Of a DNA stretch of 58,481 nt, positions 1-58,481 are shown piece after piece (within the stretch, counting starts at the first letter, position 1; each line of letters starts with the position of its first letter). The notes beneath the pieces are model-generated. The model was given only the letters and a program-made list of their open reading frames with translations. It made no database searches and had not been told where the DNA came from. The position numbers and the translations under genes are program-made. The DNA comes from an uncultured Clostridia bacterium (GTDB lineage: Bacteria; Bacillota_A; Clostridia; TANB77; CAG-508): contig CALXSA010000002.1 of NCBI GenBank assembly GCA_944390995.1, positions 1-58,481 on the forward strand, written 5' to 3'.

Positions 1-52
1 AATTTTACAATAACTGTTAATTTAGTATTAATTTATATTTATTTTTTATTGA

Positions 53-277
53 ATAGAATTTACTTTTTCAATTGACGCTGTTTCGTCATATATTATATTA
101 GAGGGAGTTCTAGATTCAAAGGTTCTTGCGCCTATTAATATTAATTTGGTTAGGTTGCCTTATGATTTGCAAAAAGAGTTAGAACTTTTAGAGAATTCTA
201 GTTTACCAAGCAAGAAGAAGTTTGCATTAGAACTTCAAAGTGCTACTAATTTTCAAAACATAAAAGATAGTATTTAG
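53..277 (+). pseudogene. orphan coding-like 3' fragment, unidentified
   Basis: A frame without stops runs from 53 to a TAG at 275-277, encoding about 74 residues with no ATG, GTG or TTG start and no ribosome site. The reading (..LDSKVLAPINI.. and ..LPSKKKFALEL..) has protein-like composition. The sequence before position 53 is AT-rich and full of stops. It could be the tail of a gene truncated upstream, or a chance open frame. I do not recognise the family. A TTGACG-N16-TATATT pair at 72-99 lies inside it and could instead be a promoter for the next gene. Confidence 0.25.
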
Positions 278-351
278 TTTTGTATTTTCTTTGGTATTGC
301 ATTTTATACTTAGTTGTTTTTATTTAAAATAATAAAATTGGGGGCTTTATT

Positions 352-1614
352 TTGGACCATAATTTAAACAAGGTAAAAGAAATATTAAAAGAATATGAAC
401 AAGAGCATCTATTACAATTTTATAGGGAACTTACTGAAAGTCAAAGGGCTCATTTATTAAATCAAATACTTAATATTGATTTTGAACAAATTTTGAGCTT
501 GTATGATGAGGCTAACAAGCCTTCTTCTACTGTTGCGGAGAATATTGAGCCTATGAAGTATGCTGTTAAAGAGAATTTGACACCGAATAGCTTGAAGCAG
601 TATACAAACGCTGGAATTAAGGCTATTAAGTCTGGTAAAGTTGGAGTAATTACCTTGGCAGGTGGTCAAGGCTCAAGGCTTGGCTTTAAAGGGCCAAAGG
701 GGTGTTTCTGTCTAGATACAGAACCGCCTAAGTCCTTGTATGAAGTTTTGTGCGATTATATTAGGTCTGCTAGTTTAAAGTATAAGGTGGATATTCCTTG
801 GTATATTATGACTAGCACTAACAATTATTTTGATACTTTAGATTTTTTTGAGAAGAATAATTATTTTGGCTATGATAGAAGCAATATTCATTTTTTTACT
901 CAATCTAATTTGCCTGTTATTGATATAAACAGGATGCTTGTTTTGTCTGAAATTTATGATATTAATTTAGCCTCAAATGGAAATGGAAATTTGTTTAGCT
1001 CTTTAAAAAGGGCTAACATGATTAGGTCTATGGCTCAGAAAAAACTAGAATGGCTTTTTGTTGGTGGTATAGACAACCCTTTGCTAAACCCTTTAGACCC
1101 CGTTTTTATTGGATATACTATTCATTCTAAATGCAAGGTTGGCTCTAAGTCTTTGTTTAAAGAAGACCCTGCTGATACTTCTTGGGTTTTTGCTTTGGAT
1201 AAAGGTAAGCCTTCTATTGTTTGTTGTGAAGTTTTTGCTGAGGAATTATCGCAAATCACCGATAAAAAGGGCAATTATTTATACAGGGAAACAAACATGC
1301 TTGCACATTTGTTTAGTTTTGAGGCAATTAAAAAGATGACTAATATTGACCTTCCTTATCATAGAGCTTTTAGAAAAAATGCTTTTGTGAATTTCGAGGG
1401 AATGAAGCAAGTTCCAGATAGTCCAAATATATATAAATTTGAGCAGTTTATATTTGATGCCTTTCCTTATTTTGACAATCTGGCTTTGCTTAGAGTAAAT
1501 GCAGATAAGGAATTTTCGCCAATAAAGAGCTTTAATGGTCCTTTTAACCCAGAGGTTGCCACCGAGAAATATAATGAATTAGTTTTAGGAAAGTTTGGGA
1601 GCAACCTAGAGTAA
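352..1614 (+). CDS. UDPGP-type nucleotidyltransferase (UDP-sugar pyrophosphorylase)
   Basis: This 420-residue protein belongs to the UDPGP type 1 family, which joins UTP to a sugar-1-phosphate (GlcNAc-1-P, GalNAc-1-P or Glc-1-P) to give the UDP-sugar and pyrophosphate in the cytosol. The diagnostic nucleotide-binding loop, LAGGQGSRLGFKGPKG, is at residues 102-117, and the length matches bacterial members. It differs from the GlmU and GalU architectures usual in bacteria. Translation starts at a TTG preceded by a GGGGG ribosome site about 7 nt upstream. It is monocistronic on the plus strand. Which sugar it uses cannot be read from the sequence. Confidence 0.85.
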   Translation: MDHNLNKVKEILKEYEQEHLLQFYRELTESQRAHLLNQILNIDFEQILSLYDEANKPSSTVAENIEPMKYAVKENLTPNSLKQYTNAGIKAIKSGKVGVITLAGGQGSRLGFKGPKGCFCLDTEPPKSLYEVLCDYIRSASLKYKVDIPWYIMTSTNNYFDTLDFFEKNNYFGYDRSNIHFFTQSNLPVIDINRMLVLSEIYDINLASNGNGNLFSSLKRANMIRSMAQKKLEWLFVGGIDNPLLNPLDPVFIGYTIHSKCKVGSKSLFKEDPADTSWVFALDKGKPSIVCCEVFAEELSQITDKKGNYLYRETNMLAHLFSFEAIKKMTNIDLPYHRAFRKNAFVNFEGMKQVPDSPNIYKFEQFIFDAFPYFDNLALLRVNADKEFSPIKSFNGPFNPEVATEKYNELVLGKFGSNLE

Positions 1615-1714
1615 AGTGTTTGATAGCAGGTTCAAACATTTGCCTAGGTGCTCTTTTAAATGTGAACTCAAAATTTAATCAAGCTAAATATTTTATTAAA
1701 CTTCTCTTATTCTC

Positions 1715-1744
1715 TCGACAGTTTTCGACTTTTTTCGACGGTTT
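1715..1744 (+). repeat. three 10-bp phased TCGAC repeats
   Basis: TCGAC occurs at 1715, 1725 and 1735, exactly 10 bp apart, each followed by two variable bases and TTT. The block lies between the UDPGP stop and a strong promoter at 1778. Helical phasing suggests a protein-binding array or bend; no known operator is recognised. Confidence 0.45.
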
Positions 1745-1777
1745 TTTTAACTAATTTATGTTTTTTTGCCAAAAGTG

Positions 1778-1806
1778 TTGACTTTTCTTTGCCACGAGTA
1801 TATATT
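1778..1806 (+). promoter_or_regulatory. sigma-A promoter without an obvious gene
   Basis: TTGACT (1778-1783), a 17-bp spacer and TATATT (1801-1806) make a near-consensus housekeeping promoter reading rightward. No ORF with a ribosome site follows on this strand before the convergent gene ending at 2180, so the transcript is probably non-coding. Confidence 0.55.
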
Positions 1807-1812
1807 AGTTGC

Positions 1813-2126
1813 ATATTAAAGAGTATGTTTCGGGTTCTAAATTTTTTATCATTAGATTTTATTTTGATATTAATCTTGATATGGCCATATCATTTTTTCA
1901 TATAATATACAAATTGTTCAATACTTTTCTGAATTGTTCTGGTTTGCATTTCTTTCTTTTGTTGTGTTGGCAAACAAGAGTTTCAGAATGGGAAATCTCC
2001 TAAAAATGCGATTTTTGTATAAACTCAAATATTAGAAGAATATCAATTTTTAGAGTGACCATGTGCACATTAGTTGTTTCAGATGTAGAAGATGCATATT
2101 CTACATCTCTTTATAGTGTGCTTTTG
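1813..2126 (+). ncRNA. candidate small RNA ending in a long hairpin
   Basis: The interval 1615-2179 holds no convincing gene. A transcript from the 1778 promoter would be about 310 nt. It would end at a hairpin with a perfect 10-bp inner stem (2081-2090 with 2099-2108, loop of 8) and an outer GCACA/TGTGC stem (2065-2069 with 2117-2121), followed by CTTTTGTG. It does not show the core motifs of RNase P RNA or tmRNA, and I could not match it to 6S RNA. The TTG-started frame at 1809-2003 has no ribosome site. Only the promoter and the hairpin are seen; function is unknown. Confidence 0.3.
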
Positions 2127-2179
2127 TGTTTGTGTAAAAGCTTTCTTGATATATAGTTTTTTGAATATTATTTTGAGTT

Positions 2180-2671
2180 TTAGTATTTGATTCCTATTAG
2201 TTCGTATTCATAGTTTTCATAGTTTGGCATGTATTGCTGAATGAATTCATAAAACTTTTTTCCTGTTTTATTTATTTTTAGCTTGCAGAATTCATATAGG
2301 ACAACATATTCTATTATTTCCTTTCTGTATTTTACTATATCTGGGTTTATTATAAGTTTGTTTGCTAAGCATTTACCTAGTCTTTTGTCTAGTCTCATGA
2401 TTTTATAATCATCTGGGGCAAATTTAAGTGTTGTCCTGACTTTTTCCATAATTACTTCTAATTCTTTGTTCGCTATTGCATCATACATTTTTTGAAGTAG
2501 TGTTTCTATTATTATGTCGTTATTTATTTTCTTATATTTAATTGGAAGGTTTATTAATATTTCTTTCTCTTTAATTTCTAATTTTGGACTTTTTACCCTT
2601 TTGTAGTTCACTTTTAATTCGTAATTCACTCCGAAAATTTTTGTTGTTGTAAAAATACTATCTTTTCTCAT
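2180..2671 (-). CDS. YgjP-like (DUF45) protein lacking the zinc-binding motif
   Basis: This 163-residue protein has the layout of the YgjP/DUF45 metallopeptidase-like family: a beta-rich N-terminus, an LGKC segment near 98-101, then the helix that normally carries HExxH. Here that helix reads YVVLYEFCKL (122-131), so the two zinc histidines are Tyr126 and Lys130. The later NHS motif, which supplies the third ligand, is NKT at 134-136. The Glu and the C-terminal MPNYENYE are kept. The ATG at 2669-2671 follows a GGAAAG site. By family logic it should be catalytically dead, perhaps keeping a binding role. It lies alone between the putative sRNA and nrdG. Confidence 0.6.
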   Translation of the reverse strand: MRKDSIFTTTKIFGVNYELKVNYKRVKSPKLEIKEKEILINLPIKYKKINNDIIIETLLQKMYDAIANKELEVIMEKVRTTLKFAPDDYKIMRLDKRLGKCLANKLIINPDIVKYRKEIIEYVVLYEFCKLKINKTGKKFYEFIQQYMPNYENYEYELIGIKY

Positions 2672-2861
2672 ATTAACTCACTTTCCTTTCATGTTTGGTT
2701 TTCTCTCAAGCTAAATCTTAATTAGTCTAAGTTGTACTTGTTTTTGAACTTTTGTTTGTATTATTATATATGCAAAAATTTGTTTTGTCAATACTTTTTC
2801 AAAAATTTGTTCGCTTTTTTAAGTTTGTTTAAAGCGCCTGATTTCAAGCGCTTTTCACGTT

Positions 2862-3365
2862 TTACAAAGATACTTGTACTATCTTATGTTCGGCTATACA
2901 CTTTTGTACATCTAATATTCTTTGGTTTTCCGACCCCTTAAATTTTAGTGTTGGGTTCTTTTGTTCTTCTACAAATCTTCCGTCTACTAATACATCTATA
3001 TTTTGTAGTGTTTCATTTGTTACATCGTCATTTCTTTCTTCTAGTTGCTCTAGTGTATATCCTGTGTAACACCATACATTAAAGTTTGGTCTTACTTTTT
3101 TTACTTCTTTTATGAAGTCTAATACTTCTGGAATATTTTCTTTGCATAGTGGTTCTCCACCGCTAATTGTTATTCCTTTTAGTATTGAGTTTTCACAAAT
3201 TCTATCTATTATTTCTTGTTTATTAAATTTTTCGCCATAATTGTAATCTTGTGCTATTTTGTTATGGCATCCTGGGCAGTGGTGTGGGCATCCACTTACG
3301 AAAAGTACCGCTCTCCAACCTAATCCATTTGATATGCTTTCATCATAAAATCCTGCCATGTTCAT
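2862..3365 (-). CDS. nrdG: anaerobic ribonucleotide reductase activating protein
   Basis: NrdG is the radical-SAM enzyme that puts the glycyl radical on NrdD, using a [4Fe-4S] cluster and S-adenosylmethionine. The cluster motif CPHHCPGC supplies Cys26, Cys30 and Cys33 (Cx3CxxC), and the SAM-contacting GGEP follows. The length of 167 residues is typical. The ATG at 3363-3365 starts only a few nt after the nrdD stop, and its GGGGGC ribosome site lies inside the last nrdD codons, so the pair should be translationally coupled. An ATG two codons downstream is an alternative start. Confidence 0.93.
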   Translation of the reverse strand: MNMAGFYDESISNGLGWRAVLFVSGCPHHCPGCHNKIAQDYNYGEKFNKQEIIDRICENSILKGITISGGEPLCKENIPEVLDFIKEVKKVRPNFNVWCYTGYTLEQLEERNDDVTNETLQNIDVLVDGRFVEEQKNPTLKFKGSENQRILDVQKCIAEHKIVQVSL

Positions 3366-3368
3366 TGT

Positions 3369-5669
3369 TTAAGCCCCCTTTATTTCATCTGAACCCAATC
3401 CCGTATGAGTAACCCTATCCTTCAACTCCGCTAATTTTGCATTATTCCAACGTGATGTTGTTCCTACTAAGTAACCTGTAATTCTTTGGATTGTGTCTAT
3501 TTCATCGCTTCCGCATACTGGGCACTCTTTTAGGTTTGCATCTGAGTTTTCGAATCCACAGTGCATACATCTTGACCTTGTGTGGTTTACGCTACCATAT
3601 CCCATGTCGTACTTATCCATTAAGTCTACTACTGCTTCTATTGAGTCTGGGTTGTGTGTTGCATCTCCGTCTAATTCTATATAGAAGATGTGTCCACCGC
3701 CTGTTAGTTTGTGGTATGGTGCTTCTATTTTTGCTTTTTGTTCTGCCGTGCATTTATACCATACTGGTACGTGGTTGCTGTTTGTGTAGTATTCTCTGTC
3801 TGTTACTCCTAGTATTGTTCCGAATTCTTTTCTGTCTATTTTTGTAAATCTTCCTGCTAGTCCTTCGGCTGGTGTTGCTAAGATTGAATAGTTTAGGTCA
3901 TATCTTTCTGCAAAACCGTCTTTTAGGTCTTTTAATTCTTCTATTATCTCTAGTCCTAGTTTTTGTGCTTCTTCTGATTCTCCGTGGTGTTTTCCTGTTA
4001 GTACTGTTAGACACTCTGCTAATCCTATGAAACCGATTCCTAGAGTTCCGTGCTTTAATACTGGCTCTACTGCATCGTTTGGTTTTAAGTTTTCGCTTCC
4101 CAACCATAATCCTGACATTAGAAGTGGGAATTGTTTTGCTATTGCTGTACATTGGAATCTGTATCTGTCGTATAATTGTCTTGCTACTACACCTGCATAT
4201 TTATCTAGCTTTTGCATAAATATTTTCTTTGCAGCTTTTTTGTATGTTGCTGTCATGTGTTCTTCAGAGCCTCTACCAAGGTCGAATTTTAGTCCTGTTT
4301 GCTCTTGTGCTTCTAATGCTGATTCTATTGCAAGTCTTGGTAAGTTTATTGTTGAGAAAGATAAGTTTCCTCTGCCTATTGAGGTTTTTTCTCCATGTCT
4401 ATCTTCAAATACTCTTGTTCTACATCCCATGGTTGCACATTCATATTTATATCTTTCTGGGTCATCTGCTCTCCATTTGTCATGTTGATTGAATGATGCA
4501 TCTAAGTTTATGAAGTTTGGGAAAAACCTTTTTGCTGTAACCTTGCAAGCTAACTTGTATAGGTCATAGTTCCTATCTTCTGGAAGGTAGTTTATTCCTC
4601 TTTTCTTTTTCCAAATTTGAATTGGGAAAATTGGTGTTTCGTTGTTTCCAACTCCTCTTTCTGTTGAAAGTAGCATCTCTCTTATTATGCATCTTCCTTC
4701 TGGTGATGTATCTGTTCCGTAGTTTACTGAACTGAATACTACCTGGTTTCCACCTCTTGAGTGTATTGTGTTCATGTTGTGTATAAATGCTTCCATTGCT
4801 TGATGTACTCTGTTTACAGTATTGTTTATTGCTTCTTGCAAATATCTTTCGTCGTCTTCTAATCCTTTAAGTGGTTTTTTAATATAGTCATCTATCTTTG
4901 CGTCAAGGAGATGTGATAAATCTTTTTCTACAAAGTCTGCAACTTTGTTTATTTCTTCTTTGAATGTCATTCTTACATATGGTGCTAGGTAATAGTCGAA
5001 TGCTGGAATTGCTTGTCCACCATGCATTTCATTTTGTACTGTTTCCATAGATATACAGCCTAAAATACTTGCTGTTTCTATTCTTTTAGCTGGCCTTGAT
5101 GCTCCATGACCTGCTTTGAAACCTTCTTGCAAAATTTTGTCTAGTGGGTGTTGCAAACATGTTAATGATTTAGTTGGATAATAATCTTTATCATGTACAT
5201 GTATGTATCCACCTTTTACAGCTTGTCTTGCTTCTTCTGATAGTAAGAAGTCATCAACAAATGGCTTTGTTGTTTCTGATGCGAATTTCATCATCATTCC
5301 TGCTGGTGTGTCTGCATTCATGTTTGCATTTTCTCTTGTTATGTCGTTTGCTTTGGCACCAATTATATCTAGGAATACTTCTTTTGTTTTTGATTTTCTT
5401 GCTACATCTCTGTTATATCTATATGTAATGTAGCTTTGTGCAACTTCTTTTCTTGAAGACGCCATTAATTTCTTCTCTACTGCGTCTTGTATATCGTATA
5501 CAGATGCTTGGTTTTTGTCCTCAAATTGTTTTTCTACACTTGATGCTATTTTATTTGCTAAATCTATATCTACACCTCCTGGTGTTTGTGACATAGCTAA
5601 TGTTACAGCTTTTACTATTCTTTCTGGATTAAATTCTACTACACGTCCATCTCTTTTTATTACTTGCAT
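3369..5669 (-). CDS. nrdD: anaerobic ribonucleoside-triphosphate reductase, class III
   Basis: This oxygen-sensitive glycyl-radical enzyme makes deoxyribonucleotides from NTPs under anaerobiosis. An ATP-cone allosteric domain begins at MQVIKRDG, and the barrel follows with the active-site Cys region (CATMGCRT). The C-terminus has a zinc ribbon (CMHC and CPVC) and the radical loop RITGYLVG, whose Gly lies 34 residues from the end. I place the start at ATG 5669 (766 residues), because AAGGA is about 11 nt upstream and homologues begin at this Met. A GTG at 5678 has too short a spacing. It forms an operon with nrdG. The upstream region carries a TATAAT and a CRP-like site. Confidence 0.95.
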   Translation of the reverse strand: MQVIKRDGRVVEFNPERIVKAVTLAMSQTPGGVDIDLANKIASSVEKQFEDKNQASVYDIQDAVEKKLMASSRKEVAQSYITYRYNRDVARKSKTKEVFLDIIGAKANDITRENANMNADTPAGMMMKFASETTKPFVDDFLLSEEARQAVKGGYIHVHDKDYYPTKSLTCLQHPLDKILQEGFKAGHGASRPAKRIETASILGCISMETVQNEMHGGQAIPAFDYYLAPYVRMTFKEEINKVADFVEKDLSHLLDAKIDDYIKKPLKGLEDDERYLQEAINNTVNRVHQAMEAFIHNMNTIHSRGGNQVVFSSVNYGTDTSPEGRCIIREMLLSTERGVGNNETPIFPIQIWKKKRGINYLPEDRNYDLYKLACKVTAKRFFPNFINLDASFNQHDKWRADDPERYKYECATMGCRTRVFEDRHGEKTSIGRGNLSFSTINLPRLAIESALEAQEQTGLKFDLGRGSEEHMTATYKKAAKKIFMQKLDKYAGVVARQLYDRYRFQCTAIAKQFPLLMSGLWLGSENLKPNDAVEPVLKHGTLGIGFIGLAECLTVLTGKHHGESEEAQKLGLEIIEELKDLKDGFAERYDLNYSILATPAEGLAGRFTKIDRKEFGTILGVTDREYYTNSNHVPVWYKCTAEQKAKIEAPYHKLTGGGHIFYIELDGDATHNPDSIEAVVDLMDKYDMGYGSVNHTRSRCMHCGFENSDANLKECPVCGSDEIDTIQRITGYLVGTTSRWNNAKLAELKDRVTHTGLGSDEIKGA

Positions 5670-5710
5670 ATTTTTCACATTCCTTTCTTGTTTCTTTTTA
5701 GTATGGCAAT

Positions 5711-5752
5711 ATTATATCTCAAATTTTTCTTTTTTCTGTTGCAAAAGTCACA
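5711..5752 (-). promoter_or_regulatory. nrdD promoter with CRP-like site
   Basis: On the minus strand a TATAAT (5711-5716) has no recognisable -35 hexamer. A 16-bp CRP-like site, TGTGACTTTTGCAACA, covers 5737-5752, and its centre would sit about 40.5 bp upstream of the transcription start. That is where class II Crp/Fnr activators bind. The site is almost identical upstream of the second nrdD (7936-7951). The binding protein is inferred, most simply the Crp/Fnr homologue at 8169. Confidence 0.5.
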
Positions 5753-5900
5753 GATTATGAAGTTTGAATTTTGCATTTTAGTTTTGCATTAGAGCCAACC
5801 TATATATTTTTTTTAATTTTTTTATATTACATTTTTGTTACAAAGTTTTTTCTTATTTTATTGGGTTTGTAGCTTGTTTCCTTTTTACATGTTTTATGTA
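5717..5900. repeat. duplicated nrdD upstream region, copy 1
   Basis: About 185 bp upstream of nrdD match the region upstream of the decayed second nrdD (7917-8105) block by block: the CRP-like site, a GGCTCTAATGCAA segment, a TGTAAC..AAAATGTAAT segment and a GGAAACAAGC segment. In copy 2 the outermost block is the crp promoter. Here its -10 has decayed to a TTTACA-like sequence with no gene behind it, which suggests this end was duplicated. Confidence 0.6.
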
Positions 5901-5902
5901 AT

Positions 5903-7874
5903 TTATTTATCCGCAACAATTTTTGTATATTGAGTATGATTGCATATGTATTTTATAATGTTTTCTATTTCGCTTTTATTGTTTTTTACTTTAAGATATG
6001 ATATTGCTCCACCTGATGATAGTTTCTGAAATTCGTTTTCAAATGAAAGCCTTCCATATGTATCTATATTTTCGCTTTCTGGTGCTAAATATGAGCCACT
6101 ATATATTGCTTTGTCGTTTATGCCTTTAATTGTTCCGTATTTTTCTTTATCTCTCTTGGCAAACTTTTCCAAGACTCTTTTTGAGTTTACTCCATATAGT
6201 ACAAATTCAATGTCTGTTTTTTGTTTCCAGTCTTCCATTGTCTCTTTAATGTGTTTTATTACTTTTATTGCAAACTTATTTCCTTCTGCATCAAACTGAG
6301 ATACACCTTTTATTAGTTTGGTCATCTCATATATTCCCACATATCCCAAGCTAATTGTAGAATAACCATTAGATAGCATCTGGTTGATTGTATCTTTTGA
6401 GGTTAGTCTGCTAATTGCCCCATGCATCCAGTGTAGCGGGCTTAATTGCGCTCTTGTGCCTATAAGCGAATAGTGCCTGCACATTAGTGCTTCAAAACAT
6501 AGGTCTAATCTTTCATCTAGGAGTTCCCAAAACTTTTTCTCGTCACCGTCGGCTATAATTGCTATTTGTGGTAGGTTTATACTTACTGTCCCTTGGCTAA
6601 ATCTTCCCTCAAACTTATAGTTTTTTTCTTTGTATGGTGTTAAAAATTCGTTTTCTCCCATAGGACTAAATATATTGCCTTTGTAGTTTTCTCTCATTTT
6701 TTTTGCTGAAATGTAACTTATGTCTTTCTGGGCTTGTGTACATTGTATTGCTAATTGTGTTAAATTTGCATATTCTCCGTCCTTGTAATGAATTAATTTC
6801 ATCTAATACATACACCAGCTTTGGTAAACTTTGATGCTTACTATCTTCGCTTTTTTCTGATTCAGATATTTGTTTTAAAATCTCCTCTATTATTTCGGCA
6901 TTTTCTTTTATGTACTCGTCGTCTTTTTCTAAGTGTAAAAATAGTGTTATATCCGGTTCTTTTCCGTTTGTTTCGCTTAATGTGTTTATTTGGTATTGTA
7001 GTATTTGTATTCCTGATTGTAATTCTGCTCTTGTTCTGTTTTGCGCTAGTTGATTTATTTTTTCCTCTGAAATTACGTTTTCTTTTCTTTCTTGTCCCTT
7101 TTCATTTTGCCTTTCTTCTGTCCTAATCTGCGCACAATTTGCTTCGCATTCTTCCGCGATTTGCTTTTTTGTCTTGTTATATGTGGCTCTTAGATATTTT
7201 CCAAAATGCATCATGTCTACCGATTGTCCACCATACTGAGCATTTGAATTAACTGCTAAAGCTTGAGTTGTTATCATTATTGCTGTTAAAAAACAGCTAG
7301 GAGGCTCTATTTTTCTATCATTTATGATTGTACCGTTTTCAAGTATATCTTCGATGTTTATAATACTACTATCTATCATTTGATGGACGAAATGCTCTGC
7401 ATTATGAAAATGCAAAATACCTTCTTCTTCCGCCTTTGCAATTTTTTCTGGAAGCAAAAGTCTCTTAGTTAAGTCTCTTGAAACTTCACTTGCTATGAAA
7501 TTTCTCTGAGCTGCCACAGTCATTGGCTTATCTCCATTACTATACTCTCCGTTTTCATTTCTGATTATGCCTAAAATTGTTTCATCTGTGGTGTTCTGTT
7601 TCCTAACCAATGCTCTTGTATACCTGTACACAATATATTTTTTTGCTAATTCATACTTTTTTAGTTCCATTAATTTTTCTTCAATGATGTCTTGTATGTC
7701 CTCTACTAGCATTCTTTTTTTGCCTAGTTCTTCAATGTAAGTTATTATTCCTTTAATGTCTTCCTTTGTAGCCTGATTTGATGAATTTACTTCTTTATTT
7801 GCCTTTTCTATTGCTGTAACTATTTTATTTCTGTCATAGTCCACTGCTCTGCCATCTCTTTTAATTACCTTCAT
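5903..7874 (-). pseudogene. second class III ribonucleotide reductase, frameshifted and truncated
   Basis: This is a second NrdD with a different ancestry from the first. The ATP cone (MKVIKRDG, start ATG 7874 after GGAAAGGAG) and barrel are recognisable. The frame breaks near 6785-6800, just after the family motif KLVYVLDE, and continues in another frame to 5903. The usual catalytic CMGCR before FLTP reads PMGEN. The protein stops after GGAISYLKV.. with the zinc ribbon and glycyl-radical domain absent. The break could be a sequencing error, but the missing Cys and Gly domain make it inactive as a reductase either way. Only the ATP cone might still act. Confidence 0.85.
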
Positions 7875-7910
7875 ATACTCTCCTTTCCGCACATTGTTAT
7901 TTCTTATTAT

Positions 7911-7951
7911 ATTATATGTTTTTTGTGTTTTTTTCTGTTGCATAAGTCACA
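7911..7951 (-). promoter_or_regulatory. second nrdD promoter with CRP-like site
   Basis: A TATAAT (7911-7916, minus strand) lies 19 bp from the CRP-like site TGTGACTTATGCAACA (7936-7951), so the spacing is within 1 bp of the intact nrdD promoter. The site is kept although the gene it served has decayed. Confidence 0.45.
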
Positions 7952-8105
7952 AATTATGGAGCTCGAAAAACCGTGTGCAGATTGCATTAGAGCCTGTAGT
8001 CTCCTTGTTCCCGCATAGAAATATTACATTTTCGTTACAGTTTTTTTGCTCTATTTTATTGATTTTGAGGCTTGTTTCCTTTATAATGTTTTATGTAGAT
8101 ATAAC
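7917..8105. repeat. duplicated nrdD upstream region, copy 2
   Basis: This is the partner of 5717-5900. It forms the divergent control region between the decayed nrdD and the Crp/Fnr gene, and contains the intact promoter of the latter. Confidence 0.6.
8059..8087 (+). promoter_or_regulatory. promoter of the Crp/Fnr gene
   Basis: TTGATT (8059-8064), exactly 17 bp, then TATAAT (8082-8087). It reads toward the regulator, whose ATG is at 8169. Confidence 0.65.
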
Positions 8106-8168
8106 GAGTTGGAAAAAAGTTGTAATTTTTCACAGTCAGAATTATGCTTCAAAAAGGAATGATATTTA

Positions 8169-8801
8169 ATGCGTATTAATTTTAATATAGAGGAGTTTAT
8201 TTCAAGTTTTGCTTGCAACTGTAATAAAGTTCAAAAAAGAACCTTTGCAAAAGGTGAAATTATTACTTCATATATACAAAAACGAAACCAGTTGTGCATT
8301 TTATTAAGTGGAAATGCAGATTTGGTTCGATATGATTTGAATGGTAATAGAACTATTGTAGAACACTTTTCAAAGAATGCATTGTTTGGAGAAGTGTTTT
8401 ATAAGGTTACTACTAATAATGAATTGTTGGTTGAAGCAAAGTCTAAATCAACAGTATTGTTTTATATTTATGACGAAATAAAAAGCAGGTGTAATAACAC
8501 CTGTAAGTTTCATGAAACTTTGGCCGAAAATTTGCCAGAGCTTGTTTTGGATAAAATTACCGACCTGAACACCAGAATAGAGCTTTTGACCCAGAGAACA
8601 ACCAGAGACAAGCTGCTAATGTATTTTTCTTTAATTTCCACAAGGAAACTTTCAAAGTCGTTTGAGCTTCCCTTATCTTTAACAGACTTGGCCGATTACC
8701 TAAATGTCGACAGAAGCGCAATGATGCGCGAACTCAAGCTTTTAAAAGAAGACGGCCTTGTCGAAAAAACCGGCAACAAAATTATCTTACTGTACGAATA
8801 A
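8169..8801 (+). CDS. Crp/Fnr family transcriptional regulator
   Basis: This 210-residue regulator has an N-terminal cyclic-nucleotide-type beta-barrel (about 15-105), a dimer helix (115-145) and a C-terminal winged helix (about 167-200; LTDLADYLNVDRSAMMRELK) typical of HTH_Crp. Cys16 and Cys18 form a CxC, but the four-cysteine cluster of FNR is not present, so the effector is unclear. An AGGA ribosome site precedes ATG 8169. It is divergent from the nrd locus and shares its control region, so regulation of anaerobic nucleotide reduction or redox response is the likely job. The last third has more GC-rich codons than the first. Confidence 0.85.
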   Translation: MRINFNIEEFISSFACNCNKVQKRTFAKGEIITSYIQKRNQLCILLSGNADLVRYDLNGNRTIVEHFSKNALFGEVFYKVTTNNELLVEAKSKSTVLFYIYDEIKSRCNNTCKFHETLAENLPELVLDKITDLNTRIELLTQRTTRDKLLMYFSLISTRKLSKSFELPLSLTDLADYLNVDRSAMMRELKLLKEDGLVEKTGNKIILLYE

Positions 8802-8802
8802 T

Positions 8803-8857
8803 TTCGTTTTGGGGACAGGTCTCGTAGCGAAATTTTTTTCGTTTTAGGGACAGGTCT
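8803..8857. repeat. two direct copies of a REP-like 20-mer
   Basis: The 20-mer TTCGTTTTGGGGACAGGTCT (8803-8822) recurs with one change at 8838-8857, followed by a C-rich end (GTCCCCCC). GGGGAC/GTCCCC ends of this kind also occur at 11465-11480 after the MATE gene. It looks like a dispersed extragenic repeat. Confidence 0.5.
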
Positions 8858-8917
8858 AGGCAAAAGTTGTTTTTTTCTTCGTCCCCCCTATATCTATTTT
8901 CTAATAGGTGCTACGCG

Positions 8918-9376
8918 CTACCTGTTAAGCAAATACACTCCTATATTTAAGTAGGTCGCGAATGCAGTCCATATTAAGTATGGAATTTGTAAATATGCTG
9001 CAAGTTTGTTCTTTTTATTAAATGTTACAATCATGGAAATTATTAGTATTAGTAATAGCACTATCCATATGCTTGATAATAGTCTGGCTTTTAGTACAAA
9101 GAATAGTATTGGCCAAATTAGATTTACTATTAGCTGAAGATAATATGCTCTGTTTACATTTTCATCTGTCAAGTTTCTGGTGTCTAGTATTCCGTACGAA
9201 ATTCCCATTAGTATATATAATATGGTCCAGACAATTCCGAATATGAAACCTGGTGGCGAAAGTGGCGGTTTGTTTAGCGTGTTATAGTCCATAAAACCCG
9301 ATATTGCAAAACCTATAAGTCCTCCTGCTATTACTGGTATTAATATGCTTTTTATCCATTTCCACCTATTGTTCAT
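8918..9376 (-). CDS. TspO/MBR family membrane protein
   Basis: This 152-residue protein has five hydrophobic helices, as in TspO/MBR translocator proteins that bind tetrapyrroles and related ligands in the cytoplasmic membrane. Family marks are the PPLSPPGFIFGIVWTILY segment after helix 1 and the Trp/Asn-rich helices (NLIWPILFF, IWTAFATYLN). A perfect AAGGAGG precedes ATG 9374-9376. A strong terminator (9400-9441) separates it from the upstream DUF2207 gene, so it probably has its own transcript. In bacteria the family is linked to porphyrin handling and stress; the role here is unknown. Confidence 0.88.
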   Translation of the reverse strand: MNNRWKWIKSILIPVIAGGLIGFAISGFMDYNTLNKPPLSPPGFIFGIVWTILYILMGISYGILDTRNLTDENVNRAYYLQLIVNLIWPILFFVLKARLLSSIWIVLLLILIISMIVTFNKKNKLAAYLQIPYLIWTAFATYLNIGVYLLNR

Positions 9377-9399
9377 AGTACCTCCTTACGTAATTCAAA

Positions 9400-9441
9400 A
9401 AAGTGAATACAACGTAACTCTTGTTACATTATATTCACTTT
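9400..9441 (-). terminator. intrinsic terminator after the DUF2207 gene
   Basis: A 19-bp stem (9400-9418 with 9423-9441, including G-U pairs, 4-nt loop) is followed on the minus strand by six T. It ends transcription from the DUF2207 gene before tspO. Confidence 0.8.
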
Positions 9442-9448
9442 CTTGCAG

Positions 9449-11359
9449 TTATATACATATGAATAAAATATTTTTTTCTATTTTGGTGACTGCGCTATCT
9501 GCCGCCGCCACCTCCGCCGGCCACCGGCCTCCTCCGCCGCCACCAGAGAAGCCGCCACCTCCTCCTGAGCCTGATGAATAGGCAGAGCTTATAGAACTAT
9601 TTATTGCGCTATTAAAGCTTGTTGAAAAGTTGCTATGATACATGAAATACATGTATGTTGATGTGTGGAAATTATCTAATTCGTCAATGTTCGGATAAAT
9701 TGTTTTTAATTGTTTTAGTACTTTGTCTGCTATTCCAAATGCTGTTGCATATACTAAGTATTTTTCCCAAACTTCAAGTGCTGGTACTTCCTTCTCATCT
9801 AGTAGCGAGAAGTCTTCCATGTATTTTTTCATGCCTTTCCATTTTTCCTTTTCGTCTATTCCTTTTTGTGTTAATACATTTATTCTATTTTTTATCTTTG
9901 AGCACATTATTCCGTTAATCAAAAGCACTATTGCTACTGGGAATATCCAGAACAATGCTGCAATCGTAAGAGCAAAATATGTTGCTGCCATATTTTTATA
10001 TTTTGTGTGTTCTTCTTTTTCTTGCTTGTTAAAGCAACCTTCTTTTGCAAGCTGTGTCTCTATTTCTCTCTTGGTTTGTGATATTAGCAGCTGTACAGAA
10101 GTAGAATGTTTTTTTATGTATTTTTCGAGCTCTTTAAGCTCTATTTCGTCTTTCTCCTTTTCTACTTTATTTACAAAATTTAATATTCCCGCTTCGTCTT
10201 CCTTTAATGCCGGATTTGCCGGCTTTAGCCTTTTTATGTATATTTTGTCTTTCCCTTTTTCGTCTTTTTCTACTCGCAGTTCAATGAATTTCTTTAGGTC
10301 TAAGTCTAGCAATGTTGCTGAAAATATGTTCCCGAATTTACTATCGAATATGCTGTATGGTTCTTCTAACAAGTATAGTGCCTCTCCTGGTGTAACATCT
10401 ATTTCTGGCAAATCTCTAAAATACTCTAGTTCTTGTTCTGGTTTGAATTTGTTTAAAGTAGCTAACTTTTTTGAGTATTTTACTATTTTGGTTATAAGCC
10501 AGATACATATTGCTATTGCCGCTAGTATATAAAGCAGCCTAAAAATATCTTCCTTATTTTCTTCCCACATTCTTCTTGCATTTGCAGCATTTGCCCATTT
10601 TGTTTCTTCTTTTACAACTTCGTCATATCTGCTACTATTGTAAGTCCTGCCACTCGTTTTAATCATGTTGGTTGGGAATAGACTTCTTACTTCTACATAT
10701 CTTCCAGCTCTAAAGTTTGAAAGTTCGAATTTTATTTTGTTGTTTGCTGTAACATAAATTTCGCCGTTTAGCCCCTCTGTATGTCCCCAAACCTTAACGT
10801 CTTCTTTATTTGCTGCTGCCTCTGGCAAGATTATGGTTCCCGTAATTTCGTCTGCATCTACTTCAAAGTCCTCTCCTACAAACTGCCAATAAAGCTCTGC
10901 ATAATCATTATATTTTCCTATTGCGTCATTTACTGTATATGAAATTTCGTATTCTCTTGTATCGCTCTTGTTGTCTAAACCTACTCCCCAAGCAATTTCA
11001 AATTTATTCTTTTTGATTTGTAAGCCATAATAACAATCTTTTGTGACATGGTACATTTCCTTGTTTATCTGAGTAAATTCTTTTTCAATTCCATCTGTAA
11101 TTTCTCTTACTTTCACATCACTAATTGATGAATATTTGTCCTTATCTAATATAAAGTCTTTGTACAACGTGTTGGTATCGTAAATTCTTATGTCCCATGT
11201 TTCGGTTACTTCCATGCTCCCATCGGAATTTACTGTGACTTGGAAGTCCAAATTCTTCAAGTCTAGGCTACTGTCTGCGTTCGAAACGTTGCTGAAAATC
11301 ACTGTTGCAAGTAAAGTTATCAGCAGCAATAGCAGTGTTTTTCCTAACCTTTTCAACAT
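9449..11359 (-). CDS. DUF2207 domain membrane protein
   Basis: This 636-residue secreted or membrane protein has a signal peptide (1-28) ending near SNA, an extracellular DUF2207 beta domain (about 33-240), a membrane helix near 275-292, a cytosolic region, paired helices near 470-500 and a Gly-rich tail. Function of the family is unknown. Normal members end in a run of Gly and Arg. Here two GGCCGG sites in the Gly tract look like single-C insertions, shifting the frame so that the tail reads RWPAEVAAAD.. and runs to 9449. Removing both C restores ten Gly, Arg and a stop at 9495-9497. Confidence 0.85.
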   Translation of the reverse strand: MLKRLGKTLLLLLITLLATVIFSNVSNADSSLDLKNLDFQVTVNSDGSMEVTETWDIRIYDTNTLYKDFILDKDKYSSISDVKVREITDGIEKEFTQINKEMYHVTKDCYYGLQIKKNKFEIAWGVGLDNKSDTREYEISYTVNDAIGKYNDYAELYWQFVGEDFEVDADEITGTIILPEAAANKEDVKVWGHTEGLNGEIYVTANNKIKFELSNFRAGRYVEVRSLFPTNMIKTSGRTYNSSRYDEVVKEETKWANAANARRMWEENKEDIFRLLYILAAIAICIWLITKIVKYSKKLATLNKFKPEQELEYFRDLPEIDVTPGEALYLLEEPYSIFDSKFGNIFSATLLDLDLKKFIELRVEKDEKGKDKIYIKRLKPANPALKEDEAGILNFVNKVEKEKDEIELKELEKYIKKHSTSVQLLISQTKREIETQLAKEGCFNKQEKEEHTKYKNMAATYFALTIAALFWIFPVAIVLLINGIMCSKIKNRINVLTQKGIDEKEKWKGMKKYMEDFSLLDEKEVPALEVWEKYLVYATAFGIADKVLKQLKTIYPNIDELDNFHTSTYMYFMYHSNFSTSFNSAINSSISSAYSSGSGGGGGFSGGGGGGRWPAEVAAADSAVTKIEKNILFICI

Positions 11360-11395
11360 ATTTTCCCCCTTTAACCTTCTTTTTAGTATATATAA

Positions 11396-11424
11396 ATAAT
11401 ATCATTGTTTTTGCATATATACAA
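11396..11424 (-). promoter_or_regulatory. promoter of the DUF2207 gene
   Basis: On the minus strand TTGTAT (11419-11424), 17 bp and TATTAT (11396-11401) lie just upstream of the ATG at 11359. Confidence 0.55.
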
Positions 11425-11444
11425 GGGGAATTTACAAATTAAGA

Positions 11445-11472
11445 ACGGAGAAAAGCTGCTTTTTTTCTCCGT
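11445..11472 (-). terminator. hairpin after the MATE-kinase gene
   Basis: A 10-bp perfect stem, ACGGAGAAAA with TTTTCTCCGT, lies 14 nt past the stop of the MATE-kinase gene. Little U-tract follows on the minus strand, so it may act as an RNA 3' end stabiliser rather than a strong terminator. Its GTCCCC flank resembles the repeat at 8803. Confidence 0.5.
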
Positions 11473-11485
11473 CCCCAAAAACTGT

Positions 11486-13489
11486 TTAGGCCAGAACTTT
11501 TTCGCGTTCTTGCACCATTTCGCAGATTATGTCTGCTGTCCTTTCAACTCCTAGTGCGTCGCTATTTACGCATATGTCGTAGTTTGATAAGTCTTTCCAC
11601 TCTTTTCCTGTGTAGTATTTGTGGTGATTTGCTCTTTGTTTGTCTATTCTTGCAATTTCCCTTTTAGCCTTTTCCTTGTTTAGGCCATAATATGTTGTTG
11701 CTCTTTTTATCTTGCTTTCCATGTCGCTATATACAAACACCTTGAAGATGTTTTGGTTTCCCTCTAGTATTCTGTCTGCACATCTTCCTACTATAACGCA
11801 CGATTCTTTGCTTGCTATGTCTTTTATTATTTCTGCCTCTTTTGCAAATAGTTCGTCTGCATTGTTAAATTCTGAGTAATATCCATTGTTTAGCGCTGCT
11901 AAAGCTCCTCTTTTTTGCTCGTTTTCCTCAATGTAGTCTTGAGATAGTCCCGTTTCTTCTGCAACTTTTATTACGAATTCCTTGTCATATAGCTTTATTC
12001 CTAATTTATCTGCTATTAGTTTGCCAACATATCTTCCGCCTGAGCCATATTCTCTTGATAGAGTTATTACAACTGGTGCTGTTAGCTTGCTTATTGGCGC
12101 TACTTCTGAAGCTACTTTCTCACCTTCTATCGCTTTGGCTTTGCCGAATTTATTAACTTGCATTGTTAGTAGTGCTACTGCCATTACAAATGCTATAGCA
12201 TCTGCAAATGGTCCTGCATAAAGTACGCCTGTAACTCCAAATAAGTGTGCAAATATAAACATTGCTGGAATTAATAGGACAATTTGTCTTGATAATGATA
12301 GCATTGCACTTTTTGCACCTTTTCCAATAGCTTGGAAGAATATTCCTGATGGAATTTGTATACCATTACAAATGCATAGCATTAGGTATATTCTGAATGC
12401 CAAGCATGCAAATTCCATGTACTTTTCGTCTCCGCTACCAAATAGTAGTATTAATTTATCTGGTATTGTTTGGAATAATATGAATGCAATTGTGCTTACA
12501 ATTAGGCTTAGTCCGAGCACCATTTTTAATGTTTTCTTTACTCTGTCATATTTTCCAGCACCGTAGTTGTAGCCTAATATTGGCTGTGCTCCTGCTGCAA
12601 TACCTATTATAATGCTATTTAAGATTTGGTTAATCTTCATTACAATGCCAAGTACTGTGATTGGTATTTCTGAACCAAATTCAGATTGGGCACCATATCT
12701 TCCAAGTAGGTTGTTTTCAACTGCCATAACAACAACAATGCTCATTTGTGTTATGAAACTGCTTATCCCTAGGGTTGCAACTTTTCTTACTATTGATAGT
12801 TTTAGTTTGAAGTCTTCTTTCTTTAATGTTACGCTCTTGAACTTTCTGATATATAGTATATTCATTAAAAATGTTACAAACTGGCTAATTGCTGTAGCAA
12901 TTGCTGCACCTTCTACTCCCATGTGTAGGGCAAATATAAATATTGGGTCTAGTATGCAGTTTAAGATTGCTCCTGTAAGCATTGAAAGCATTGCAAATTT
13001 TGGGTTTCCGTCAGCTCTTATAATTGAGTTTAGTGTTGTACCAATCATCATGAATGGTAGGCCTATAACTACAAAATATCCGTATCCCAATGCATATTCT
13101 CTTAATGCATCTGTACATCCAAATAGGTTAAGTAACTGTGGTAAAAAGCTTAGCATTAGTACCAAGAAAATTACTGATACTATTATCGAGCTTAGTATTC
13201 CATTCGCTACTCCTTTTTTCGCCTCGTCTCTCTTTTTCTCTCCTAATTTTAGGCTTAAGTACGCAGATGTTCCATCACCAAGCATTAGTGCAAATGCTAG
13301 ACATATCATTGTGATTGGGAATACAACGTTTGTTGCACCATTTCCTAAATATCCAACTCCCCAACCTATGAATATTTGGTCAACTATGTTGTATAGGGAG
13401 TTTACAACTAATGAAATAATACAAGGAATTGAAAATTTTCGTATTAATTTTCCAATTTTTTCTGTTCCTAAGATGTTTTCTTTTTCCAT
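11486..13489 (-). CDS. MATE efflux transporter fused to a cytidylate kinase-like domain
   Basis: This is a two-domain protein. Residues 1 to about 460 form a MATE-family multidrug/cation antiporter with twelve hydrophobic helices in two halves. Residues 473-667 form a cytidylate kinase-like domain (PF13189 type), with SREYGSGGRYVGKL at its start and VGRCADRIL later. I choose ATG 13489 because GGAGG sits 5 nt upstream; the open frame up to 13591 is leader RNA. A kinase fused to a transporter suggests nucleotide sensing or substrate phosphorylation coupled to export, which is inference. A hairpin-rich leader of about 180 nt precedes it. Confidence 0.88.
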   Translation of the reverse strand: MEKENILGTEKIGKLIRKFSIPCIISLVVNSLYNIVDQIFIGWGVGYLGNGATNVVFPITMICLAFALMLGDGTSAYLSLKLGEKKRDEAKKGVANGILSSIIVSVIFLVLMLSFLPQLLNLFGCTDALREYALGYGYFVVIGLPFMMIGTTLNSIIRADGNPKFAMLSMLTGAILNCILDPIFIFALHMGVEGAAIATAISQFVTFLMNILYIRKFKSVTLKKEDFKLKLSIVRKVATLGISSFITQMSIVVVMAVENNLLGRYGAQSEFGSEIPITVLGIVMKINQILNSIIIGIAAGAQPILGYNYGAGKYDRVKKTLKMVLGLSLIVSTIAFILFQTIPDKLILLFGSGDEKYMEFACLAFRIYLMLCICNGIQIPSGIFFQAIGKGAKSAMLSLSRQIVLLIPAMFIFAHLFGVTGVLYAGPFADAIAFVMAVALLTMQVNKFGKAKAIEGEKVASEVAPISKLTAPVVITLSREYGSGGRYVGKLIADKLGIKLYDKEFVIKVAEETGLSQDYIEENEQKRGALAALNNGYYSEFNNADELFAKEAEIIKDIASKESCVIVGRCADRILEGNQNIFKVFVYSDMESKIKRATTYYGLNKEKAKREIARIDKQRANHHKYYTGKEWKDLSNYDICVNSDALGVERTADIICEMVQEREKVLA

Positions 13490-13597
13490 AATCTCCTCCT
13501 TTTTTGTTTTTGTCTTAACACGTTCTACGTGTATGCGCATTTTGTTGTCAATAATATCTTTATGTAAAACCTTTTTTCGCTTTTGACGCACAAAAAG

Positions 13598-13646
13598 ACA
13601 ACACCATAAATGTGTTGTACTACGCCACTTTACAAGTGACCGAGTA
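13598..13646 (-). promoter_or_regulatory. structured leader with terminator-like hairpin (candidate attenuator)
   Basis: In the leader of the MATE-kinase mRNA, two hairpins follow each other. The first is an imperfect one at 13618-13646 (TACT..AGTA with inner CACTT/AAGTG). The second is a 7-bp ACAACAC/GTGTTGT hairpin at 13598-13618 followed by CTTTTTG, which looks like an intrinsic terminator. The two touch at 13618, so competing folds are possible. I cannot match it to a known riboswitch class. Confidence 0.4.
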
Positions 13647-13674
13647 AATATTTTCCATTATAAGCGCATTATCT

Positions 13675-13703
13675 ATTTTATAATAATTTTTAATTTTTGT
13701 CAA
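13675..13703 (-). promoter_or_regulatory. promoter of the MATE-kinase gene
   Basis: On the minus strand a perfect TTGACA (13698-13703), 17 bp, then TAAAAT (13675-13680). It places the start near 13668 and gives a leader of roughly 180 nt. Confidence 0.65.
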
Positions 13704-13755
13704 ATGCAATTTGAATTTTTGTTAAAATATCGTACCGACCAGGATAAAATAGTTG

Positions 13756-13785
13756 TTGTATTAGTTTTGCTTTTTGTGGTATAAT
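13756..13785 (+). promoter_or_regulatory. promoter of the desulfoferrodoxin gene
   Basis: TTGTAT (13756-13761), 18 bp and a perfect TATAAT (13780-13785), about 55 bp before the ATG. A second TATAAT at 13794 has a poorer -35. Confidence 0.5.
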
Positions 13786-13840
13786 AGGCACGGTATAATT
13801 TTAATAAGGCATTTGCCTTAAGAAAGGATAGGTATTAAAT

Positions 13841-14221
13841 ATGAAGAATGAATTAGTTATTAAAAAATGTAGCAAATGCGGTGCTACAGTAAAAGTTATT
13901 GAAGATTGCAATTGCGATAATTGCGGAATAGTATGCTGCGGTGAGCCAATGCAAGTGATGGTTCCAAACTCAGTTGATGCAGCACTAGAAAAGCATGTAC
14001 CAACATATGAAGTTGCTGGTGATGAGCTTGTTGTAAAGGTTGCTCATGTAATGGAAGAAGAACATTTTATTGAATGGATTGCTTTAGTGTCAGAAAGCAA
14101 AGAATATTGCGTAAAGCTTTATCCTGAGCAAGATGCTGAGGCAAGATTCCCATATTTGAAGGGTGCTACTCTTTATGCTTATTGCAACAAACATGGTTTA
14201 TGGAAGGCAGATGTGGAGTAA
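13841..14221 (+). CDS. dfx: desulfoferrodoxin (superoxide reductase)
   Basis: This cytosolic 126-residue protein reduces superoxide to hydrogen peroxide without making oxygen, the usual defence of strict anaerobes. The N-terminal desulforedoxin-like domain has Cys10, Cys13 and the Cys32-Cys33 pair. The catalytic domain has Glu50-Lys51-His52, His69, His75, Cys115 and His118 for the square-pyramidal iron. The N-terminal loop is unusual: Cys23, Cys25 and Cys28 replace the usual Gly-rich linker, so this domain could bind metal differently. It is monocistronic, ending at a strong hairpin. The last 17 codons plus the terminator are duplicated at 15883. Confidence 0.93.
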   Translation: MKNELVIKKCSKCGATVKVIEDCNCDNCGIVCCGEPMQVMVPNSVDAALEKHVPTYEVAGDELVVKVAHVMEEEHFIEWIALVSESKEYCVKLYPEQDAEARFPYLKGATLYAYCNKHGLWKADVE

Positions 14222-14303
14222 TTTGTATTTTTACTAAAGGCGGAAACTTAAAATAGTTTCCGCCTCTATATATTAATACTCTAAACTGTTTTCATCTAAA
14301 AAG
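14166..14303. repeat. mosaic repeat A: dfx 3' end, hairpin, ATPase 3' end
   Basis: The left part, 14166-14265 (end of dfx plus terminator), recurs at 15883-15985. The right part, 14261-14303, recurs at 17351-17393, where it is the coding end of the truncated ATPase gene. The block therefore carries a copied stub of that gene directly behind dfx. Confidence 0.8.
14237..14265 (+). terminator. terminator of dfx
   Basis: The stem GGCGGAAACT/AGTTTCCGCC has a 6-nt loop, TAAAAT. Two further copies exist at 15949-15990 and 17329-17354; in the last one the loop is inverted (ATTTTA). Confidence 0.7.
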
Positions 14304-14331
14304 TGTAACAAAACAATTTTTTTAAAGTCTA
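14304..14331 (+). promoter_or_regulatory. ECF-type promoter of the first sigma operon
   Basis: TGTAAC (14304-14309), 17 bp and GTCTA (14327-14331) have the AAC / GTC look of extracytoplasmic-function sigma promoters. This would fit autoregulation of the sigma gene starting at 14352. Confidence 0.4.
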
Positions 14332-14351
14332 TATATATGAAAGGGGGAAAA

Positions 14352-14834
14352 ATGGAAGAAATATACAAAGAATATGCCAAAAAAATTTATACTTATTTAT
14401 TATCTTTAACAAATAATGAATACATAGCCGAAGAATTGTTGCAGGAGACTTTTTATAGTGCAATTAAAAACATTAATAAATTTAGAAATGAGGCAAGTAT
14501 TAAAACATGGTTATATACAATTGCTAAGAATAAATGGATAGATTATTGTAAAAAAAATAAAAAGTTACTTGAAACCCCTATTTATGAGAAAGAACAAGAT
14601 ATTTTGTATAGTACTTCTTTTGAGGAAGATTTCTTAAATAAAAATGAGTTGTTAGATGTATGTAAACAGATACATAAATTAGACGAAAAATCAAAAGAAG
14701 TTGTATATCTACGATTATTCACAAATTTTAGTTTTAAAGAAATAGCTAATATTATCGGAAAAACGGAAGAAAATACACGAATTATTTTCTTCCGTGCCAA
14801 AAATAAATTGAAAGGAGATATAAATCATGAATAA
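14352..14834 (+). CDS. ECF-type RNA polymerase sigma factor
   Basis: This 160-residue sigma-70 family factor has only regions 2 and 4. Region 2 is about residues 3-75 (AEELLQETFYSAIKNI, FRNEASIKTWLYTIAKN). Region 4 is about 100-155, with the helix-turn-helix NFSFKEIANIIGKTEENTRI. I choose ATG 14352, since AAGGGGG is 4 nt upstream; the ATG at 14337 contains that site. It overlaps the anti-sigma gene by 8 nt. It probably responds to envelope stress through the partner. The operon sits in a rearranged patch between copies of the dfx 3' end and has no counterpart order elsewhere in the window. Confidence 0.88.
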   Translation: MEEIYKEYAKKIYTYLLSLTNNEYIAEELLQETFYSAIKNINKFRNEASIKTWLYTIAKNKWIDYCKKNKKLLETPIYEKEQDILYSTSFEEDFLNKNELLDVCKQIHKLDEKSKEVVYLRLFTNFSFKEIANIIGKTEENTRIIFFRAKNKLKGDINHE

Positions 14835-15777
14835 AAAAGAAGAATGCGAAATATCAAGAGCTTTGTCTGTCCAATATTTAGAAAAATCACTTAATGAGGG
14901 AAGCACAAGATTTGTCGAAACTCATTTAAAAAATTGCGATACTTGTAGAGAGTATTATAAGACTATTGAAAATAAGATATATAAGAATAATGAGCAGGAC
15001 AAAATTATAACAAAACAGTTTAAAAAAATACACAATAGAATTGGTATTCTAAAGATGTCTTTGGCAGTAATATTAATTGTTATTATAGTTATAGGTTGTA
15101 TACTTTGGTTTAAGCAATCAACTTTTTCTAACATAGTAAATAAGGTTTCTACACAGGTGGAATATATGAAAGACCTTAATAATTATAAAATAACTGTACA
15201 GACCACTCAGAAGAATTTCAAAAATAATGAATCTTGGGAATACAAGGAAGTATATTATTATAAAGATGGAAAGTTAAAGAGAGAATCTGATAATAGTATT
15301 TTCTTTAATGACGATGAAAGTTTTAATTCAATAAAAGTTTATCATGATTTAAAACAAATAGAATATTATCATAATAATTTTATTGAGCAAAAGAAAGGCG
15401 ATGCCATTGGCGCTCTCTCTTATATAAAAGACAATTACGAACATTATACTTCTACAATATATAGTTTGATTTTCTCTGTACGAGAAGATAGATTTAATGG
15501 AGTAGACTGTTATGTAATAAGGTTTGGGGATGATGATAGTTATAGAGATGTATGGGTTGATAAGAATAATTTTATAACCATACGAGCTGTTAACGAAGTA
15601 CATTCAAGTTTCTTTAGAGAGGAAATATATACATTTGAGGAAAATGTTGTAACTGAGAATGACGTGGATAGTAGTGTGCTAAACTCTGAAAAGTATAGCG
15701 ATTATAAGAAAATAACAATTGAGAATGAATTACCTAAAGAAGAATTGGAAATATATAATTCATTTCAAGCAGAGTAA
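14827..15777 (+). CDS. membrane anti-sigma factor with zinc-finger-like N-terminus
   Basis: A 316-residue membrane protein. The N-terminus has a zf-HC2-like anti-sigma motif (His-x3-Cys-x2-Cys in THLKNCDTC, about 33-41) that would hold the sigma factor. One membrane helix (about 76-94) follows, then a large extracellular domain (about 100-316) rich in YYKDGKLKRES / DVWVDKNN-type strands, resembling LolA/MucB-like sensor folds. The 8-nt overlap with the sigma gene supports coupled translation. The signal sensed is unknown. A truncated response-regulator stub follows 12 nt after its stop. Confidence 0.8.
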   Translation: MNKKEECEISRALSVQYLEKSLNEGSTRFVETHLKNCDTCREYYKTIENKIYKNNEQDKIITKQFKKIHNRIGILKMSLAVILIVIIVIGCILWFKQSTFSNIVNKVSTQVEYMKDLNNYKITVQTTQKNFKNNESWEYKEVYYYKDGKLKRESDNSIFFNDDESFNSIKVYHDLKQIEYYHNNFIEQKKGDAIGALSYIKDNYEHYTSTIYSLIFSVREDRFNGVDCYVIRFGDDDSYRDVWVDKNNFITIRAVNEVHSSFFREEIYTFEENVVTENDVDSSVLNSEKYSDYKKITIENELPKEELEIYNSFQAE

Positions 15778-15789
15778 TGAGGTTTTTTT

Positions 15790-15855
15790 ATGCTAAACAT
15801 TCTTATGGTAGAAAATGATATAAATATAATATTGTTAAATTTTGAAATTTCATGA
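15790..15855 (+). pseudogene. response-regulator N-terminal stub
   Basis: A GAGG site and ATG start a 21-codon frame, MLNILMVENDINIILLNFEI.., which matches the first strand and acidic pocket of a two-component receiver domain (usually LNILIVEDDI) before a TGA. Nothing of the rest remains: by 15883 the sequence has become a copy of the dfx 3' end. It is best read as the remnant of a regulator gene cut off by the rearrangement. Confidence 0.5.
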
Positions 15856-15882
15856 AAAATTTTTGTATACTATTGGAATGAC

Positions 15883-15990
15883 CTACTCTTTATGCTTATT
15901 GCAACAAACATGGTTTATGGAAGGCAGATGTGGAGTAATTTGTATTTATTACTAAAGGCGGAAACTAAAAATAGTTTCCGCCTTTAGTAA
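15883..15990. repeat. mosaic repeat B: duplicated dfx 3' end and hairpin
   Basis: 15883-15985 repeats 14166-14265 nearly exactly: codons for the C-terminal LYAYCNKHGLWKADVE, the stop and the hairpin. The hairpin here extends to a perfect 18-bp stem (15949-15966 with 15973-15990) and serves as terminator for the ATPase gene on the minus strand. Confidence 0.85.
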
Positions 15991-15996
15991 CAGCTT

Positions 15997-17196
15997 TTAT
16001 TTCTCAAGCAACCAATCAACAATATTTCTATGAATTATTCCATCGTGGCTGTAGTCTAGCTTATCCATTGTGATAACATACTTTGGAAAATTATCTGGTA
16101 CATTCTTATATGCTCCAAATTCTCTTTCTACCACGTCATCACTAGATAAATAATCTGCCACTTGAATGTAAGACCTGTTTCCAAAATCGTCCACTATAAA
16201 GTCAATCTCTCCATTGTCCGTCTTGCCAATATAAACATCATATCCTCTGGCAATTAATTCATTATATACAATATTTTCTAATCTTCCTCCAATTTTCTTT
16301 TCAATTGGAGTACTTTTTAGTTGTAACAAGCCTAAGTCTACCAAGTAGTATTTTTCAAGCAATGTCATTACTGACTTTCCTCGAATATTGTATCTGCTTA
16401 CTTTACTTGTAATCATTGAATTATTTATGTATTCAATATATTTCAGTATAGTATCTGGACTTGTTGTAACATTGTCGCTTTTTAAAAACCTAGCAATAGA
16501 ATTGGCAGATATAACACCACCGATGTTTTCCATCATAAATTGAATCACTCTATTTAAGAGGTGTACATCTTTAATGCTATTTCTTTCAACAATATCTTTT
16601 AAGATTACGGTGTTATATAAATCTCTTAAATACATTTTTCGTTCCTGAATACTAGTAGAATTATATATTAGTGGCATTCCTCCCCATTCAATATATTCCA
16701 TAAATGCATCATCATTAGTTTTTTCTTTGCCCTGACTTTTTTGTAATTCTAAGAATTCTGCAAATGTAAACGGCATTATTTTTATGCTAATATACCTACC
16801 TGCTAAATGTGTTGACAAATCTCCTGAAAGAACCTTGCTGTTCGAACCCGTTATAAAAATGCTAACATTCAATGTTGCTCTAAAGGAATTTATTACTTTT
16901 TCAAAGTCTTTTACATTTTGAATTTCGTCAAAGAATAAGTAGTATTTTTCATTATCTTTAATTTTATTCTTTACATATTTATTAAATGCCTTTGGTTCGG
17001 TATAATCTATGTAGTCATAATCTTCGAAGTTAATGTAAATAATATGGTCGTCTTTAATTCCTTTCTCCTTTAACTCATCAATAATCTGCATCATTAGTAC
17101 AGATTTTCCGGAACGTCTTACACCAACAATTATTTTTATAAGTTCACTATCATAGGAGTCTCTTATTTTTTTTAAGTACATTTCTCGTTTAATCAT
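15997..17196 (-). CDS. AAA_14/DUF4143 family ATPase
   Basis: This 399-residue protein of the AAA_14-DUF4143 type has Walker A GVRRSGKS (about 25-32), Walker B YLFFDEIQ (about 86-93) and sensor-like FITGSNS. The C-terminal DUF4143 region ends in a nuclease-like fold (NELIARGYDVYIGK..GEIDFIV.., with a D/E-x-D-x(n)-Q pattern). These proteins are common and often mobile in anaerobes; their function is unsettled. A hairpin follows directly. A truncated relative of the same family is next on the same strand, 167 bp upstream, so this is a tandem of two family members. Confidence 0.82.
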   Translation of the reverse strand: MIKREMYLKKIRDSYDSELIKIIVGVRRSGKSVLMMQIIDELKEKGIKDDHIIYINFEDYDYIDYTEPKAFNKYVKNKIKDNEKYYLFFDEIQNVKDFEKVINSFRATLNVSIFITGSNSKVLSGDLSTHLAGRYISIKIMPFTFAEFLELQKSQGKEKTNDDAFMEYIEWGGMPLIYNSTSIQERKMYLRDLYNTVILKDIVERNSIKDVHLLNRVIQFMMENIGGVISANSIARFLKSDNVTTSPDTILKYIEYINNSMITSKVSRYNIRGKSVMTLLEKYYLVDLGLLQLKSTPIEKKIGGRLENIVYNELIARGYDVYIGKTDNGEIDFIVDDFGNRSYIQVADYLSSDDVVEREFGAYKNVPDNFPKYVITMDKLDYSHDGIIHRNIVDWLLEK

Positions 17197-17289
17197 AGTC
17201 TTCTCCTTTCTTTTATTACTATAAATTCTAACATTCTGTTTTTATTTTGTCAACAAGTTTCAGCTATAGCTAAATTTTTTGGTTTTTTT

Positions 17290-17321
17290 AAAGAAGTTTC
17301 GACTGTACTTGAAACTTCTTT
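17290..17321. repeat. 11-bp perfect inverted repeat
   Basis: AAAGAAGTTTC (17290-17300) and GAAACTTCTTT (17311-17321) are separated by 10 nt, between the intact ATPase promoter region and the end of the truncated one. It could be a terminator for the truncated gene or a recombination relic. Confidence 0.45.
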
Positions 17322-17328
17322 CGGAGGA

Positions 17329-17395
17329 GGCGGAAACTATTTTAAGTTTCCGCCTTTATATATTAATACTCTAAACTGTTTTCATCTAATAAGAA
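17329..17395. repeat. mosaic repeat C: inverted-loop hairpin and ATPase 3' end
   Basis: The stem GGCGGAAACT..AGTTTCCGCC is as in repeat A but with the loop reversed (ATTTTA for TAAAAT), while the flank 17351-17393 is in the same orientation as 14261-14303. A flip inside the palindrome is expected if strands exchanged within the hairpin. Confidence 0.75.
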
Positions 17396-17971
17396 ATCAT
17401 ATATACTCATTAATATAATGCCATTGTCATAACGAGACCTGGTTACATTATCTCCAACAATTATCATTTTTTTAAAGAAGTCATTCACATTTAATAAAGA
17501 GCGTTGCTCTTGTTTTACTTTTTCGCTAGTTTTCATTTCCAGAGCTGATTGGATATAAATTTTATTGTTTCCTTTGTTGGCAACGAAATCAATTTCTAAT
17601 TGTTTCTTTGCATCTCCTTCACGTATTTCAACAGAGCCAACATCAACATTATATCCTCGTTTTTTCAGCTCTATGTATATTATATTTTCCATTGTATGAG
17701 ATATTTCTTCACTTTGTCTGAAATCTAAAAATGAATTTCTAATTCCCATATCTGTAAAATAGTACTTTTGTGGTGTATCAATGAATCTTTTGCCTCTTAC
17801 ATCAAATCGCCTTGCCTTTTCTATAATAAATGCATCTTGTAAATATCCTAGATAGTTATATATTGTTTTGTCTGTCGTGGTTGAAAGTCTGTCTCTCTCC
17901 TTAAAATTGTTTGATAGTTTTAGAGGGTTTGTAAGACAACCTATATCTGACGCTATTATTTGTACTAGCAT
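17363..17971 (-). pseudogene. truncated AAA/DUF4143 ATPase (C-terminal half)
   Basis: The 202 residues match only the C-terminal DUF4143 half of the family: the linker (TDKTIYNYLGYLQDAFIIEKARRFD, then KRFIDTPQKYYFTDMGIRN) and the nuclease-like end (ELKKRGYNVDV.., QLEIDFVAN..IYIQSALEM). The AAA domain with Walker A and B is missing, and the sequence upstream of 17971 has no matching frame. It is therefore a 5'-deleted remnant. Its last codons are copied at 14261-14303, next to dfx. Confidence 0.8.
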
Positions 17972-18125
17972 TTCTAATTTTTCTTTGTTTTGAATTTTGT
18001 TTCTATAAACTGTTTTTGAAGTACAAAGTTTATTTCAATTACATTTTTGTAGTTATTTTTTGCAGAATTCCAGCCAATCTTTAAAAAAAAATAAGCAAGT
18101 GTTTATACTTGCCTCATTAAAAAGT

Positions 18126-18201
18126 TGGTTGCGGGAGGAGGACTCGAACCTCCGACCTTTGGGTTATGAGCCCAACGAGCTGCCAACTGCTCCACCCCGC
18201 G
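18126..18201 (-). tRNA. initiator tRNA-fMet (CAT)
   Basis: A 76-nt tRNA with encoded CCA. The anticodon CAT is at 18166-18168. It has the bacterial initiator marks: unpaired C1 x A72 (CGCGGGG against TCCCGCA) and three consecutive G-C pairs (GGG/CCC) next to the anticodon loop. Confidence 0.96.
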
Positions 18202-18354
18202 GTGTGTCAACAAATTTATTATACTACTTCATATGCTGTACTGTCAATACATATGTGTAAATTTCTTGAATTTACCACATGCGTTATTTCTTTGCTTATT
18301 ATATTATATGCAAAATATAGAAAAATATTCATTAATTTCGTTTGTTTTTATTAT

Positions 18355-18386
18355 ATAAGAAGGTGTGAAAATATTCACACCTTCTT
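18355..18386 (-). terminator. terminator after the second anti-sigma gene
   Basis: The stem AAGAAGGTGTGAA/TTCACACCTTCTT with a 4-nt loop lies about 80 bp past the anti-sigma stop (18467), before the tRNA. It is symmetric enough to work in both directions. Confidence 0.6.
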
Positions 18387-18415
18387 ATCAAAATAGTTAA
18401 GTTAACTATTTTGAT
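18387..18415. repeat. 29-bp perfect palindrome
   Basis: A 14-bp arm (18387-18400), one central G and its exact complement (18402-18415), with the core AGTTAAGTTAACT. It abuts the terminator hairpin. With a single-base centre it cannot fold well as RNA, so a dimeric DNA-binding site is more likely. Confidence 0.6.
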
Positions 18416-18466
18416 GAAAACTGGAGGTCCAAACTAGTCAGTCAATTCGTTGTTCTGGTACACCTA

Positions 18467-19705
18467 TTACATAGGGCTATTAACGAGCCTGTAGGAATAA
18501 GTTATCTTGCATGCCAGATTGTCGTTATAAACTCCGTTAGCATCTAGTAGATACCAGATGTCCTCTCCTCCTATTACTTCATTTGTTGTAGCATCCACAA
18601 AATACGTATAGTATTCTTCGAAATACTCCTCTGAGTTTTCTCCTTCTGGTATATCATATTCTATTGTTACTGCCCATACTGTTCTAATTCTATTTTCAGT
18701 ACGATATTCTATATAATTCTCTGCTGGATATGTTTCATAGCTTTGTTTAATATATTGGTCGTAATCTGTGGTTCTTAAATATGCACTACCATTCATTTTT
18801 TCAATGCTTAAATCAACATACGTATTCTTAACCTTATATTTGGTCGATACTTTTTGTTCTTCAGCCAACGCTGTTTGTTTTGCTTCTTCTTTTGTTATTT
18901 CAATTGGGTTTTCTTCGCATTTTTCATCATTTACTATAAATGATTTTATTTCGTTGATTTCTGGTATAAACGTAACATGTATTGATTCATACTCGTTTAT
19001 TAGCTCGTCATATTTTTTTGCGAATATGACTGTCCAAATATAAGATTCTTCCTCCGAATCTAAGTTTGACATTACTTTTGTATGATTATATTTCTGTACA
19101 TCGTATCCATATTGCCCACAGAGTTCTTTGGCTGTTTTTATTGCTTCCGCTTCTGTTGTCCTATATTTCTCAATATCTTCTTCTAAGACATTATCACAAT
19201 TTATTTTTAGATTGTTTCCTCCTTTAGCATCAAACCTAATCGATGTCCCATTATCTGTTTCTATATCCCAGTATAATTCATAATTGCTAGAATTATTTTC
19301 AAGTTCTATTGTTTTTATCTTTTCATTCTTATGCCCAAACTTTTCCAAAATCTCTTTTGTCTTTTCTCTCGCTTCTTTCTCAGACATTGTACTTTGCTTT
19401 TCTGCTTCTGTGATTATTGTATTCTCTTGTTTTTCTTCGCTATAGAAACCAACAGTTTTTTCAGGTTCTTTCCATATTTTATTAGCAATAACTGTTCCTG
19501 CATACACTATCCCGGTTGTGGCTAATATCATTGCACACGCTACCATTCCCACTTTTGTAACTGGATAATGTCGTATCTTTATTTTTTTGCTATCGCCGTA
19601 AATGGTATTATATGCAATTTTCTTGAATTCATTTGAAGTTTGTTCTGGCAGTTTTTTTTCTGAATTTAATTTATCATACAAAAACTTATCTAGTTCATCA
19701 TCCAT
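18467..19705 (-). CDS. anti-sigma-like membrane protein with PepSY-like repeats
   Basis: This 412-residue protein has a cytosolic N-terminus (1-50), one membrane helix (about 52-73, VGMVACAMILATTGIVYAGTV) and an extracellular region with two PepSY/YcdB-like segments: EKEAREKTKEILEKFG near 109 and TEAEAIKTAKELCGQYGYDV near 184. Coupling to a sigma gene with an 8-nt overlap (19698-19705) and the N-in topology make it the likely anti-sigma factor or a regulated envelope sensor. There is no zinc-finger motif as in the other pair. The extracellular signal is unknown. Confidence 0.7.
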   Translation of the reverse strand: MDDELDKFLYDKLNSEKKLPEQTSNEFKKIAYNTIYGDSKKIKIRHYPVTKVGMVACAMILATTGIVYAGTVIANKIWKEPEKTVGFYSEEKQENTIITEAEKQSTMSEKEAREKTKEILEKFGHKNEKIKTIELENNSSNYELYWDIETDNGTSIRFDAKGGNNLKINCDNVLEEDIEKYRTTEAEAIKTAKELCGQYGYDVQKYNHTKVMSNLDSEEESYIWTVIFAKKYDELINEYESIHVTFIPEINEIKSFIVNDEKCEENPIEITKEEAKQTALAEEQKVSTKYKVKNTYVDLSIEKMNGSAYLRTTDYDQYIKQSYETYPAENYIEYRTENRIRTVWAVTIEYDIPEGENSEEYFEEYYTYFVDATTNEVIGGEDIWYLLDANGVYNDNLACKITYSYRLVNSPM

Positions 19706-20231
19706 TTTTTCTTCCTCCTTCTTCTAAAATATTTTTAATCTTTTGTTTTGCTCTCGTTCTTTTAGTTGTTACTGTACTTTCTTTTATTTTTAATGCTTTG
19801 CCTATTTCTTTGTCCGTAAATTTTTCCATGTAATACAGACTTATTATCAGTCTTTCTTCATATTTTAAATTTTTACACATGAAATTGAAGTCCATTGTCT
19901 TTTCTAAACTTTCTAAATCATAAGTATTAATTGTTTCTACATTCTCTATTTCTTCAAAAGATATTACTTTCTTTTTATTTTTTTGTCTATAAATATAATT
20001 ACTTTGATTTATTAAAATTTTTATTATCCAAGTTTTAAAATATTGGTTTTCTCTTAATTTTTTAATGGATTGTAAAGCAATTATTATTGTCTCTTGTATG
20101 GCATCAAATATATCGTCTTTGTTGCTTAGTCTTAACTCTGCTATTCTGTACAAGTCATCTTCTAAAGACAATATGATAGTTGCAAATGCCTCTTTATCTC
20201 CATTTTTTGCTTTTTCTACTAACTCCTCCAT
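19698..20231 (-). CDS. ECF-type RNA polymerase sigma factor (SigV-like)
   Basis: This 177-residue factor has region 2 at about 8-75 (AIQETIIIALQSIKKLRENQYFKTWIIKILINQ) and region 4 at about 115-168, with the helix-turn-helix KEIGKALKIKESTVTTKRTRAKQKI. Length and layout resemble Firmicute SigV/SigW-type ECF factors used for envelope stress. A TTAGGAGG-like site precedes the ATG at 20231. It overlaps its partner by 8 nt, the same overlap as the unrelated-looking pair at 14827. Two tandem ECF-like promoters upstream suggest it transcribes its own operon. Confidence 0.9.
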   Translation of the reverse strand: MEELVEKAKNGDKEAFATIILSLEDDLYRIAELRLSNKDDIFDAIQETIIIALQSIKKLRENQYFKTWIIKILINQSNYIYRQKNKKKVISFEEIENVETINTYDLESLEKTMDFNFMCKNLKYEERLIISLYYMEKFTDKEIGKALKIKESTVTTKRTRAKQKIKNILEEGGRKNG

Positions 20232-20276
20232 TAGTTCCTCCTATATTGTTCTTCGTTTGCAAAAACTTTCTATATA

Positions 20277-20306
20277 TTAGATGTTTTTAATATATGATTT
20301 CCTTTC
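20277..20306 (-). promoter_or_regulatory. proximal ECF-like promoter of the second sigma operon
   Basis: GAAAGG (20301-20306) and CATCTAA (20277-20283) are separated by exactly 17 bp on the minus strand. The sequence is a direct repeat of the element at 20363. Confidence 0.5.
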
Positions 20307-20362
20307 ATTTTTCTTATAAAATATAAACAATATTTTTTATTTTTGCAAACTCGAACTATATA

Positions 20363-20392
20363 TTAGATGTCTTTACCTTATAAAATCCTTTC
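20363..20392 (-). promoter_or_regulatory. distal ECF-like promoter of the second sigma operon
   Basis: GAAAGG (20387-20392), 17 bp and CATCTAA (20363-20369) have the same spacing and flanks (ATATATAG and TTTGCAAA downstream) as the proximal copy. Both sit between comEA and the sigma gene. Confidence 0.5.
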
Positions 20393-20406
20393 ATTTTTTC
20401 AAAAAA

Positions 20407-21057
20407 TCACACTGTTATGCTATCTTTTATTTCACTGTATTTTGCGTCGCCTATTCCCTTTACTTCTTGTATATCTTCTACTTTTTTAAATTCTCCGTGC
20501 TCGTTTCTATAGTCTATTATTCTTTGGGCTATTGCGGGACCGATGCCTGGTAGTTGGTCTAATTCTTCTACTCCTGCTGTGTTTATATTTACTTTCGCTC
20601 CCTCTTTTTTAGTTGTAGTATTGTTTTGTTCTATATTCTCTCCCATATTTTCCGATGTGTAGGCAGATATTTTTTCGTTTTTATTTGGTATATATATTTT
20701 CTGCCCGTCTTGCAGAACATATGCCAAGTTTACTTGCGACAAGTCCGCTTCCTTTGTTTCTCCTCCTGCTTTTTTTATTGCGTCTACTACTCTTGAGCCT
20801 TCTTCTAAGTATACAACTCCTTCTTTTTTTACTTCTCCCGTAATGTGCACAACTATTTCTTTTTTGGTTTCTTCTTGTGTATTGTTTTCGTTGGTCTCGC
20901 TTTCCTGCTCATTTTCTTCGTTATTTTGATTTGCAACAAGCTCCTCAAAGTTTATTTCGTTATCATTCTGGTTATTTATTACCATGTAAATTATAAAACC
21001 TATTATTAGCGCAATTACTAATGCGATGCTTATTATTTTCTTTTTATTTTCTATCAT
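20407..21057 (-). CDS. comEA: ComEA family DNA-binding protein
   Basis: A 216-residue membrane-anchored protein that in Firmicutes binds incoming double-stranded DNA during transformation. It has an N-terminal anchor helix (about 8-27), an acidic Asn/Glu-rich linker (30-65), an SLBB domain (about 67-125; VVHITGEVKKEGVVYL) and a C-terminal double helix-hairpin-helix (about 154-216; VNINTAGVEELDQLPGIGPAIAQRII). A good AGGAGG site precedes the ATG. No comEB or comEC follows; downstream is the sigma operon. The length is normal. Confidence 0.92.
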   Translation of the reverse strand: MIENKKKIISIALVIALIIGFIIYMVINNQNDNEINFEELVANQNNEENEQESETNENNTQEETKKEIVVHITGEVKKEGVVYLEEGSRVVDAIKKAGGETKEADLSQVNLAYVLQDGQKIYIPNKNEKISAYTSENMGENIEQNNTTTKKEGAKVNINTAGVEELDQLPGIGPAIAQRIIDYRNEHGEFKKVEDIQEVKGIGDAKYSEIKDSITV

Positions 21058-21078
21058 TTAAAACCTCCTATTATTTGT

Positions 21079-21239
21079 TGTTACAGTATAATGGTCTAAA
21101 TGAACTTAAAGTCCGCGCAGGGAGATTCCAATTAAAATAGCTGAGCGGAGCAGGTAGCTCCGTTGGGACGGAGCGAGGCTATTTTAATGGAACTCCCGTT
21201 GCAGGACAGACATATTTTAAAAACCATTATACAGTAACA
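21079..21239. mobile_element. MITE-like palindromic element with 5-bp target duplication
   Basis: This is a 161-bp element with 17-bp terminal inverted repeats (21079-21095 and 21223-21239, one mismatch, starting TGTTAC), flanked by TTTGT on both sides (21074-21078 and 21240-21244). The inside is itself an imperfect long hairpin: GGGAG/CTCCC, TTAAAATAGC/GCTATTTTAA, and GGAGC/GCTCC. It has no coding capacity, as expected of a non-autonomous transposon moved by a transposase in trans. It lies between comEA and dacF and is GC-richer than its surroundings. Confidence 0.75.
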
Positions 21240-21335
21240 TTTGTTACATTTTTATTTAAAAACATATTGAATTTTTTGCCATTTTAATATATAGTTATAC
21301 ATTATAAGTTGTTTTTTCAGAAATGGGGTGTCTTA

Positions 21336-22691
21336 ATGAAACAACTTCGTAGCATAGTGTTTTTTACTATTATTTTTATTTTGTTGATTTCGCCAATTAA
21401 CGTTTTGTTGGCTGCTGATATAAGCACAGAAGATTACAATCCAGATAATATTTCTACTAATTCTCCTTCCGTTATTTTGATGGATGCGGTTTCTGGAAAG
21501 GTTATGTATTCTAAGAATGCTTCTGAGAGAAGGTATCCGGCAAGCACTACAAAGCTTATGACTGCTATTCTTACTTTGGAGAATTGCAAGCTTACCGATG
21601 TGGTTACAATTAGCCATAATGCTATTTATTCAATTCCTGTTGGTTATTCTCATGCAAATCTAAGGGAAGGTGAAGAACTTACTGTTGAGCAGTTACTAAA
21701 TGTTTTGCTTATTCCTTCTGCAAATGATGCTGCGATTGCTCTTGCTGAGCATATTGCGGGTTCTGTGGAGAATTTTGCTGAGATGATGAATAATAAGGCA
21801 AAGGAGCTTGGTTGCTTAGATACTCATTTTATAAACCCTAATGGCGTTCACAATGATGACCATTATTCTACTGCGTATGATATGTCTTTGATTGGTAGAT
21901 ATGCTATGCAGTTTGAGGATATTATGAGAATTGCTATGGTTAATCAATATACTTTGCCTAAGACTAATAAGTATAATAAAGAGGATAGAATTTTTAATAC
22001 TACTAATGGACTAGTTACTAAAAATGATGAGTATTATTATCCTGAGGCAACTGGAATTAAGACTGGCTATACTGATAAGTCTGGATATTGTATAGTAACT
22101 TCTGCTAAAAGGGATGATATGGAGTTGCTTGCGGTTGTGTTTGGAAGTGATACTATTAAGGATAGGTATGAAGATTGTATTAATTTGTTCAATTATGGTT
22201 TCGAGAATTATTCATATCAGAACTTAGTTAAAAAGAATGATGTTATAGATAGTATTTATGTTAATGGTGCAACAAATGAAACAAGAGAGCTAAATGTTTT
22301 GGCTAAGGAAGATATTGAAGTTCTTATGAAGAATTCTATTGGCTTAAATAACATTGAGCGAAAAGTGGAGATTAATCAGGAGCTTTCTGCTCCAGTTGCA
22401 GAAAATGAGGTTGTAGGTAAAATTTCTTATGTTATTGATGGTGAAACCTTTTCTACTGACTTAGTTGCTGAGCATGCTGTTACTCCATCTAATTTTGAGA
22501 CATACCTTTTTAGAGGCTTACTAATTTTTCTAATTCTGTTGTTACTTGTTGTTATTTTAAAGAAAATTAACAAACCTAGAGGTGGCAGAAAAAATTATAC
22601 ACATTCTTCAGTAAAGCATAGTAAGGGCAAAAGGGCTAAATCTAAAAAAGGCGGAAGATACAAATTTACACAAATCGAGGAATATTTATAG
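21336..22691 (+). CDS. dacF: D-alanyl-D-alanine carboxypeptidase (PBP5/DacF type)
   Basis: This 451-residue serine carboxypeptidase trims the terminal D-Ala of peptidoglycan stem peptides outside the cell. It has an N-terminal signal (about 5-27) and the three active-site motifs STTK (Ser70, Lys73), SAN (128-130) and KTG (242-244). A C-terminal beta domain and then a membrane helix (about 398-417) with a Lys-rich cytosolic tail follow, so it is anchored by a real transmembrane segment rather than the amphipathic helix of PBP5. I choose ATG 21336 with GGGGTG about 7 nt upstream. It is monocistronic; terminators follow. The symbol is by family, not proven. Confidence 0.9.
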   Translation: MKQLRSIVFFTIIFILLISPINVLLAADISTEDYNPDNISTNSPSVILMDAVSGKVMYSKNASERRYPASTTKLMTAILTLENCKLTDVVTISHNAIYSIPVGYSHANLREGEELTVEQLLNVLLIPSANDAAIALAEHIAGSVENFAEMMNNKAKELGCLDTHFINPNGVHNDDHYSTAYDMSLIGRYAMQFEDIMRIAMVNQYTLPKTNKYNKEDRIFNTTNGLVTKNDEYYYPEATGIKTGYTDKSGYCIVTSAKRDDMELLAVVFGSDTIKDRYEDCINLFNYGFENYSYQNLVKKNDVIDSIYVNGATNETRELNVLAKEDIEVLMKNSIGLNNIERKVEINQELSAPVAENEVVGKISYVIDGETFSTDLVAEHAVTPSNFETYLFRGLLIFLILLLLVVILKKINKPRGGRKNYTHSSVKHSKGKRAKSKKGGRYKFTQIEEYL

Positions 22692-22693
22692 GG

Positions 22694-22723
22694 AATTCAC
22701 TTTTAGGGTGAATTTTCTTTTTT
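22694..22723 (+). terminator. terminator of dacF
   Basis: The stem AATTCAC/GTGAATT with a 7-nt loop is followed by TTCTTTTTT, right after the dacF stop. Confidence 0.75.
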
Positions 22724-22760
22724 CCTTTAAGTCTATGGCGAGCAAAAGTTTAACGCAGAC

Positions 22761-22800
22761 AAAAAGGGAGCTAGTATTTATATTAGCCCCCTTTTTTTTG
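22761..22800. terminator. bidirectional terminator between dacF and LCP genes
   Basis: The stem GGGAGCTA/TTAGCCCCC has an A-run on the left and a run of eight T on the right, so both convergent transcripts can end here. Confidence 0.8.
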
Positions 22801-22802
22801 TT

Positions 22803-24137
22803 TTAGTTTGTGTAGTCTTTTCCTATTATTATAGTCAAGTCTACGCTACTGTCCGTATCTCCTGATACAAATGATTCTGTTTTCATTAATTCTTTTATTT
22901 TGTTTATGTCTGTTTCTTCTAATTCATTGTTTCTATTTATAACTGTTGTATTAGAAGTAGATGATGTTTTTCCTGTTTGTATTACATTGAAACCTGCACT
23001 TTCTAAATTTGATATTACTTCATCTAGCGTACTTGTGCTACCTGTACCATTTAATACTTCAACATTTATTGAACTTTCGCTTGCTGAACTGCCTTCGCTT
23101 ATTGAATTTCCTTCATCTATCGAATTATCATCTGTTGCTGTTTCATTTGTTATTGTATTTGTGTCTTCTATTTCAGGCTCTATTCCATAGAATAATTTGT
23201 TTATTGTTTCCTTTGCCGCTTCTTCGTCAACAGAATAGATTGCTACACCGTTTGCGTATTCAGGTGTTCCAGGAAGCGTATCTGTTTCTAAGTTATCCAT
23301 ATTAAATTCTACTATATATGGCACATAATCTTTTACAGCATCAAAATCCAAGTTTGTCACAACATATTTTTCGGCTATATCCATGAAGCTAAATATCATG
23401 TTTACATCCATTTTTTCTATTGTTTGCTCTAATACTGCTGTTAAGAATGCTCTTTGTGTTCTCATTCTTCCCAAGTCTTCTCCGCCATATTCTGATGGAT
23501 ATGTTGAACCATCAGCATTATGTCTAAATCTAACAACTTGCTCTGCTTTGTCTCCATCTAATAATTGGTACCCAGCTGATAAATTGATGTGCAAACCTTG
23601 TTTATTATCGTTATAATACATATCTATCGGAACATCAAAGTATACTCCTCCTATTTCATCTACTAGGTCTTTTAAAGCTTCTGTATCCACTTCCAAGTAG
23701 TATTGAACATCAATTCCAGTAAGCTCTCTTACGTCTTCTAGTAAATTGTCAGCTCCACTTTGATATACTGCATTAATTTTGTCATATGCTGTTGCATATG
23801 CTTTGCTATCTCCAACAAATGTATCTCTAGGTATTGATAATAATGCTGCCTCTTGTGTTTTTGGGTCATATGATGCAAGCATTATTGTATCGGTTAAGTT
23901 TTGGCTTCTTCCCAAAATTACGCAATATATTTTATCCAGTGTATTTACTGTATTTTCGTCATGTCCAAGACTTGTCTTTAGCACGCCTTGAATTCCTCCA
24001 CCATTTTGGTGTACTTTAACAGCAAATACAGCTGCCGCAATTCCAATTATTATTAATAATATAACAATTACCTTTAGAAAGGTATGCTTTTTCTTTTTCT
24101 TAGTTCTAACTTTTTTTTCTTTAGATTGTTCTTTCAA
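22803..24137 (-). CDS. LytR-CpsA-Psr family cell wall ligase
   Basis: This 444-residue LCP protein transfers lipid-linked glycopolymers to peptidoglycan on the outer face of the membrane. It has a basic cytosolic N-terminus, a membrane helix (about 21-42), an LCP domain (about 70-290) with SDT-like DTIMLASYDPKTQEAALLSIPRD and the arginine-rich VVRFRHNADG..DLGRMRTQRAF, an acidic Ser/Asn linker, and a C-terminal LytR_C domain (about 355-444). The start is a TTG with GGAG 9 nt upstream. A consensus sigma-A promoter lies at 24174-24202. It is close to CvpA but separately promoted. Confidence 0.92.
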   Translation of the reverse strand: MKEQSKEKKVRTKKKKKHTFLKVIVILLIIIGIAAAVFAVKVHQNGGGIQGVLKTSLGHDENTVNTLDKIYCVILGRSQNLTDTIMLASYDPKTQEAALLSIPRDTFVGDSKAYATAYDKINAVYQSGADNLLEDVRELTGIDVQYYLEVDTEALKDLVDEIGGVYFDVPIDMYYNDNKQGLHINLSAGYQLLDGDKAEQVVRFRHNADGSTYPSEYGGEDLGRMRTQRAFLTAVLEQTIEKMDVNMIFSFMDIAEKYVVTNLDFDAVKDYVPYIVEFNMDNLETDTLPGTPEYANGVAIYSVDEEAAKETINKLFYGIEPEIEDTNTITNETATDDNSIDEGNSISEGSSASESSINVEVLNGTGSTSTLDEVISNLESAGFNVIQTGKTSSTSNTTVINRNNELEETDINKIKELMKTESFVSGDTDSSVDLTIIIGKDYTN

Positions 24138-24173
24138 GATTCTTCACTCCTATTTTTTTACAAGTTATGCTAT

Positions 24174-24202
24174 ATTATACTAAACTTCTATTCAAATTTC
24201 AA
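24174..24202 (-). promoter_or_regulatory. promoter of the LCP gene
   Basis: On the minus strand TTGAAA (24197-24202), 17 bp, then TATAAT (24174-24179). Confidence 0.65.
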
Positions 24203-24222
24203 TGCTTTTTGCTGAATTTTCG

Positions 24223-24861
24223 CTAAAATATAATCTTAAGCAACAAATTATTATTATAGAATATGCTTCCAACAAAAGAATCTTTTATTGCTACTATGAT
24301 GCTGTTGTCAAACATCGGCGCAATGAATGATACTAATGCTAGTAGTAGGTACACTATAATTAAGCCTTCTATAAGTCCATACGCAATTCCGCCTAGCTTG
24401 TCAAATTGTTTGATTACTGGCAATTTTGCAATTAACGCTGTTATGAATTTTAGGAATATTAGTAAAATTCTTGCTATAATGAATAATACAACCCATGTTC
24501 CTGCTTTTACTATTGTTTCAGCAACATCTCTTGCAGTGCTATCTACAACAGCTGTTTTTGCGTCATCTGCTGCTTGCTCTACTCTTTGTCCTATGTAGTC
24601 CGTAATTGCTTCTGGCATATTGCTTTCTTCTTCTTGTTCATTTCCTATTATCATTTCTCTTATAGATTGTTCTAAGCTTTCGTCTATTTGTGTGTTCTCT
24701 ATTACTAAGTTTGAAATAGGTATAAATAGTACGAATGCGATAACAATTGATAACACAAATGATAATATTTTAATTAGCGAACCTGTTAGTCCTCTAACAT
24801 AACCAAGTATTATGCATAATGCTATGATTGCAATTACTATTAAGTCTACTACAATAGTCAT
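24223..24861 (-). CDS. CvpA family membrane protein
   Basis: This 212-residue protein has four hydrophobic helices (about 5-50 in two, 120-140, 160-188), as in the CvpA family, named for colicin V production and found near envelope genes. The family start, DLIVIAIIALCIILGYVRGLTGSLIKILSF, is clear. A polar acidic loop (60-110) separates the helix pairs. The function in Firmicutes is undefined, probably envelope maintenance. It lies between the LCP and DUF5711 genes, and a hairpin precedes it. Confidence 0.85.
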   Translation of the reverse strand: MTIVVDLIVIAIIALCIILGYVRGLTGSLIKILSFVLSIVIAFVLFIPISNLVIENTQIDESLEQSIREMIIGNEQEEESNMPEAITDYIGQRVEQAADDAKTAVVDSTARDVAETIVKAGTWVVLFIIARILLIFLKFITALIAKLPVIKQFDKLGGIAYGLIEGLIIVYLLLALVSFIAPMFDNSIIVAIKDSFVGSIFYNNNLLLKIIF

Positions 24862-24892
24862 ATAAATTCCCCCTCTCTTTATTTTTATTTAG

Positions 24893-24937
24893 CCACTTGG
24901 TTGCGGTATTATTGACATACCACAACCCAAGTGTTTT
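24893..24937 (-). terminator. hairpin between DUF5711 and cvpA genes
   Basis: A 16-bp stem with one or two wobbles (CACTTGGGTTGTGGTAT with ATACCGCAACCAAGTG, 7-nt loop) directly follows the DUF5711 stop. No strong U-tract follows on the minus strand. Confidence 0.55.
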
Positions 24938-24944
24938 AATCTCA

Positions 24945-26138
24945 CTATAAATTTAAAACTTCCACTCTGTCTTGATATATTATTCCTGCTATTCCATTGC
25001 CTATTACAACATTTTGTACTTCTTGTGTTGAGCTATAATTTTTAAGTAGCCATCCACTTGTATTAAAGAATTCTATTGCCTGTCCTAAGTTTACTGCTAC
25101 TATATTATTGAAGCTATATATGTATTTTGCAGTTCCTTCTACTGTGTACACTGTTGTTCTGTCGCTGTTTACGTTGCGCATTTCAAGTACTGTATTTGTA
25201 TTAAATAACCCATCATTTTCCTCTACTGCTCTATATGCATATCCGTCCAGATTGATATTTGCAAAGTTTATATTTTTTCCATCCTCGTTTAAATTTAGCA
25301 ATAAAGTGTTTGTTTCGTTTTCTAATAAGGTTATTTCATTATCGTATTGACAAACTATTTTGTTATTGTCACTATATTTTATATTTAGAATTAGCTTGTT
25401 GTTGTCTGCCACATATGTATTTATGATTGATTCTGATGCATTTTGTTTTGTCTTTTCTATTTCCACCACTTTCACATATGACTGTATTGTAGTTCCTGTG
25501 GTGTTCACCTCAGCAAATGCTAGATATTTATTATCATTAGAAATACTTGTATCTACTGCTATTGTTCTTGACAAATATGTTTTAAATAGCTCATTTCCTT
25601 TGTTGTCAAAAGTCACAATAACTGATTTGTTTGTAGTTCCTGTTACAATAATGCTTACATATCCATTGTTATTTACATTTATTTTCGATATTTTACCATC
25701 CACCTGATTTGTCCATAGTATTTCTGAACCGGAAATTAAATTAAGAGTATTTCCGTTTTTTTCGCTTATAGCTATGTATCTGTTATTTACACTGTACACA
25801 GGGTTGTTTATTTCCAAGCTTATTTCATTTTCCAAGTTCCCCGATGTGTTATATTCCATTAATTTATTTTCTGCCAAAATACATATGTACTTGTTATACG
25901 CAAACACGCTTGTATTTGAGTCGTAGTCTAGGTCTATTGAATTTAGTTTCTCTTGTGTTACATTTTTTCTGAATAAATATGTATCCAAAAAGTTTCTGGC
26001 ATCTCTGCTTGAATAATACACAAGCATTGTAATTAACACGATAGCAAGAATAACTCCAAGTGATATAATTATTAGCTTTTTCTTATTTTTACGTTTTTTA
26101 GGTTCTCTTTCATTATTCAAATGTACTATATCTCTCAA
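24945..26138 (-). CDS. DUF5711-type membrane-anchored beta-propeller-like protein
   Basis: This protein of about 397 residues has a basic cytosolic N-terminus (ERE PKKRKNKKK), one membrane helix (about 21-42) and a large extracellular region. That region is made of repeated short strand motifs (IAISEKNGNTLNL, LAFAEVNTTGT, VVGN/VVIGN..), as in WD40/YVTN-like propellers classed as DUF5711. I choose the TTG at 26136-26138 because GGAGG is 7 nt upstream; a longer frame to 26192 lacks such a site. Function is unknown; it lies among envelope genes (CvpA, LCP). Confidence 0.7.
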   Translation of the reverse strand: MRDIVHLNNEREPKKRKNKKKLIIISLGVILAIVLITMLVYYSSRDARNFLDTYLFRKNVTQEKLNSIDLDYDSNTSVFAYNKYICILAENKLMEYNTSGNLENEISLEINNPVYSVNNRYIAISEKNGNTLNLISGSEILWTNQVDGKISKINVNNNGYVSIIVTGTTNKSVIVTFDNKGNELFKTYLSRTIAVDTSISNDNKYLAFAEVNTTGTTIQSYVKVVEIEKTKQNASESIINTYVADNNKLILNIKYSDNNKIVCQYDNEITLLENETNTLLLNLNEDGKNINFANINLDGYAYRAVEENDGLFNTNTVLEMRNVNSDRTTVYTVEGTAKYIYSFNNIVAVNLGQAIEFFNTSGWLLKNYSSTQEVQNVVIGNGIAGIIYQDRVEVLNL

Positions 26139-26201
26139 AATTATTCCTCCTTTGTCTTCTATATTTATACCAGTTTTCGCTAATTTTTTCAATAGTTTTG
26201 G

Positions 26202-27197
26202 TTATTTTTGTTTTAATATTGCGATTATCTGTATTACTCCTAATAAGCCAAAAACTGGATATGTTAAGTTTACTAAACCCGCAAAGCTAAGTGAATACAC
26301 AAAAATTGCTAAAAAGCAAATTATTTTTGCAAGTAGTTTGTATGTTTTTTCTGACTTACAGCAATTTGCGAGGAAACTGTATCCGGCTGAAATTATTGTT
26401 GTATATATTGCCAAGACAATTACTATTCCATAAACAAATTTGAAGATTTCGCCATGCTCATTTGCTATATACACAAGTGGTATTTCTATATTTGACAGGT
26501 TATTGTATTTAAACATAATGAGATAGATTATTGTCGTTATTATAAAAAATATAAGTGTGGAAATAATGCTTATGTTTTTTTCTTTGTTTTTCGTGTATTT
26601 TTTTAGGTTTATGAGCATTGGAATTAGAAGTATTGTATTGTACCCTGCGTATTCTATACTTTTCAAAACCCAATCGAAATTAAATCTGATATTTTCTAAA
26701 GTAAAGCCCGAAATTGTTGCTGGTATATTTGCTTTTGCCCCCATTATTAAAACTATCGCTATTAATGTTGGTATAATTATTGTGTTTACTTTTGCAATTC
26801 CTTCTATGTTTTTTAAGAATGTGATATAGCATAATATTGCTACAGCTACTGCTGTTAATATACTTGGTATTTCGAATTCTTGTTTAAAGTAGGCGGTGAA
26901 GCCTGTTACCATTATGTAAAATGAGAGTATTAGAAAAAGGTTTATTATTATGTTAAAAAATACTGAAAGTTTTTTGGGCAATCTTATTTTTTCTAATAGG
27001 TCTTTGTAGCTTACCGTATTTAATTTGTCAGACATTTTTATAACTTTGTACATTACAAGCCCTATTATGATACTTGCAAGAATTATTCCTAGAAAACCGT
27101 TTTCTTTATATATGTTGAAAAAACTATAAATTTCTTGGCCTGAGGCAAAGCCCGCCCCAATTATTGTCCCTATTATCACGAAAATTGCTTTTGCCAT
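26202..27197 (-). CDS. YkvI-like membrane transporter (APC superfamily)
   Basis: This 331-residue protein is almost entirely hydrophobic, with about ten helices. The N-terminal FVIIGTIIGAGFASGQEIYSFF has the GTIIGAGFASGQE signature of YkvI-like proteins related to amino-acid/sodium symporters of the APC fold. The substrate is unknown. It starts at ATG 27195-27197. Its GAGGGGG ribosome site forms the 3' arm of a perfect 16-bp hairpin (27205-27237), so translation should be low unless the hairpin opens. It may be read through from the upstream ABC operon. Confidence 0.8.
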   Translation of the reverse strand: MAKAIFVIIGTIIGAGFASGQEIYSFFNIYKENGFLGIILASIIIGLVMYKVIKMSDKLNTVSYKDLLEKIRLPKKLSVFFNIIINLFLILSFYIMVTGFTAYFKQEFEIPSILTAVAVAILCYITFLKNIEGIAKVNTIIIPTLIAIVLIMGAKANIPATISGFTLENIRFNFDWVLKSIEYAGYNTILLIPMLINLKKYTKNKEKNISIISTLIFFIITTIIYLIMFKYNNLSNIEIPLVYIANEHGEIFKFVYGIVIVLAIYTTIISAGYSFLANCCKSEKTYKLLAKIICFLAIFVYSLSFAGLVNLTYPVFGLLGVIQIIAILKQK

Positions 27198-27204
27198 GCA
27201 AAAT

Positions 27205-27237
27205 CCCCCTCATATATATACTATATATATGAGGGGG
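27205..27237 (-). promoter_or_regulatory. perfect hairpin sequestering the ykvI-like ribosome site
   Basis: Arms of 16 bp (27205-27220 and 27222-27237) with a single-base centre. On the minus strand the 3' arm ends in GAGGGGG, which is the Shine-Dalgarno 7 nt before the ATG. It follows the GldG-like gene and could serve both as 3' end of that transcript and as an off switch for the next gene. Confidence 0.6.
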
Positions 27238-27249
27238 CTCTGCGTCATA

Positions 27250-28830
27250 TTACTTCTTCCTTCTTCTATACTGCCATACAATAATTCCTGCTAGCATTAT
27301 TACTACTGGTATTGTAAATATTATTGAAAGAATGATTGTGTTTTGCTCGTCTGTTACTGTGTATGTAGTTACTTCAATATCTTTTCTTATTGTAATCATG
27401 TTGTCTCTACCTGATAGGTAGGCTACAGAATTCATTGCCAAGTCTTCGTTGTTGTATAGGTCTAATGCTGGAATTGTTGCTATTTGGCTTATTTGAACCT
27501 GCATATTAGTTACAAATATATTGTTCGCATATACTATCATTTCTGAAGTAGTGTCATCATCAATTGTTTTCTTTAGCAATGCTCCAACAGTAGCGTTTCC
27601 TGCTTCTTCGTCTGCATCTGTTTTGCCAGCAGTTGCTGCTAATGAATAATTGGTTCTATAGTACGAGTCTGCACCTGTTGTTGCTAATGTTTCTGCTTGC
27701 ACTCCTAATTCTTCTAGTTCTTCACTATCTGCGATTTCAATTCTTCCTGAGTTCATAAAGCATGCATTCATATTCATATTTGCTGCTTTTGTAACACTCG
27801 TATATGGGCTAACTGTTACTAATATTGCATTTGGTGTTCCTAGTAACATTCTGTCGCTGTCTTCTTCTAGCATTATTCCTTCATCTAATTCTATTCCATA
27901 TTCGTCAAGCACTTTTTGGAAGTTTGGAAGGTCTTCTCCTGTTGTATTTGGGTCAGCAAACAATATTATCTTTCCGCCTTTATTTATATATGCTAAGATA
28001 GAATCCTTCTCTGGTTCTGTTAAATCACTGGCAAGCGAAGTTATCATTAGTACGGAACAATCTTCTGGTACTTCACCTGCTGTTAATAAGTCTAATTCAT
28101 TAAATTCATAAGCTTCTTCTTCAAGGTCTGCTCTAAAATAATATACATAATCTACGGAATATTTTTCGTGACCTGTTAGATAATATATTACAGATTTTTC
28201 TTCGGTAGTTACATCTATTATTGCATTTGTTAATGCTTCTTCTGATACGTTCTTTAGTTGGCCTGTTGTATAGTCTGATGTATAAATGTCATATATTGAT
28301 AGCAGTTTCTCTTTTTCTGCGCTCTTAACAATCACTCCTGTACTATCTGCCATTAAGCCATATTCTTCTGCGATTTCTGGAACTGAATTAACATCATCAA
28401 TTATGGTTATCTTAATTTTTTTGTTTACACTGTTGTATTTTTTTGCAACATCTTCTATTCCATTGTAATTTGTTCCTACCATTTGATTAATCATGTCTGG
28501 GTTGATTAACATTATTTCAACTTCTTTATCTATTCCACCTATCATTGATTTTGACATATCTGAAAGACTGAATACTTTGTCTTTTGTAAAGTCTATGTCT
28601 GCAATGTTTACTTCTTCTACAAGAATATTTATTCCTATGCATGCCGCCACAATAATTAGTATTAGCACAACTGTTAGAGAAGTTTGTCTTAGCCATTTTG
28701 CTTTTTTATCTTTAAAAGTCTTTTCCTTTTTTACTACTAATTCCTTGTTTTCTGTATTGTCTGGAATAGTTTTTTTATTTTTCTGAGCTTCATTTTTCTT
28801 GTTGCTCTTTTCTTTTTTATTGTTTCCCAC
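27250..28830 (-). CDS. GldG-like ABC-associated extracytoplasmic protein
   Basis: This 526-residue protein has a basic Lys-rich cytosolic N-terminus (1-48), a membrane helix (about 50-70), a long extracytoplasmic region and a C-terminal helix (about 500-520) ending in RRRKK. The central part has the GldG/ABC_transp_aux layout: FSLSDMSKSMIGGIDKEVEIMLI, YLTGHEKY and GGKIILFADPNTTG. It is the last gene of a three-gene operon (ATPase, permease, this) equivalent to GldA-GldF-GldG, an ABC-2 export machine of uncertain substrate found well beyond gliding bacteria. Confidence 0.85.
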   Translation of the reverse strand: MGNNKKEKSNKKNEAQKNKKTIPDNTENKELVVKKEKTFKDKKAKWLRQTSLTVVLILIIVAACIGINILVEEVNIADIDFTKDKVFSLSDMSKSMIGGIDKEVEIMLINPDMINQMVGTNYNGIEDVAKKYNSVNKKIKITIIDDVNSVPEIAEEYGLMADSTGVIVKSAEKEKLLSIYDIYTSDYTTGQLKNVSEEALTNAIIDVTTEEKSVIYYLTGHEKYSVDYVYYFRADLEEEAYEFNELDLLTAGEVPEDCSVLMITSLASDLTEPEKDSILAYINKGGKIILFADPNTTGEDLPNFQKVLDEYGIELDEGIMLEEDSDRMLLGTPNAILVTVSPYTSVTKAANMNMNACFMNSGRIEIADSEELEELGVQAETLATTGADSYYRTNYSLAATAGKTDADEEAGNATVGALLKKTIDDDTTSEMIVYANNIFVTNMQVQISQIATIPALDLYNNEDLAMNSVAYLSGRDNMITIRKDIEVTTYTVTDEQNTIILSIIFTIPVVIMLAGIIVWQYRRRKK

Positions 28831-28847
28831 TAAAATTCACCCCTCTC

Positions 28848-29531
28848 CTATTTAACTGCCTTTCTTCTTTTTATTAATACTATTGTAATCAGCAAGCACA
28901 TAACTATGATTGATATTAGGCTTACTAAATCAGAAACTGATATTAATCCATACGGAAATTTCATAAATTTGTCCATTAGGTCTATGCTAGAAAATACGCT
29001 ACTTATATCAACCAAGAACCATGGCGCTACTATTACTATTATTGTTATAATTGCTGCTATAATTTGGTTCTCTGTAATGCTTGAAGCAAGAGTTCCAACC
29101 GCTATGGCTGCCATTCCTACTAATAGGAAGCCAAACATAGTTACTATTACAGTTGGTATGTTTACTGTGCCGAAAAAGCTAATTATTACAGAATAAATTG
29201 TTGATAGTAATACTGTAATGAATATTACCGTTACTGCTGCGAAGAATTTACCAAGTACTATAGAGGTAACACTTCTTGGCGATGTAAGTAATAACTGCTC
29301 TGTTCCGTTTTTTCTTTCTTCTGAGAACATTCTCATTGTAAGTAGTGGTACCATTAGTAGCAAGCCATACCTAGCAGTAGCATAGTACAAATTCCCCATG
29401 TCAACAGATAAAGATTCTACTGTTGTTAAGTAAAAGAATATGCTATACATAAGCATAAAAATACCTATGGTTATATATCCTATCGGAGATAAGAAATATG
29501 TTTTTAGTTCTTTTTTATAAATTGCCCACAT
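28848..29531 (-). CDS. ABC-2 type permease (GldF-like)
   Basis: This 227-residue permease has six hydrophobic helices. The N-terminus IYKKELKTYFLSPIGYITIGIFML is typical of GldF/NosY-like ABC-2 permeases, and the loop MFSEERKNGTEQLLLTSPRSV is the coupling region that contacts the ATPase. Its ATG overlaps the ATPase stop (TAATG at 29531), which indicates coupled translation. The next gene is the GldG-like partner. Confidence 0.88.
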   Translation of the reverse strand: MWAIYKKELKTYFLSPIGYITIGIFMLMYSIFFYLTTVESLSVDMGNLYYATARYGLLLMVPLLTMRMFSEERKNGTEQLLLTSPRSVTSIVLGKFFAAVTVIFITVLLSTIYSVIISFFGTVNIPTVIVTMFGFLLVGMAAIAVGTLASSITENQIIAAIITIIVIVAPWFLVDISSVFSSIDLMDKFMKFPYGLISVSDLVSLISIIVMCLLITIVLIKRRKAVK

Positions 29532-30598
29532 TATTTTTTCTCCTCCTTTTTATCTTGTTTTTTTGCTTTGTTTGACTTTTCAGCACTAGCTTTCTTTTCT
29601 TTGTTTTTATTGTTTTGCTTTCCGCTTTCGCTAGCTGAACTTTCTTGTTTGCTTGTGTCTATTAATTTGATGAATGCGTCTTCTAGCGTGTTTTCAGTTT
29701 TCTTTAATTCAAATATTACAATTTCTTCTTTTGGCAATACTTCAAATAGTTTTTTCCTCAAGTCAATATCAGATGCAGTTGTAATTACATATTGTTTTGT
29801 TCCATCTTCATTGTCCTTTACCAATTCCACATTGTCAATTTCTTTTATTTTTTCTTTCAATTTGCTCATGTTGCCTTTTGGGTCTTCTACGGTTATAGAA
29901 ATGCCATTTTGTTCTCTTGTAGTCTTTTCTAGGTTTTCCGGTGTGTCTATAGCTACTATTTTACCCTTGTTTATGATAATAACCTTTTCGCAAATTTGGC
30001 TAACTTCTGATAAAATATGTGTACTTAAAATTACTGTATGTTTTTCTCCTAGTTTTTTTATTAGGTTACGTATTTCAGTTATTTGTTTTGGGTCTAAACC
30101 TACTGTTGGTTCATCAAGTATTATTACATCTGGGTCGCCAATAAGTGCTCCTCCAAGGCTTACCCTTTGTTTATAACCTCTTGATAAATTTCTAATTAGC
30201 TTGTTTTTAACATCTTCCAAGCCCATTTCTTTTATAACTTCTTCTACTTTTTGTTTTCTTTCGTTTCTTTTTACTAATTTTAGCTCTGCCATGTAAGAAA
30301 GAAACTCTTTAGCAGTTAGCTCATAATACAATGGTACATTTTCTGGCATATAGCCTATTTCTTTTTTTGCTTTTCTAGGTCTTTTTGATATATCAACTCC
30401 GTTGATAACGATTTGACCTTTAGTAGGTTCAATAAAGCCAGTAATCATGTTCATTGTTGTACTTTTTCCTGCCCCATTTGGGCGTAAAAATCCTACCACT
30501 TCGCCATCATTAACAGTAAAACTAATGCTATCAACAGCTATGGTAGTTCCATACTTTTTTGTGACATTCTTTACTTCTATCACTTCAATTTCCTCCAT
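29531..30598 (-). CDS. ABC transporter ATP-binding protein (GldA-like)
   Basis: This 355-residue ATPase of the ABC-2 exporter has the ABC signature LSRGYKQRV, Walker B VIILDEPTVGLDP and the switch His in LSTHILSE. The Walker A reads RPNGAGKST (39-47): the usual first Gly of the P-loop is Arg39. A C-terminal extension (about 300-355) is Lys/Glu/Ser rich and probably disordered. It is the first gene of the operon, with a consensus promoter at 30629-30657. The Gly to Arg change needs checking, since Lys45 and the rest of the loop are intact. Confidence 0.9.
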   Translation of the reverse strand: MEEIEVIEVKNVTKKYGTTIAVDSISFTVNDGEVVGFLRPNGAGKSTTMNMITGFIEPTKGQIVINGVDISKRPRKAKKEIGYMPENVPLYYELTAKEFLSYMAELKLVKRNERKQKVEEVIKEMGLEDVKNKLIRNLSRGYKQRVSLGGALIGDPDVIILDEPTVGLDPKQITEIRNLIKKLGEKHTVILSTHILSEVSQICEKVIIINKGKIVAIDTPENLEKTTREQNGISITVEDPKGNMSKLKEKIKEIDNVELVKDNEDGTKQYVITTASDIDLRKKLFEVLPKEEIVIFELKKTENTLEDAFIKLIDTSKQESSASESGKQNNKNKEKKASAEKSNKAKKQDKKEEKK

Positions 30599-30628
30599 TC
30601 CTTATTTCCGTATGTTTTTCACGGCTTT

Positions 30629-30657
30629 ATATTATCATCTTTTCCATTTTTATGCAA
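30629..30657 (-). promoter_or_regulatory. promoter of the ABC operon
   Basis: On the minus strand TTGCAT (30652-30657), 17 bp, then TAATAT (30629-30634), just upstream of the ATPase gene. Confidence 0.5.
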
Positions 30658-30762
30658 TATATTTCACATAACTTTCACATTTCGTTAGTTTCAGGAAAAA
30701 TTCGAACAAATATACATATACCTTGCTTCGAAATAATATAAATTAATGTAAAGGAGGTAATA

Positions 30763-31368
30763 ATGGAACAGCTTTATCCGCTCTTTTTATCCTTTATTAT
30801 GGTTTTTATTGCTGAGCTTGGTGACAAAACGCAGCTTTTGGTGCTTTCTTTTTCTGGTTCAGTGAGACCTAGGAACATTCTTTTAGGAATTGCTATAGGT
30901 TCGTTTTTTAGCCATGGAATTGCTATTATTTTTGGAAGCCATGTTGGAGTTTTGGAGAATCAGGCTTTGCTTAATGCTATTAAGTTTTTTACATATTTGT
31001 CATTTATTTTAATTGGCGTTATTTCTTTGCTACCAAAAAAAGAGAAGCTGTCCTCTGATTCAGAAGGGAAAGCTTCAATTCTAGAAAAAATATCAAATTT
31101 AAAATTAAACTATACATTAATAATTGCATTAACCATTCTCGTTGGTGAGTTTGGTGATAAAACTTTCTTGGCGTCTCTTGGTTTTGGTATCGAGTATCCT
31201 GACTATGAAATAATGTTAGTTATTGGCGCAATTTTAGGTATGGTAATTAGCGACTCTCTTGCCATTGTTTTCGGGAAATTTTTAAATAAGTATATTTCTG
31301 AGGAGAAGATGAAAAAGTTTTCTGGTGTACTTTTTCTAATTTTCGGTTTGGTTGGACTAATCTTCTAA
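30763..31368 (+). CDS. GDT1/TMEM165 family cation transporter
   Basis: This 201-residue inner-membrane protein has two homologous halves, each with the family motif: ELGDKTQ at 18-24 and EFGDKTF at 129-135. Six to seven helices are expected. In bacteria this family (MneA-like) exports Mn2+ or exchanges divalent cations. A perfect AAAGGAGG site precedes the ATG. I see no yybP-ykoY type leader in the 160 bp upstream. Its last 12 bp overlap the end of the convergent gene. Confidence 0.9.
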   Translation: MEQLYPLFLSFIMVFIAELGDKTQLLVLSFSGSVRPRNILLGIAIGSFFSHGIAIIFGSHVGVLENQALLNAIKFFTYLSFILIGVISLLPKKEKLSSDSEGKASILEKISNLKLNYTLIIALTILVGEFGDKTFLASLGFGIEYPDYEIMLVIGAILGMVISDSLAIVFGKFLNKYISEEKMKKFSGVLFLIFGLVGLIF

Positions 31369-32064
31369 AAGAGTTTTAATCCAAACCTCCTCTCCTTTTT
31401 CATTTTTTACCCTTAGGTTTGGGAAGTTTCTGGACATTCGCTCATTTGTAAAATAGTTATTTTCTATTTCTATTCTTATTCTTGATAATGGTCCTTTTAT
31501 TTCTTCTGGTTGCTTGTTGTATAGTACCCTGTTTTGGTATGTTTGTATGCCCCATATTGTAACAACGCAATCTATACACAAGAATATGAAAATTCCTATT
31601 TCCCATGCTCCTTTTGTTTTTGGGTTCATTCTGGCGATAAATTTGTCTATCAATGGTTTTGCAATTTTCATTATTAATATGGATAAGATACCCCAATACA
31701 GTGAAAAAAGCAAACTTATTCTGCCGTTAATGTTAAAGTTTAAATATTCATAATTCCAGAACCTTGTTCCGTATACTGCTTCTAATGCGTAACTTAAAAA
31801 ATATTCTGAAATCGAGCCGATTATAACACCTGCAACAAATATGCCTACTGTGCTTTTACATTTGAGCTTGTATAGCATATAGACCAAAAATGTTCCGCAA
31901 ACACCGTAAACTGGGCATAATGGTCCCCAAATAAGTCCTTTTCGGCTTTCTAACACGCCAGTGCTAGCATAGCAATACAGCGTTTCTATTACTAGCCCTA
32001 AAATGCTAAATATTACGAAATACCAAAACAGATGCTCAATTGTTAGTTTTTTCTCATTTTCCAT
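31357..32064 (-). CDS. putative ABC-transporter permease family protein (CmpB-like, PF06541 type)
   Basis: This 235-residue membrane protein has five or six helices. The diagnostic loop is ESRKGLIWGPLCPVYGV (about 39-55), shared with the CmpB-like family found in gut Firmicutes, some fused to other domains. The C-terminus (about 175-235) is a soluble tail, rich in charge. No ATPase lies nearby, so a transport role is not supported by context. It overlaps the 3' end of the GDT1 gene by 12 bp. Confidence 0.8.
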   Translation of the reverse strand: MENEKKLTIEHLFWYFVIFSILGLVIETLYCYASTGVLESRKGLIWGPLCPVYGVCGTFLVYMLYKLKCKSTVGIFVAGVIIGSISEYFLSYALEAVYGTRFWNYEYLNFNINGRISLLFSLYWGILSILIMKIAKPLIDKFIARMNPKTKGAWEIGIFIFLCIDCVVTIWGIQTYQNRVLYNKQPEEIKGPLSRIRIEIENNYFTNERMSRNFPNLRVKNEKGEEVWIKTLLED

Positions 32065-32252
32065 ACATACTCCTTTTATTCTTTTATTTATTATTATTTT
32101 TATTGGTACATTTTATGCATCTTTGATTAGAATTTATAGTTATATTAATTATAGTTTAGTCTATATGTATTTGTAACTTTGTCTTTATATAAAATTGTCT
32201 TTGAATTTTAACATATTATATAATATTTTTAAACTTTTTTCCACCAATTTTA

Positions 32253-32281
32253 TTGACTTTTTTTTAAAATGGTGTTATTAT
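32253..32281 (+). promoter_or_regulatory. promoter of tRNA-Arg
   Basis: TTGACT (32253-32258), 17 bp and TATTAT (32276-32281), 19 bp before the tRNA. The rest of 32065-32252 is AT-rich with nothing recognisable. Confidence 0.6.
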
Positions 32282-32299
32282 ATTAATTGCATTATTTTT

Positions 32300-32376
32300 G
32301 GGTCAGTAGCTCAGTTGGATAGAGCACACGCCTTCTAAGCGTGGGGTCGGGGGTTCGAATCCCTCCTGGCCCACCA
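32300..32376 (+). tRNA. tRNA-Arg (TCT)
   Basis: A 77-nt tRNA with a GGGTCAG/CTGGCCC acceptor, encoded CCA and the anticodon loop CTTCTAA (anticodon TCT, reading AGA/AGG). The prophage begins at its 3' end, which makes the tRNA the probable attachment site. Confidence 0.96.
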
Positions 32377-32580
32377 TTTTTGGCTTATTTATCAATATTT
32401 TAGATTATTTGACATTTTCTGAAAGTATTGGTAAATAAGCATTTTTTAGTTTTTCATATTTTGTATTATTTCACTTTATTTTTCGTGTTGCATTAAAATT
32501 GCATTAAAGTATAGCCTCTTGAAACACAAGAAATAGCTAGATTAACTAGTTCTTAATGCTACAATACAATGCATTAAAAT
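32377..32580. other. prophage left end with att-proximal repeats
   Basis: This stretch has no gene. It holds an inverted pair (GCTTATTTATCAATA near 32384 and TATTGGTAAATAAGC near 32435), two close direct copies of TTGCATTAAA near 32488-32507, an inverted TTAATGC near 32553 and another GCATTAAAATA near 32571. Such short repeats next to a tRNA are what arm-type integrase sites look like; this is inference. Confidence 0.45.
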
Positions 32581-32586
32581 ATAATA

Positions 32587-32660
32587 CTTTTTCAAAAACA
32601 GAAAGCAGCCCAAAACCGACGCATTATTTTCGGTTCTGAGCTGTTTTTATTTATCCGGTT
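32587..32660. repeat. terminator-bearing flank repeat, left copy
   Basis: CTTTTTCAAAA, a hairpin (GCAGCCCAAAACCG with CGGTTCTGAGCTG) and TTTTTATTTAT. A diverged direct copy lies at 33736-33806, on the other side of the Panacea pair. Confidence 0.6.
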
Positions 32661-32680
32661 ATATATCTGATAAATAAAAG

Positions 32681-32700
32681 GGATGTCTTTTTTGACATCC
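32681..32700 (-). terminator. terminator of the Panacea operon
   Basis: The stem GGATGTC/GACATCC with a loop of six is followed on the minus strand by CTTTTATTT, 36 bp past the toxin stop. Confidence 0.65.
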
Positions 32701-32736
32701 TCTAAAACTTTCTTTTATTATATGCTTAATTTGTTG

Positions 32737-33141
32737 CTAATTACCGTGGCCATAGGCACTATAATCCCAATCATATCCTATTATATATAATATAGAACTA
32801 CATTCTTGTGAACGAACTCCCAATATTCTGCATTTTTGGTTATTAAATCTAAAAACTATTATTTTACTATCGTCAGATAATATTAAGTCTTTTTTTATAT
32901 TATCAAGATTTATTTTAAATTCATGTATTGGTATCATTTCATAACCAGCTTCTCTAGGTCTGTTTTGTGATTCTTCCCATGTTAATTTTGATATTTCTTC
33001 TAGTCTTTCAAATAGATTCTGAATTATTTTATTGCACTTTTCTTTTGCTTTTGTTTTCTTTTCTATTGTATAATTTTTATTTTTTACAGAATACTTAAAA
33101 GATAGTATTATATGATTATTATTCGCGATACAGTTTTGCAT
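32737..33141 (-). CDS. probable toxin partner of Panacea antitoxin
   Basis: This 134-residue small protein is encoded directly after the Panacea gene, with stop and start codons overlapping (TAATG). Its C-terminal half (KIIVFRFNNQKCRILGVRSQ.., IGYDWDYSAYGHGN) has the short beta-strand pattern and acidic/aromatic end seen in small toxins paired with Panacea antitoxins. I cannot name its fold with certainty. In PanAT systems the antitoxin gene comes first and the second gene encodes a variable toxin, as here. The target (RNA, ribosome or membrane) cannot be read from the sequence. Confidence 0.6.
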   Translation of the reverse strand: MQNCIANNNHIILSFKYSVKNKNYTIEKKTKAKEKCNKIIQNLFERLEEISKLTWEESQNRPREAGYEMIPIHEFKINLDNIKKDLILSDDSKIIVFRFNNQKCRILGVRSQECSSILYIIGYDWDYSAYGHGN

Positions 33142-33599
33142 TAAGCAACCCTTGGCTTAAAATAATCTTTTATTTTCTCTTTGGAAATTATTTCATTTCT
33201 TGGTGTTGTTTTCCAAGGTTCTTCTTCGTGCGTCATATTTCTTAATTTCCAAGCAGTATATTGTCCATATTCATTGTATACTTCTTCTAATATTCTTTCT
33301 GTTTCTTCATCTATATCAATTTTAAAATCGCTATCATACTTTATTCCATTTGCACCATTGCCCTTATATTTATCATATATCTTTCTAATTACTGGCCCGT
33401 GTTCCCAAGCTAAAAAATCTTCTTCAAATAAAGGAGTATCTTTTTTTGCTAAAAAATATGCTTGTGCATAATACAATAATTTTTGCAATTTTAAATTAGT
33501 TATATATTCCGAATCTTCAAAATTCATTTGTATTCTGTTTTTATTCAAAAACCACTCTGCAATATCTTCTGCACGATAAAACCTTTTCGCAACCAACAT
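33141..33599 (-). CDS. Panacea-domain antitoxin (DUF4065/SocA-like)
   Basis: This 152-residue protein has the Panacea fold: EDIAEWFLNKNRIQ near 10, NLKLQKLLYYAQAYFLAKKDTPLFEEDF (35-62) and AWEHGPVIRKIYDKYKGNG (64-82). Panacea proteins neutralise unrelated toxins encoded next to them and are frequent in prophages, where they guard against other phages. A GGAGGAG site precedes the ATG, with a promoter at 33622-33650. The pair sits at the attachment end, behind the lysis genes, a usual place for accessory defence genes. Confidence 0.88.
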   Translation of the reverse strand: MLVAKRFYRAEDIAEWFLNKNRIQMNFEDSEYITNLKLQKLLYYAQAYFLAKKDTPLFEEDFLAWEHGPVIRKIYDKYKGNGANGIKYDSDFKIDIDEETERILEEVYNEYGQYTAWKLRNMTHEEEPWKTTPRNEIISKEKIKDYFKPRVA

Positions 33600-33621
33600 G
33601 AAAATCTCCTCCTTTTTATAT

Positions 33622-33650
33622 TATATACTAAACAAGTTTTTGCTGTTCAA
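33622..33650 (-). promoter_or_regulatory. promoter of the Panacea operon
   Basis: On the minus strand TTGAAC (33645-33650), 17 bp, then TATATA followed by AT (33622-33627). Confidence 0.5.
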
Positions 33651-33735
33651 TTATAACATAATTTTATGTAAATAGCAATATTACATTTGTTCATATTTTC
33701 TTTAATAATTCTATCACAAAAGGAGATAATGTCAA

Positions 33736-33806
33736 TACTTTTTCAAAACAAAAAAACAGCTCAAAATCGACCTTCTAAAATCAATTCTAAGCTGTTTTTA
33801 TTTATT
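33736..33806. repeat. terminator-bearing flank repeat, right copy
   Basis: CTTTTTCAAAA, then an AACAGCTCAAAATCGA hairpin arm pairing with TCAATTCTAAGCTGTT, then TTTTATTTAT. On the minus strand it ends the endolysin transcript (stop at 33821). It aligns at roughly three quarters identity, by eye, with 32587-32660. Confidence 0.6.
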
Positions 33807-33820
33807 AGACATATAACTTG

Positions 33821-34876
33821 TTATTTAATAACTATTTTCTGTCCTGGATATATCAAATTAGCGTTCTTGATGTTGTTATCTTTTACTAGCTTGCTAACAG
33901 TAGTTTTGTACTTGCTTGCTATACCAGAAAGTGTATCTCCTGACTTGACAGTGTAAGTTTTAGTAACATTAGCGCCAAGTAGTTGATTTACTTTTGCTTG
34001 TACTTCATCGTAATCGTATCCCTCAGTTTCAAGTTTCTTCTTACGAGCATCGCCGTTTCCGTACTTGCCATTTATAACATCTTTTGCTACTTCTGTGATT
34101 GACTTCTTTTTATTCTTCTCCGATAATATTTCGTTTACTCTGTTTTGAACAGCGTCGTAATCATAACCAGCTTTTTCTAGCTTAGCCTTTCTGTCTTCGC
34201 CATCTCCCCATTTTCCGTCAATAACTTCTTCAGCAAGTTCGTCTACTGACTTTTTGTCACCAGTTGCAGAACCGTTTTCTTTTATGATTGATTCGTCGTA
34301 TAAGTAGTTCATGTCGCAGTTGCCACTTATTCCACTTACCTTCCCATCGCTCGCGTATTGCCATATGTCATAATCTCCTTCGTATTGACATTCTTTATAA
34401 TACTGTGCTACCCAAACGGAAACATCTTTGTCAAAGTCGGCTGGGTTTAATTCATTTTTTAGCCAGTTAACATTTGCGTACACACCTGCTCTATAGCCTT
34501 CTCCTTCAACGTATTTTGCAAACTCGTTTACTTGCTTAGTTAGAGTAGCTTTGCTTTCGCCTTGAATGTCCTTGTCTTCCATGTCTAAATAAATAGGCAT
34601 GTCTAACTTTTTATTTTCCAGTTTCTCAAAAGCCCATTTCAAGCCTTTCTTTAGTGTATCTACAGTATTACAATAGTTGTATATATATGCACCAACTTTG
34701 ATTCCTTGCGCTTTCGCATTTTTATAATTAGTTTCAAACTTACTGTCTTTATAGTTAGCATCGTAATCATAGATGTTGCCCAGTTTTAAAAGGGCAAATT
34801 CTACTCCTGCATTTTTAACTTTAGCCCAGTCAATTTTCCCCTGGAACTCTGATACATCAATTCCTTTCATTGACAT
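33821..34876 (-). CDS. phage endolysin: GH25 lysozyme, two Cpl-7 repeats, LysM
   Basis: This 351-residue lysin cleaves the N-acetylmuramyl-beta-1,4-GlcNAc bond of peptidoglycan to release phage. It has a GH25 domain at 3-200 with Asp7 (GIDVSE) and the catalytic DME (98-100). Two CW_7/Cpl-7 wall-binding repeats follow at about 210-252 and 258-300 (both with E/K-V-I-D/N-GKWGDGE/GKYGNGD), then one LysM (306-351, [16 protein letters not shown]). Combining Cpl-7 and LysM gives two wall-binding modes. There is no signal peptide, so it needs a holin. The start ATG has GGAGGG 6 nt upstream. Confidence 0.95.
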
Positions 34877-34878
34877 AA

Positions 34879-35139
34879 TTATCCCTCCTTTTTCGTTTTA
34901 ATTAAATCGTACGTTCCTCCAGCAGTCATAGCTGAGAAAACGCATAGTATGATTGCTTGTAAGATGTTGCCGTTTAAGCCGACTAAAAATACCAAAACAC
35001 CTGCTATAATTCCTATAGCAAGGTTTTGAAAAGGTATATAATCTGCTGTTGACCAACTCCATCTTTTCGCACACATACCAAAAACAGCTGTAATAACAGC
35101 TGTTACAATCATTACTATCATGTCCATTGTGATTTCCAT
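34879..35139 (-). CDS. phage holin
   Basis: This 86-residue membrane protein has helices at about 5-25 and 42-60 plus a third weaker one (62-78), with a charged C-terminus (DLIKTKKEG). It is encoded immediately upstream of the endolysin, as usual for holins that open the membrane for it. I choose ATG 35139, since GGAGG is 7 nt upstream; the ATG at 35160 overlaps the stop of the preceding gene. A second holin-like protein is encoded at 36769. Confidence 0.8.
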
Positions 35140-35152
35140 AATCTTTCCTCCT

Positions 35153-35494
35153 TTACTCATAAGTTCCCCTCAATACAAGTTCTAATGTCGACGTAAAGTT
35201 TTCAAATCCCGGAACACCCGACATGTCAAAGTCACCAATAGTTTCAGTAAAACTTACCTTGTTTGACATTGTTCCTGTAGCTCCTACTTCATTGTAATCG
35301 ATACCTTTGCAAAGTTTTTGACCACAATAATAAAGCTCAAGACGGTTTTCCCCTACTTTGTAGTTAACAGGTATTGTATATGTAACGCCTGCAAGAAAAG
35401 CATTGTCTAGTTGCATTGTGCCTCGAGTTATCTTAATTTTTTCACCTATTTTTTCTTTGCAAGCTTCTAGTCCGTTTTTATCTAAATATTTCAT
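35153..35494 (-). CDS. phage tail accessory protein, paralogue of 37705
   Basis: These 113 residues carry a domain that recurs at 37705-38103: NYKVGENRLELYYCGQKLCKGIDYNEVG..SNKVSF..GDFDMSGVPGFENF..LELVLRG. The N-terminus, MKYLDKNGLEACKEKIGEKIK, is a short anchoring motif seen in clostridial fibre proteins (compare FLDKDGVLYVKQKIK at 35505). Likely a beta-rich module of the tail tip that contacts the host surface. It lies between fibre and holin genes. Confidence 0.6.
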   Translation of the reverse strand: MKYLDKNGLEACKEKIGEKIKITRGTMQLDNAFLAGVTYTIPVNYKVGENRLELYYCGQKLCKGIDYNEVGATGTMSNKVSFTETIGDFDMSGVPGFENFTSTLELVLRGTYE

Positions 35495-35504
35495 TTTGCA
35501 TCAC

Positions 35505-36197
35505 CTACAAATCAGCAAAAATTTCGTCTATTTCTTCGTTTGTTATTGGCACTAAGTCATCTTCTTGTACGTAATTTGTTAAATCAACTTCGGTAGTTCC
35601 AACTTTCTCTGGTGTTCCATCAACAACAATGTACTCGTCATACATATTGTTTCCGCTTCCTTCGTTAGCTATTAAATAGATTGTGTTAGCATCTGTCATT
35701 TGAGTAGTACTTGTAACAACTTGTTTTTTATTTATGTTAGCTAACTGCTGTGTTACGTATGTTTTTGTAGCCATATCTGTTGTCGCAGTGCTAATTGCTG
35801 AACTTACACTATCATTTGTTGCTAAGTTCTGTGTCGCAGACGATATTGCGCTTGAAACTTGACTAGCTGTCTGAAAACCCTCATCGTTAGTTAAGTCACT
35901 AACCTTAGATGGCACTGTCACTGAATTAGAGCCTAATGTTACTGTCTTTCCTTCTATCTTTGCATCTGTTATGCCATAGCCAGCAACTGTCGTTGGCTTA
36001 TTTGACAAATCGTCAAAGCTTCCACTAAACGAACTGTCGCCTGCATTATTTATTTTTTCTAGTAAATCGTCTGTTAAGTCATTATGAGAAAGTCCCATTC
36101 CTTCTACTTTATCTACTTTTTTATCATTTGCTGTTTTTATCTTTTGTTTTACGTACAAAACACCGTCTTTATCTAAAAAAGGTTTTTGTTCTGCCAT
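35505..36197 (-). CDS. phage tail fibre-like protein
   Basis: This 230-residue fibre-type protein has the N-terminal LDKDGVLYVKQKIK anchor, a collar-type repeat segment (DLSNKPTTVAGYGITDAKIEGKTV, then SKVSDLTNDEGFQT) seen in trimeric fibres, and Ala/Ser/Thr-rich coiled stretches (100-150). The C-terminal end is PITNEEIDEIFADL. The same end, RITNSELEEIFKDL, closes the next upstream gene, so it may be an assembly tag. Host-recognition role inferred from position. Confidence 0.75.
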   Translation of the reverse strand: MAEQKPFLDKDGVLYVKQKIKTANDKKVDKVEGMGLSHNDLTDDLLEKINNAGDSSFSGSFDDLSNKPTTVAGYGITDAKIEGKTVTLGSNSVTVPSKVSDLTNDEGFQTASQVSSAISSATQNLATNDSVSSAISTATTDMATKTYVTQQLANINKKQVVTSTTQMTDANTIYLIANEGSGNNMYDEYIVVDGTPEKVGTTEVDLTNYVQEDDLVPITNEEIDEIFADL

Positions 36198-36211
36198 ATT
36201 ATCAACTCCTT

Positions 36212-36460
36212 TTATAAATCTTTGAAAATTTCTTCTAGCTCGCTATTTGTTATACGTCTTGTTTGCAAATTTTCCCCGCTTATGTCAAGCTTATTCGTTT
36301 GTCTCGTGTCTTTTAAACCTCCCGAAACCGAGATACTATCAAGCACGCTCTGTATACTTGCTCCACCACTTGTTGCTCCGCCTACTTTTCCAACTAAATT
36401 ATCTTTGCTGGATATAGTGCCTGTTATTTTATCAATTTGGTTTAATTTAAGCTTTATCAT
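36212..36460 (-). CDS. small tail-tip protein with ITN..EIF.DL end
   Basis: An 82-residue protein starting MIKLKLNQIDKITGTISSKDN. I choose ATG 36460, with GGAG about 10 nt upstream. The middle is Gly/Ser rich, and the C-terminus RRITNSELEEIFKDL matches that of the neighbouring fibre protein. Function unknown; it probably belongs to the receptor-binding tip. It overlaps the end of the next upstream gene by 14 nt. Confidence 0.6.
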   Translation of the reverse strand: MIKLKLNQIDKITGTISSKDNLVGKVGGATSGGASIQSVLDSISVSGGLKDTRQTNKLDISGENLQTRRITNSELEEIFKDL

Positions 36461-36767
36461 TGACAACATCTCCTATCACATTCAACTTATCTCTATACAC
36501 AGTCTCAACATTGCCATTTCTCGTTAGCTCGATTTCTAAGTGATATGTTGCAAAGTCTAACTTAGCTGTTTCTGCACTAGAAAAGACGAACTCGATTGTG
36601 TCCGTCTCTGTATCAATTGTTTTTTCTTGATATAAGCCATACTCTTTATCTGATGTACTTCGTTTAGCTCCAAGTCGAACTAAGTCGCCTACTTGGAACT
36701 TTTGGGCTTGTCCGTCCTGTTCAATGCCCACACTAAAAATGTATGTATCGCCTCTATATTTTTCCAC
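36447..36767 (-). CDS. phage tail accessory beta-domain protein
   Basis: A 106-residue protein with RGDTYIFSVGIEQDGQAQKFQVGDLVRLGAK and ATYHLEIELTRNGNVETVYRDKLNV, an Ig-like/BppU-type beta fold common in baseplates of Firmicute siphoviruses. It starts at GTG with GGGGT upstream. Probably a structural baseplate or fibre-anchoring protein. Family assignment is by pattern. Confidence 0.6.
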   Translation of the reverse strand: MEKYRGDTYIFSVGIEQDGQAQKFQVGDLVRLGAKRSTSDKEYGLYQEKTIDTETDTIEFVFSSAETAKLDFATYHLEIELTRNGNVETVYRDKLNVIGDVVNDKA

Positions 36768-36768
36768 A

Positions 36769-37050
36769 CTATCTACCCCTTTCTAGCAACTTGTCTACTT
36801 TTTTATCAGTATTTTCCATTTGTCTTTGCAAAAGTTCCAAAGACTTTGCTGTATTTAAGTTCTGCTGTTGCATTTCTTTTAAGCAGTTAGCTATTGTTGT
36901 ATCTGTCTCTTTTACAGCTGTTAGGGTATCTTTTATTATTTCTTGGTTTTCAGCTAGTCTTTTTTTATTTACTATGTAGTCCCACAAAAAAATTGCTACG
37001 ATAACAAAACTAACTCCATAAGTACTAACTAATTTTACTACTTCTTCCAT
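36769..37050 (-). CDS. BhlA/UviB-like holin-like protein
   Basis: A 93-residue protein with one membrane helix (about 11-28, GVSFVIVAIFLWDYIV), then a charged coiled coil (30-90, ending QMENTDKKVDKLLERGR). This is the plan of BhlA/UviB-type holins of bacteriocin and phage loci. I choose ATG 37050 (EEVVKLVSTYG), with GGGGG upstream. With the holin at 34879 this gives two membrane lysis proteins; one may be an antiholin. Confidence 0.7.
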   Translation of the reverse strand: MEEVVKLVSTYGVSFVIVAIFLWDYIVNKKRLAENQEIIKDTLTAVKETDTTIANCLKEMQQQNLNTAKSLELLQRQMENTDKKVDKLLERGR

Positions 37051-37250
37051 TGCGATATTTCCCCCTCTAACTGATTTACTTTTTCTTCTGTCTGCAATAT
37101 TCTGTTCTCTACTTGTAGCCAACGTTCGTTTCCACTCGCTTTTCGTGCCTCGTAATCATTCATAGTATGTAATGTAGAGAATATGTTGACTGCTATAAAA
37201 ATTAGTATGACTACTAAGCCGATTACTATAACCTTATCTTTTCTTTCCAT
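37038..37250 (-). CDS. small membrane protein with coiled-coil tail
   Basis: 70 residues: helix at about 7-27 (VIVIGLVVILIFIAVNIF), then a charged coiled coil (LQVENRILQTEEKVNQLEGEI). AGGAG lies 7 nt before the ATG. It overlaps the BhlA-like gene by 13 nt. It may be a spanin-like or antiholin component; no family recognised. Confidence 0.6.
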   Translation of the reverse strand: MERKDKVIVIGLVVILIFIAVNIFSTLHTMNDYEARKASGNERWLQVENRILQTEEKVNQLEGEISQWKK

Positions 37251-37262
37251 CTTTCTTCTCCT

Positions 37263-37715
37263 TTAAATTACTTTCACATACAAATGTGTGAAGATTTCTC
37301 CTGAAGAAATAACGTCGCCTTTGAGCCCGTAATACTCAACACCGATTAAATCGCCCTTATTTACAGCAATTGGCTTTGATGAAAATACCTTGTCAATGTT
37401 TCTGCTATTGTCAGTGTAGTACATTATTCTTTCTACCATCTCTCCATTTAAAGTTAAGGCAAGGTTCTTTCCTCCAACAGCGTTGCCGGCAGACGTAATT
37501 TGTATTTTGCCTGAAACTTCAACAAAATCAACACCTGCGCCGACTTTTATTTTGCCATTAGATAAAGTGAGCAAGTTGCCTCGCGAACTTATTACTGTAT
37601 TGAAGTCCACTTCGTTATACGCTGAAGCTGATGGGTTCGTAAAGTCTGAGCTTCTTGTTACATCTACAAAGTTGTTCTTCAGCTTTAAATTTTCTAATAT
37701 ATTTCTAATTGTCAT
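37263..37715 (-). CDS. phage tail protein with jelly-roll-like C-terminus
   Basis: These 150 residues have strands such as IQITSAGNAVGGKNLALTL and KGDLIGVEYYG. This C1q/BppA-like pattern is used by phage receptor-binding heads. I choose the ATG at 37713-37715 after GGGGTGATTATA. It sits between two other tail-tip genes. The family is not certain. Confidence 0.55.
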   Translation of the reverse strand: MTIRNILENLKLKNNFVDVTRSSDFTNPSASAYNEVDFNTVISSRGNLLTLSNGKIKVGAGVDFVEVSGKIQITSAGNAVGGKNLALTLNGEMVERIMYYTDNSRNIDKVFSSKPIAVNKGDLIGVEYYGLKGDVISSGEIFTHLYVKVI

Positions 37716-38103
37716 TATAATCACCCCTAACTATAAATTCTAGTGTTTCCTCAAAGTCCTTGAAACCGTCGACTGCACTCATGTCTAAGTCGCCGACACT
37801 GCTCAAGAACTGTATTGTGTTTGATACTTGTCCTGTAGAGCCGACCTCGTTATAGTCCACGCCCTTCTTCAGCTTGGTGTCGCAGTAATGTACCTCCAGG
37901 CTGTCGTTGCCTACTTTGTATTTAAGAGGCAACGTATAGTTTTCGTTTGAATTAATGGTGTTACTTAATGTAATAAGCTCTCTATTTGTTACTCTGACTT
38001 CATCGACAGTTGCTTGTTTGTTTTGCCCATTTTGAAGTATCATTACAATATCGTTATATCTAACATTTGATGCACTTGTTAGTTCGCTAATTTTCTTGTT
38101 CAT
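37705..38103 (-). CDS. phage tail accessory protein, paralogue of 35153
   Basis: 132 residues. The N-terminal 45 (KKISELTSASNVRYNDIVMILQNG) are a fibre-anchor segment. The C-terminal part, YKVGNDSLEVHYCDTKLKKGVDYNEVG..GDLDMSAVDGFKDFEETLEFIVRG, is clearly homologous to the 113-residue protein at 35153. Two copies of the same module in one tail tip suggest duplication and diversification of a host-binding or adaptor domain. Confidence 0.65.
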   Translation of the reverse strand: MNKKISELTSASNVRYNDIVMILQNGQNKQATVDEVRVTNRELITLSNTINSNENYTLPLKYKVGNDSLEVHYCDTKLKKGVDYNEVGSTGQVSNTIQFLSSVGDLDMSAVDGFKDFEETLEFIVRGDYNDN

Positions 38104-38278
38104 TGTAGAAGTCTCCTTCCGTTATAATATTTTCGCCTGTTTCCATAATCAGGTTTTCTCCCTTTTCAGCTATTAACTGGTATGACTCAATCAAGTCCAC
38201 TTTTACTTTAATTAAAAAAGTAGAACCAACAATAATTTTTGAAGGCTCTACAATTGTTTCTAGTATTTTATTTGCCAT
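38087..38278 (-). CDS. small phage tail-region protein
   Basis: 63 residues: ILETIVEPSKIIVGSTFLIKVKV then ENLIMETGENIITEGDF. A beta-strand pattern like the first half of an Ig-type module; typical small gene between fibre genes of clostridial prophages. Function unknown. It overlaps the next gene by 17 nt. Confidence 0.55.
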   Translation of the reverse strand: MANKILETIVEPSKIIVGSTFLIKVKVDLIESYQLIAEKGENLIMETGENIITEGDFYNEQEN

Positions 38279-38280
38279 AG

Positions 38281-38694
38281 TTAATCACCTATTTTCATTA
38301 ATACAATCGTATAAGTATACGAGACAGACGAAGATAATTCTGAAATATTTACAGAATTATTACTTAATAAAATATTTCTGATTTCCAAAGAGATATTTGA
38401 GTCTGTTAATGCAATTTTTGTTGGAATTGCACCTGCTACATAAGAAGAACTATCATAGACAGAGCCATATGCTTTCGAGGTAGTAGATGAACGCTGTAAA
38501 TTACTGCTTAATACAACGCAATTACTTTTAGTAAAACCTTCTGGATAATTGATTGTTTTACTTGGACTCTCCGTTCCATCTCCCTTTATAGTCCCTGTCA
38601 AAATTGCAAAATTATCTTTATAAACAACCTTGCTTCCGAGCACTATTGCTAATATTATCAGCAGTGATATTACCACTAAACGTAAAATTTCCAT
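38281..38694 (-). CDS. C-terminal part of a frameshifted tail fibre
   Basis: This open frame overlaps the end of the preceding fibre gene by 77 nt in another frame. Its first 20 codons (MEILRLVVIS..) look like a membrane helix only because they are the fibre codons read out of frame. From GSKVVYKDNF on it reads as a beta-rich fibre end (VYDSSSYVAGAIPTKIALTDSNISLEI..). A shift inside TAGTGCTCGGAAGC would join the two, for example loss of a CT. I see no slippery site, so this is probably a broken fibre or an assembly error. Confidence 0.6.
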   Translation of the reverse strand: MEILRLVVISLLIILAIVLGSKVVYKDNFAILTGTIKGDGTESPSKTINYPEGFTKSNCVVLSSNLQRSSTTSKAYGSVYDSSSYVAGAIPTKIALTDSNISLEIRNILLSNNSVNISELSSSVSYTYTIVLMKIGD

Positions 38695-39322
38695 TAGCTG
38701 TTCCTCCTGTTTTTAACAAATAAGCAGAACCGTCTTCTACACTAGAGAGTTCCGCTTCTAGCTGAGCCAAAACTTGCTCACACTGTGTTTTGATTGCATC
38801 GTAATCATCAGTATAGCTTTGCTTAATACTATCAAGTTCCGCTTCGAGTTCATCATAGATGCTGTCAAAGTCTAAGAATGTCCTCATATCCTGAAACTCT
38901 GTTATCCCAGAACTCGTTGTCCTAAATCTTGCGAGTTCATACTGATACACACCTGAAACATTTTTTACTATGTTGTTCTGCGTTAAATTTGGATAGCCCG
39001 ATGTAGCTGTAACAATCTTGTACGCTCCTTGTGCAAAAGAACTATTTGTATTTTCTTTGTCTAGGTCAATTTCTATAACTAATTTGCAATAAGCTGAATT
39101 AGTTCCAGCAGCAATCGGCGTTGAGGTGTCTTCTTCTAAAAACCTTCCTTGAATGCAAACCGCTCCACTGTTTACAGTTACCGTAGAGCCACTGTATGTT
39201 ACTTGCATTGCGTTTTTGTAATTGCTCGAAACTCCATTCCTGCCATTTAAAAAAGTATTTATGAATAAGGCAAAAATTGGGTTGCCAAAAAGCTGCTTTG
39301 AAAAAACGTGTCCTTTTAACAT
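38618..39322 (-). CDS. phage tail fibre/baseplate protein, N-terminal part
   Basis: 234 residues. The N-terminus (FSKQLFGNPIFALFINTFLNGRNGV) and the double-stranded core (QVTYSGSTVTVNSGAVCIQGRFLEED, then LVIEIDLDKENTNSS) are typical of siphovirus upper fibre/BppU-like proteins. A coiled coil follows (155-205), then the collar-type LKTGGTANGNFTFSGNITADNI that normally leads into the fibre head. The head lies in another frame (38281-38694), so the protein here stops at RKQGCL. Confidence 0.7.
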   Translation of the reverse strand: MLKGHVFSKQLFGNPIFALFINTFLNGRNGVSSNYKNAMQVTYSGSTVTVNSGAVCIQGRFLEEDTSTPIAAGTNSAYCKLVIEIDLDKENTNSSFAQGAYKIVTATSGYPNLTQNNIVKNVSGVYQYELARFRTTSSGITEFQDMRTFLDFDSIYDELEAELDSIKQSYTDDYDAIKTQCEQVLAQLEAELSSVEDGSAYLLKTGGTANGNFTFSGNITADNISNSARKQGCL

Positions 39323-39323
39323 G

Positions 39324-40574
39324 TTAATTCCTCCTTTCTTTTAATAATTTATCGATAAAGTTAATACGAATATTTCCGCACGTGTACTCATAGAATTTAT
39401 TTTGCGTAATTTTTATCGCAGAAATATATGTATCAAATATTAAAGACTCTTTTGTTTTTATTGCAATTGGTGTGCCAACTGGAATAAATCTGTCGTAATA
39501 TGAAAACGTGATATTGTGATTGTAAGCATTAGCTTTCATTGTGTCTAGCGCTTTCTGCGGTGCATCTTCATAGTTTGTCGTGTATACAGTCTCCACTTTT
39601 CCATCTGCTCTATTAGTGTCATTCTGATTAGTTGTAGTCGTTCTGTCGTTCAGTAAGAAAAGAGTGTACTGTCCTTTTTGGTCTTTGTCATTTACTTTGT
39701 CATACAACACTGTAACTTTGCTAACCACATCTGTTTCGAAGACTTCAACATAGTTTGAAATTGCCTGGGCATTTACGTCAATTAGTTCTTTTTCTGCTTC
39801 TTTAATTTCTATTGTCATTACTAATTTTTTATTAATTATAGAAAAGCTGTACACAACGTCATAAGACTGCGTACAGTTAGTCATATAAGTATGTAAATTA
39901 TAAATGCCATCTTGCACATTTGAAACTGTTGTCTGTTTTTTCGTATGTGTTTTTATTTCTACTTCAAGATAGTCAAGATTAATAAAAGTATCAGCGTTGT
40001 AAGTGTAATTCTGCTTAATAGCTGCTGCTATAAAGTCTTCTATTCCTGATGTCTTTATTAAATCTTCATTAGTTAGTTCTATGTTCCTATTAAAAATGTT
40101 TGTTATATATTTTATTGTATATTCATATAATGCTTGTCCGTCAGTATTTTGAATATTATCGATTGTCCCCCAATAAATCACTTTGTTGTTTTTCTTTATG
40201 GCTACTATGTCTCTCGACTTAGCTGTAGTTTTCTTTAGAACATCAACGATTGTATTTGCGTTTGTTTCTTCATCTATATTGATTTCATAATTTGCAATCT
40301 CGACAATGTCTTTTACAGAAAAGTCTTTGAAGTCAAATATCCACATAAAGACTTTGTTGGTTTCTATAACAATTGGTTCTTTTGCCCAAATTTGAATAGG
40401 TATTGTTTCTTCAGAAACTTCCCCAAAAAGGTCTGTAAAAGCTATCTCTGCATTATATATGCCTCCAACATCTGGCGCCTCAACTTCTAGTTCGTAGTAA
40501 CCACTTTGACTGTTGTATGTCATAACGTAGTTTTGATTATTGAAAGTAACAATAACTTGGTTTTTATCGTCCAC
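39324..40574 (-). CDS. siphovirus tail hub / Gp37-like tail protein
   Basis: This 416-residue protein has an N-terminal Ig-like strand set (1-65), then the hub-type core: DVLKKTTAKSRDIVAIKKNNKVIYWGTIDNIQ and DVVSKVTVLYDKVND. The C-terminal YYDRFIPVGTPIAIKTKESLIFDTYISAIKI matches tail proteins of the Siphovirus ReqiPepy6 Gp37 type. It sits after Dit, where the Tal/hub protein belongs. No endopeptidase domain is attached, unlike many Tal proteins. Confidence 0.75.
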   Translation of the reverse strand: MDDKNQVIVTFNNQNYVMTYNSQSGYYELEVEAPDVGGIYNAEIAFTDLFGEVSEETIPIQIWAKEPIVIETNKVFMWIFDFKDFSVKDIVEIANYEINIDEETNANTIVDVLKKTTAKSRDIVAIKKNNKVIYWGTIDNIQNTDGQALYEYTIKYITNIFNRNIELTNEDLIKTSGIEDFIAAAIKQNYTYNADTFINLDYLEVEIKTHTKKQTTVSNVQDGIYNLHTYMTNCTQSYDVVYSFSIINKKLVMTIEIKEAEKELIDVNAQAISNYVEVFETDVVSKVTVLYDKVNDKDQKGQYTLFLLNDRTTTTNQNDTNRADGKVETVYTTNYEDAPQKALDTMKANAYNHNITFSYYDRFIPVGTPIAIKTKESLIFDTYISAIKITQNKFYEYTCGNIRINFIDKLLKERRN

Positions 40575-40585
40575 GTTGTCACCTC

Positions 40586-41443
40586 CTAAACAGCCTTATA
40601 TCTAGGATAGATTGTTAGCTTAGCATTAAGGACTTCATTGTCTGCCGTCAGCCTGATTTCACAAGACCTATTCTTTGGCAATCTAATTACGTTGTCATTT
40701 TCAAAGTCAATATAGTCTAAACTAAACAAAGTTGTTTTAGTTCCGTCGGTATTTTGCTTGCCTATGAAGAATTGGTTCTCTCGACTATCATATAGAAGTT
40801 TTTCATACTGAGCTATGTCTATGTTAATTGCGACTGTCTGATAAAGCTCTCCTTCTACATATAACTCAATTTTAGGGTTGATAACTTGTCCGTCTATTTC
40901 TACGTAAATTGGGGCTTCAACATGTCCTTGATTAATATATTGAAGTGTTCTCGTGTCATAGTCTGTAAACCTGCTATCCCACTCAAAGTCCCAGCGAATC
41001 TCGTTAGTTTGTGGTTCGATTGTATAGATTATTGTGTTTTCTTCATACCACAATGACAAACAATCAAAAACTACCGGCTCAGATAATATTCCGTTAGGTT
41101 GCAACTGTGTTTTCTCTAAAGACTGAATTTCAATGTCTTTGAAATATTCTCTAGTACTACCATCTGAATACGGTATTTTATATCCAAACCTTAGACCTTC
41201 TGAGCCTTCCACAAAATTCACAAAAGAAGTATAGTTGTCATAATTCATAAAATTTAGAGTTCCATTAATTTGTCCTTGTTGAATATTTCTTAGATTGCTT
41301 ATAAAGGTCTCGCCTAATTGTTGATATTCTGTAGTATATGCATATCCAAGACCAGAAGGGTCTGTTAGTAAGCAATGATTATATATGTCCATCAAGGAAA
41401 ATTCTTGACCTTTTTCATTTATTAGTTTAAATTCTCTAACCAT
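40586..41443 (-). CDS. distal tail protein (Dit-like)
   Basis: This 285-residue Dit-type protein has an N-terminal belt domain (FKLINEKGQEFSLMDIYNHCLL..GLGYAYTTEY, QGQINGTLNF) and a C-terminal galectin-like part (LPKNRSCEIRLTADNEVLNAKLTIYPRYKAV). Dit hexamers link the tail tube to the baseplate. In the standard gene order it would directly follow the tape measure; here an unrelated membrane gene has been inserted between them. Confidence 0.82.
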   Translation of the reverse strand: MVREFKLINEKGQEFSLMDIYNHCLLTDPSGLGYAYTTEYQQLGETFISNLRNIQQGQINGTLNFMNYDNYTSFVNFVEGSEGLRFGYKIPYSDGSTREYFKDIEIQSLEKTQLQPNGILSEPVVFDCLSLWYEENTIIYTIEPQTNEIRWDFEWDSRFTDYDTRTLQYINQGHVEAPIYVEIDGQVINPKIELYVEGELYQTVAINIDIAQYEKLLYDSRENQFFIGKQNTDGTKTTLFSLDYIDFENDNVIRLPKNRSCEIRLTADNEVLNAKLTIYPRYKAV

Positions 41444-41462
41444 TTTTTCCTCCTTTTGCGCA

Positions 41463-41496
41463 TAAAAAAAGAACAGTCAAAAAACTGCTCTTTTGG
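41463..41496 (-). terminator. terminator upstream of dit
   Basis: On the minus strand AAGAGCAGT, a T-rich loop, ACTGTTCTT, then seven T. It separates the inserted gene from the Dit gene. Confidence 0.7.
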
Positions 41497-41534
41497 GCTT
41501 AAATCAAGCCATATAAGTATATTATTTTAAAAAA

Positions 41535-41574
41535 TAAACGCCTTAAAATTGAATTTAAGACGTCGTTTTTTTGC
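41535..41574 (-). terminator. terminator of the inserted membrane gene
   Basis: On the minus strand ACGTCTTAAA pairs with TTTTAAGGCGT, then TTATTTTTT. It overlaps the stop of the gene at 41574. Together with 41463 it gives two terminators in tandem. Confidence 0.65.
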
Positions 41575-42431
41575 TATTTATCTGCATTTATAATGAAAAT
41601 TTCGTAATCATCAAATTGTACTTCTTCATATTCAGAGTCTTCTGGATAGTCTACATTTATATATGCTGTTCCATTTGCGCTTGTTGTTGTATCATTGGCA
41701 TATCCGTTTACGCATCCTACAATTTTATCGTCTTTGTAGTATGCTACCATTACCGTTATGCTACTTAAGTCAAAATCATTATTATTTCTTACTTGAACTG
41801 ATATTTGCTCTCCTGTATCATTAGAAATTACATCAAAATTATCTATTGTTTCATTTTCAATTATCCAATCACTAGACAATTCAATTTCAAACTCATAATT
41901 AGGATATTCCGAAAAATCTTCATCATATCCCCATACATAATTAATAATTTCTGAATTTGCCTTAACTCCAAAAAATTGCGCATTACTACTCTCTTTCTTC
42001 ATAAAATTACCATTTTCATCTTTAAAAATAACATTTATTGTGTCAATATATACATTTTGATTATTGTTATTCTTTATGCTGAATGTGAAGTCGCCATTCT
42101 TAGTTATTCCTATGCCATCAATAACAATATTACTCTTTAATTCATCATCTGTTATAGTCTCTTGTTTACCTGTTGTTATAGCTGCTAGAGAATCTGTTGC
42201 TATATTCTCCATTACATTTATAGTATTACTTATATTAAAAATTGCTAATAATATAGTTAATGCAGACAATATAATTCCTGCTATGCTTTTTCCTTTGTTT
42301 TCTTTTTTCGCTAAAGATATTATACCTAATATTAACCCAACTATAGCTGTGACAACTGAAATAAGCCATATAAATGGTACAAAGATTAAGATTATTGATA
42401 CTATTCCTAAAATTAATGAAGCTATTCCCAT
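41574..42431 (-). CDS. cargo membrane protein (DUF4190-like N-terminus, extracellular domain)
   Basis: This 285-residue protein has three hydrophobic stretches in the first 65 residues (SLILGIVSIILIFVPFIWLI, VTAIVGLILGIISLA, IAGIILSALTILLAIF), like DUF4190 envelope proteins. An extracellular beta domain follows with two FxLYD-like halves (FTFSIKNNNNQNVYIDTINVIF; VRNNNDFDLSSITVMVAYY). It is not a phage structural protein. It has its own sigma-A promoter and two terminators and splits tape measure from Dit, as expected of a moron expressed in the lysogen. Superinfection exclusion or surface change is a reasonable guess. Confidence 0.7.
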   Translation of the reverse strand: MGIASLILGIVSIILIFVPFIWLISVVTAIVGLILGIISLAKKENKGKSIAGIILSALTILLAIFNISNTINVMENIATDSLAAITTGKQETITDDELKSNIVIDGIGITKNGDFTFSIKNNNNQNVYIDTINVIFKDENGNFMKKESSNAQFFGVKANSEIINYVWGYDEDFSEYPNYEFEIELSSDWIIENETIDNFDVISNDTGEQISVQVRNNNDFDLSSITVMVAYYKDDKIVGCVNGYANDTTTSANGTAYINVDYPEDSEYEEVQFDDYEIFIINADK

Positions 42432-42453
42432 AATAAATCCCCCTTTTTATGGA

Positions 42454-42482
42454 ATTTTAACTCATATGTCATATTTTGTCAA
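42454..42482 (-). promoter_or_regulatory. promoter of the cargo membrane gene
   Basis: On the minus strand a perfect TTGACA (42477-42482), 17 bp, then TAAAAT (42454-42459). The -35 overlaps the TGA stop of the tape-measure gene. GGGGGATTTATT precedes the ATG. Confidence 0.7.
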
Positions 42483-45400
42483 TATTGCGAACCAAACTTT
42501 CTGTTTATATAGTTAAAGCATTGCTGAAGTTTAGCCTCATCAAGTTCTTGCACATTAAATACAATTTGCGGTGTTGTGAATATTGTTTTTGTTCCATTTA
42601 TAACATTTCCATTAAGTGCATTGATATTCTTCATGTTTGGTATTGTCACATTATCTTTTAAGTTAAATGAACTGCCGAAGCCCTGTATTATTCCTCTTGC
42701 TAGTTTTTGAGCAGTTTTAATAAGTTCTCCTTCTCTTTTTGAGAATACTGTTGAAATTGGCTCTAGCAAAAATTCTGTCTTTTCTTCCATTAATTTTGAA
42801 GGAGAATGTTCATCCCATTGTATATTAAATTGATTAGCTATACTTTTTGCTATACCAGCAGCTTTATTTATTAAATTTTGTCCTAATGTGTTGTTATTTA
42901 AACCATTATATAACCCTTGCAAGACGTTTTTTCCACTTGTTTCGTAATCTCCCTTTTCGAATTGCTTAGCTACTTCGTCAGCTTTTTTTCCTACAGTCTT
43001 TTTTAAGAGTTCGTTTTTTTCCTTGTCATTTAAACCTTCATAGTATCCTTGTAATGTTTTCAAAGCCTCTTTTTTAGCTTGTCCATTTTTGTCAAATTCA
43101 CTAGCTACTTTTTCTCCCATTATTCCTGCTTGTTCAGCAAACTCGGGGGTATTAGCAATCACGATACCTGTAGCTTCTTGTATTTTTGTCTGCATTTCTT
43201 TTGGTAGTTTGCTTACATATTCACTATAGATAGAAAATGAGCCTGATGCTAAGTTTTTCCAAGCTTCAATTTGCAACGGTGTCATTTCTTCTGTAGTGCT
43301 TGTCATGTCGCTTAATTGTTGTGCTAATATTTTTAGTTGTGTTTCTCCAGCCTCTATCTGTTTTTGATTTTTTATAGCATTGATTTCATCTTGATTTGCT
43401 AAATCTTTTTCTCTTGCTATTCTATATTGTTGTACCTCATATTGGACTTGTTGTATATTGTGATTTATTGCCTCTCCAATATCTGCTGATGATTGTTGAT
43501 ATGTAAAAGTCCTTGAGCTTATTAATCTATTTATTTCTTCATTGCTACCAGTTAAAGCAATCTCATAATCATTTTGATATGTTGCTATATCGTTCAAATA
43601 TGTTTGATATAGACTTTTTGAATTGTTAAGGTTATTTTCTGCTTCGGTTTGCATGTTCTTTGCATATTTAAGTTGCTGGTCATAATATGCTTTTAAATTT
43701 GCATTTCCCTTACTATAATCAAAATTGTCTACTAATTGTTGCGCATCTAACACTTTCTGCTTTGCAGTAGCAAGTTCTTCTTCTTTAGCAATCATATCGT
43801 CATATGCTGCCGTTTTATTGTCCATAGCTTCATTGAATTTCGCTTCTTCATTTTCTAAAATAGCATTAATTCTTTTCTTCTGGAGTAACTTATCAATTGC
43901 TTCTGTCATTTCGTCATAACTGTCGATTATTTTACCATTTAATTTGTACTCAGTTCCAAGAGCTTCATTTAATTCAGTCAATATGTACTCAACTCTGCCC
44001 TCGTACCCTTCTTTTACTTTTCCATTTTTATCAACAAGCGTCTCAAGTTCATCTGATAAGTTTTGAATATTTTGTGCTTCGGTTAGGGTTGAATTTAAAG
44101 TCTCGTCTTGTGCTTGTCTGAATTGCTTTTGCTCCTCAATTGCCTTATTCATGTTTTTCGTTGATTCATTAATTGCTTCAGCATAAGCGAGTTGCTCATT
44201 AGACAGAGCAAGCCCCATTCCAATTGCTCCAGCAGTTGCTGTTAATATAATACCCAACGGACTTGTTAATGCTGTAAGAGCTTTTGCTAAAGATTGTGTA
44301 GAAGATGATGCCTCTGCAAAAGCTTTTGTTGATGTTTTCCCTGTCAAGGCTATGGCTTGACTAAAAGTTCCTAAGCCTTTTGTTACTGTTCCTAAAGTCT
44401 TTCCTGTTGTTCCTAATATTTTAAGCAGAGGGCCTATCCCAGCAACCAAACCAGCTGTTTTAATTATGTTAAGCTGTTCTTCTTCAGAAAGATTAGTAAA
44501 TTCGTCAACTAAGTCTTGTATCCATTTTGCAAGTTTCTTGATTTCTGGAGACAAAGACTTTTGAATTGCAATTCCAGCACTTTCAATAGAACCACTCAAA
44601 CTCTCTAATGAACCTGCTGTGTTGTCAAGCATTGTATCTGCCATTTCTTCAGCTGCCCCGTCTGCTTTTTCAAAAGACTTCGTCATATCTTCTAAGTCGT
44701 CTGCACCTCTATTTACAAGAGCTAACATTCCAGAAAGAGCCTCTGTTCCAAAGATTTGTGCAAGTGCTTGGTTCTTAGTTTCGTCTGTTAGGCCTTTTGT
44801 ATGCTTGCTCAAATCATCTATTATCTCAGTTAAAGATTTCATTGTTCCGTCAGATTTATAAAATTCAACATTCAAATCTTCCATCGCTTCTTTGACTGGC
44901 TTTGTTGGTTTTACAATTCTAACTAATGCTCCTCTTAACGTTGTACCTGCCTGACTGCCCTTAATGCCTGCATCTGACATAATACCAATTGCTGCCGCAG
45001 TTTCTTCTATGCTTAGACCTACTGTTTTTGCAACTGGAGCAACATATTTCATTGCTTCGCCCATATCTTCTGTTTGTGCATTTGTCCTTGCTGCTGCCTC
45101 AGCGAAAACGTCAGCAATATGTCCCGACTTGTCTGCTTCAAGTCCAAACCCTCTTATTGCACTTGCAGCAATTTCAGAGGCTATTGCAAGTTCAGCTCCA
45201 CTTGATGCAGCCAAGTCCAAAAGGCCCGGCATTGCTTCCATAATTTCATTAGTTGTGAAGCCTGCGCTGGCCAAATTTTCCATACCTTCTGCAACTTCTG
45301 TAGCACTAAAACTGGTCTCAGAACCAAGCTGGACTGCTTGGTCAGTTAATTGTTGTAATTCGTCCTTAGTTGCTCCTGCAATAGCTTGAACTCTACTCAT

Positions 45401-45922
45401 TTGAGCTTCAAAGCTATTTCCAGTCACAACGGCTGCTGCCCCCAGTCCTATAACTGGTGTTGTTAAACTGGTTGTTAATGTACTTCCTAATTTATCTACT
45501 TTATCTGAAACATTTGTTATTTTATTTCCAAACTCCTCTACAGCTTTCCCTGCGGTTGTCCACTTTGACGACTGTGCCTGCAAAGTTTTGAGTTTGCTTT
45601 CAGTATTAGCTATCTCTCTTTGTAATGCTCTATAGTTTTCTTCAGAAATATCAGTTCCGTTCGCTATTGCATCATCTGCCTGCTCCTGAATGTTTTTTAA
45701 AAGCTTTAATTTTTCGCTCGTTTCTTCGATATTTTTAGATAATACAGTCTGCTTTTGCGCTAACAATTCAGTATTAGAAGGGTCTAGCTTAAGTAAAGAG
45801 TTCACACCTCTAAGCTCCTTACTTAAACTAGAGGTTGTGGAATTAACTTTTGTTAGCGCTTTTTGAAGACCGCTAGTGTCTCCTCCTATTTCTACTATTA
45901 TTCCTTTTATACCTTTAGCCAT
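42479..45922 (-). CDS. phage tail tape measure protein
   Basis: This 1147-residue protein sets tail length. The N-terminal TP901-type core (IIVEIGGDTSGLQKALTKVNSTTSSL; AASAIRGFGLEADKSGHIADVFAEAAARTNAQTEDM..; GIMSDAGIKGSQAGTTLRGAL) is clear. Coiled coils lie at 30-130 and 600-800, and hydrophobic helices near 540-575 would enter the host membrane during DNA injection. The C-terminus has HSPSKLMEEKTEF, the usual end motif. It lies between the tail chaperone and (after the cargo gene) Dit. Confidence 0.93.
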   Translation of the reverse strand: MAKGIKGIIVEIGGDTSGLQKALTKVNSTTSSLSKELRGVNSLLKLDPSNTELLAQKQTVLSKNIEETSEKLKLLKNIQEQADDAIANGTDISEENYRALQREIANTESKLKTLQAQSSKWTTAGKAVEEFGNKITNVSDKVDKLGSTLTTSLTTPVIGLGAAAVVTGNSFEAQMSRVQAIAGATKDELQQLTDQAVQLGSETSFSATEVAEGMENLASAGFTTNEIMEAMPGLLDLAASSGAELAIASEIAASAIRGFGLEADKSGHIADVFAEAAARTNAQTEDMGEAMKYVAPVAKTVGLSIEETAAAIGIMSDAGIKGSQAGTTLRGALVRIVKPTKPVKEAMEDLNVEFYKSDGTMKSLTEIIDDLSKHTKGLTDETKNQALAQIFGTEALSGMLALVNRGADDLEDMTKSFEKADGAAEEMADTMLDNTAGSLESLSGSIESAGIAIQKSLSPEIKKLAKWIQDLVDEFTNLSEEEQLNIIKTAGLVAGIGPLLKILGTTGKTLGTVTKGLGTFSQAIALTGKTSTKAFAEASSSTQSLAKALTALTSPLGIILTATAGAIGMGLALSNEQLAYAEAINESTKNMNKAIEEQKQFRQAQDETLNSTLTEAQNIQNLSDELETLVDKNGKVKEGYEGRVEYILTELNEALGTEYKLNGKIIDSYDEMTEAIDKLLQKKRINAILENEEAKFNEAMDNKTAAYDDMIAKEEELATAKQKVLDAQQLVDNFDYSKGNANLKAYYDQQLKYAKNMQTEAENNLNNSKSLYQTYLNDIATYQNDYEIALTGSNEEINRLISSRTFTYQQSSADIGEAINHNIQQVQYEVQQYRIAREKDLANQDEINAIKNQKQIEAGETQLKILAQQLSDMTSTTEEMTPLQIEAWKNLASGSFSIYSEYVSKLPKEMQTKIQEATGIVIANTPEFAEQAGIMGEKVASEFDKNGQAKKEALKTLQGYYEGLNDKEKNELLKKTVGKKADEVAKQFEKGDYETSGKNVLQGLYNGLNNNTLGQNLINKAAGIAKSIANQFNIQWDEHSPSKLMEEKTEFLLEPISTVFSKREGELIKTAQKLARGIIQGFGSSFNLKDNVTIPNMKNINALNGNVINGTKTIFTTPQIVFNVQELDEAKLQQCFNYINRKFGSQY

Positions 45923-45931
45923 AACTTCCTC

Positions 45932-46534
45932 CTATCTTCCAGCCAATCTATCCCAATCGGCTTGTGTAGCTTTTCTTACTTTCTCTTTTTTCTTTTTTTC
46001 TCTTGTAGTAGACAAGAATATCTTCATAACATCGATATATGTTAGAGTTTTTAAATCTTCAATTGTGAGACCTAGTCTCAAACATGCTGATAAAAAGAAA
46101 TGTTCCGGAAACAACACCTCAGTGTCATCTCCAGAACTTTCATTTATTCTTTTTAGTTCTTCAGAAACTTTTTCATCTATAAAGCAATCAACTATTTCTT
46201 CGATTATTGTTGCTATACAATCATTTTCTTGCTCTAATATTTCATTTTTCTCTATCCATCTTGTATAATCTTCTACATCTTGATTGTTAGTGTAGATAGC
46301 TACATATGTTAATCTATTAAGAGCCTCAATATATGAGTTTAGTTTTAGAGTTATAGTTTCTAGCGTTTCATTTTTTATGTCTAAATTATCAGAACCTAAT
46401 TGTAAAAGTAAAAAGTCTCTAACTGTATCTATATCATCAAAAATATTCTTGTTGAATATCTTGCGATAATACATATAAGTTAGAGCATTGCAAGCAATTT
46501 TAATTTCAGAATTGTTGATTGTTATAGTTCTCAT
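45932..46534 (-). CDS. tail assembly chaperone
   Basis: A 200-residue protein between tail tube and tape measure, the position of gpG/gpGT-type chaperones. It starts MRTITINNSEIKIACNALTYMYYRKIFNKNIFDDI, the pattern of the DUF6096-like chaperones, and ends KKKEKVRKATQADWDRLAGR, the usual C-terminal tag. The long form is encoded in one frame here, so no frameshift is needed to reach that tag. Confidence 0.7.
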   Translation of the reverse strand: MRTITINNSEIKIACNALTYMYYRKIFNKNIFDDIDTVRDFLLLQLGSDNLDIKNETLETITLKLNSYIEALNRLTYVAIYTNNQDVEDYTRWIEKNEILEQENDCIATIIEEIVDCFIDEKVSEELKRINESSGDDTEVLFPEHFFLSACLRLGLTIEDLKTLTYIDVMKIFLSTTREKKKKEKVRKATQADWDRLAGR

Positions 46535-46542
46535 TTTTCCTC

Positions 46543-47124
46543 CTAAACTCCTGCTGTGGCGTTCTTTTCATATACTTTTGTGAAGAACGCATCGTATACA
46601 TCTTGGTTAGTATCGTTTGGCTCTATATAAGCCATAACAGCCTTATCAGTCGAACGTGGAGACATTGTAATTGATATAGTTTCAGTACCAACTTCAATTG
46701 ACTCCTCTTTAGTGTTATTTTCCCTGCTTGGTCTGCTAGCTGTGCAGTCGAAGAATATCCATCTCCTGTTTTTTGCATCTCCTTGTCCTTGGAACATAAA
46801 CGCAAACCTTGCCTGCTTATCGTCAGCATTCTCAAAGATTGCACCATTGGTATCTGCTGTTCTTCCTAAAATTTCTTTTAAGAATTGCTCTGGTGTTATA
46901 GCAATCTCAAGGTCTCCAGCATAGCCCTGATTTGAACTTGCAATGAAATATTTTATATTGTCTGCAAAGAATGGACTTTCTTCGCCCTCAGGGTCAAAGT
47001 TCACTCCTACTACACCAGGCATTGCAAATGGAGTTCCGTATGTGATTTCTCCATCTTCCTCAGTTATTTTTGCAACATAGCATTGCTCAATACCATATAA
47101 AACTTTGTTACTTGTATCTGGCAT
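46543..47124 (-). CDS. major tail tube protein (phi13 family)
   Basis: A 193-residue phi13-type major tail protein: KVLYGIEQCYVAKITEEDGEITYGTPFAMPGVVGVNFDPEG at the N-terminus, FFADNIKYF, and the C-terminal TISITMSPRSTD..AYIEPNDTNQDVYDAFFTKVY. Stacked hexamers form the tail tube. No C-terminal Ig extension is attached here, unlike the capsid gene. Confidence 0.88.
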   Translation of the reverse strand: MPDTSNKVLYGIEQCYVAKITEEDGEITYGTPFAMPGVVGVNFDPEGEESPFFADNIKYFIASSNQGYAGDLEIAITPEQFLKEILGRTADTNGAIFENADDKQARFAFMFQGQGDAKNRRWIFFDCTASRPSRENNTKEESIEVGTETISITMSPRSTDKAVMAYIEPNDTNQDVYDAFFTKVYEKNATAGV

Positions 47125-47146
47125 TTTAAATTCCTCCTTTTAATTT

Positions 47147-47470
47147 TTAAATTTCAAAAAAATAACTCACTTGCCAAACGTCTTCGTCCTGCAAATAAGT
47201 TTCCTCTGTTTTATTCCAAGCAATATCGCCTAAAATTTCATTTTCTATTTTTTCTTGTGCTTCTAAGTCTTTGTGAACATAAGTGTAATCTAGTTGTATT
47301 GGAACTTGTCCGAAGTAGACTTTGTTATCAGCCATAAAATTATTAGTATCTACAATTATTGCAACTAAATGTGGAGGCTCTGTTGGCTCGCCAAACTTAC
47401 CATAAGCATAATTAAATCCCGCATTTTCACACCTGCTTTTTAAGTTTTCAAGTTTCTCTTTTAGCGTCAT
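47147..47470 (-). CDS. tail terminator/completion protein
   Basis: 107 residues. Place (just before the tail tube gene) and pattern (PPHLVAIIVDTNNFMADNKVYFGQVPIQLDYTYVHKDLEAQEKIENEI) match tail-terminator (Gp17/DUF806-like) proteins that cap the tail and join it to the head. Overlaps the previous gene by 4 nt. Confidence 0.7.
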   Translation of the reverse strand: MTLKEKLENLKSRCENAGFNYAYGKFGEPTEPPHLVAIIVDTNNFMADNKVYFGQVPIQLDYTYVHKDLEAQEKIENEILGDIAWNKTEETYLQDEDVWQVSYFFEI

Positions 47471-47856
47471 TTTAAGCCTCCTATTTCCCTTTTTAGTTGT
47501 ATTTCAAATTCCTTAGAATATTTTTCTTCTGTAGGTCTTATATGAGGTTGTGGCTTAGTTCTTCCTCCATTTTTTGTGGCATGTCCAAACTCTAAAAGGT
47601 GCGTCAATTGATAATCAGTTTTGTTATGAATTTTTACAGTGTATTTATTCCTTCCCAATTTATCTTTTTTCAGTCTCCAACCTTTGCAATACTCTTTTCT
47701 TGCTCCTTTTGGAGAAATTTGCTTGAGTTCTGCAACAGCTTCTTTTCCTACTTTATTTGCCACTTTTTCAACTTCCTCGTCAATGTCTTCTTTGTATTCT
47801 TCCAGATATTTCATTAGCTCTTTATTTAATAAACTAACATCAATTGCTTTTGACAT
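47467..47856 (-). CDS. HK97 gp10-like head-tail joining protein
   Basis: A 129-residue HK97 gp10 family protein: an acidic helical N-terminus (EDIDEEVEKVANKVGKEAVAELKQISPKGA), then YKVGWRLKK-type strands (YCKGWRLKKDKLGRNKYTVKIHNKTDYQLTHLLEFGHATKNGG). LLEFGH is the family hallmark. It works in head-tail joining or tail completion. Confidence 0.85.
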   Translation of the reverse strand: MSKAIDVSLLNKELMKYLEEYKEDIDEEVEKVANKVGKEAVAELKQISPKGARKEYCKGWRLKKDKLGRNKYTVKIHNKTDYQLTHLLEFGHATKNGGRTKPQPHIRPTEEKYSKEFEIQLKREIGGLK

Positions 47857-48154
47857 TCTTTACTTTCCTTTCACAAACTAGAACAGTCTCATCTGCATAG
47901 GGCTCAGTTGCTCGAATAATTGAGTAAGTAGTTCCCATATAGATAAGTTCTTCTTCGTTGTTATAGTTTAAACTACTGATACGAAGCCTTAAAGTAGGCT
48001 TAAAACCTTGCTCATTAGCTTCATAAAATTCGTCCTTGTAGACTTCCTCAGTTTTTATGATTGGTATTTCTACTTCTGTTACAACTTCTTTTTGTACACC
48101 TATACTATCTGTCTGTAGAGTAGTAGATAGCAACTTGCAACTTACATCACGCAT
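47840..48154 (-). CDS. phage head closure (stopper) protein
   Basis: 104 residues: EEVYKDEFYEANEQGFKPTLRLRISSLNYNNEEELIYMGTTYSIIRATE is the SPP1 gp16-like head-closure pattern. I choose ATG 48154 with AGGTG 6 nt upstream. It overlaps both neighbours by several nt, as is usual for this operon. Confidence 0.8.
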   Translation of the reverse strand: MRDVSCKLLSTTLQTDSIGVQKEVVTEVEIPIIKTEEVYKDEFYEANEQGFKPTLRLRISSLNYNNEEELIYMGTTYSIIRATEPYADETVLVCERKVKNVKSN

Positions 48155-48446
48155 TGCTATCACCTACCTTGTAATCTTCACTTAGACCTAAATTAGCACA
48201 GAGGTTGCTATATGTGCTCTGTGCTAATTCTTTTTCTTTTATATCTACATTGCCGAAATTGCTTTTTACGTACATAACAATAGCAGACTGAATTAATGCG
48301 TCGTTAGTATCTTGCGTTGCAAAAATACCTTGCCTATTCAAGTCTGCTATTCCTGCAAGTATAAGCATTTTAATTTCTTCGTCTTTCAATGTAGCTGTCT
48401 CAACAATGCTTAAGCATTGTTTAACAAGTTTTAGCAAATCGTCCAT
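48147..48446 (-). CDS. phage head-tail connector (gp6-like)
   Basis: A 99-residue, mainly helical protein: DDLLKLVKQCLSIVETATLKDEEIKMLILAGIADLNRQGI, then ALIQSAIVMYVKSNFGNVD. This is the gp6/YqbG-type adaptor that sits on the portal ring. It follows the capsid gene and its Ig-like extension. Confidence 0.8.
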   Translation of the reverse strand: MDDLLKLVKQCLSIVETATLKDEEIKMLILAGIADLNRQGIFATQDTNDALIQSAIVMYVKSNFGNVDIKEKELAQSTYSNLCANLGLSEDYKVGDSNA

Positions 48447-48463
48447 ATAGCCCTCCTTTTATT

Positions 48464-48765
48464 TTAAACTCCTGCTTCTTCTATTACGATTTGAGCAGTT
48501 GCTTCTTTAGTTTTTTGTTTGCTATCTGTTACGATAACAGTTATATTTTTGTTACCAGCTGTTGCAATTTGAGCTGCTGCTTGCACCTCTGTACCGCTTA
48601 TTTTAAATTCATCATTGTCTCCAGTACTAGCTTTTAAACTATAAGTGTAAGGAGCTGTTCCTCCTGTTGCACTTAAGTCAGCAACCTTTGTGTTAGCTTC
48701 AACTGGCGCTTCTAGCTCTGCAACTGGTGTAATAGTTAGTTCTGTGATTTCTGGGTCTGTTCCGA
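48464..48765 (-). CDS. Ig-like C-terminal extension of the capsid, read by -1 frameshift
   Basis: From the A9 run in the capsid gene (48766-48774), the -1 frame stays open for 100 codons to a TAA at 48464. It reads IGTDPEITELTITPVAELEA.., ATGGTAPYTYSLKA.., NKNITVIVTDSKQK.. and IVIEEAGV, a complete Ig-like (Big-type) domain of the sort displayed on many phage heads. It has no ATG or ribosome site of its own. Slipping one base back at A-AAA-AAA would give a 510-residue capsid variant. That some capsids carry such a domain through frameshifting is known for other siphoviruses. Confidence 0.75.
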
Positions 48766-49995
48766 TTTTTTTTTACCATAAACAAATGAGTTTGGAACTG
48801 GTGCTCCACCTACTACGCAGTATCCTGTGTAGTCATTTACTCTTGAACGACCTATGATGTCTTTTGATACAGAAATCCCTTCATTAAAGTTCATTTTGTA
48901 CCAGATTGGGTTTCCAATTACAAATTCTCCATCTTTTAAGAATGGGTCAACTTCTACTCTGTATTTTGCGATACTTTCAAGACCTACACCGTTTACAGGG
49001 TTATTAATATACATGCCGTTATCATCTTTTAAGAATGCTATGTCTAAAGCCATATCTTCAGCTATATATATTTTAGCTCCTGTTTTCTTTCTCTTTGGAA
49101 GTAAAGCAAGACCAGCTTTTATAGCTTCAAGAGATGTTGTTGTAGCTTCATATTCAGCACTTATATTATTTCCACTTAGAGAAATACCTGCGATTTCGTT
49201 AATTCCTGTACCATAAAATGGTTTGTCTGCTAACTCCTCTCTCATTTCTCTAGCAACTTCAGAAATTATATAGTTTACAAATTGGTCAACAGCCATTGCC
49301 TCTAATTTCCAAGTAATTCTTATAGTCTTAGAAAGTTCCATTTGTGCAAAAGTTAATTCTGTCCACTCGTCTGACTCTAATTTATTGTCTTTTCCTTCTG
49401 TTACCCATTCAGCTCCTGAACTTTGTTTCTTATAAGGGAATGTTATTAGTCCTCTTACGTATGTTTTAGCAATGTCTCTTAAGAATGGAGACTCTAGTTC
49501 CATTTCTCTTAAGATTTCCATTGAAACAGTTTCTGGGATAAATAGTCCACCATTGTTCACACCATCAGCTCCTGAACTTGGAGCTACGTAAGTTGTCGCA
49601 GTTGTTGTTAGCGCAACATCTAACGCTCTTTTCTCAGCCTCTGTGAAATCGTTTCTGCACATTAATGTTTTAGCCCATGCAGAACGATATTCTTCAGACT
49701 TAAATACATTGTCTTTGTTTAATTCCTTTTCCATTTTTCTTTCCTCCTTGATTTTTTGAATTTCTTTTACTTCAACATTTCGTTTTTCTAACTCTTTGAC
49801 ATCAGCTAACAAACTTCTTTCTTCTTCATGAGAAATTTCTCCAGACTTTTTTTCTTCTGGTTTCTCATCTTCTGGAACCTCTTTATTTATTGCCTCTGCC
49901 TCTTTTCTTAACTCTGCTAGTTCTTCTTCAGATTTAACATCGTTTATCTTGTTAAATATCTCAGCTTTTCTAGCTTCAATTTCTTTTAAAGTCAT
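48736..49995 (-). CDS. HK97-family major capsid protein
   Basis: A 419-residue HK97-fold capsid protein. Residues 1 to about 95 form the delta domain, a charged coiled-coil scaffold cut off by the protease. The mature part begins near KMEKELNKDN, with FIPETVSMEILREMELESPFLRDIAKTY, WVTEGKDNKLE, and the late GYCVVGGAPVPNSFVYGKKK. The zero-frame end after KKK is only nine residues (SEQTQKSQN). AGGAGG lies 9 nt before the ATG. Two hairpins with the same loop lie just upstream (50024-50100). Confidence 0.94.
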   Translation of the reverse strand: MTLKEIEARKAEIFNKINDVKSEEELAELRKEAEAINKEVPEDEKPEEKKSGEISHEEERSLLADVKELEKRNVEVKEIQKIKEERKMEKELNKDNVFKSEEYRSAWAKTLMCRNDFTEAEKRALDVALTTTATTYVAPSSGADGVNNGGLFIPETVSMEILREMELESPFLRDIAKTYVRGLITFPYKKQSSGAEWVTEGKDNKLESDEWTELTFAQMELSKTIRITWKLEAMAVDQFVNYIISEVAREMREELADKPFYGTGINEIAGISLSGNNISAEYEATTTSLEAIKAGLALLPKRKKTGAKIYIAEDMALDIAFLKDDNGMYINNPVNGVGLESIAKYRVEVDPFLKDGEFVIGNPIWYKMNFNEGISVSKDIIGRSRVNDYTGYCVVGGAPVPNSFVYGKKKSEQTQKSQN

Positions 49996-50023
49996 TTTTT
50001 GTTACCTCCTATTTTTTGTTTTT

Positions 50024-50104
50024 AACAGTTCTACCACCGTTTCTATAAAGCTCTATTTTGTTTCTACCAACAAAAAAAGACCAGTTCTACCACCAGTCTT
50101 CGTT
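50024..50104 (-). terminator. twin hairpins with identical loops upstream of the capsid gene
   Basis: First hairpin on the minus strand: AAGACTGGT with ACTGGTCTT (50077-50100), followed by seven T, an intrinsic terminator after the protease gene. Second: AACGGT with ACTGTT (50024-50041). Both enclose the loop GGTAGA within a shared GGTGGTAGAACTG. They lie in the 114-bp gap between protease and capsid. Confidence 0.6.
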
Positions 50105-50109
50105 CGAGA

Positions 50110-50667
50110 TTATAAACTTAACATAAGTTTTATTTTTTCTTTTTCAAGCTCTAGGTCTTTTTTCTTCTTTTCCTTTAAGTAGTCTTCCTTGCTCCTTGCA
50201 TAAATTTCTGTGCTATCATAGAAAGGAACATCTACAACAGATACATCATATAGCTTATCTATATGTAGTATTCTTCTTGTATTAGTTTCATAATCATATT
50301 CTTCTTTATCTACGGTAAAAGCGAAGCTCATTTTATCTAATAAACTTGCCTTTATCATCTTATAAACATCTCTATTATTAGTTGTGTCTATTAGCTCAGC
50401 TCTTATTTTTAAGCCCTTATCATCTACTATTAGCTGTAGACTATTATTTCTTGTTCTTGCCAATATTAAAAAATTATCTTGATGATTATACTTAAAGCAT
50501 ACATCTGACATATCACAGCCGTTAAAAGCGTTTTTGTCTATAACTTCTGTATAATCATAATGTGTTGCTGGGTTGTCAAAAACCACAGCATACCCTTCTA
50601 TAATCATTTTATCGTCATCTAATGCACGTAATTCTGTAAGTCGTACTTCTTTAATTGCTTTCTCCAT
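50110..50667 (-). CDS. HK97-type prohead protease
   Basis: A 185-residue serine protease (S78-type) that matures the capsid. The catalytic His is in YNHQDNFLI (about 60), the Ser in KMSFAFTV (about 113), and the following acidic residue lies in VSVVDVPFY. I choose ATG 50667, which has GGAGG 8 nt upstream inside the portal gene end. The C-terminal 25 residues are a Lys/Glu coil. It overlaps the portal gene by 17 nt. Confidence 0.9.
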   Translation of the reverse strand: MEKAIKEVRLTELRALDDDKMIIEGYAVVFDNPATHYDYTEVIDKNAFNGCDMSDVCFKYNHQDNFLILARTRNNSLQLIVDDKGLKIRAELIDTTNNRDVYKMIKASLLDKMSFAFTVDKEEYDYETNTRRILHIDKLYDVSVVDVPFYDSTEIYARSKEDYLKEKKKKDLELEKEKIKLMLSL

Positions 50668-51871
50668 TGCCTTCACCTCCAACTTGATATTGATTAGCAT
50701 ATTTACTATCTATATTGTTTAAACTTTGTAAAATTTTGTTTCCTTCTTCTCCTCCCAGAGGCGCTAAGTCTAAAATTTCTCTACCTTCATCTACTCTTAT
50801 CATTGCCCATGGAGCTACTGCCTCGAGTAGTTTTATCTTCGTGTTTAAACTAGCATATTGCAACCTATTAGCTGTAAATACAATTCTATGTCCTTTTCTT
50901 ATAGATTGCCTATTAAATATTTTCACTGTAAAAGCATTACTCATTTGCATTGCTCTTGCTTCTATTACTCCCTCATAAAAGGCATTCCATTCTTCTTCAG
51001 TAAAACTATTTCTTATAATCTTTTCAGAAACTCCGAAATAGTCAAAAATGTTATTATTTACTTGCTCTAATTGTGCCTTGTCTAATGTGATTGGTTTTAA
51101 ATTGATTGCTTCAAAATCTGCTTTGGCGTCTACTGCTGCAATTCCGCTTTCATTCTCTAAATTCAAGAAATCTTTAACAAAGGCCTCTTTACTTGCTTTA
51201 ATGTCCTTATCTTTAAGCATTGAATTAGTGTATTTCAAAATACCTTTTAAGTTATTGCTAGTTTTTATTGCATTTTTTATTCCTTCGCTTGCAGTATGTG
51301 CTGTTTCTAAATCTGTTCTTAACACGCTATTATTAGTTCCAAAAACATCATGTTTATTATAAAAAAGCCTTAAATGAATTAGCTCTGTATACGGTAATGT
51401 GTAAAATTTCCCATTAATAAATTGAAACTGTAATAACGGTGTTCCTTCTTCATTTTGTAGCAGTATATACGATTGTGCCAAAACCGGGTAAAAACCTGTT
51501 ATGAAACCTGTCTCATCTTTTGCTATAAATATAAAAGCATTGCAATCAGTGTAGAGCATCGATATTGTTTTATATATAAAGTCAAATCTTGTCATTATTT
51601 CATTAGGTTGAACACTTAGCAAATAATTTATGTCACCCTGTACATTGTTACTAATTGAGTTTTGTATATGTTTTGGAATAAGTTTTGCACAATTTGTTGC
51701 TATTCTGTCTATACACTCTCTTGCTACTTTGCTATCATAAGTATCTGTGCCTAGCGTGGTAAATTGCGCATTGTAACTATTAAGCATCTGAAATTGCGTT
51801 TGTGTTAAATTCTGATACTGCTTTTTCTTTCCAAAAAGCATATCGAATAAGCTTCTTTTTTCTTTCTTCAT
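50651..51871 (-). CDS. HK97-family portal protein
   Basis: A 406-residue dodecameric portal through which DNA is packaged. Motifs: YDSKVARECIDRIATNCAKL (about 43-62), VQPNEIMTRFDFIYKTISML, FNKH-like LRLFYNKHDVFGTNN, and the C-terminal NSFTEEEWNAFYEG..PWAMIRVDEGREILDLAPLGGEEGNK. It follows the large terminase gene by 1 nt and overlaps the protease. Confidence 0.93.
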   Translation of the reverse strand: MKKEKRSLFDMLFGKKKQYQNLTQTQFQMLNSYNAQFTTLGTDTYDSKVARECIDRIATNCAKLIPKHIQNSISNNVQGDINYLLSVQPNEIMTRFDFIYKTISMLYTDCNAFIFIAKDETGFITGFYPVLAQSYILLQNEEGTPLLQFQFINGKFYTLPYTELIHLRLFYNKHDVFGTNNSVLRTDLETAHTASEGIKNAIKTSNNLKGILKYTNSMLKDKDIKASKEAFVKDFLNLENESGIAAVDAKADFEAINLKPITLDKAQLEQVNNNIFDYFGVSEKIIRNSFTEEEWNAFYEGVIEARAMQMSNAFTVKIFNRQSIRKGHRIVFTANRLQYASLNTKIKLLEAVAPWAMIRVDEGREILDLAPLGGEEGNKILQSLNNIDSKYANQYQVGGEGNGESN

Positions 51872-51872
51872 T

Positions 51873-53573
51873 TCATTCCTCCTGCATTGCTAAGTAATCA
51901 TTCATTTTCTCATATAAAACACAGTAAGCTATTATTAAACTTACTGCACCATCTATTCTTGCTCTTTGTTTTTGCCCCTTTACTGGTCTCATGTTGTCGT
52001 TTTCGTCTCTTTTGACTGACGTATTGCATAAGCACCATTTTAAAACAGGATTATTGTTATAATTTACGTTTTTTTCTATCAAATCAGCTTCTAATTGTTT
52101 CATTGGATTGCTCATTGTCTTAGCTCCTTGTCTTACTTCAACCATTTCAAAGCCATAATCTTTCATTTCTTCTACCCAGTACTGAGTATTCCAGGGGTCA
52201 TAGCCAATCCATAATGCTGATATATCATGTTCATTATGCATTCTTAGGAACCATTGCGTTACATCACTGTAATTCACTTTTGCTCCTTCACAAATTGTTA
52301 CAAGACCTCGTTTTTCCCATTTATCATAAGGAATTTTATCGTCTTTTATCTTAAATTCTAGTCTTTCGCTTGGTATGAAGTATTGCTGTAATACATATTT
52401 CTTACCGTGTTTTATAATCAGTAAAGTGGCACATGTTAAATCTGTCGTACTTGACAAATCAACTCCACCAATTGCATATGTGTCAAATAACTCCTCTATG
52501 TTGTATGTTTCTTCGTTATTTGCTATGTCGAAAGTTATCCACTTGTCTTGGTCATTTTGCCTGATGTTAAAGTCTTTACAAAGTAAATTTACTAATTCAG
52601 TCGGATTATTTTTAGCTCTATTTACTTTGTCTCTTAAGTCCTTAATATTTTTTATTGTTCCTAGCCCTGGATTAGCTTTATACCATTTCTTTTCGTCTTG
52701 CCATTCATTAGGGTTGTCTAATTCATAAATGACCGGCAATACTGTTTCGTCTACTATGTTACTTTTGCCTTCATAACCTGCTATTATTTCAGAAAAATAT
52801 TCATATTCATTATCAAATACACTTTCACGAATAGTACCCATTGTAGAAGTTTCTAAAAGCATTGGTTGCTCTCTAGCACTCATTGAGTCATACATTACGT
52901 CTAGCAAATTCTTGTCTTTCCAAGCATGAACCTCATCACATATAACAAAGTGAGCGTTTAGTCCATCTAATGAATTACTATCACTAGCAAGTGCCTTGAA
53001 AGAACTTTCTGTAGCATCGTAGTAGATGCCACCCACTAGACATCTAACTCTTTTTTGTAATGCCGGTGACTTTTTTATCATTCTTTTGGCTTCGTCCCAT
53101 ACTACTTTTGCCTGGTCTCTTTTGGTAGCAACTGAATATACCTCTGCTCCACCCTCACCGTCTTTTGTTAGCATGTAATTAGCAAGGCCAGAGTCCATTG
53201 TAGACTTACCATTTTTTCTGCCTATGAACAGAGCACCTTTTTTGTACTTGCGTATACCTGTATCTTTATCAACAAAACCAAACAGTGCCTGTATAAATGC
53301 TTTTTGGAACAGCTCTAGCTTAACAGGTTGTCCTGCCCATTTGCCTTTTGAATGCCTACAATACTTTTCAATAAAAAGAATTGGTTTATTACCCTTTTTT
53401 TCATTGAATATATATGTGTGTGTTTCTTCTTCTTCAGTTATTTCATTAAAAAAAGAAACTTTTTTCGGTTTCTTAATGTCATCTACTAATTTTTTGTATG
53501 TAACTAAAACTTTGTGGCAAGCCTTCTCTGGGTTTTTCTTTAAGAAATTATAATATTCTTCAATATATGTCAT
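51873..53573 (-). CDS. terL: phage terminase large subunit
   Basis: A 566-residue packaging motor. The ATPase domain has Walker A GRKNGKS (118-124) and Walker B VICDE (210-214) with AHFVICDEVHAW. The C-terminal RNase H-like nuclease domain begins GGVDLSSTTDLT, and GYDPWNTQYWVEEM follows. It pairs with the P27-type small subunit, overlapping it by 4 nt. This type usually cuts at cos sites together with an HNH enzyme; the HNH gene here is broken. Confidence 0.95.
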   Translation of the reverse strand: MTYIEEYYNFLKKNPEKACHKVLVTYKKLVDDIKKPKKVSFFNEITEEEETHTYIFNEKKGNKPILFIEKYCRHSKGKWAGQPVKLELFQKAFIQALFGFVDKDTGIRKYKKGALFIGRKNGKSTMDSGLANYMLTKDGEGGAEVYSVATKRDQAKVVWDEAKRMIKKSPALQKRVRCLVGGIYYDATESSFKALASDSNSLDGLNAHFVICDEVHAWKDKNLLDVMYDSMSAREQPMLLETSTMGTIRESVFDNEYEYFSEIIAGYEGKSNIVDETVLPVIYELDNPNEWQDEKKWYKANPGLGTIKNIKDLRDKVNRAKNNPTELVNLLCKDFNIRQNDQDKWITFDIANNEETYNIEELFDTYAIGGVDLSSTTDLTCATLLIIKHGKKYVLQQYFIPSERLEFKIKDDKIPYDKWEKRGLVTICEGAKVNYSDVTQWFLRMHNEHDISALWIGYDPWNTQYWVEEMKDYGFEMVEVRQGAKTMSNPMKQLEADLIEKNVNYNNNPVLKWCLCNTSVKRDENDNMRPVKGQKQRARIDGAVSLIIAYCVLYEKMNDYLAMQEE

Positions 53574-53917
53574 CCGGCATCGCCCAAATCGTCATCATCA
53601 AAGTCATCTCTATTGCTTTCGTTTTCGTTAGGCAACAGTTCTGTAATTTGTTTGATTAATGCTTGATAGTTTTTTATCGTTGTGTTATAACTTTTCAGCG
53701 CCGGGTTCTCTCTATCAATACTATACTCGCCTTGACACATTTCAGTTACAACTCCATCTTTTTCCACTTTTTCTTTTAATTTTTTTAGAGTGTCTCCACA
53801 AAAGTAAGCTTCGTCTAACAATGACAAAGCTAATTTGCTCTTATCATTGTTCGTTTTTCCGAATGTTTCTTTTAGTGTTTTTAAATCTTCATAAGGTAGC
53901 ATTTTTTTCTTTGCCAC
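53570..53917 (-). CDS. terS: phage terminase small subunit (P27 family)
   Basis: A 115-residue DNA-binding partner of TerL. It is helical, with LALSLLDEAYFCGDTLKKLKEKVEKDGVVTEMCQGEYSIDRENPALKSYNTTIKNYQALIKQI, the P27 family signature, and an acidic end (DDFDDDDLG) that would contact TerL. It starts at a GTG with GGAAGTGAGAAACA upstream. Confidence 0.88.
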   Translation of the reverse strand: MAKKKMLPYEDLKTLKETFGKTNNDKSKLALSLLDEAYFCGDTLKKLKEKVEKDGVVTEMCQGEYSIDRENPALKSYNTTIKNYQALIKQITELLPNENESNRDDFDDDDLGDAG

Positions 53918-53940
53918 TGTTTCTCACTTCCTTTCTAGGC

Positions 53941-54026
53941 AGGGGTTATGTGTTTTGACTTGCATATTTTTCGAAGGCCCACTCACCGTTCTCCCATAGA
54001 GTACCCTAAAATAGGCTTATGGGGGG
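53941..54026. other. structured GC-rich gap beside terS (cos candidate)
   Basis: 86 bp without a gene between terS and the next small gene, richer in GC than its surroundings. On the minus strand it has a run of six C, an outer CCCATA/TATGGG pair and an inner CCTA/TAGG pair. Position beside the terminase genes is where cos and terminase-binding sites are found. Confidence 0.35.
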
Positions 54027-54209
54027 CTATTCCGCTTCTCTGCTCCATTCTTTTTCTGGTTCATTAAAGTTATTTATTGTAATATATACATTTTGATTGT
54101 TCCTAACTGTTATATTTGGTTTTGTATCTTTTAATTCTCTTAGTTCTTCTATAGTATCATCTAATTGTTCTCTATTTACATTAATGTCTAAGTCAATTGT
54201 ACTATTCAT
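54027..54209 (-). CDS. small conserved-type phage protein
   Basis: 60 residues: DLDINVNREQLDDTIEELRELKDTKPNITVRNNQNVYITINNFN. An amphipathic helix is followed by two strands; small proteins of this pattern are common next to the packaging genes of clostridial phages. Its stop/start overlaps the next gene by 4 nt. Function unknown. Confidence 0.6.
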   Translation of the reverse strand: MNSTIDLDINVNREQLDDTIEELRELKDTKPNITVRNNQNVYITINNFNEPEKEWSREAE

Positions 54210-54505
54210 ACTCCTCTCATCTTATTAATTATCTTCTTGATAAAGTTTAGTAATGTCTTCTTTGCATACTTATATTGTGTTGTATTAGTACAACCATATC
54301 CATCTTCATGACATATAGCACAGTTCTTCTTGTTGCACGCTATATTCTTATCTACATCACAGCTGTATACTCTTAACCATAAATCTATATAGTTTTTTCT
54401 CATTCTTTTACTTAAGTTATACAATATATTTCCATACCATCTTAAACCTTCAAATCTTTTATGAAATAAATTGGAATCAAGTATTCTGTATAGTATCTTG
54501 TTCAT
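54206..54505 (-). CDS. small Cys-rich phage protein
   Basis: A 99-residue basic protein with a central cluster CNKKNCAICHEDGYGC that could bind zinc, and helical ends (LYRILDSNLFHKRFEGLRWYGNILYNLSKR; TLLNFIKKIINKMR). It overlaps the end of the HNH frame by 29 nt. Function unknown; nucleic-acid binding is possible. Confidence 0.6.
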   Translation of the reverse strand: MNKILYRILDSNLFHKRFEGLRWYGNILYNLSKRMRKNYIDLWLRVYSCDVDKNIACNKKNCAICHEDGYGCTNTTQYKYAKKTLLNFIKKIINKMRGV

Positions 54506-54807
54506 TCTTTATTAAATCTCCATTCTCGTCAAAACTATATTCTTCTTTACTACCAAAGTGCTCTTGATTATGACATTTCTTGCATAAGCTTTCTGTATTG
54601 TCTATATTAAAGAATACATTGTCATCTTCATAGTTTAAGTCTGTTATATATTCTTTATGATGTACTATGTAAGCACTGTTGTATATCCCGTTTCTTTAAA
54701 CACCTTTCGCATAACCCATTCGTTAATAACAGCTTTTGCTTTCTTAGCTTTTGCCACCTCTTACTTTTATACTTTGCTGCTATTAACGGCTTGTCTCTAT
54801 ACGTCAT
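54477..54807 (-). pseudogene. HNH endonuclease broken by a 1-nt frameshift
   Basis: Read from ATG 54807 it gives TYRDKPLIAAKYKSKRWQKLRKQ..LTNGLCERCLKK and then stops after a shifted tail. In another frame the rest follows without gap: NGIYNSAYIVHHKEYITDLN.., NTESLCKKCHNQEHFGSKEEY.., to TGA 54477. Joined, these are the CxxC, HH and CxxCHxxxH parts of a phage HNH nuclease. One extra A in AAAGAAACGGG (near 54692) explains it. Such HNH enzymes help terminase cut cos DNA, so the loss, if real, would disable packaging. Confidence 0.8.
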
Positions 54808-55039
54808 TCTCTTTTTTCTTTCTTGTTTTCTTTACTGCTGTTTCTGCTTTTACTTTCTTAGTTGCTGTTTCAACTTCTTTTACTGTCTCAAGTAATTTTG
54901 CATACGGCTTACCGTTACTTCTATATTTGCTTAATATCTCATCTGCCCTCTTGTCTTCAAACTCTTTTTCTTGTCCTTCAGAGTACTTTTCTCCTGTATA
55001 AATATCATGTGTATTTACTAAAAACTTAATTCTTTTCAT
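54797..55039 (-). CDS. small phage protein with Lys-rich end
   Basis: 80 residues: an N-terminal strand pair (KRIKFLVNTHDIYTGEKYSEGQEKEF), a helix (DKRADEILSKYRSNG), then a Lys/Glu/Thr-rich tail ending KKTRKKKENDV. Common small gene just upstream of HNH/terminase genes. Overlaps the HNH start by 11 nt. Function unknown. Confidence 0.6.
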   Translation of the reverse strand: MKRIKFLVNTHDIYTGEKYSEGQEKEFEDKRADEILSKYRSNGKPYAKLLETVKEVETATKKVKAETAVKKTRKKKENDV

Positions 55040-55053
55040 AGTTTCTCCTCCTT

Positions 55054-55251
55054 TTATATATTTTCAATCTTTGCTTTCTTAATAACTATTTTTGCTGTTA
55101 ATTCTTCAATCTTTTCTTCAAGCTCATCTTCTGACATTTCTGTTTTATTATTTTTAAACTGTTTGACTAGATTTACTATTTCATTAAGTATGTTCCCTAT
55201 TTCTTGATAGAGCTTAGTTAATTTTTCTAATTTTTCAATGTCTTCTGGCAT
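55054..55251 (-). CDS. small coiled-coil phage protein
   Basis: 65 residues, helical throughout with heptads (IEKLEKLTKLYQEIGNILNEIVNLVKQF; ELEEKIEELTAKIVIKKAKI). A GAGGTG site precedes the ATG. No family recognised; probably a small structural or regulatory coiled coil. Confidence 0.55.
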   Translation of the reverse strand: MPEDIEKLEKLTKLYQEIGNILNEIVNLVKQFKNNKTEMSEDELEEKIEELTAKIVIKKAKIENI

Positions 55252-55267
55252 TAGTTAACACCTCCTC

Positions 55268-55453
55268 TTATATATTTAACTTCATTATCGTATCACATTG
55301 TCTCGCCGTTCTTTGCAACGGCTTCCTGTAGCCCTGTATTTTGCTCGTGTCTTTCTCGTAATCTAAACAACGTATTGTTACTAGATTGCCTTGTTTTACT
55401 ATTTCCATATGTTTCTCACATAATGTTTTCTTACGACTATCGCATAGCTTCAT
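55268..55453 (-). CDS. small Cys-containing phage protein
   Basis: 61 residues starting MKLCDSRKKTLCEKHMEI; four Cys in a short basic protein (CDSRKKTLC, RCLDYEKD, RQCDTI). I choose ATG 55453 with GGAG 8 nt upstream. The frame up to 55498 would run into tRNA-Tyr and is not used. Function unknown. Confidence 0.5.
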   Translation of the reverse strand: MKLCDSRKKTLCEKHMEIVKQGNLVTIRCLDYEKDTSKIQGYRKPLQRTARQCDTIMKLNI

Positions 55454-55470
55454 ATCTTTTGCTCCTTTTT

Positions 55471-55558
55471 TGGTGCTAGCTGAGAGTATCGAACTCACTC
55501 GACTTACAATAAGACCAGTTTTACAGACTGGCTCGCCTCCTTAACGAATTAAGCTAGC
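55471..55558 (-). tRNA. tRNA-Tyr (GTA), phage-encoded
   Basis: 88 nt with encoded CCA. Acceptor GCTAGCT/AGCTAGC, anticodon loop CTGTAAA (anticodon GTA) and a long type II variable arm (CTTATTGTAAG), as expected for bacterial tRNA-Tyr. Confidence 0.9.
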
Positions 55559-55636
55559 ATATACAAGCTTGTCAAATGTTTTATCGTTTCTCTCTACAAA
55601 ACTACTTGCTAAAATTAAATTAGCTCCAAAGAGCAT

Positions 55637-55710
55637 TGGTTTCGGAAACTAGGTTCGAACTAATAATACAACGTCCAAAGCGTTGTGTGATACCATTTCA
55701 CTATTCCGAA
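55637..55710 (-). tRNA. tRNA-Gln (TTG), phage-encoded
   Basis: 74 nt. Acceptor TTCGGAA/TTCCGAA (U1-A72, typical of Gln), anticodon loop CTTTGGA (anticodon TTG, reading CAA/CAG), encoded CCA. Confidence 0.88.
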
Positions 55711-55830
55711 ATATATAGACTTAACTAGAATTGTCCCTGCATCTATTACAAAAGGAGGTGTTATTCATATTACACCTAATATATATTAACTTATCTAGTA
55801 TTGTTAATAACTAATTTTACTCTTATGCCC

Positions 55831-56118
55831 CTAGAGTTCCATTACAAATTTACCATAATCAATAGCTATTTGATGTTCTATCCTACAGCCTCTTGCCTCT
55901 TGCCAGCCTTTCATAAATACTACTGCATCTGCTTTATCTAAAAATTCTATTGACCTTGCTAAATATGCTATTGGACTTGCATAACAATCAAAATCCTCAA
56001 ATACTGTCTCCAATACTTCGTGCCCTTCTTCTTGAAGTTTCTTGACTAACGCTTCTCTTTCATCTTTTATTTCTTTTTCTGTTTTACCTCGCATAGGCTG
56101 ACTAATCATTATTTTCAT
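55831..56118 (-). CDS. DUF4406 protein (nucleoside deoxyribosyltransferase-like)
   Basis: 95 residues: MKIMISQPMRGKTEKEIKDEREALVKKL, then AYLARSIEFLDKADAVVFMKGWQEARGCRIEHQIAIDYGK. This is the Rossmann-like DUF4406 fold related to nucleoside 2-deoxyribosyltransferases (Glu in GCRIEHQIA at the usual catalytic place). Possibly nucleotide salvage or signalling during infection. It lies inside the tRNA cluster, between Gln and Met. GGAG precedes the ATG. Confidence 0.85.
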   Translation of the reverse strand: MKIMISQPMRGKTEKEIKDEREALVKKLQEEGHEVLETVFEDFDCYASPIAYLARSIEFLDKADAVVFMKGWQEARGCRIEHQIAIDYGKFVMEL

Positions 56119-56214
56119 ACTTTTATCTCTCCTTTAATTTAATAAAGAGCCAGCATTGATACAACGATGGCTCTTACACAAAAGAATAATATATACTAAT
56201 ACAAATAAATATAA

Positions 56215-56290
56215 TGGTTGCGACGGTCAGACTCGAACTGACATACCTTAGTTTATGAGACTAAGAAGCTACCTTTGCTACCCTGTCGCG
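56215..56290 (-). tRNA. tRNA-Met (CAT) with initiator-like acceptor, phage-encoded
   Basis: 76 nt with encoded CCA. The anticodon loop CTCATAA (CAT) is the same as in the host initiator at 18126. The acceptor starts C1 opposite A72 (CGCGACA against CGTCGCA), the mismatch that marks bacterial initiators. But the anticodon stem is TTAGT/ACTAA without the three G-C pairs. The acceptor end also has a weak last pair. It could be an initiator-type tRNA, an elongator, or an Ile2 tRNA if the C is modified. Confidence 0.8.
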
Positions 56291-56325
56291 ATATATTATT
56301 AGAGTTTCCCCTTACAAATACTTAT

Positions 56326-56427
56326 CTATCTTAATTGTTCAATCACCGAGAGAACAAGTCTGAGCATAAAGTTGCGACCTCTATACTTCTTGCCCTTATC
56401 TAAGCTCGTATGGGATTGACTACCCAT
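56326..56427 (-). CDS. possible 33-residue basic small protein
   Basis: ATG 56427 to TAG 56326 encodes MGSQSHTSLDKGKKYRGRN.., a short basic protein with a hydrophobic end. The upstream ATGATGGGTGAAATTT offers only a weak ribosome site. The rest of 56291-56986 (nearly 700 bp) has no confident gene. It holds several hairpins (GAACTGT/ACAGTTC near 56837-56857; CCGTG/CACGG near 56790-56822; a palindromic GTAATTATA near 56719-56740). It may be a structured RNA or decayed tRNA/HNH region. Confidence 0.25.
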   Translation of the reverse strand: MGSQSHTSLDKGKKYRGRNFMLRLVLSVIEQLR

Positions 56428-56986
56428 AAATTTCACCCATCATTCAGATATTGCTTTGTTTGTATTTATTTCCAATTAATACAAAATTCCTGTAAATTAT
56501 CTCGATTGAGCTACTTTAACCTAGTTATGTCTTATAGTTAGATTTCTCTAACGTCACGAGAAATAGTCTTGTTTAGCATTACCTGTATTGCTTCATACTG
56601 CCACATATGAGATGCAGGCTTATTGCACACTGTGCCGTCTATTGCGACTACGACAACTCTAGTATTTTATTAAGCGATAATATTTGCACACTATCCAGTT
56701 TTGAGTTTTACCTCTCCTGTAACTATATTACTATAATTACAAAGCAATCTTCTAAACGTATCCGTCTAGCTGACTACTTGTCGGACAGTTCCGTGCTGTA
56801 TGATATTACAGTTCTGCACACGGTTAATAATTGGTATTGAACTGTTTAAGGTACAGTTCAAATGAAACCTGAAATTACAAAATTATTATTATGAAGTATT
56901 CCCTTTTAGGAACCTTCGCTTATTATAATTATACTATATCTGCTTTACAGAAAAAAGGACATTTTTAGGACATTTTGGGGACATTT

Positions 56987-57466
56987 TCAGCCCAATGATA
57001 TAATTTTTTCTGTACTTCTTTCTATCATTCTTTTTATTTGCCTCTCCGACCTAGTTTGATGAAATAATTGCCAATAAACAACATTTCCTATATAGTCGTA
57101 TGTATATCCATCTACATAATAAGCCATTAAAATATCTTTTTCTTTTCCTTTTAGTGCATCTAGTCTTATATCTATTTCCTCTATAATATCGTTTAACTCG
57201 ATTATTTCATACTCTAATATATTTAACTGCTCCTGATATTCTTTTGTCTTATCTACATTGTCTGATGCGCTATTGCCAACTTTATCTGATATGCTGTTTT
57301 TGCTGTGTATATCATTGTTTATTTCTGTTTTTGCTGTTGAAATACTAATATCTTTTATTTGTTCTATTTTTCTTAATAACTTTTCTTTGTCTCTTAACTT
57401 TAGTTTTAATTTTGCTTTGTTTTCTTTATATTGTTTCAATAATAAAATTAACGTTTCTTTAGTCAT
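56987..57466 (-). CDS. ArpU/RinA-like late transcriptional regulator
   Basis: A 159-residue protein with a long charged coiled coil (1-100) and a C-terminal sigma-region-4-like helix-turn-helix: KGKEKDILMAYYVDGYTYDYIGN, then RSERQIKRMIERSTEKI. This is the plan of ArpU/RinA-type activators of the packaging and late operon. Its place just upstream of the tRNA and terminase block fits control of all structural genes to its left. Confidence 0.75.
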   Translation of the reverse strand: MTKETLILLLKQYKENKAKLKLKLRDKEKLLRKIEQIKDISISTAKTEINNDIHSKNSISDKVGNSASDNVDKTKEYQEQLNILEYEIIELNDIIEEIDIRLDALKGKEKDILMAYYVDGYTYDYIGNVVYWQLFHQTRSERQIKRMIERSTEKIISLG

Positions 57467-57479
57467 TCGTGTACCCCTC

Positions 57480-57641
57480 CTAACAACTACCTAAATATCT
57501 TAACCCCTTTAATGTCTTGCACTTTATGTATTCGCTTTTTATTCTTCTTTTAAATTGTCTTTCTGTTAGCATTCCACACTGTCTGTTTTCTCTCAGAACA
57601 ACACCTGTCTCTATTTCCCACTCTTTTAATGTTTTAAGCAT
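57480..57641 (-). CDS. small basic phage protein
   Basis: 53 residues (MLKTLKEWEIETGVVLREN.., CGMLTERQFKRRIKSEYIKCKTLKGL..), ATG 57641 with GGAGG 9 nt upstream. The pattern KEWEKETG..LTERQF..I resembles small early proteins of clostridial prophages that may bind nucleic acid. It overlaps the upstream gene by 8 nt. Function unknown. Confidence 0.65.
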   Translation of the reverse strand: MLKTLKEWEIETGVVLRENRQCGMLTERQFKRRIKSEYIKCKTLKGLRYLGSC

Positions 57642-57843
57642 CTTTGCTCGCCTCCTTCCTTTGTTCTTCTATTATTATTTCTCTTTCAAGCTCTGCTATA
57701 AAATTATCTAGCTGTTTATATGCTTTATTTACCTTTTTTTGGTTTGCTAATCTTCCTTGCAAAGTTTTGTATTCTGCAAAGTCTACATTTTCTAATGTTC
57801 TCATTATTGCTTTTGCTGTTTTATAAGCATGACTGATTGTCAT
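57634..57843 (-). CDS. small helical phage protein
   Basis: 69 residues, all helical: ISHAYKTAKAIMRTLENVDFAEYKTLQGRL, KAYKQLDNFIAELEREIIIEEQRKEA. Overlaps both neighbours by 4 and 8 nt, so it is part of the early operon. No family recognised. Confidence 0.6.
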   Translation of the reverse strand: MTISHAYKTAKAIMRTLENVDFAEYKTLQGRLANQKKVNKAYKQLDNFIAELEREIIIEEQRKEASKDA

Positions 57844-58091
57844 TTGTTTTCCTCTCTTTCTCTAATCTTTTCCATAGTTTGTTTTATTTTCTCTACTAGT
57901 TTGTCCGTTTCTTCATATAAAACTATGTCTTCTTCTTTTATATCTATGCAAGCTTCTTTTAGTATGTAAAATAGTCCATCTTTATTTACACAAGCTTCTT
58001 CTATATAATCGTCATAGACGCAAGCTTCTCCTTGATTTTCATAAACCACCCATACTCTTTGTTCAAGTCCATATTTTGTTTTTATAATCAT
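57840..58091 (-). CDS. small phage protein, unknown
   Basis: 83 residues starting MIIKTKYGLEQRVWVVYENQG; a strand-rich front with three EAC motifs (GEACVYDDY, EEACVNKDG, KEACIDIKE) and a helical end. I choose ATG 58091 after GGAAGTGATAAAT. Function unknown. Confidence 0.6.
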   Translation of the reverse strand: MIIKTKYGLEQRVWVVYENQGEACVYDDYIEEACVNKDGLFYILKEACIDIKEEDIVLYEETDKLVEKIKQTMEKIREREENK

Positions 58092-58109
58092 ATTTATCAC
58101 TTCCTTTTT

Positions 58110-58286
58110 TTATAATTCATACAGTGCCCTTTGTTCATCGTTTAAATAAATCCTCGTGTGACATACTGGACACTTAAAATACACATTGTCAAATATTGTG
58201 ACTTTTAAATCAGACTTACTAACATACAGCATCGAATTGCAATTCAAACATCTTGCTTTATATGATATTTCTTTTAGTATCTGCAT
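58110..58286 (-). CDS. small zinc-ribbon phage protein
   Basis: 58 residues: ISYKARCLNCNSMLYVSKSDL.., VYFKCPVCHTRIYLNDEQRALYEL. Two CxxC knuckles (13-16 and 39-42) make a rubredoxin-type zinc ribbon. ATG 58286 lies 3 nt from the stop of the next gene. Probably a DNA- or protein-binding accessory of the early operon. Confidence 0.65.
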   Translation of the reverse strand: MQILKEISYKARCLNCNSMLYVSKSDLKVTIFDNVYFKCPVCHTRIYLNDEQRALYEL

Positions 58287-58288
58287 AC

Positions 58289-58481
58289 TTAATTTTCCCC
58301 TTCCACTTTATAGCAATTTGCTTCAAACTCTTCGTGCGTTAGAATTTCTAATAATTCACATCTACTTTTTAAATCTTTTTTTACTGCTTTTAACATTTCT
58401 GTATCATCTATAAAGATATAATCTTTTGTATTAAATTTTGTATCTAACATTACAACTATATCTCCTACTTCTATTAAGTCT
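58289..58481 (-). CDS. phage protein, 5' end outside the window
   Basis: The frame is open from the window edge to TAA 58289-58291, 63 residues visible: DLIEVGDIVVMLDTKFNTKDYIFI.. to ..ILTHEEFEANCYKVEGEN. This end (ILTxExFEANCYKV) is common in clostridial prophage early proteins of unknown function. An AGGAG lies inside it, but the start is beyond 58481. Confidence 0.6.
   Translation of the reverse strand, partial: DLIEVGDIVVMLDTKFNTKDYIFIDDTEMLKAVKKDLKSRCELLEILTHEEFEANCYKVEGEN

Follow-up and report, generated by a model that had tools for sequence, protein, structure and literature searches.

The window analysed here, a stretch of 58,481 nucleotides, looks like a piece of bacterial chromosome, with genes for an anaerobic ribonucleotide reductase, LytR and ABC transporters, that runs into a prophage beyond a tRNA-Arg gene. 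Three further tRNA genes (Tyr, Gln and Met) lie close to its right end. The prophage host is probably a Clostridia bacterium; the eight relatives among genome contigs are all metagenome-assembled, and seven carry the name Clostridia, the eighth Tetragenococcus. In the head operon, on the minus strand, the genes follow one another in the order terminase, portal, protease, capsid and connector. The features of the locus are as follows:

32300-32376, tRNA-Arg
32300-58481, probable prophage adjoining tRNA-Arg, with GH25 endolysin, tail, head and packaging genes
33821-34876, GH25 endolysin with CW_7 and LysM repeats
51873..53573, minus strand, terminase large subunit (PF20441/PF03354)
50651..51871, minus strand, portal protein (PF04860, E 1.1e-44)
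50110..50700, minus strand, prohead protease, upstream of the capsid gene in the head operon (PF04586, E 6.9e-35)
48736..49995, minus strand, major capsid protein, short form of 419 aa (PF05065, E 5.9e-24; phrog_10, E 2.2e-35)
48766..48774, minus strand, A9 slippery run, GGT AAA AAA AAA T, assigned from the sequence and from conservation at 19/19 homologous junctions
48736..48738, minus strand, stop codon (TAA) that ends the short capsid form in the zero frame
48464..48766, minus strand, Ig-like domain, -1 frame (new codons from ATC at 48766-48764 to the stop TAA at 48466-48464)
48147..48446, minus strand, head-tail connector, the next gene after capsid-Ig (PF24829, E 8.5e-10; phrog_5223)

On the minus strand, the zero frame of the capsid gene ends TAT GGT AAA AAA AAA TCG ... 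AAC TAA, with nine codons between the A9 run and the stop, and the short form has the C-terminus KKKSEQTQKSQN followed by the stop. When one A is read twice, the reading continues as ...KKK-IGTDPEITELTITPV...EEAGV and the product ends at 48464. The span 49995-48464 comprises 1532 nt, and doubling one base gives 1533 nt, or 511 codons including the stop. The initial annotation had placed the capsid end nine residues past GGT-AAA-AAA-AAA with this same length, and had described a start-less Ig-like domain of some 100 codons, open in the -1 frame down to 48464; both descriptions were confirmed. Separate translation of the Ig domain was ruled out, as its roughly 100 codons contain neither ATG nor TTG and a single GTG, located mid-domain. 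The connector gene has its own AGGAGG site, behind the Ig stop.

Chance accounts poorly for this open frame, since a run of 102 codons arose in 9 of 20000 trials under a second-order Markov model of the phage's own genes, and the longest same-strand alternative-frame open run within 13 phage genes was 80 codons. Comparison of the window with the related locus L008 revealed 55 changes, which fall 12/11/32 on first, second and third positions of the -1 codons. For the three pairs formed by the window, L008 and L009, dN was 0.08-0.11 and dS 0.58-0.68, giving a dN/dS of 0.13-0.17, a substitution pattern that indicates purifying selection on the Ig frame. The locus combines a capsid gene whose zero-frame stop lies just past the shift site with a start-less, selected Ig-like domain in the shifted frame, two features of Ig extensions of the T3/A2 type.

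An AlphaFold2 model of the isolated domain was a beta sandwich with a pLDDT of 92.3 and a pTM of 0.81. The domain is matched by phrog_2973, a family of Hoc-like head decoration proteins (E 1e-5), and by SprB PF13573 (E 7.6e-5, below Pfam's cut-off). In structure searches, the top six PDB matches were cadherin and Rib domains, a cadherin domain of BT-R1 and a capsid chain of N4, at E 3e-3 to 7e-3 and TMq 0.44-0.63; no PDB structure matched at E 0.001 or better, and the Ig assignment is therefore made at the level of the fold only. Among viral models, a protein of cyanophage SS120-1 matched best (TMq 0.83, E 6e-6). The model of an in-frame capsid-Ig fusion, P0021, was poor (pLDDT 47.7), its capsid part being unusable.

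Outside these capsids, the nearest sequence relatives among the matches listed are multi-Ig proteins, mostly of 843 aa (P0121-P0239), which share, in most cases, 57-64% identity with the window domain through their last domain, as judged by eye. For 16 of the 120 matches listed the longest contig measures 184-196 kb, and these proteins possibly belong to a large phage that draws on the same domain pool. The 843-aa protein had no relative in phage records or in an IMG/VR scan with P0122. Phage records queried with the window Ig domain likewise returned no relative, nor did IMG/VR scans with the A9 pattern and the Ig alignments (two peptide patterns each) or the capsid profile run against PDB sequences. 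An 1832-aa open frame with eight matches to the Ig alignment was also observed in a 4.7-Mb genome (G676:C10:348997-351552), and is possibly a cell-surface protein.

Whole-genome searches, together with earlier scans, yielded 19 Ig-bearing capsid loci: the window, L008, L009, L113-L123 and L160-L164. The capsid-Ig protein was matched in 30/390 genomes of the family of G002, and the Ig alignment in 10/391 genomes of the class, 15/385 of the order and 6/143 relatives of G454, these genome samples overlapping. L165 and L166 (weak matches lying in a peptidase-like frame) and hits that were multi-repeat or weak, such as that in G676, were left out, and L016, L017, L064, L085, L125 and others are repeat copies of counted places that were not counted twice. 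The capsids of L116 and L119 are partial because these loci begin at contig edges.

The Ig frame is open in all 19 loci. Relative to the capsid gene it lies in the -1 frame in 16 and in frame in three (L114, L116 and L117), and in the +1 frame in none. The run of A at the junction is never shorter than nine, with A9 in ten loci, A10 in seven and A11 in two, and in the -1 loci the stop of the short form stands 0-9 codons behind it. This survey gives strong support to the proposed joining of capsid and Ig domain through -1 recoding, all 16 out-of-frame loci being -1, and the comparison with relatives that had been called for found the run of at least nine A kept in 19/19 and the -1 phase in 16/19. 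Relatives with capsid and Ig domain in one frame, which the initial annotation had held to speak against it, do exist in L114, L116 and L117, yet all three keep 9-11 A.

If the Ig frame were instead a decayed or misassembled, unexpressed remnant, the error-prone nature of homopolymers and the metagenome-type assemblies from which most relatives come could explain a shifted frame, and one copy, L123, does have a capsid frame broken by stops and may be decaying. Against this, the out-of-frame loci are all in the same phase (16 loci in 15 assemblies, two of them in G192) with both A9 and A10 runs, and the frame is open throughout and subject to the constraint described above, which makes a remnant very improbable. 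The uniform phase also led us to reject assembly error as the main explanation, and we consider it unlikely. Taken together, we put the probability that the capsid gene is joined to the Ig domain by recoding, whether by the polymerase or by the ribosome, at about 0.9 on the strength of the conserved junctions, and the prophage very probably makes its shell protein both with and without the Ig-like domain.

The three in-frame loci bear on how the two forms could arise. L114 and L117 have A11, and L116 has A9 followed by C. In L114 and L117, gaining or losing one A brings translation to a stop at most three codons on, whichever of the other two frames is entered; in L116 the distance to the stop is two codons for a gain of one A and about ten for a loss. 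These stops suggest that both products are wanted, whichever frame is the default, and they could also be leftovers of a one-base change of the run. Among proteins, too, eight in-frame fusions were found: P0021 and seven of the L121 type, P0244 and P0248 included. They make up 1/15 of the representatives that are fused or end in KKK or KKN in one search (120 listed of 975) and 7/36 of the KKK-type representatives in a second (120 listed of 7999). At the protein level, the endings of P0003, P0241 and P0254 resemble the third frame, and P0022 ends KKKAGV, as though the domain had been lost.

Such in-frame states are what would be expected of a contingency tract acting at the DNA level, in which replication slippage toggles genomes between a short capsid and an entirely fused one, so that populations rather than virions are mixed. 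They are, however, confined to three of the 19 loci and to the minor fractions of listed representatives given above, and part of them may stem from long runs that were misread or misassembled. We therefore regard a contingency tract as improbable, and consider recoding within the expressed gene the better account.

A single A9 run is unremarkable in this window, where the forward strand has 50 T7 runs, seven T8 runs and one T9 run, the last being the slip site; its conservation is remarkable. Among 48 distinct Ig-less capsid ends, none contains an A9 run and the longest run is 6; in five of them the protein closes with KKK and then two or three residues, with AAG among the lysine codons, and the 48 also include L026, whose KKK stands nine residues from the end (longest run 6). 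An end was taken as Ig-less when the next gene starts within 87 nt (47/48) or, for L024 (217 nt), when no open frame lies behind the stop, and the set omits duplicates, matches short of the capsid end, ends off the contig and L055, a match of 39% identity whose capsid has an odd end. Within the 19 loci themselves, none of 37 other KKK triplets (the L160 junction excluded) falls within nine or more consecutive A, the longest run being 7, and 19 of the 24 A/T runs of at least nine in 220,499 bp are the junctions. Fisher p values of 4e-17 and 2e-14 are indicative only, since related loci were treated as independent and the values overstate that independence.

The last codon of the run is AAG or AAC at nine of the 19 junctions, and in 9/9 of these the preceding codon ends in A, holding the run at nine; across all junctions the codon preceding the run ends in A in 18/19. 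This offers modest support for polymerase slippage, because it partly reflects codon usage: five of the nine are leucine codons, which end in A in 75-100% of cases anyway.

A separate observation concerns L164, where one KKN at the end of a tail gene does sit in an A9 run. The open reading frame in question (L164:6346-6846), tail-gene-like by likeness to its neighbours, ends ATA AAA AAA AAC TAG, with about 30 further codons open in the -1 frame past the run, and is possibly a second slip site in the same prophage.

Which machine slips was approached through the signals around the run. In a classical programmed -1 ribosomal frameshift, two tRNA-Lys would slip together at A_AAA_AAA or A_AAA_AAG on an unaltered RNA. 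The in-phase X_XXY_YYZ heptamer that this calls for is present in 16/16 of the -1 loci, in the window as A_AAA_AAA inside the A9 run (48772-48766, minus strand) and in L164 as A_AAA_AAC. At 7/19 junctions AAA AAA AAG provides A_AAA_AAG, and four of these seven have downstream structure (45 nt; z -7.3 in L160, -4.0 in L161, -2.5 in L121 and -2.3 in L123); in addition, a review reports that the capsids of T3 and A2 are extended into Ig domains by -1 frameshifting (PMC5009743). Any A9 run contains a -1 heptamer, so the heptamer is indecisive between the two machines. The heptamer requires only 6-7 A, yet the run has at least nine in 19/19; a Shine-Dalgarno (SD)-like motif within 20 nt upstream was absent in 18/19, being present in L114 only; and over 70 nt downstream the 19 loci showed no consistent structure (mean z -0.29). 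The window, L008 and L009 lack both kinds of stimulatory element, SD-like or downstream stem-loop, their 70-nt downstream z ranging from 0.23 to 0.56. In our estimate a ribosomal frameshift is a real candidate, but the less likely one.

The floor of nine A and the lack of consistent stimulators favour slippage of RNA polymerase, for which a conserved homopolymer of about nine or more is the expected signature and is found at 19/19 junctions. In the same review, slippage on runs of nine As is reported to be efficient in vivo (PMC5009743), and for an A11 run in tssM a slippage of about 20% is described, with neither SD nor structure found nearby (PMC4256274). From the sequences compared here, RNA-polymerase slippage is probably the main route, with appreciable room for doubt. 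Of the earlier proposal of a -1 frameshift, the recoding accordingly holds up, while its ribosomal character lacks the expected elements, with no SD-like element in 18/19 and no consistent downstream structure. A strong fold upstream of the window's run (z -2.4) was considered as a signal and rejected; five Ig-less sisters have similar folds (z -1.4 to -2.6), and it probably reflects capsid coding.

The Ig-carrying capsids are not of one kind, falling in phrog_10, phrog_267/283 and phrog_544 (8/19 loci scanned, with the window scanned separately). L118 and L120 have capsids without BLAST similarity (E<1) and Ig domains 94% identical; the same holds for L122 and L123 (Ig 89% identical; the L123 capsid piece is partial, 97 aa) and for L116 and L115 (Ig 87% identical; the L116 piece is partial, 181 aa). 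The window and L113 share 23% identity in the capsid (E 0.027) and 85% in the Ig domain, and conversely L117 and L122 have capsids 80% identical and Ig domains 39% identical. DNA common to both members of a pair starts at the run: L113 and L122 share TAAAAAAAAAAGTAG-GTAGTAGA-CCAGAAAT, and the common junction DNA of L118 and L120 is TAAAAAAAAAGTCGG. Ig-less sister capsids end in GHEKAGV, GHKKASV and similar sequences, and the Ig stop region of the window, GCAGGAGTTTAAAATAAAAGGAGG, resembles the 3' end of the Ig-less L014 capsid gene, as if a cassette had been inserted between the last conserved capsid residues and the old stop.

Because Ig domains that are 87-94% identical sit on dissimilar capsids, the A-run and the domain seem to travel together as one moving unit among unrelated capsid genes. 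More tentatively, and with the odds somewhat against it in our estimate, this unit could be a mobile cassette that any capsid gene can acquire, bringing its own recoding signal, operating by RNA-polymerase slippage and tolerant of phase. A9 and A10 templates would then give mostly bare capsid and in-frame A11 templates mostly fused capsid, both yielding a mixture. If true, unrelated phage heads would have a common, interchangeable means of placing a surface domain on some of their subunits.

Other in-frame C-terminal additions were seen on L121-type capsids that lack the KKK end: PF09479 in P0282, P0292, P0296 and P0306, and in P0279 and P0297 a segment like LTKEQLLVKANDLGITTVS, SAP-like by eye. 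The capsid end may on this account be a general display site.

We propose that most capsid mRNAs would be read in the zero frame to give the 419-aa protein, and that for a minority reading would continue in the -1 frame beyond the A9 run, giving the capsid with a C-terminal Ig domain, about 510 aa in all. The slip would mostly be made by RNA polymerase in transcribing the run, since one inserted A yields the protein that shifting by -1 would yield; a -1 ribosomal slip at A_AAA_AAA is a possible contributor. Some subunits per head could then display the Ig domain outwardly on a two-form head. The recoding signal seems to travel with the domain and to persist in sequences where long A runs are otherwise avoided, and a two-form head consequently looks selected. 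Junctions on several capsid types offer a natural panel for distinguishing polymerase from ribosome slippage. Gene callers without a frameshift model would tend to overlook the Ig domain in the -1 cases.

The earlier statement that frameshifted Ig-like extensions occur in other phages is right. Ig-tailed capsids made by -1 frameshifting are described for phage T3 and Lactobacillus phage A2, and coat-protein frameshifts for Listeria phages A118 and A500 (-1) and PSA (+1), in a passage of that review (PMC5009743). As in T3 and A2, a major capsid gene receives a C-terminal Ig extension through a shift close to its stop, and with the Listeria phages the loci share a C-terminal extension of the major capsid protein through such a shift. 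Unlike this set as the passage presents it, the signal here is a run of at least nine A, with the domain -1 or in frame at 19/19 loci. That passage also relays the suggestion that the phase and direction of Ig domains on phage proteins reflect chance in recombination (PMC5009743), whereas here the slip run is common to unrelated capsid genes.

In the Kuravirus-like phage YF01, a -1 shift close to the capsid stop of gp8 similarly adds an Ig-like domain, but at a GGGAAAG heptamer and with a larger extension; for Kuravirus SU10, the same paper notes that the predicted Ig-extended capsid was absent from structure and gel, earlier SU10 work having differed (PMC9965538). The A_AAA_AAG heptamer at seven junctions is that of E. 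coli dnaX.

Closer in signal are Thermus dnaX (nine residues) and Citrobacter tssM (A11), in which an A/T run of 9-11 gives two products (PMC5009743, PMC4256274), and the stops in both non-zero frames of L114 and L117 recall the layout of Thermus dnaX (PMC5009743). In both of these cellular genes RNA heterogeneity has been measured, whereas the present case is a phage capsid gene known from DNA.

The phrog_2973 match likens the domain to T4 Hoc, an Ig-like fold serving as head decoration; Hoc is a separate capsid surface protein (PMC13370021), and here a fusion on a fraction of the subunits is predicted. The same paper reports that gut-phage Ig-like proteins placed on phage K1F through a frameshifted minor capsid protein enhanced epithelial adherence (PMC13370021, 2026), a result compatible with the putative role in binding mucus, cells or polysaccharide, and no more. 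No description of an A-run Ig cassette of capsids was recognised among the open-licence papers that the searches listed. An Ig-tailed capsid made by recoding is known, and a portable A9-A11 slip cassette on three capsid groups, lacking consistent stimulators of ribosomal shifting, is, as far as these searches show, new.
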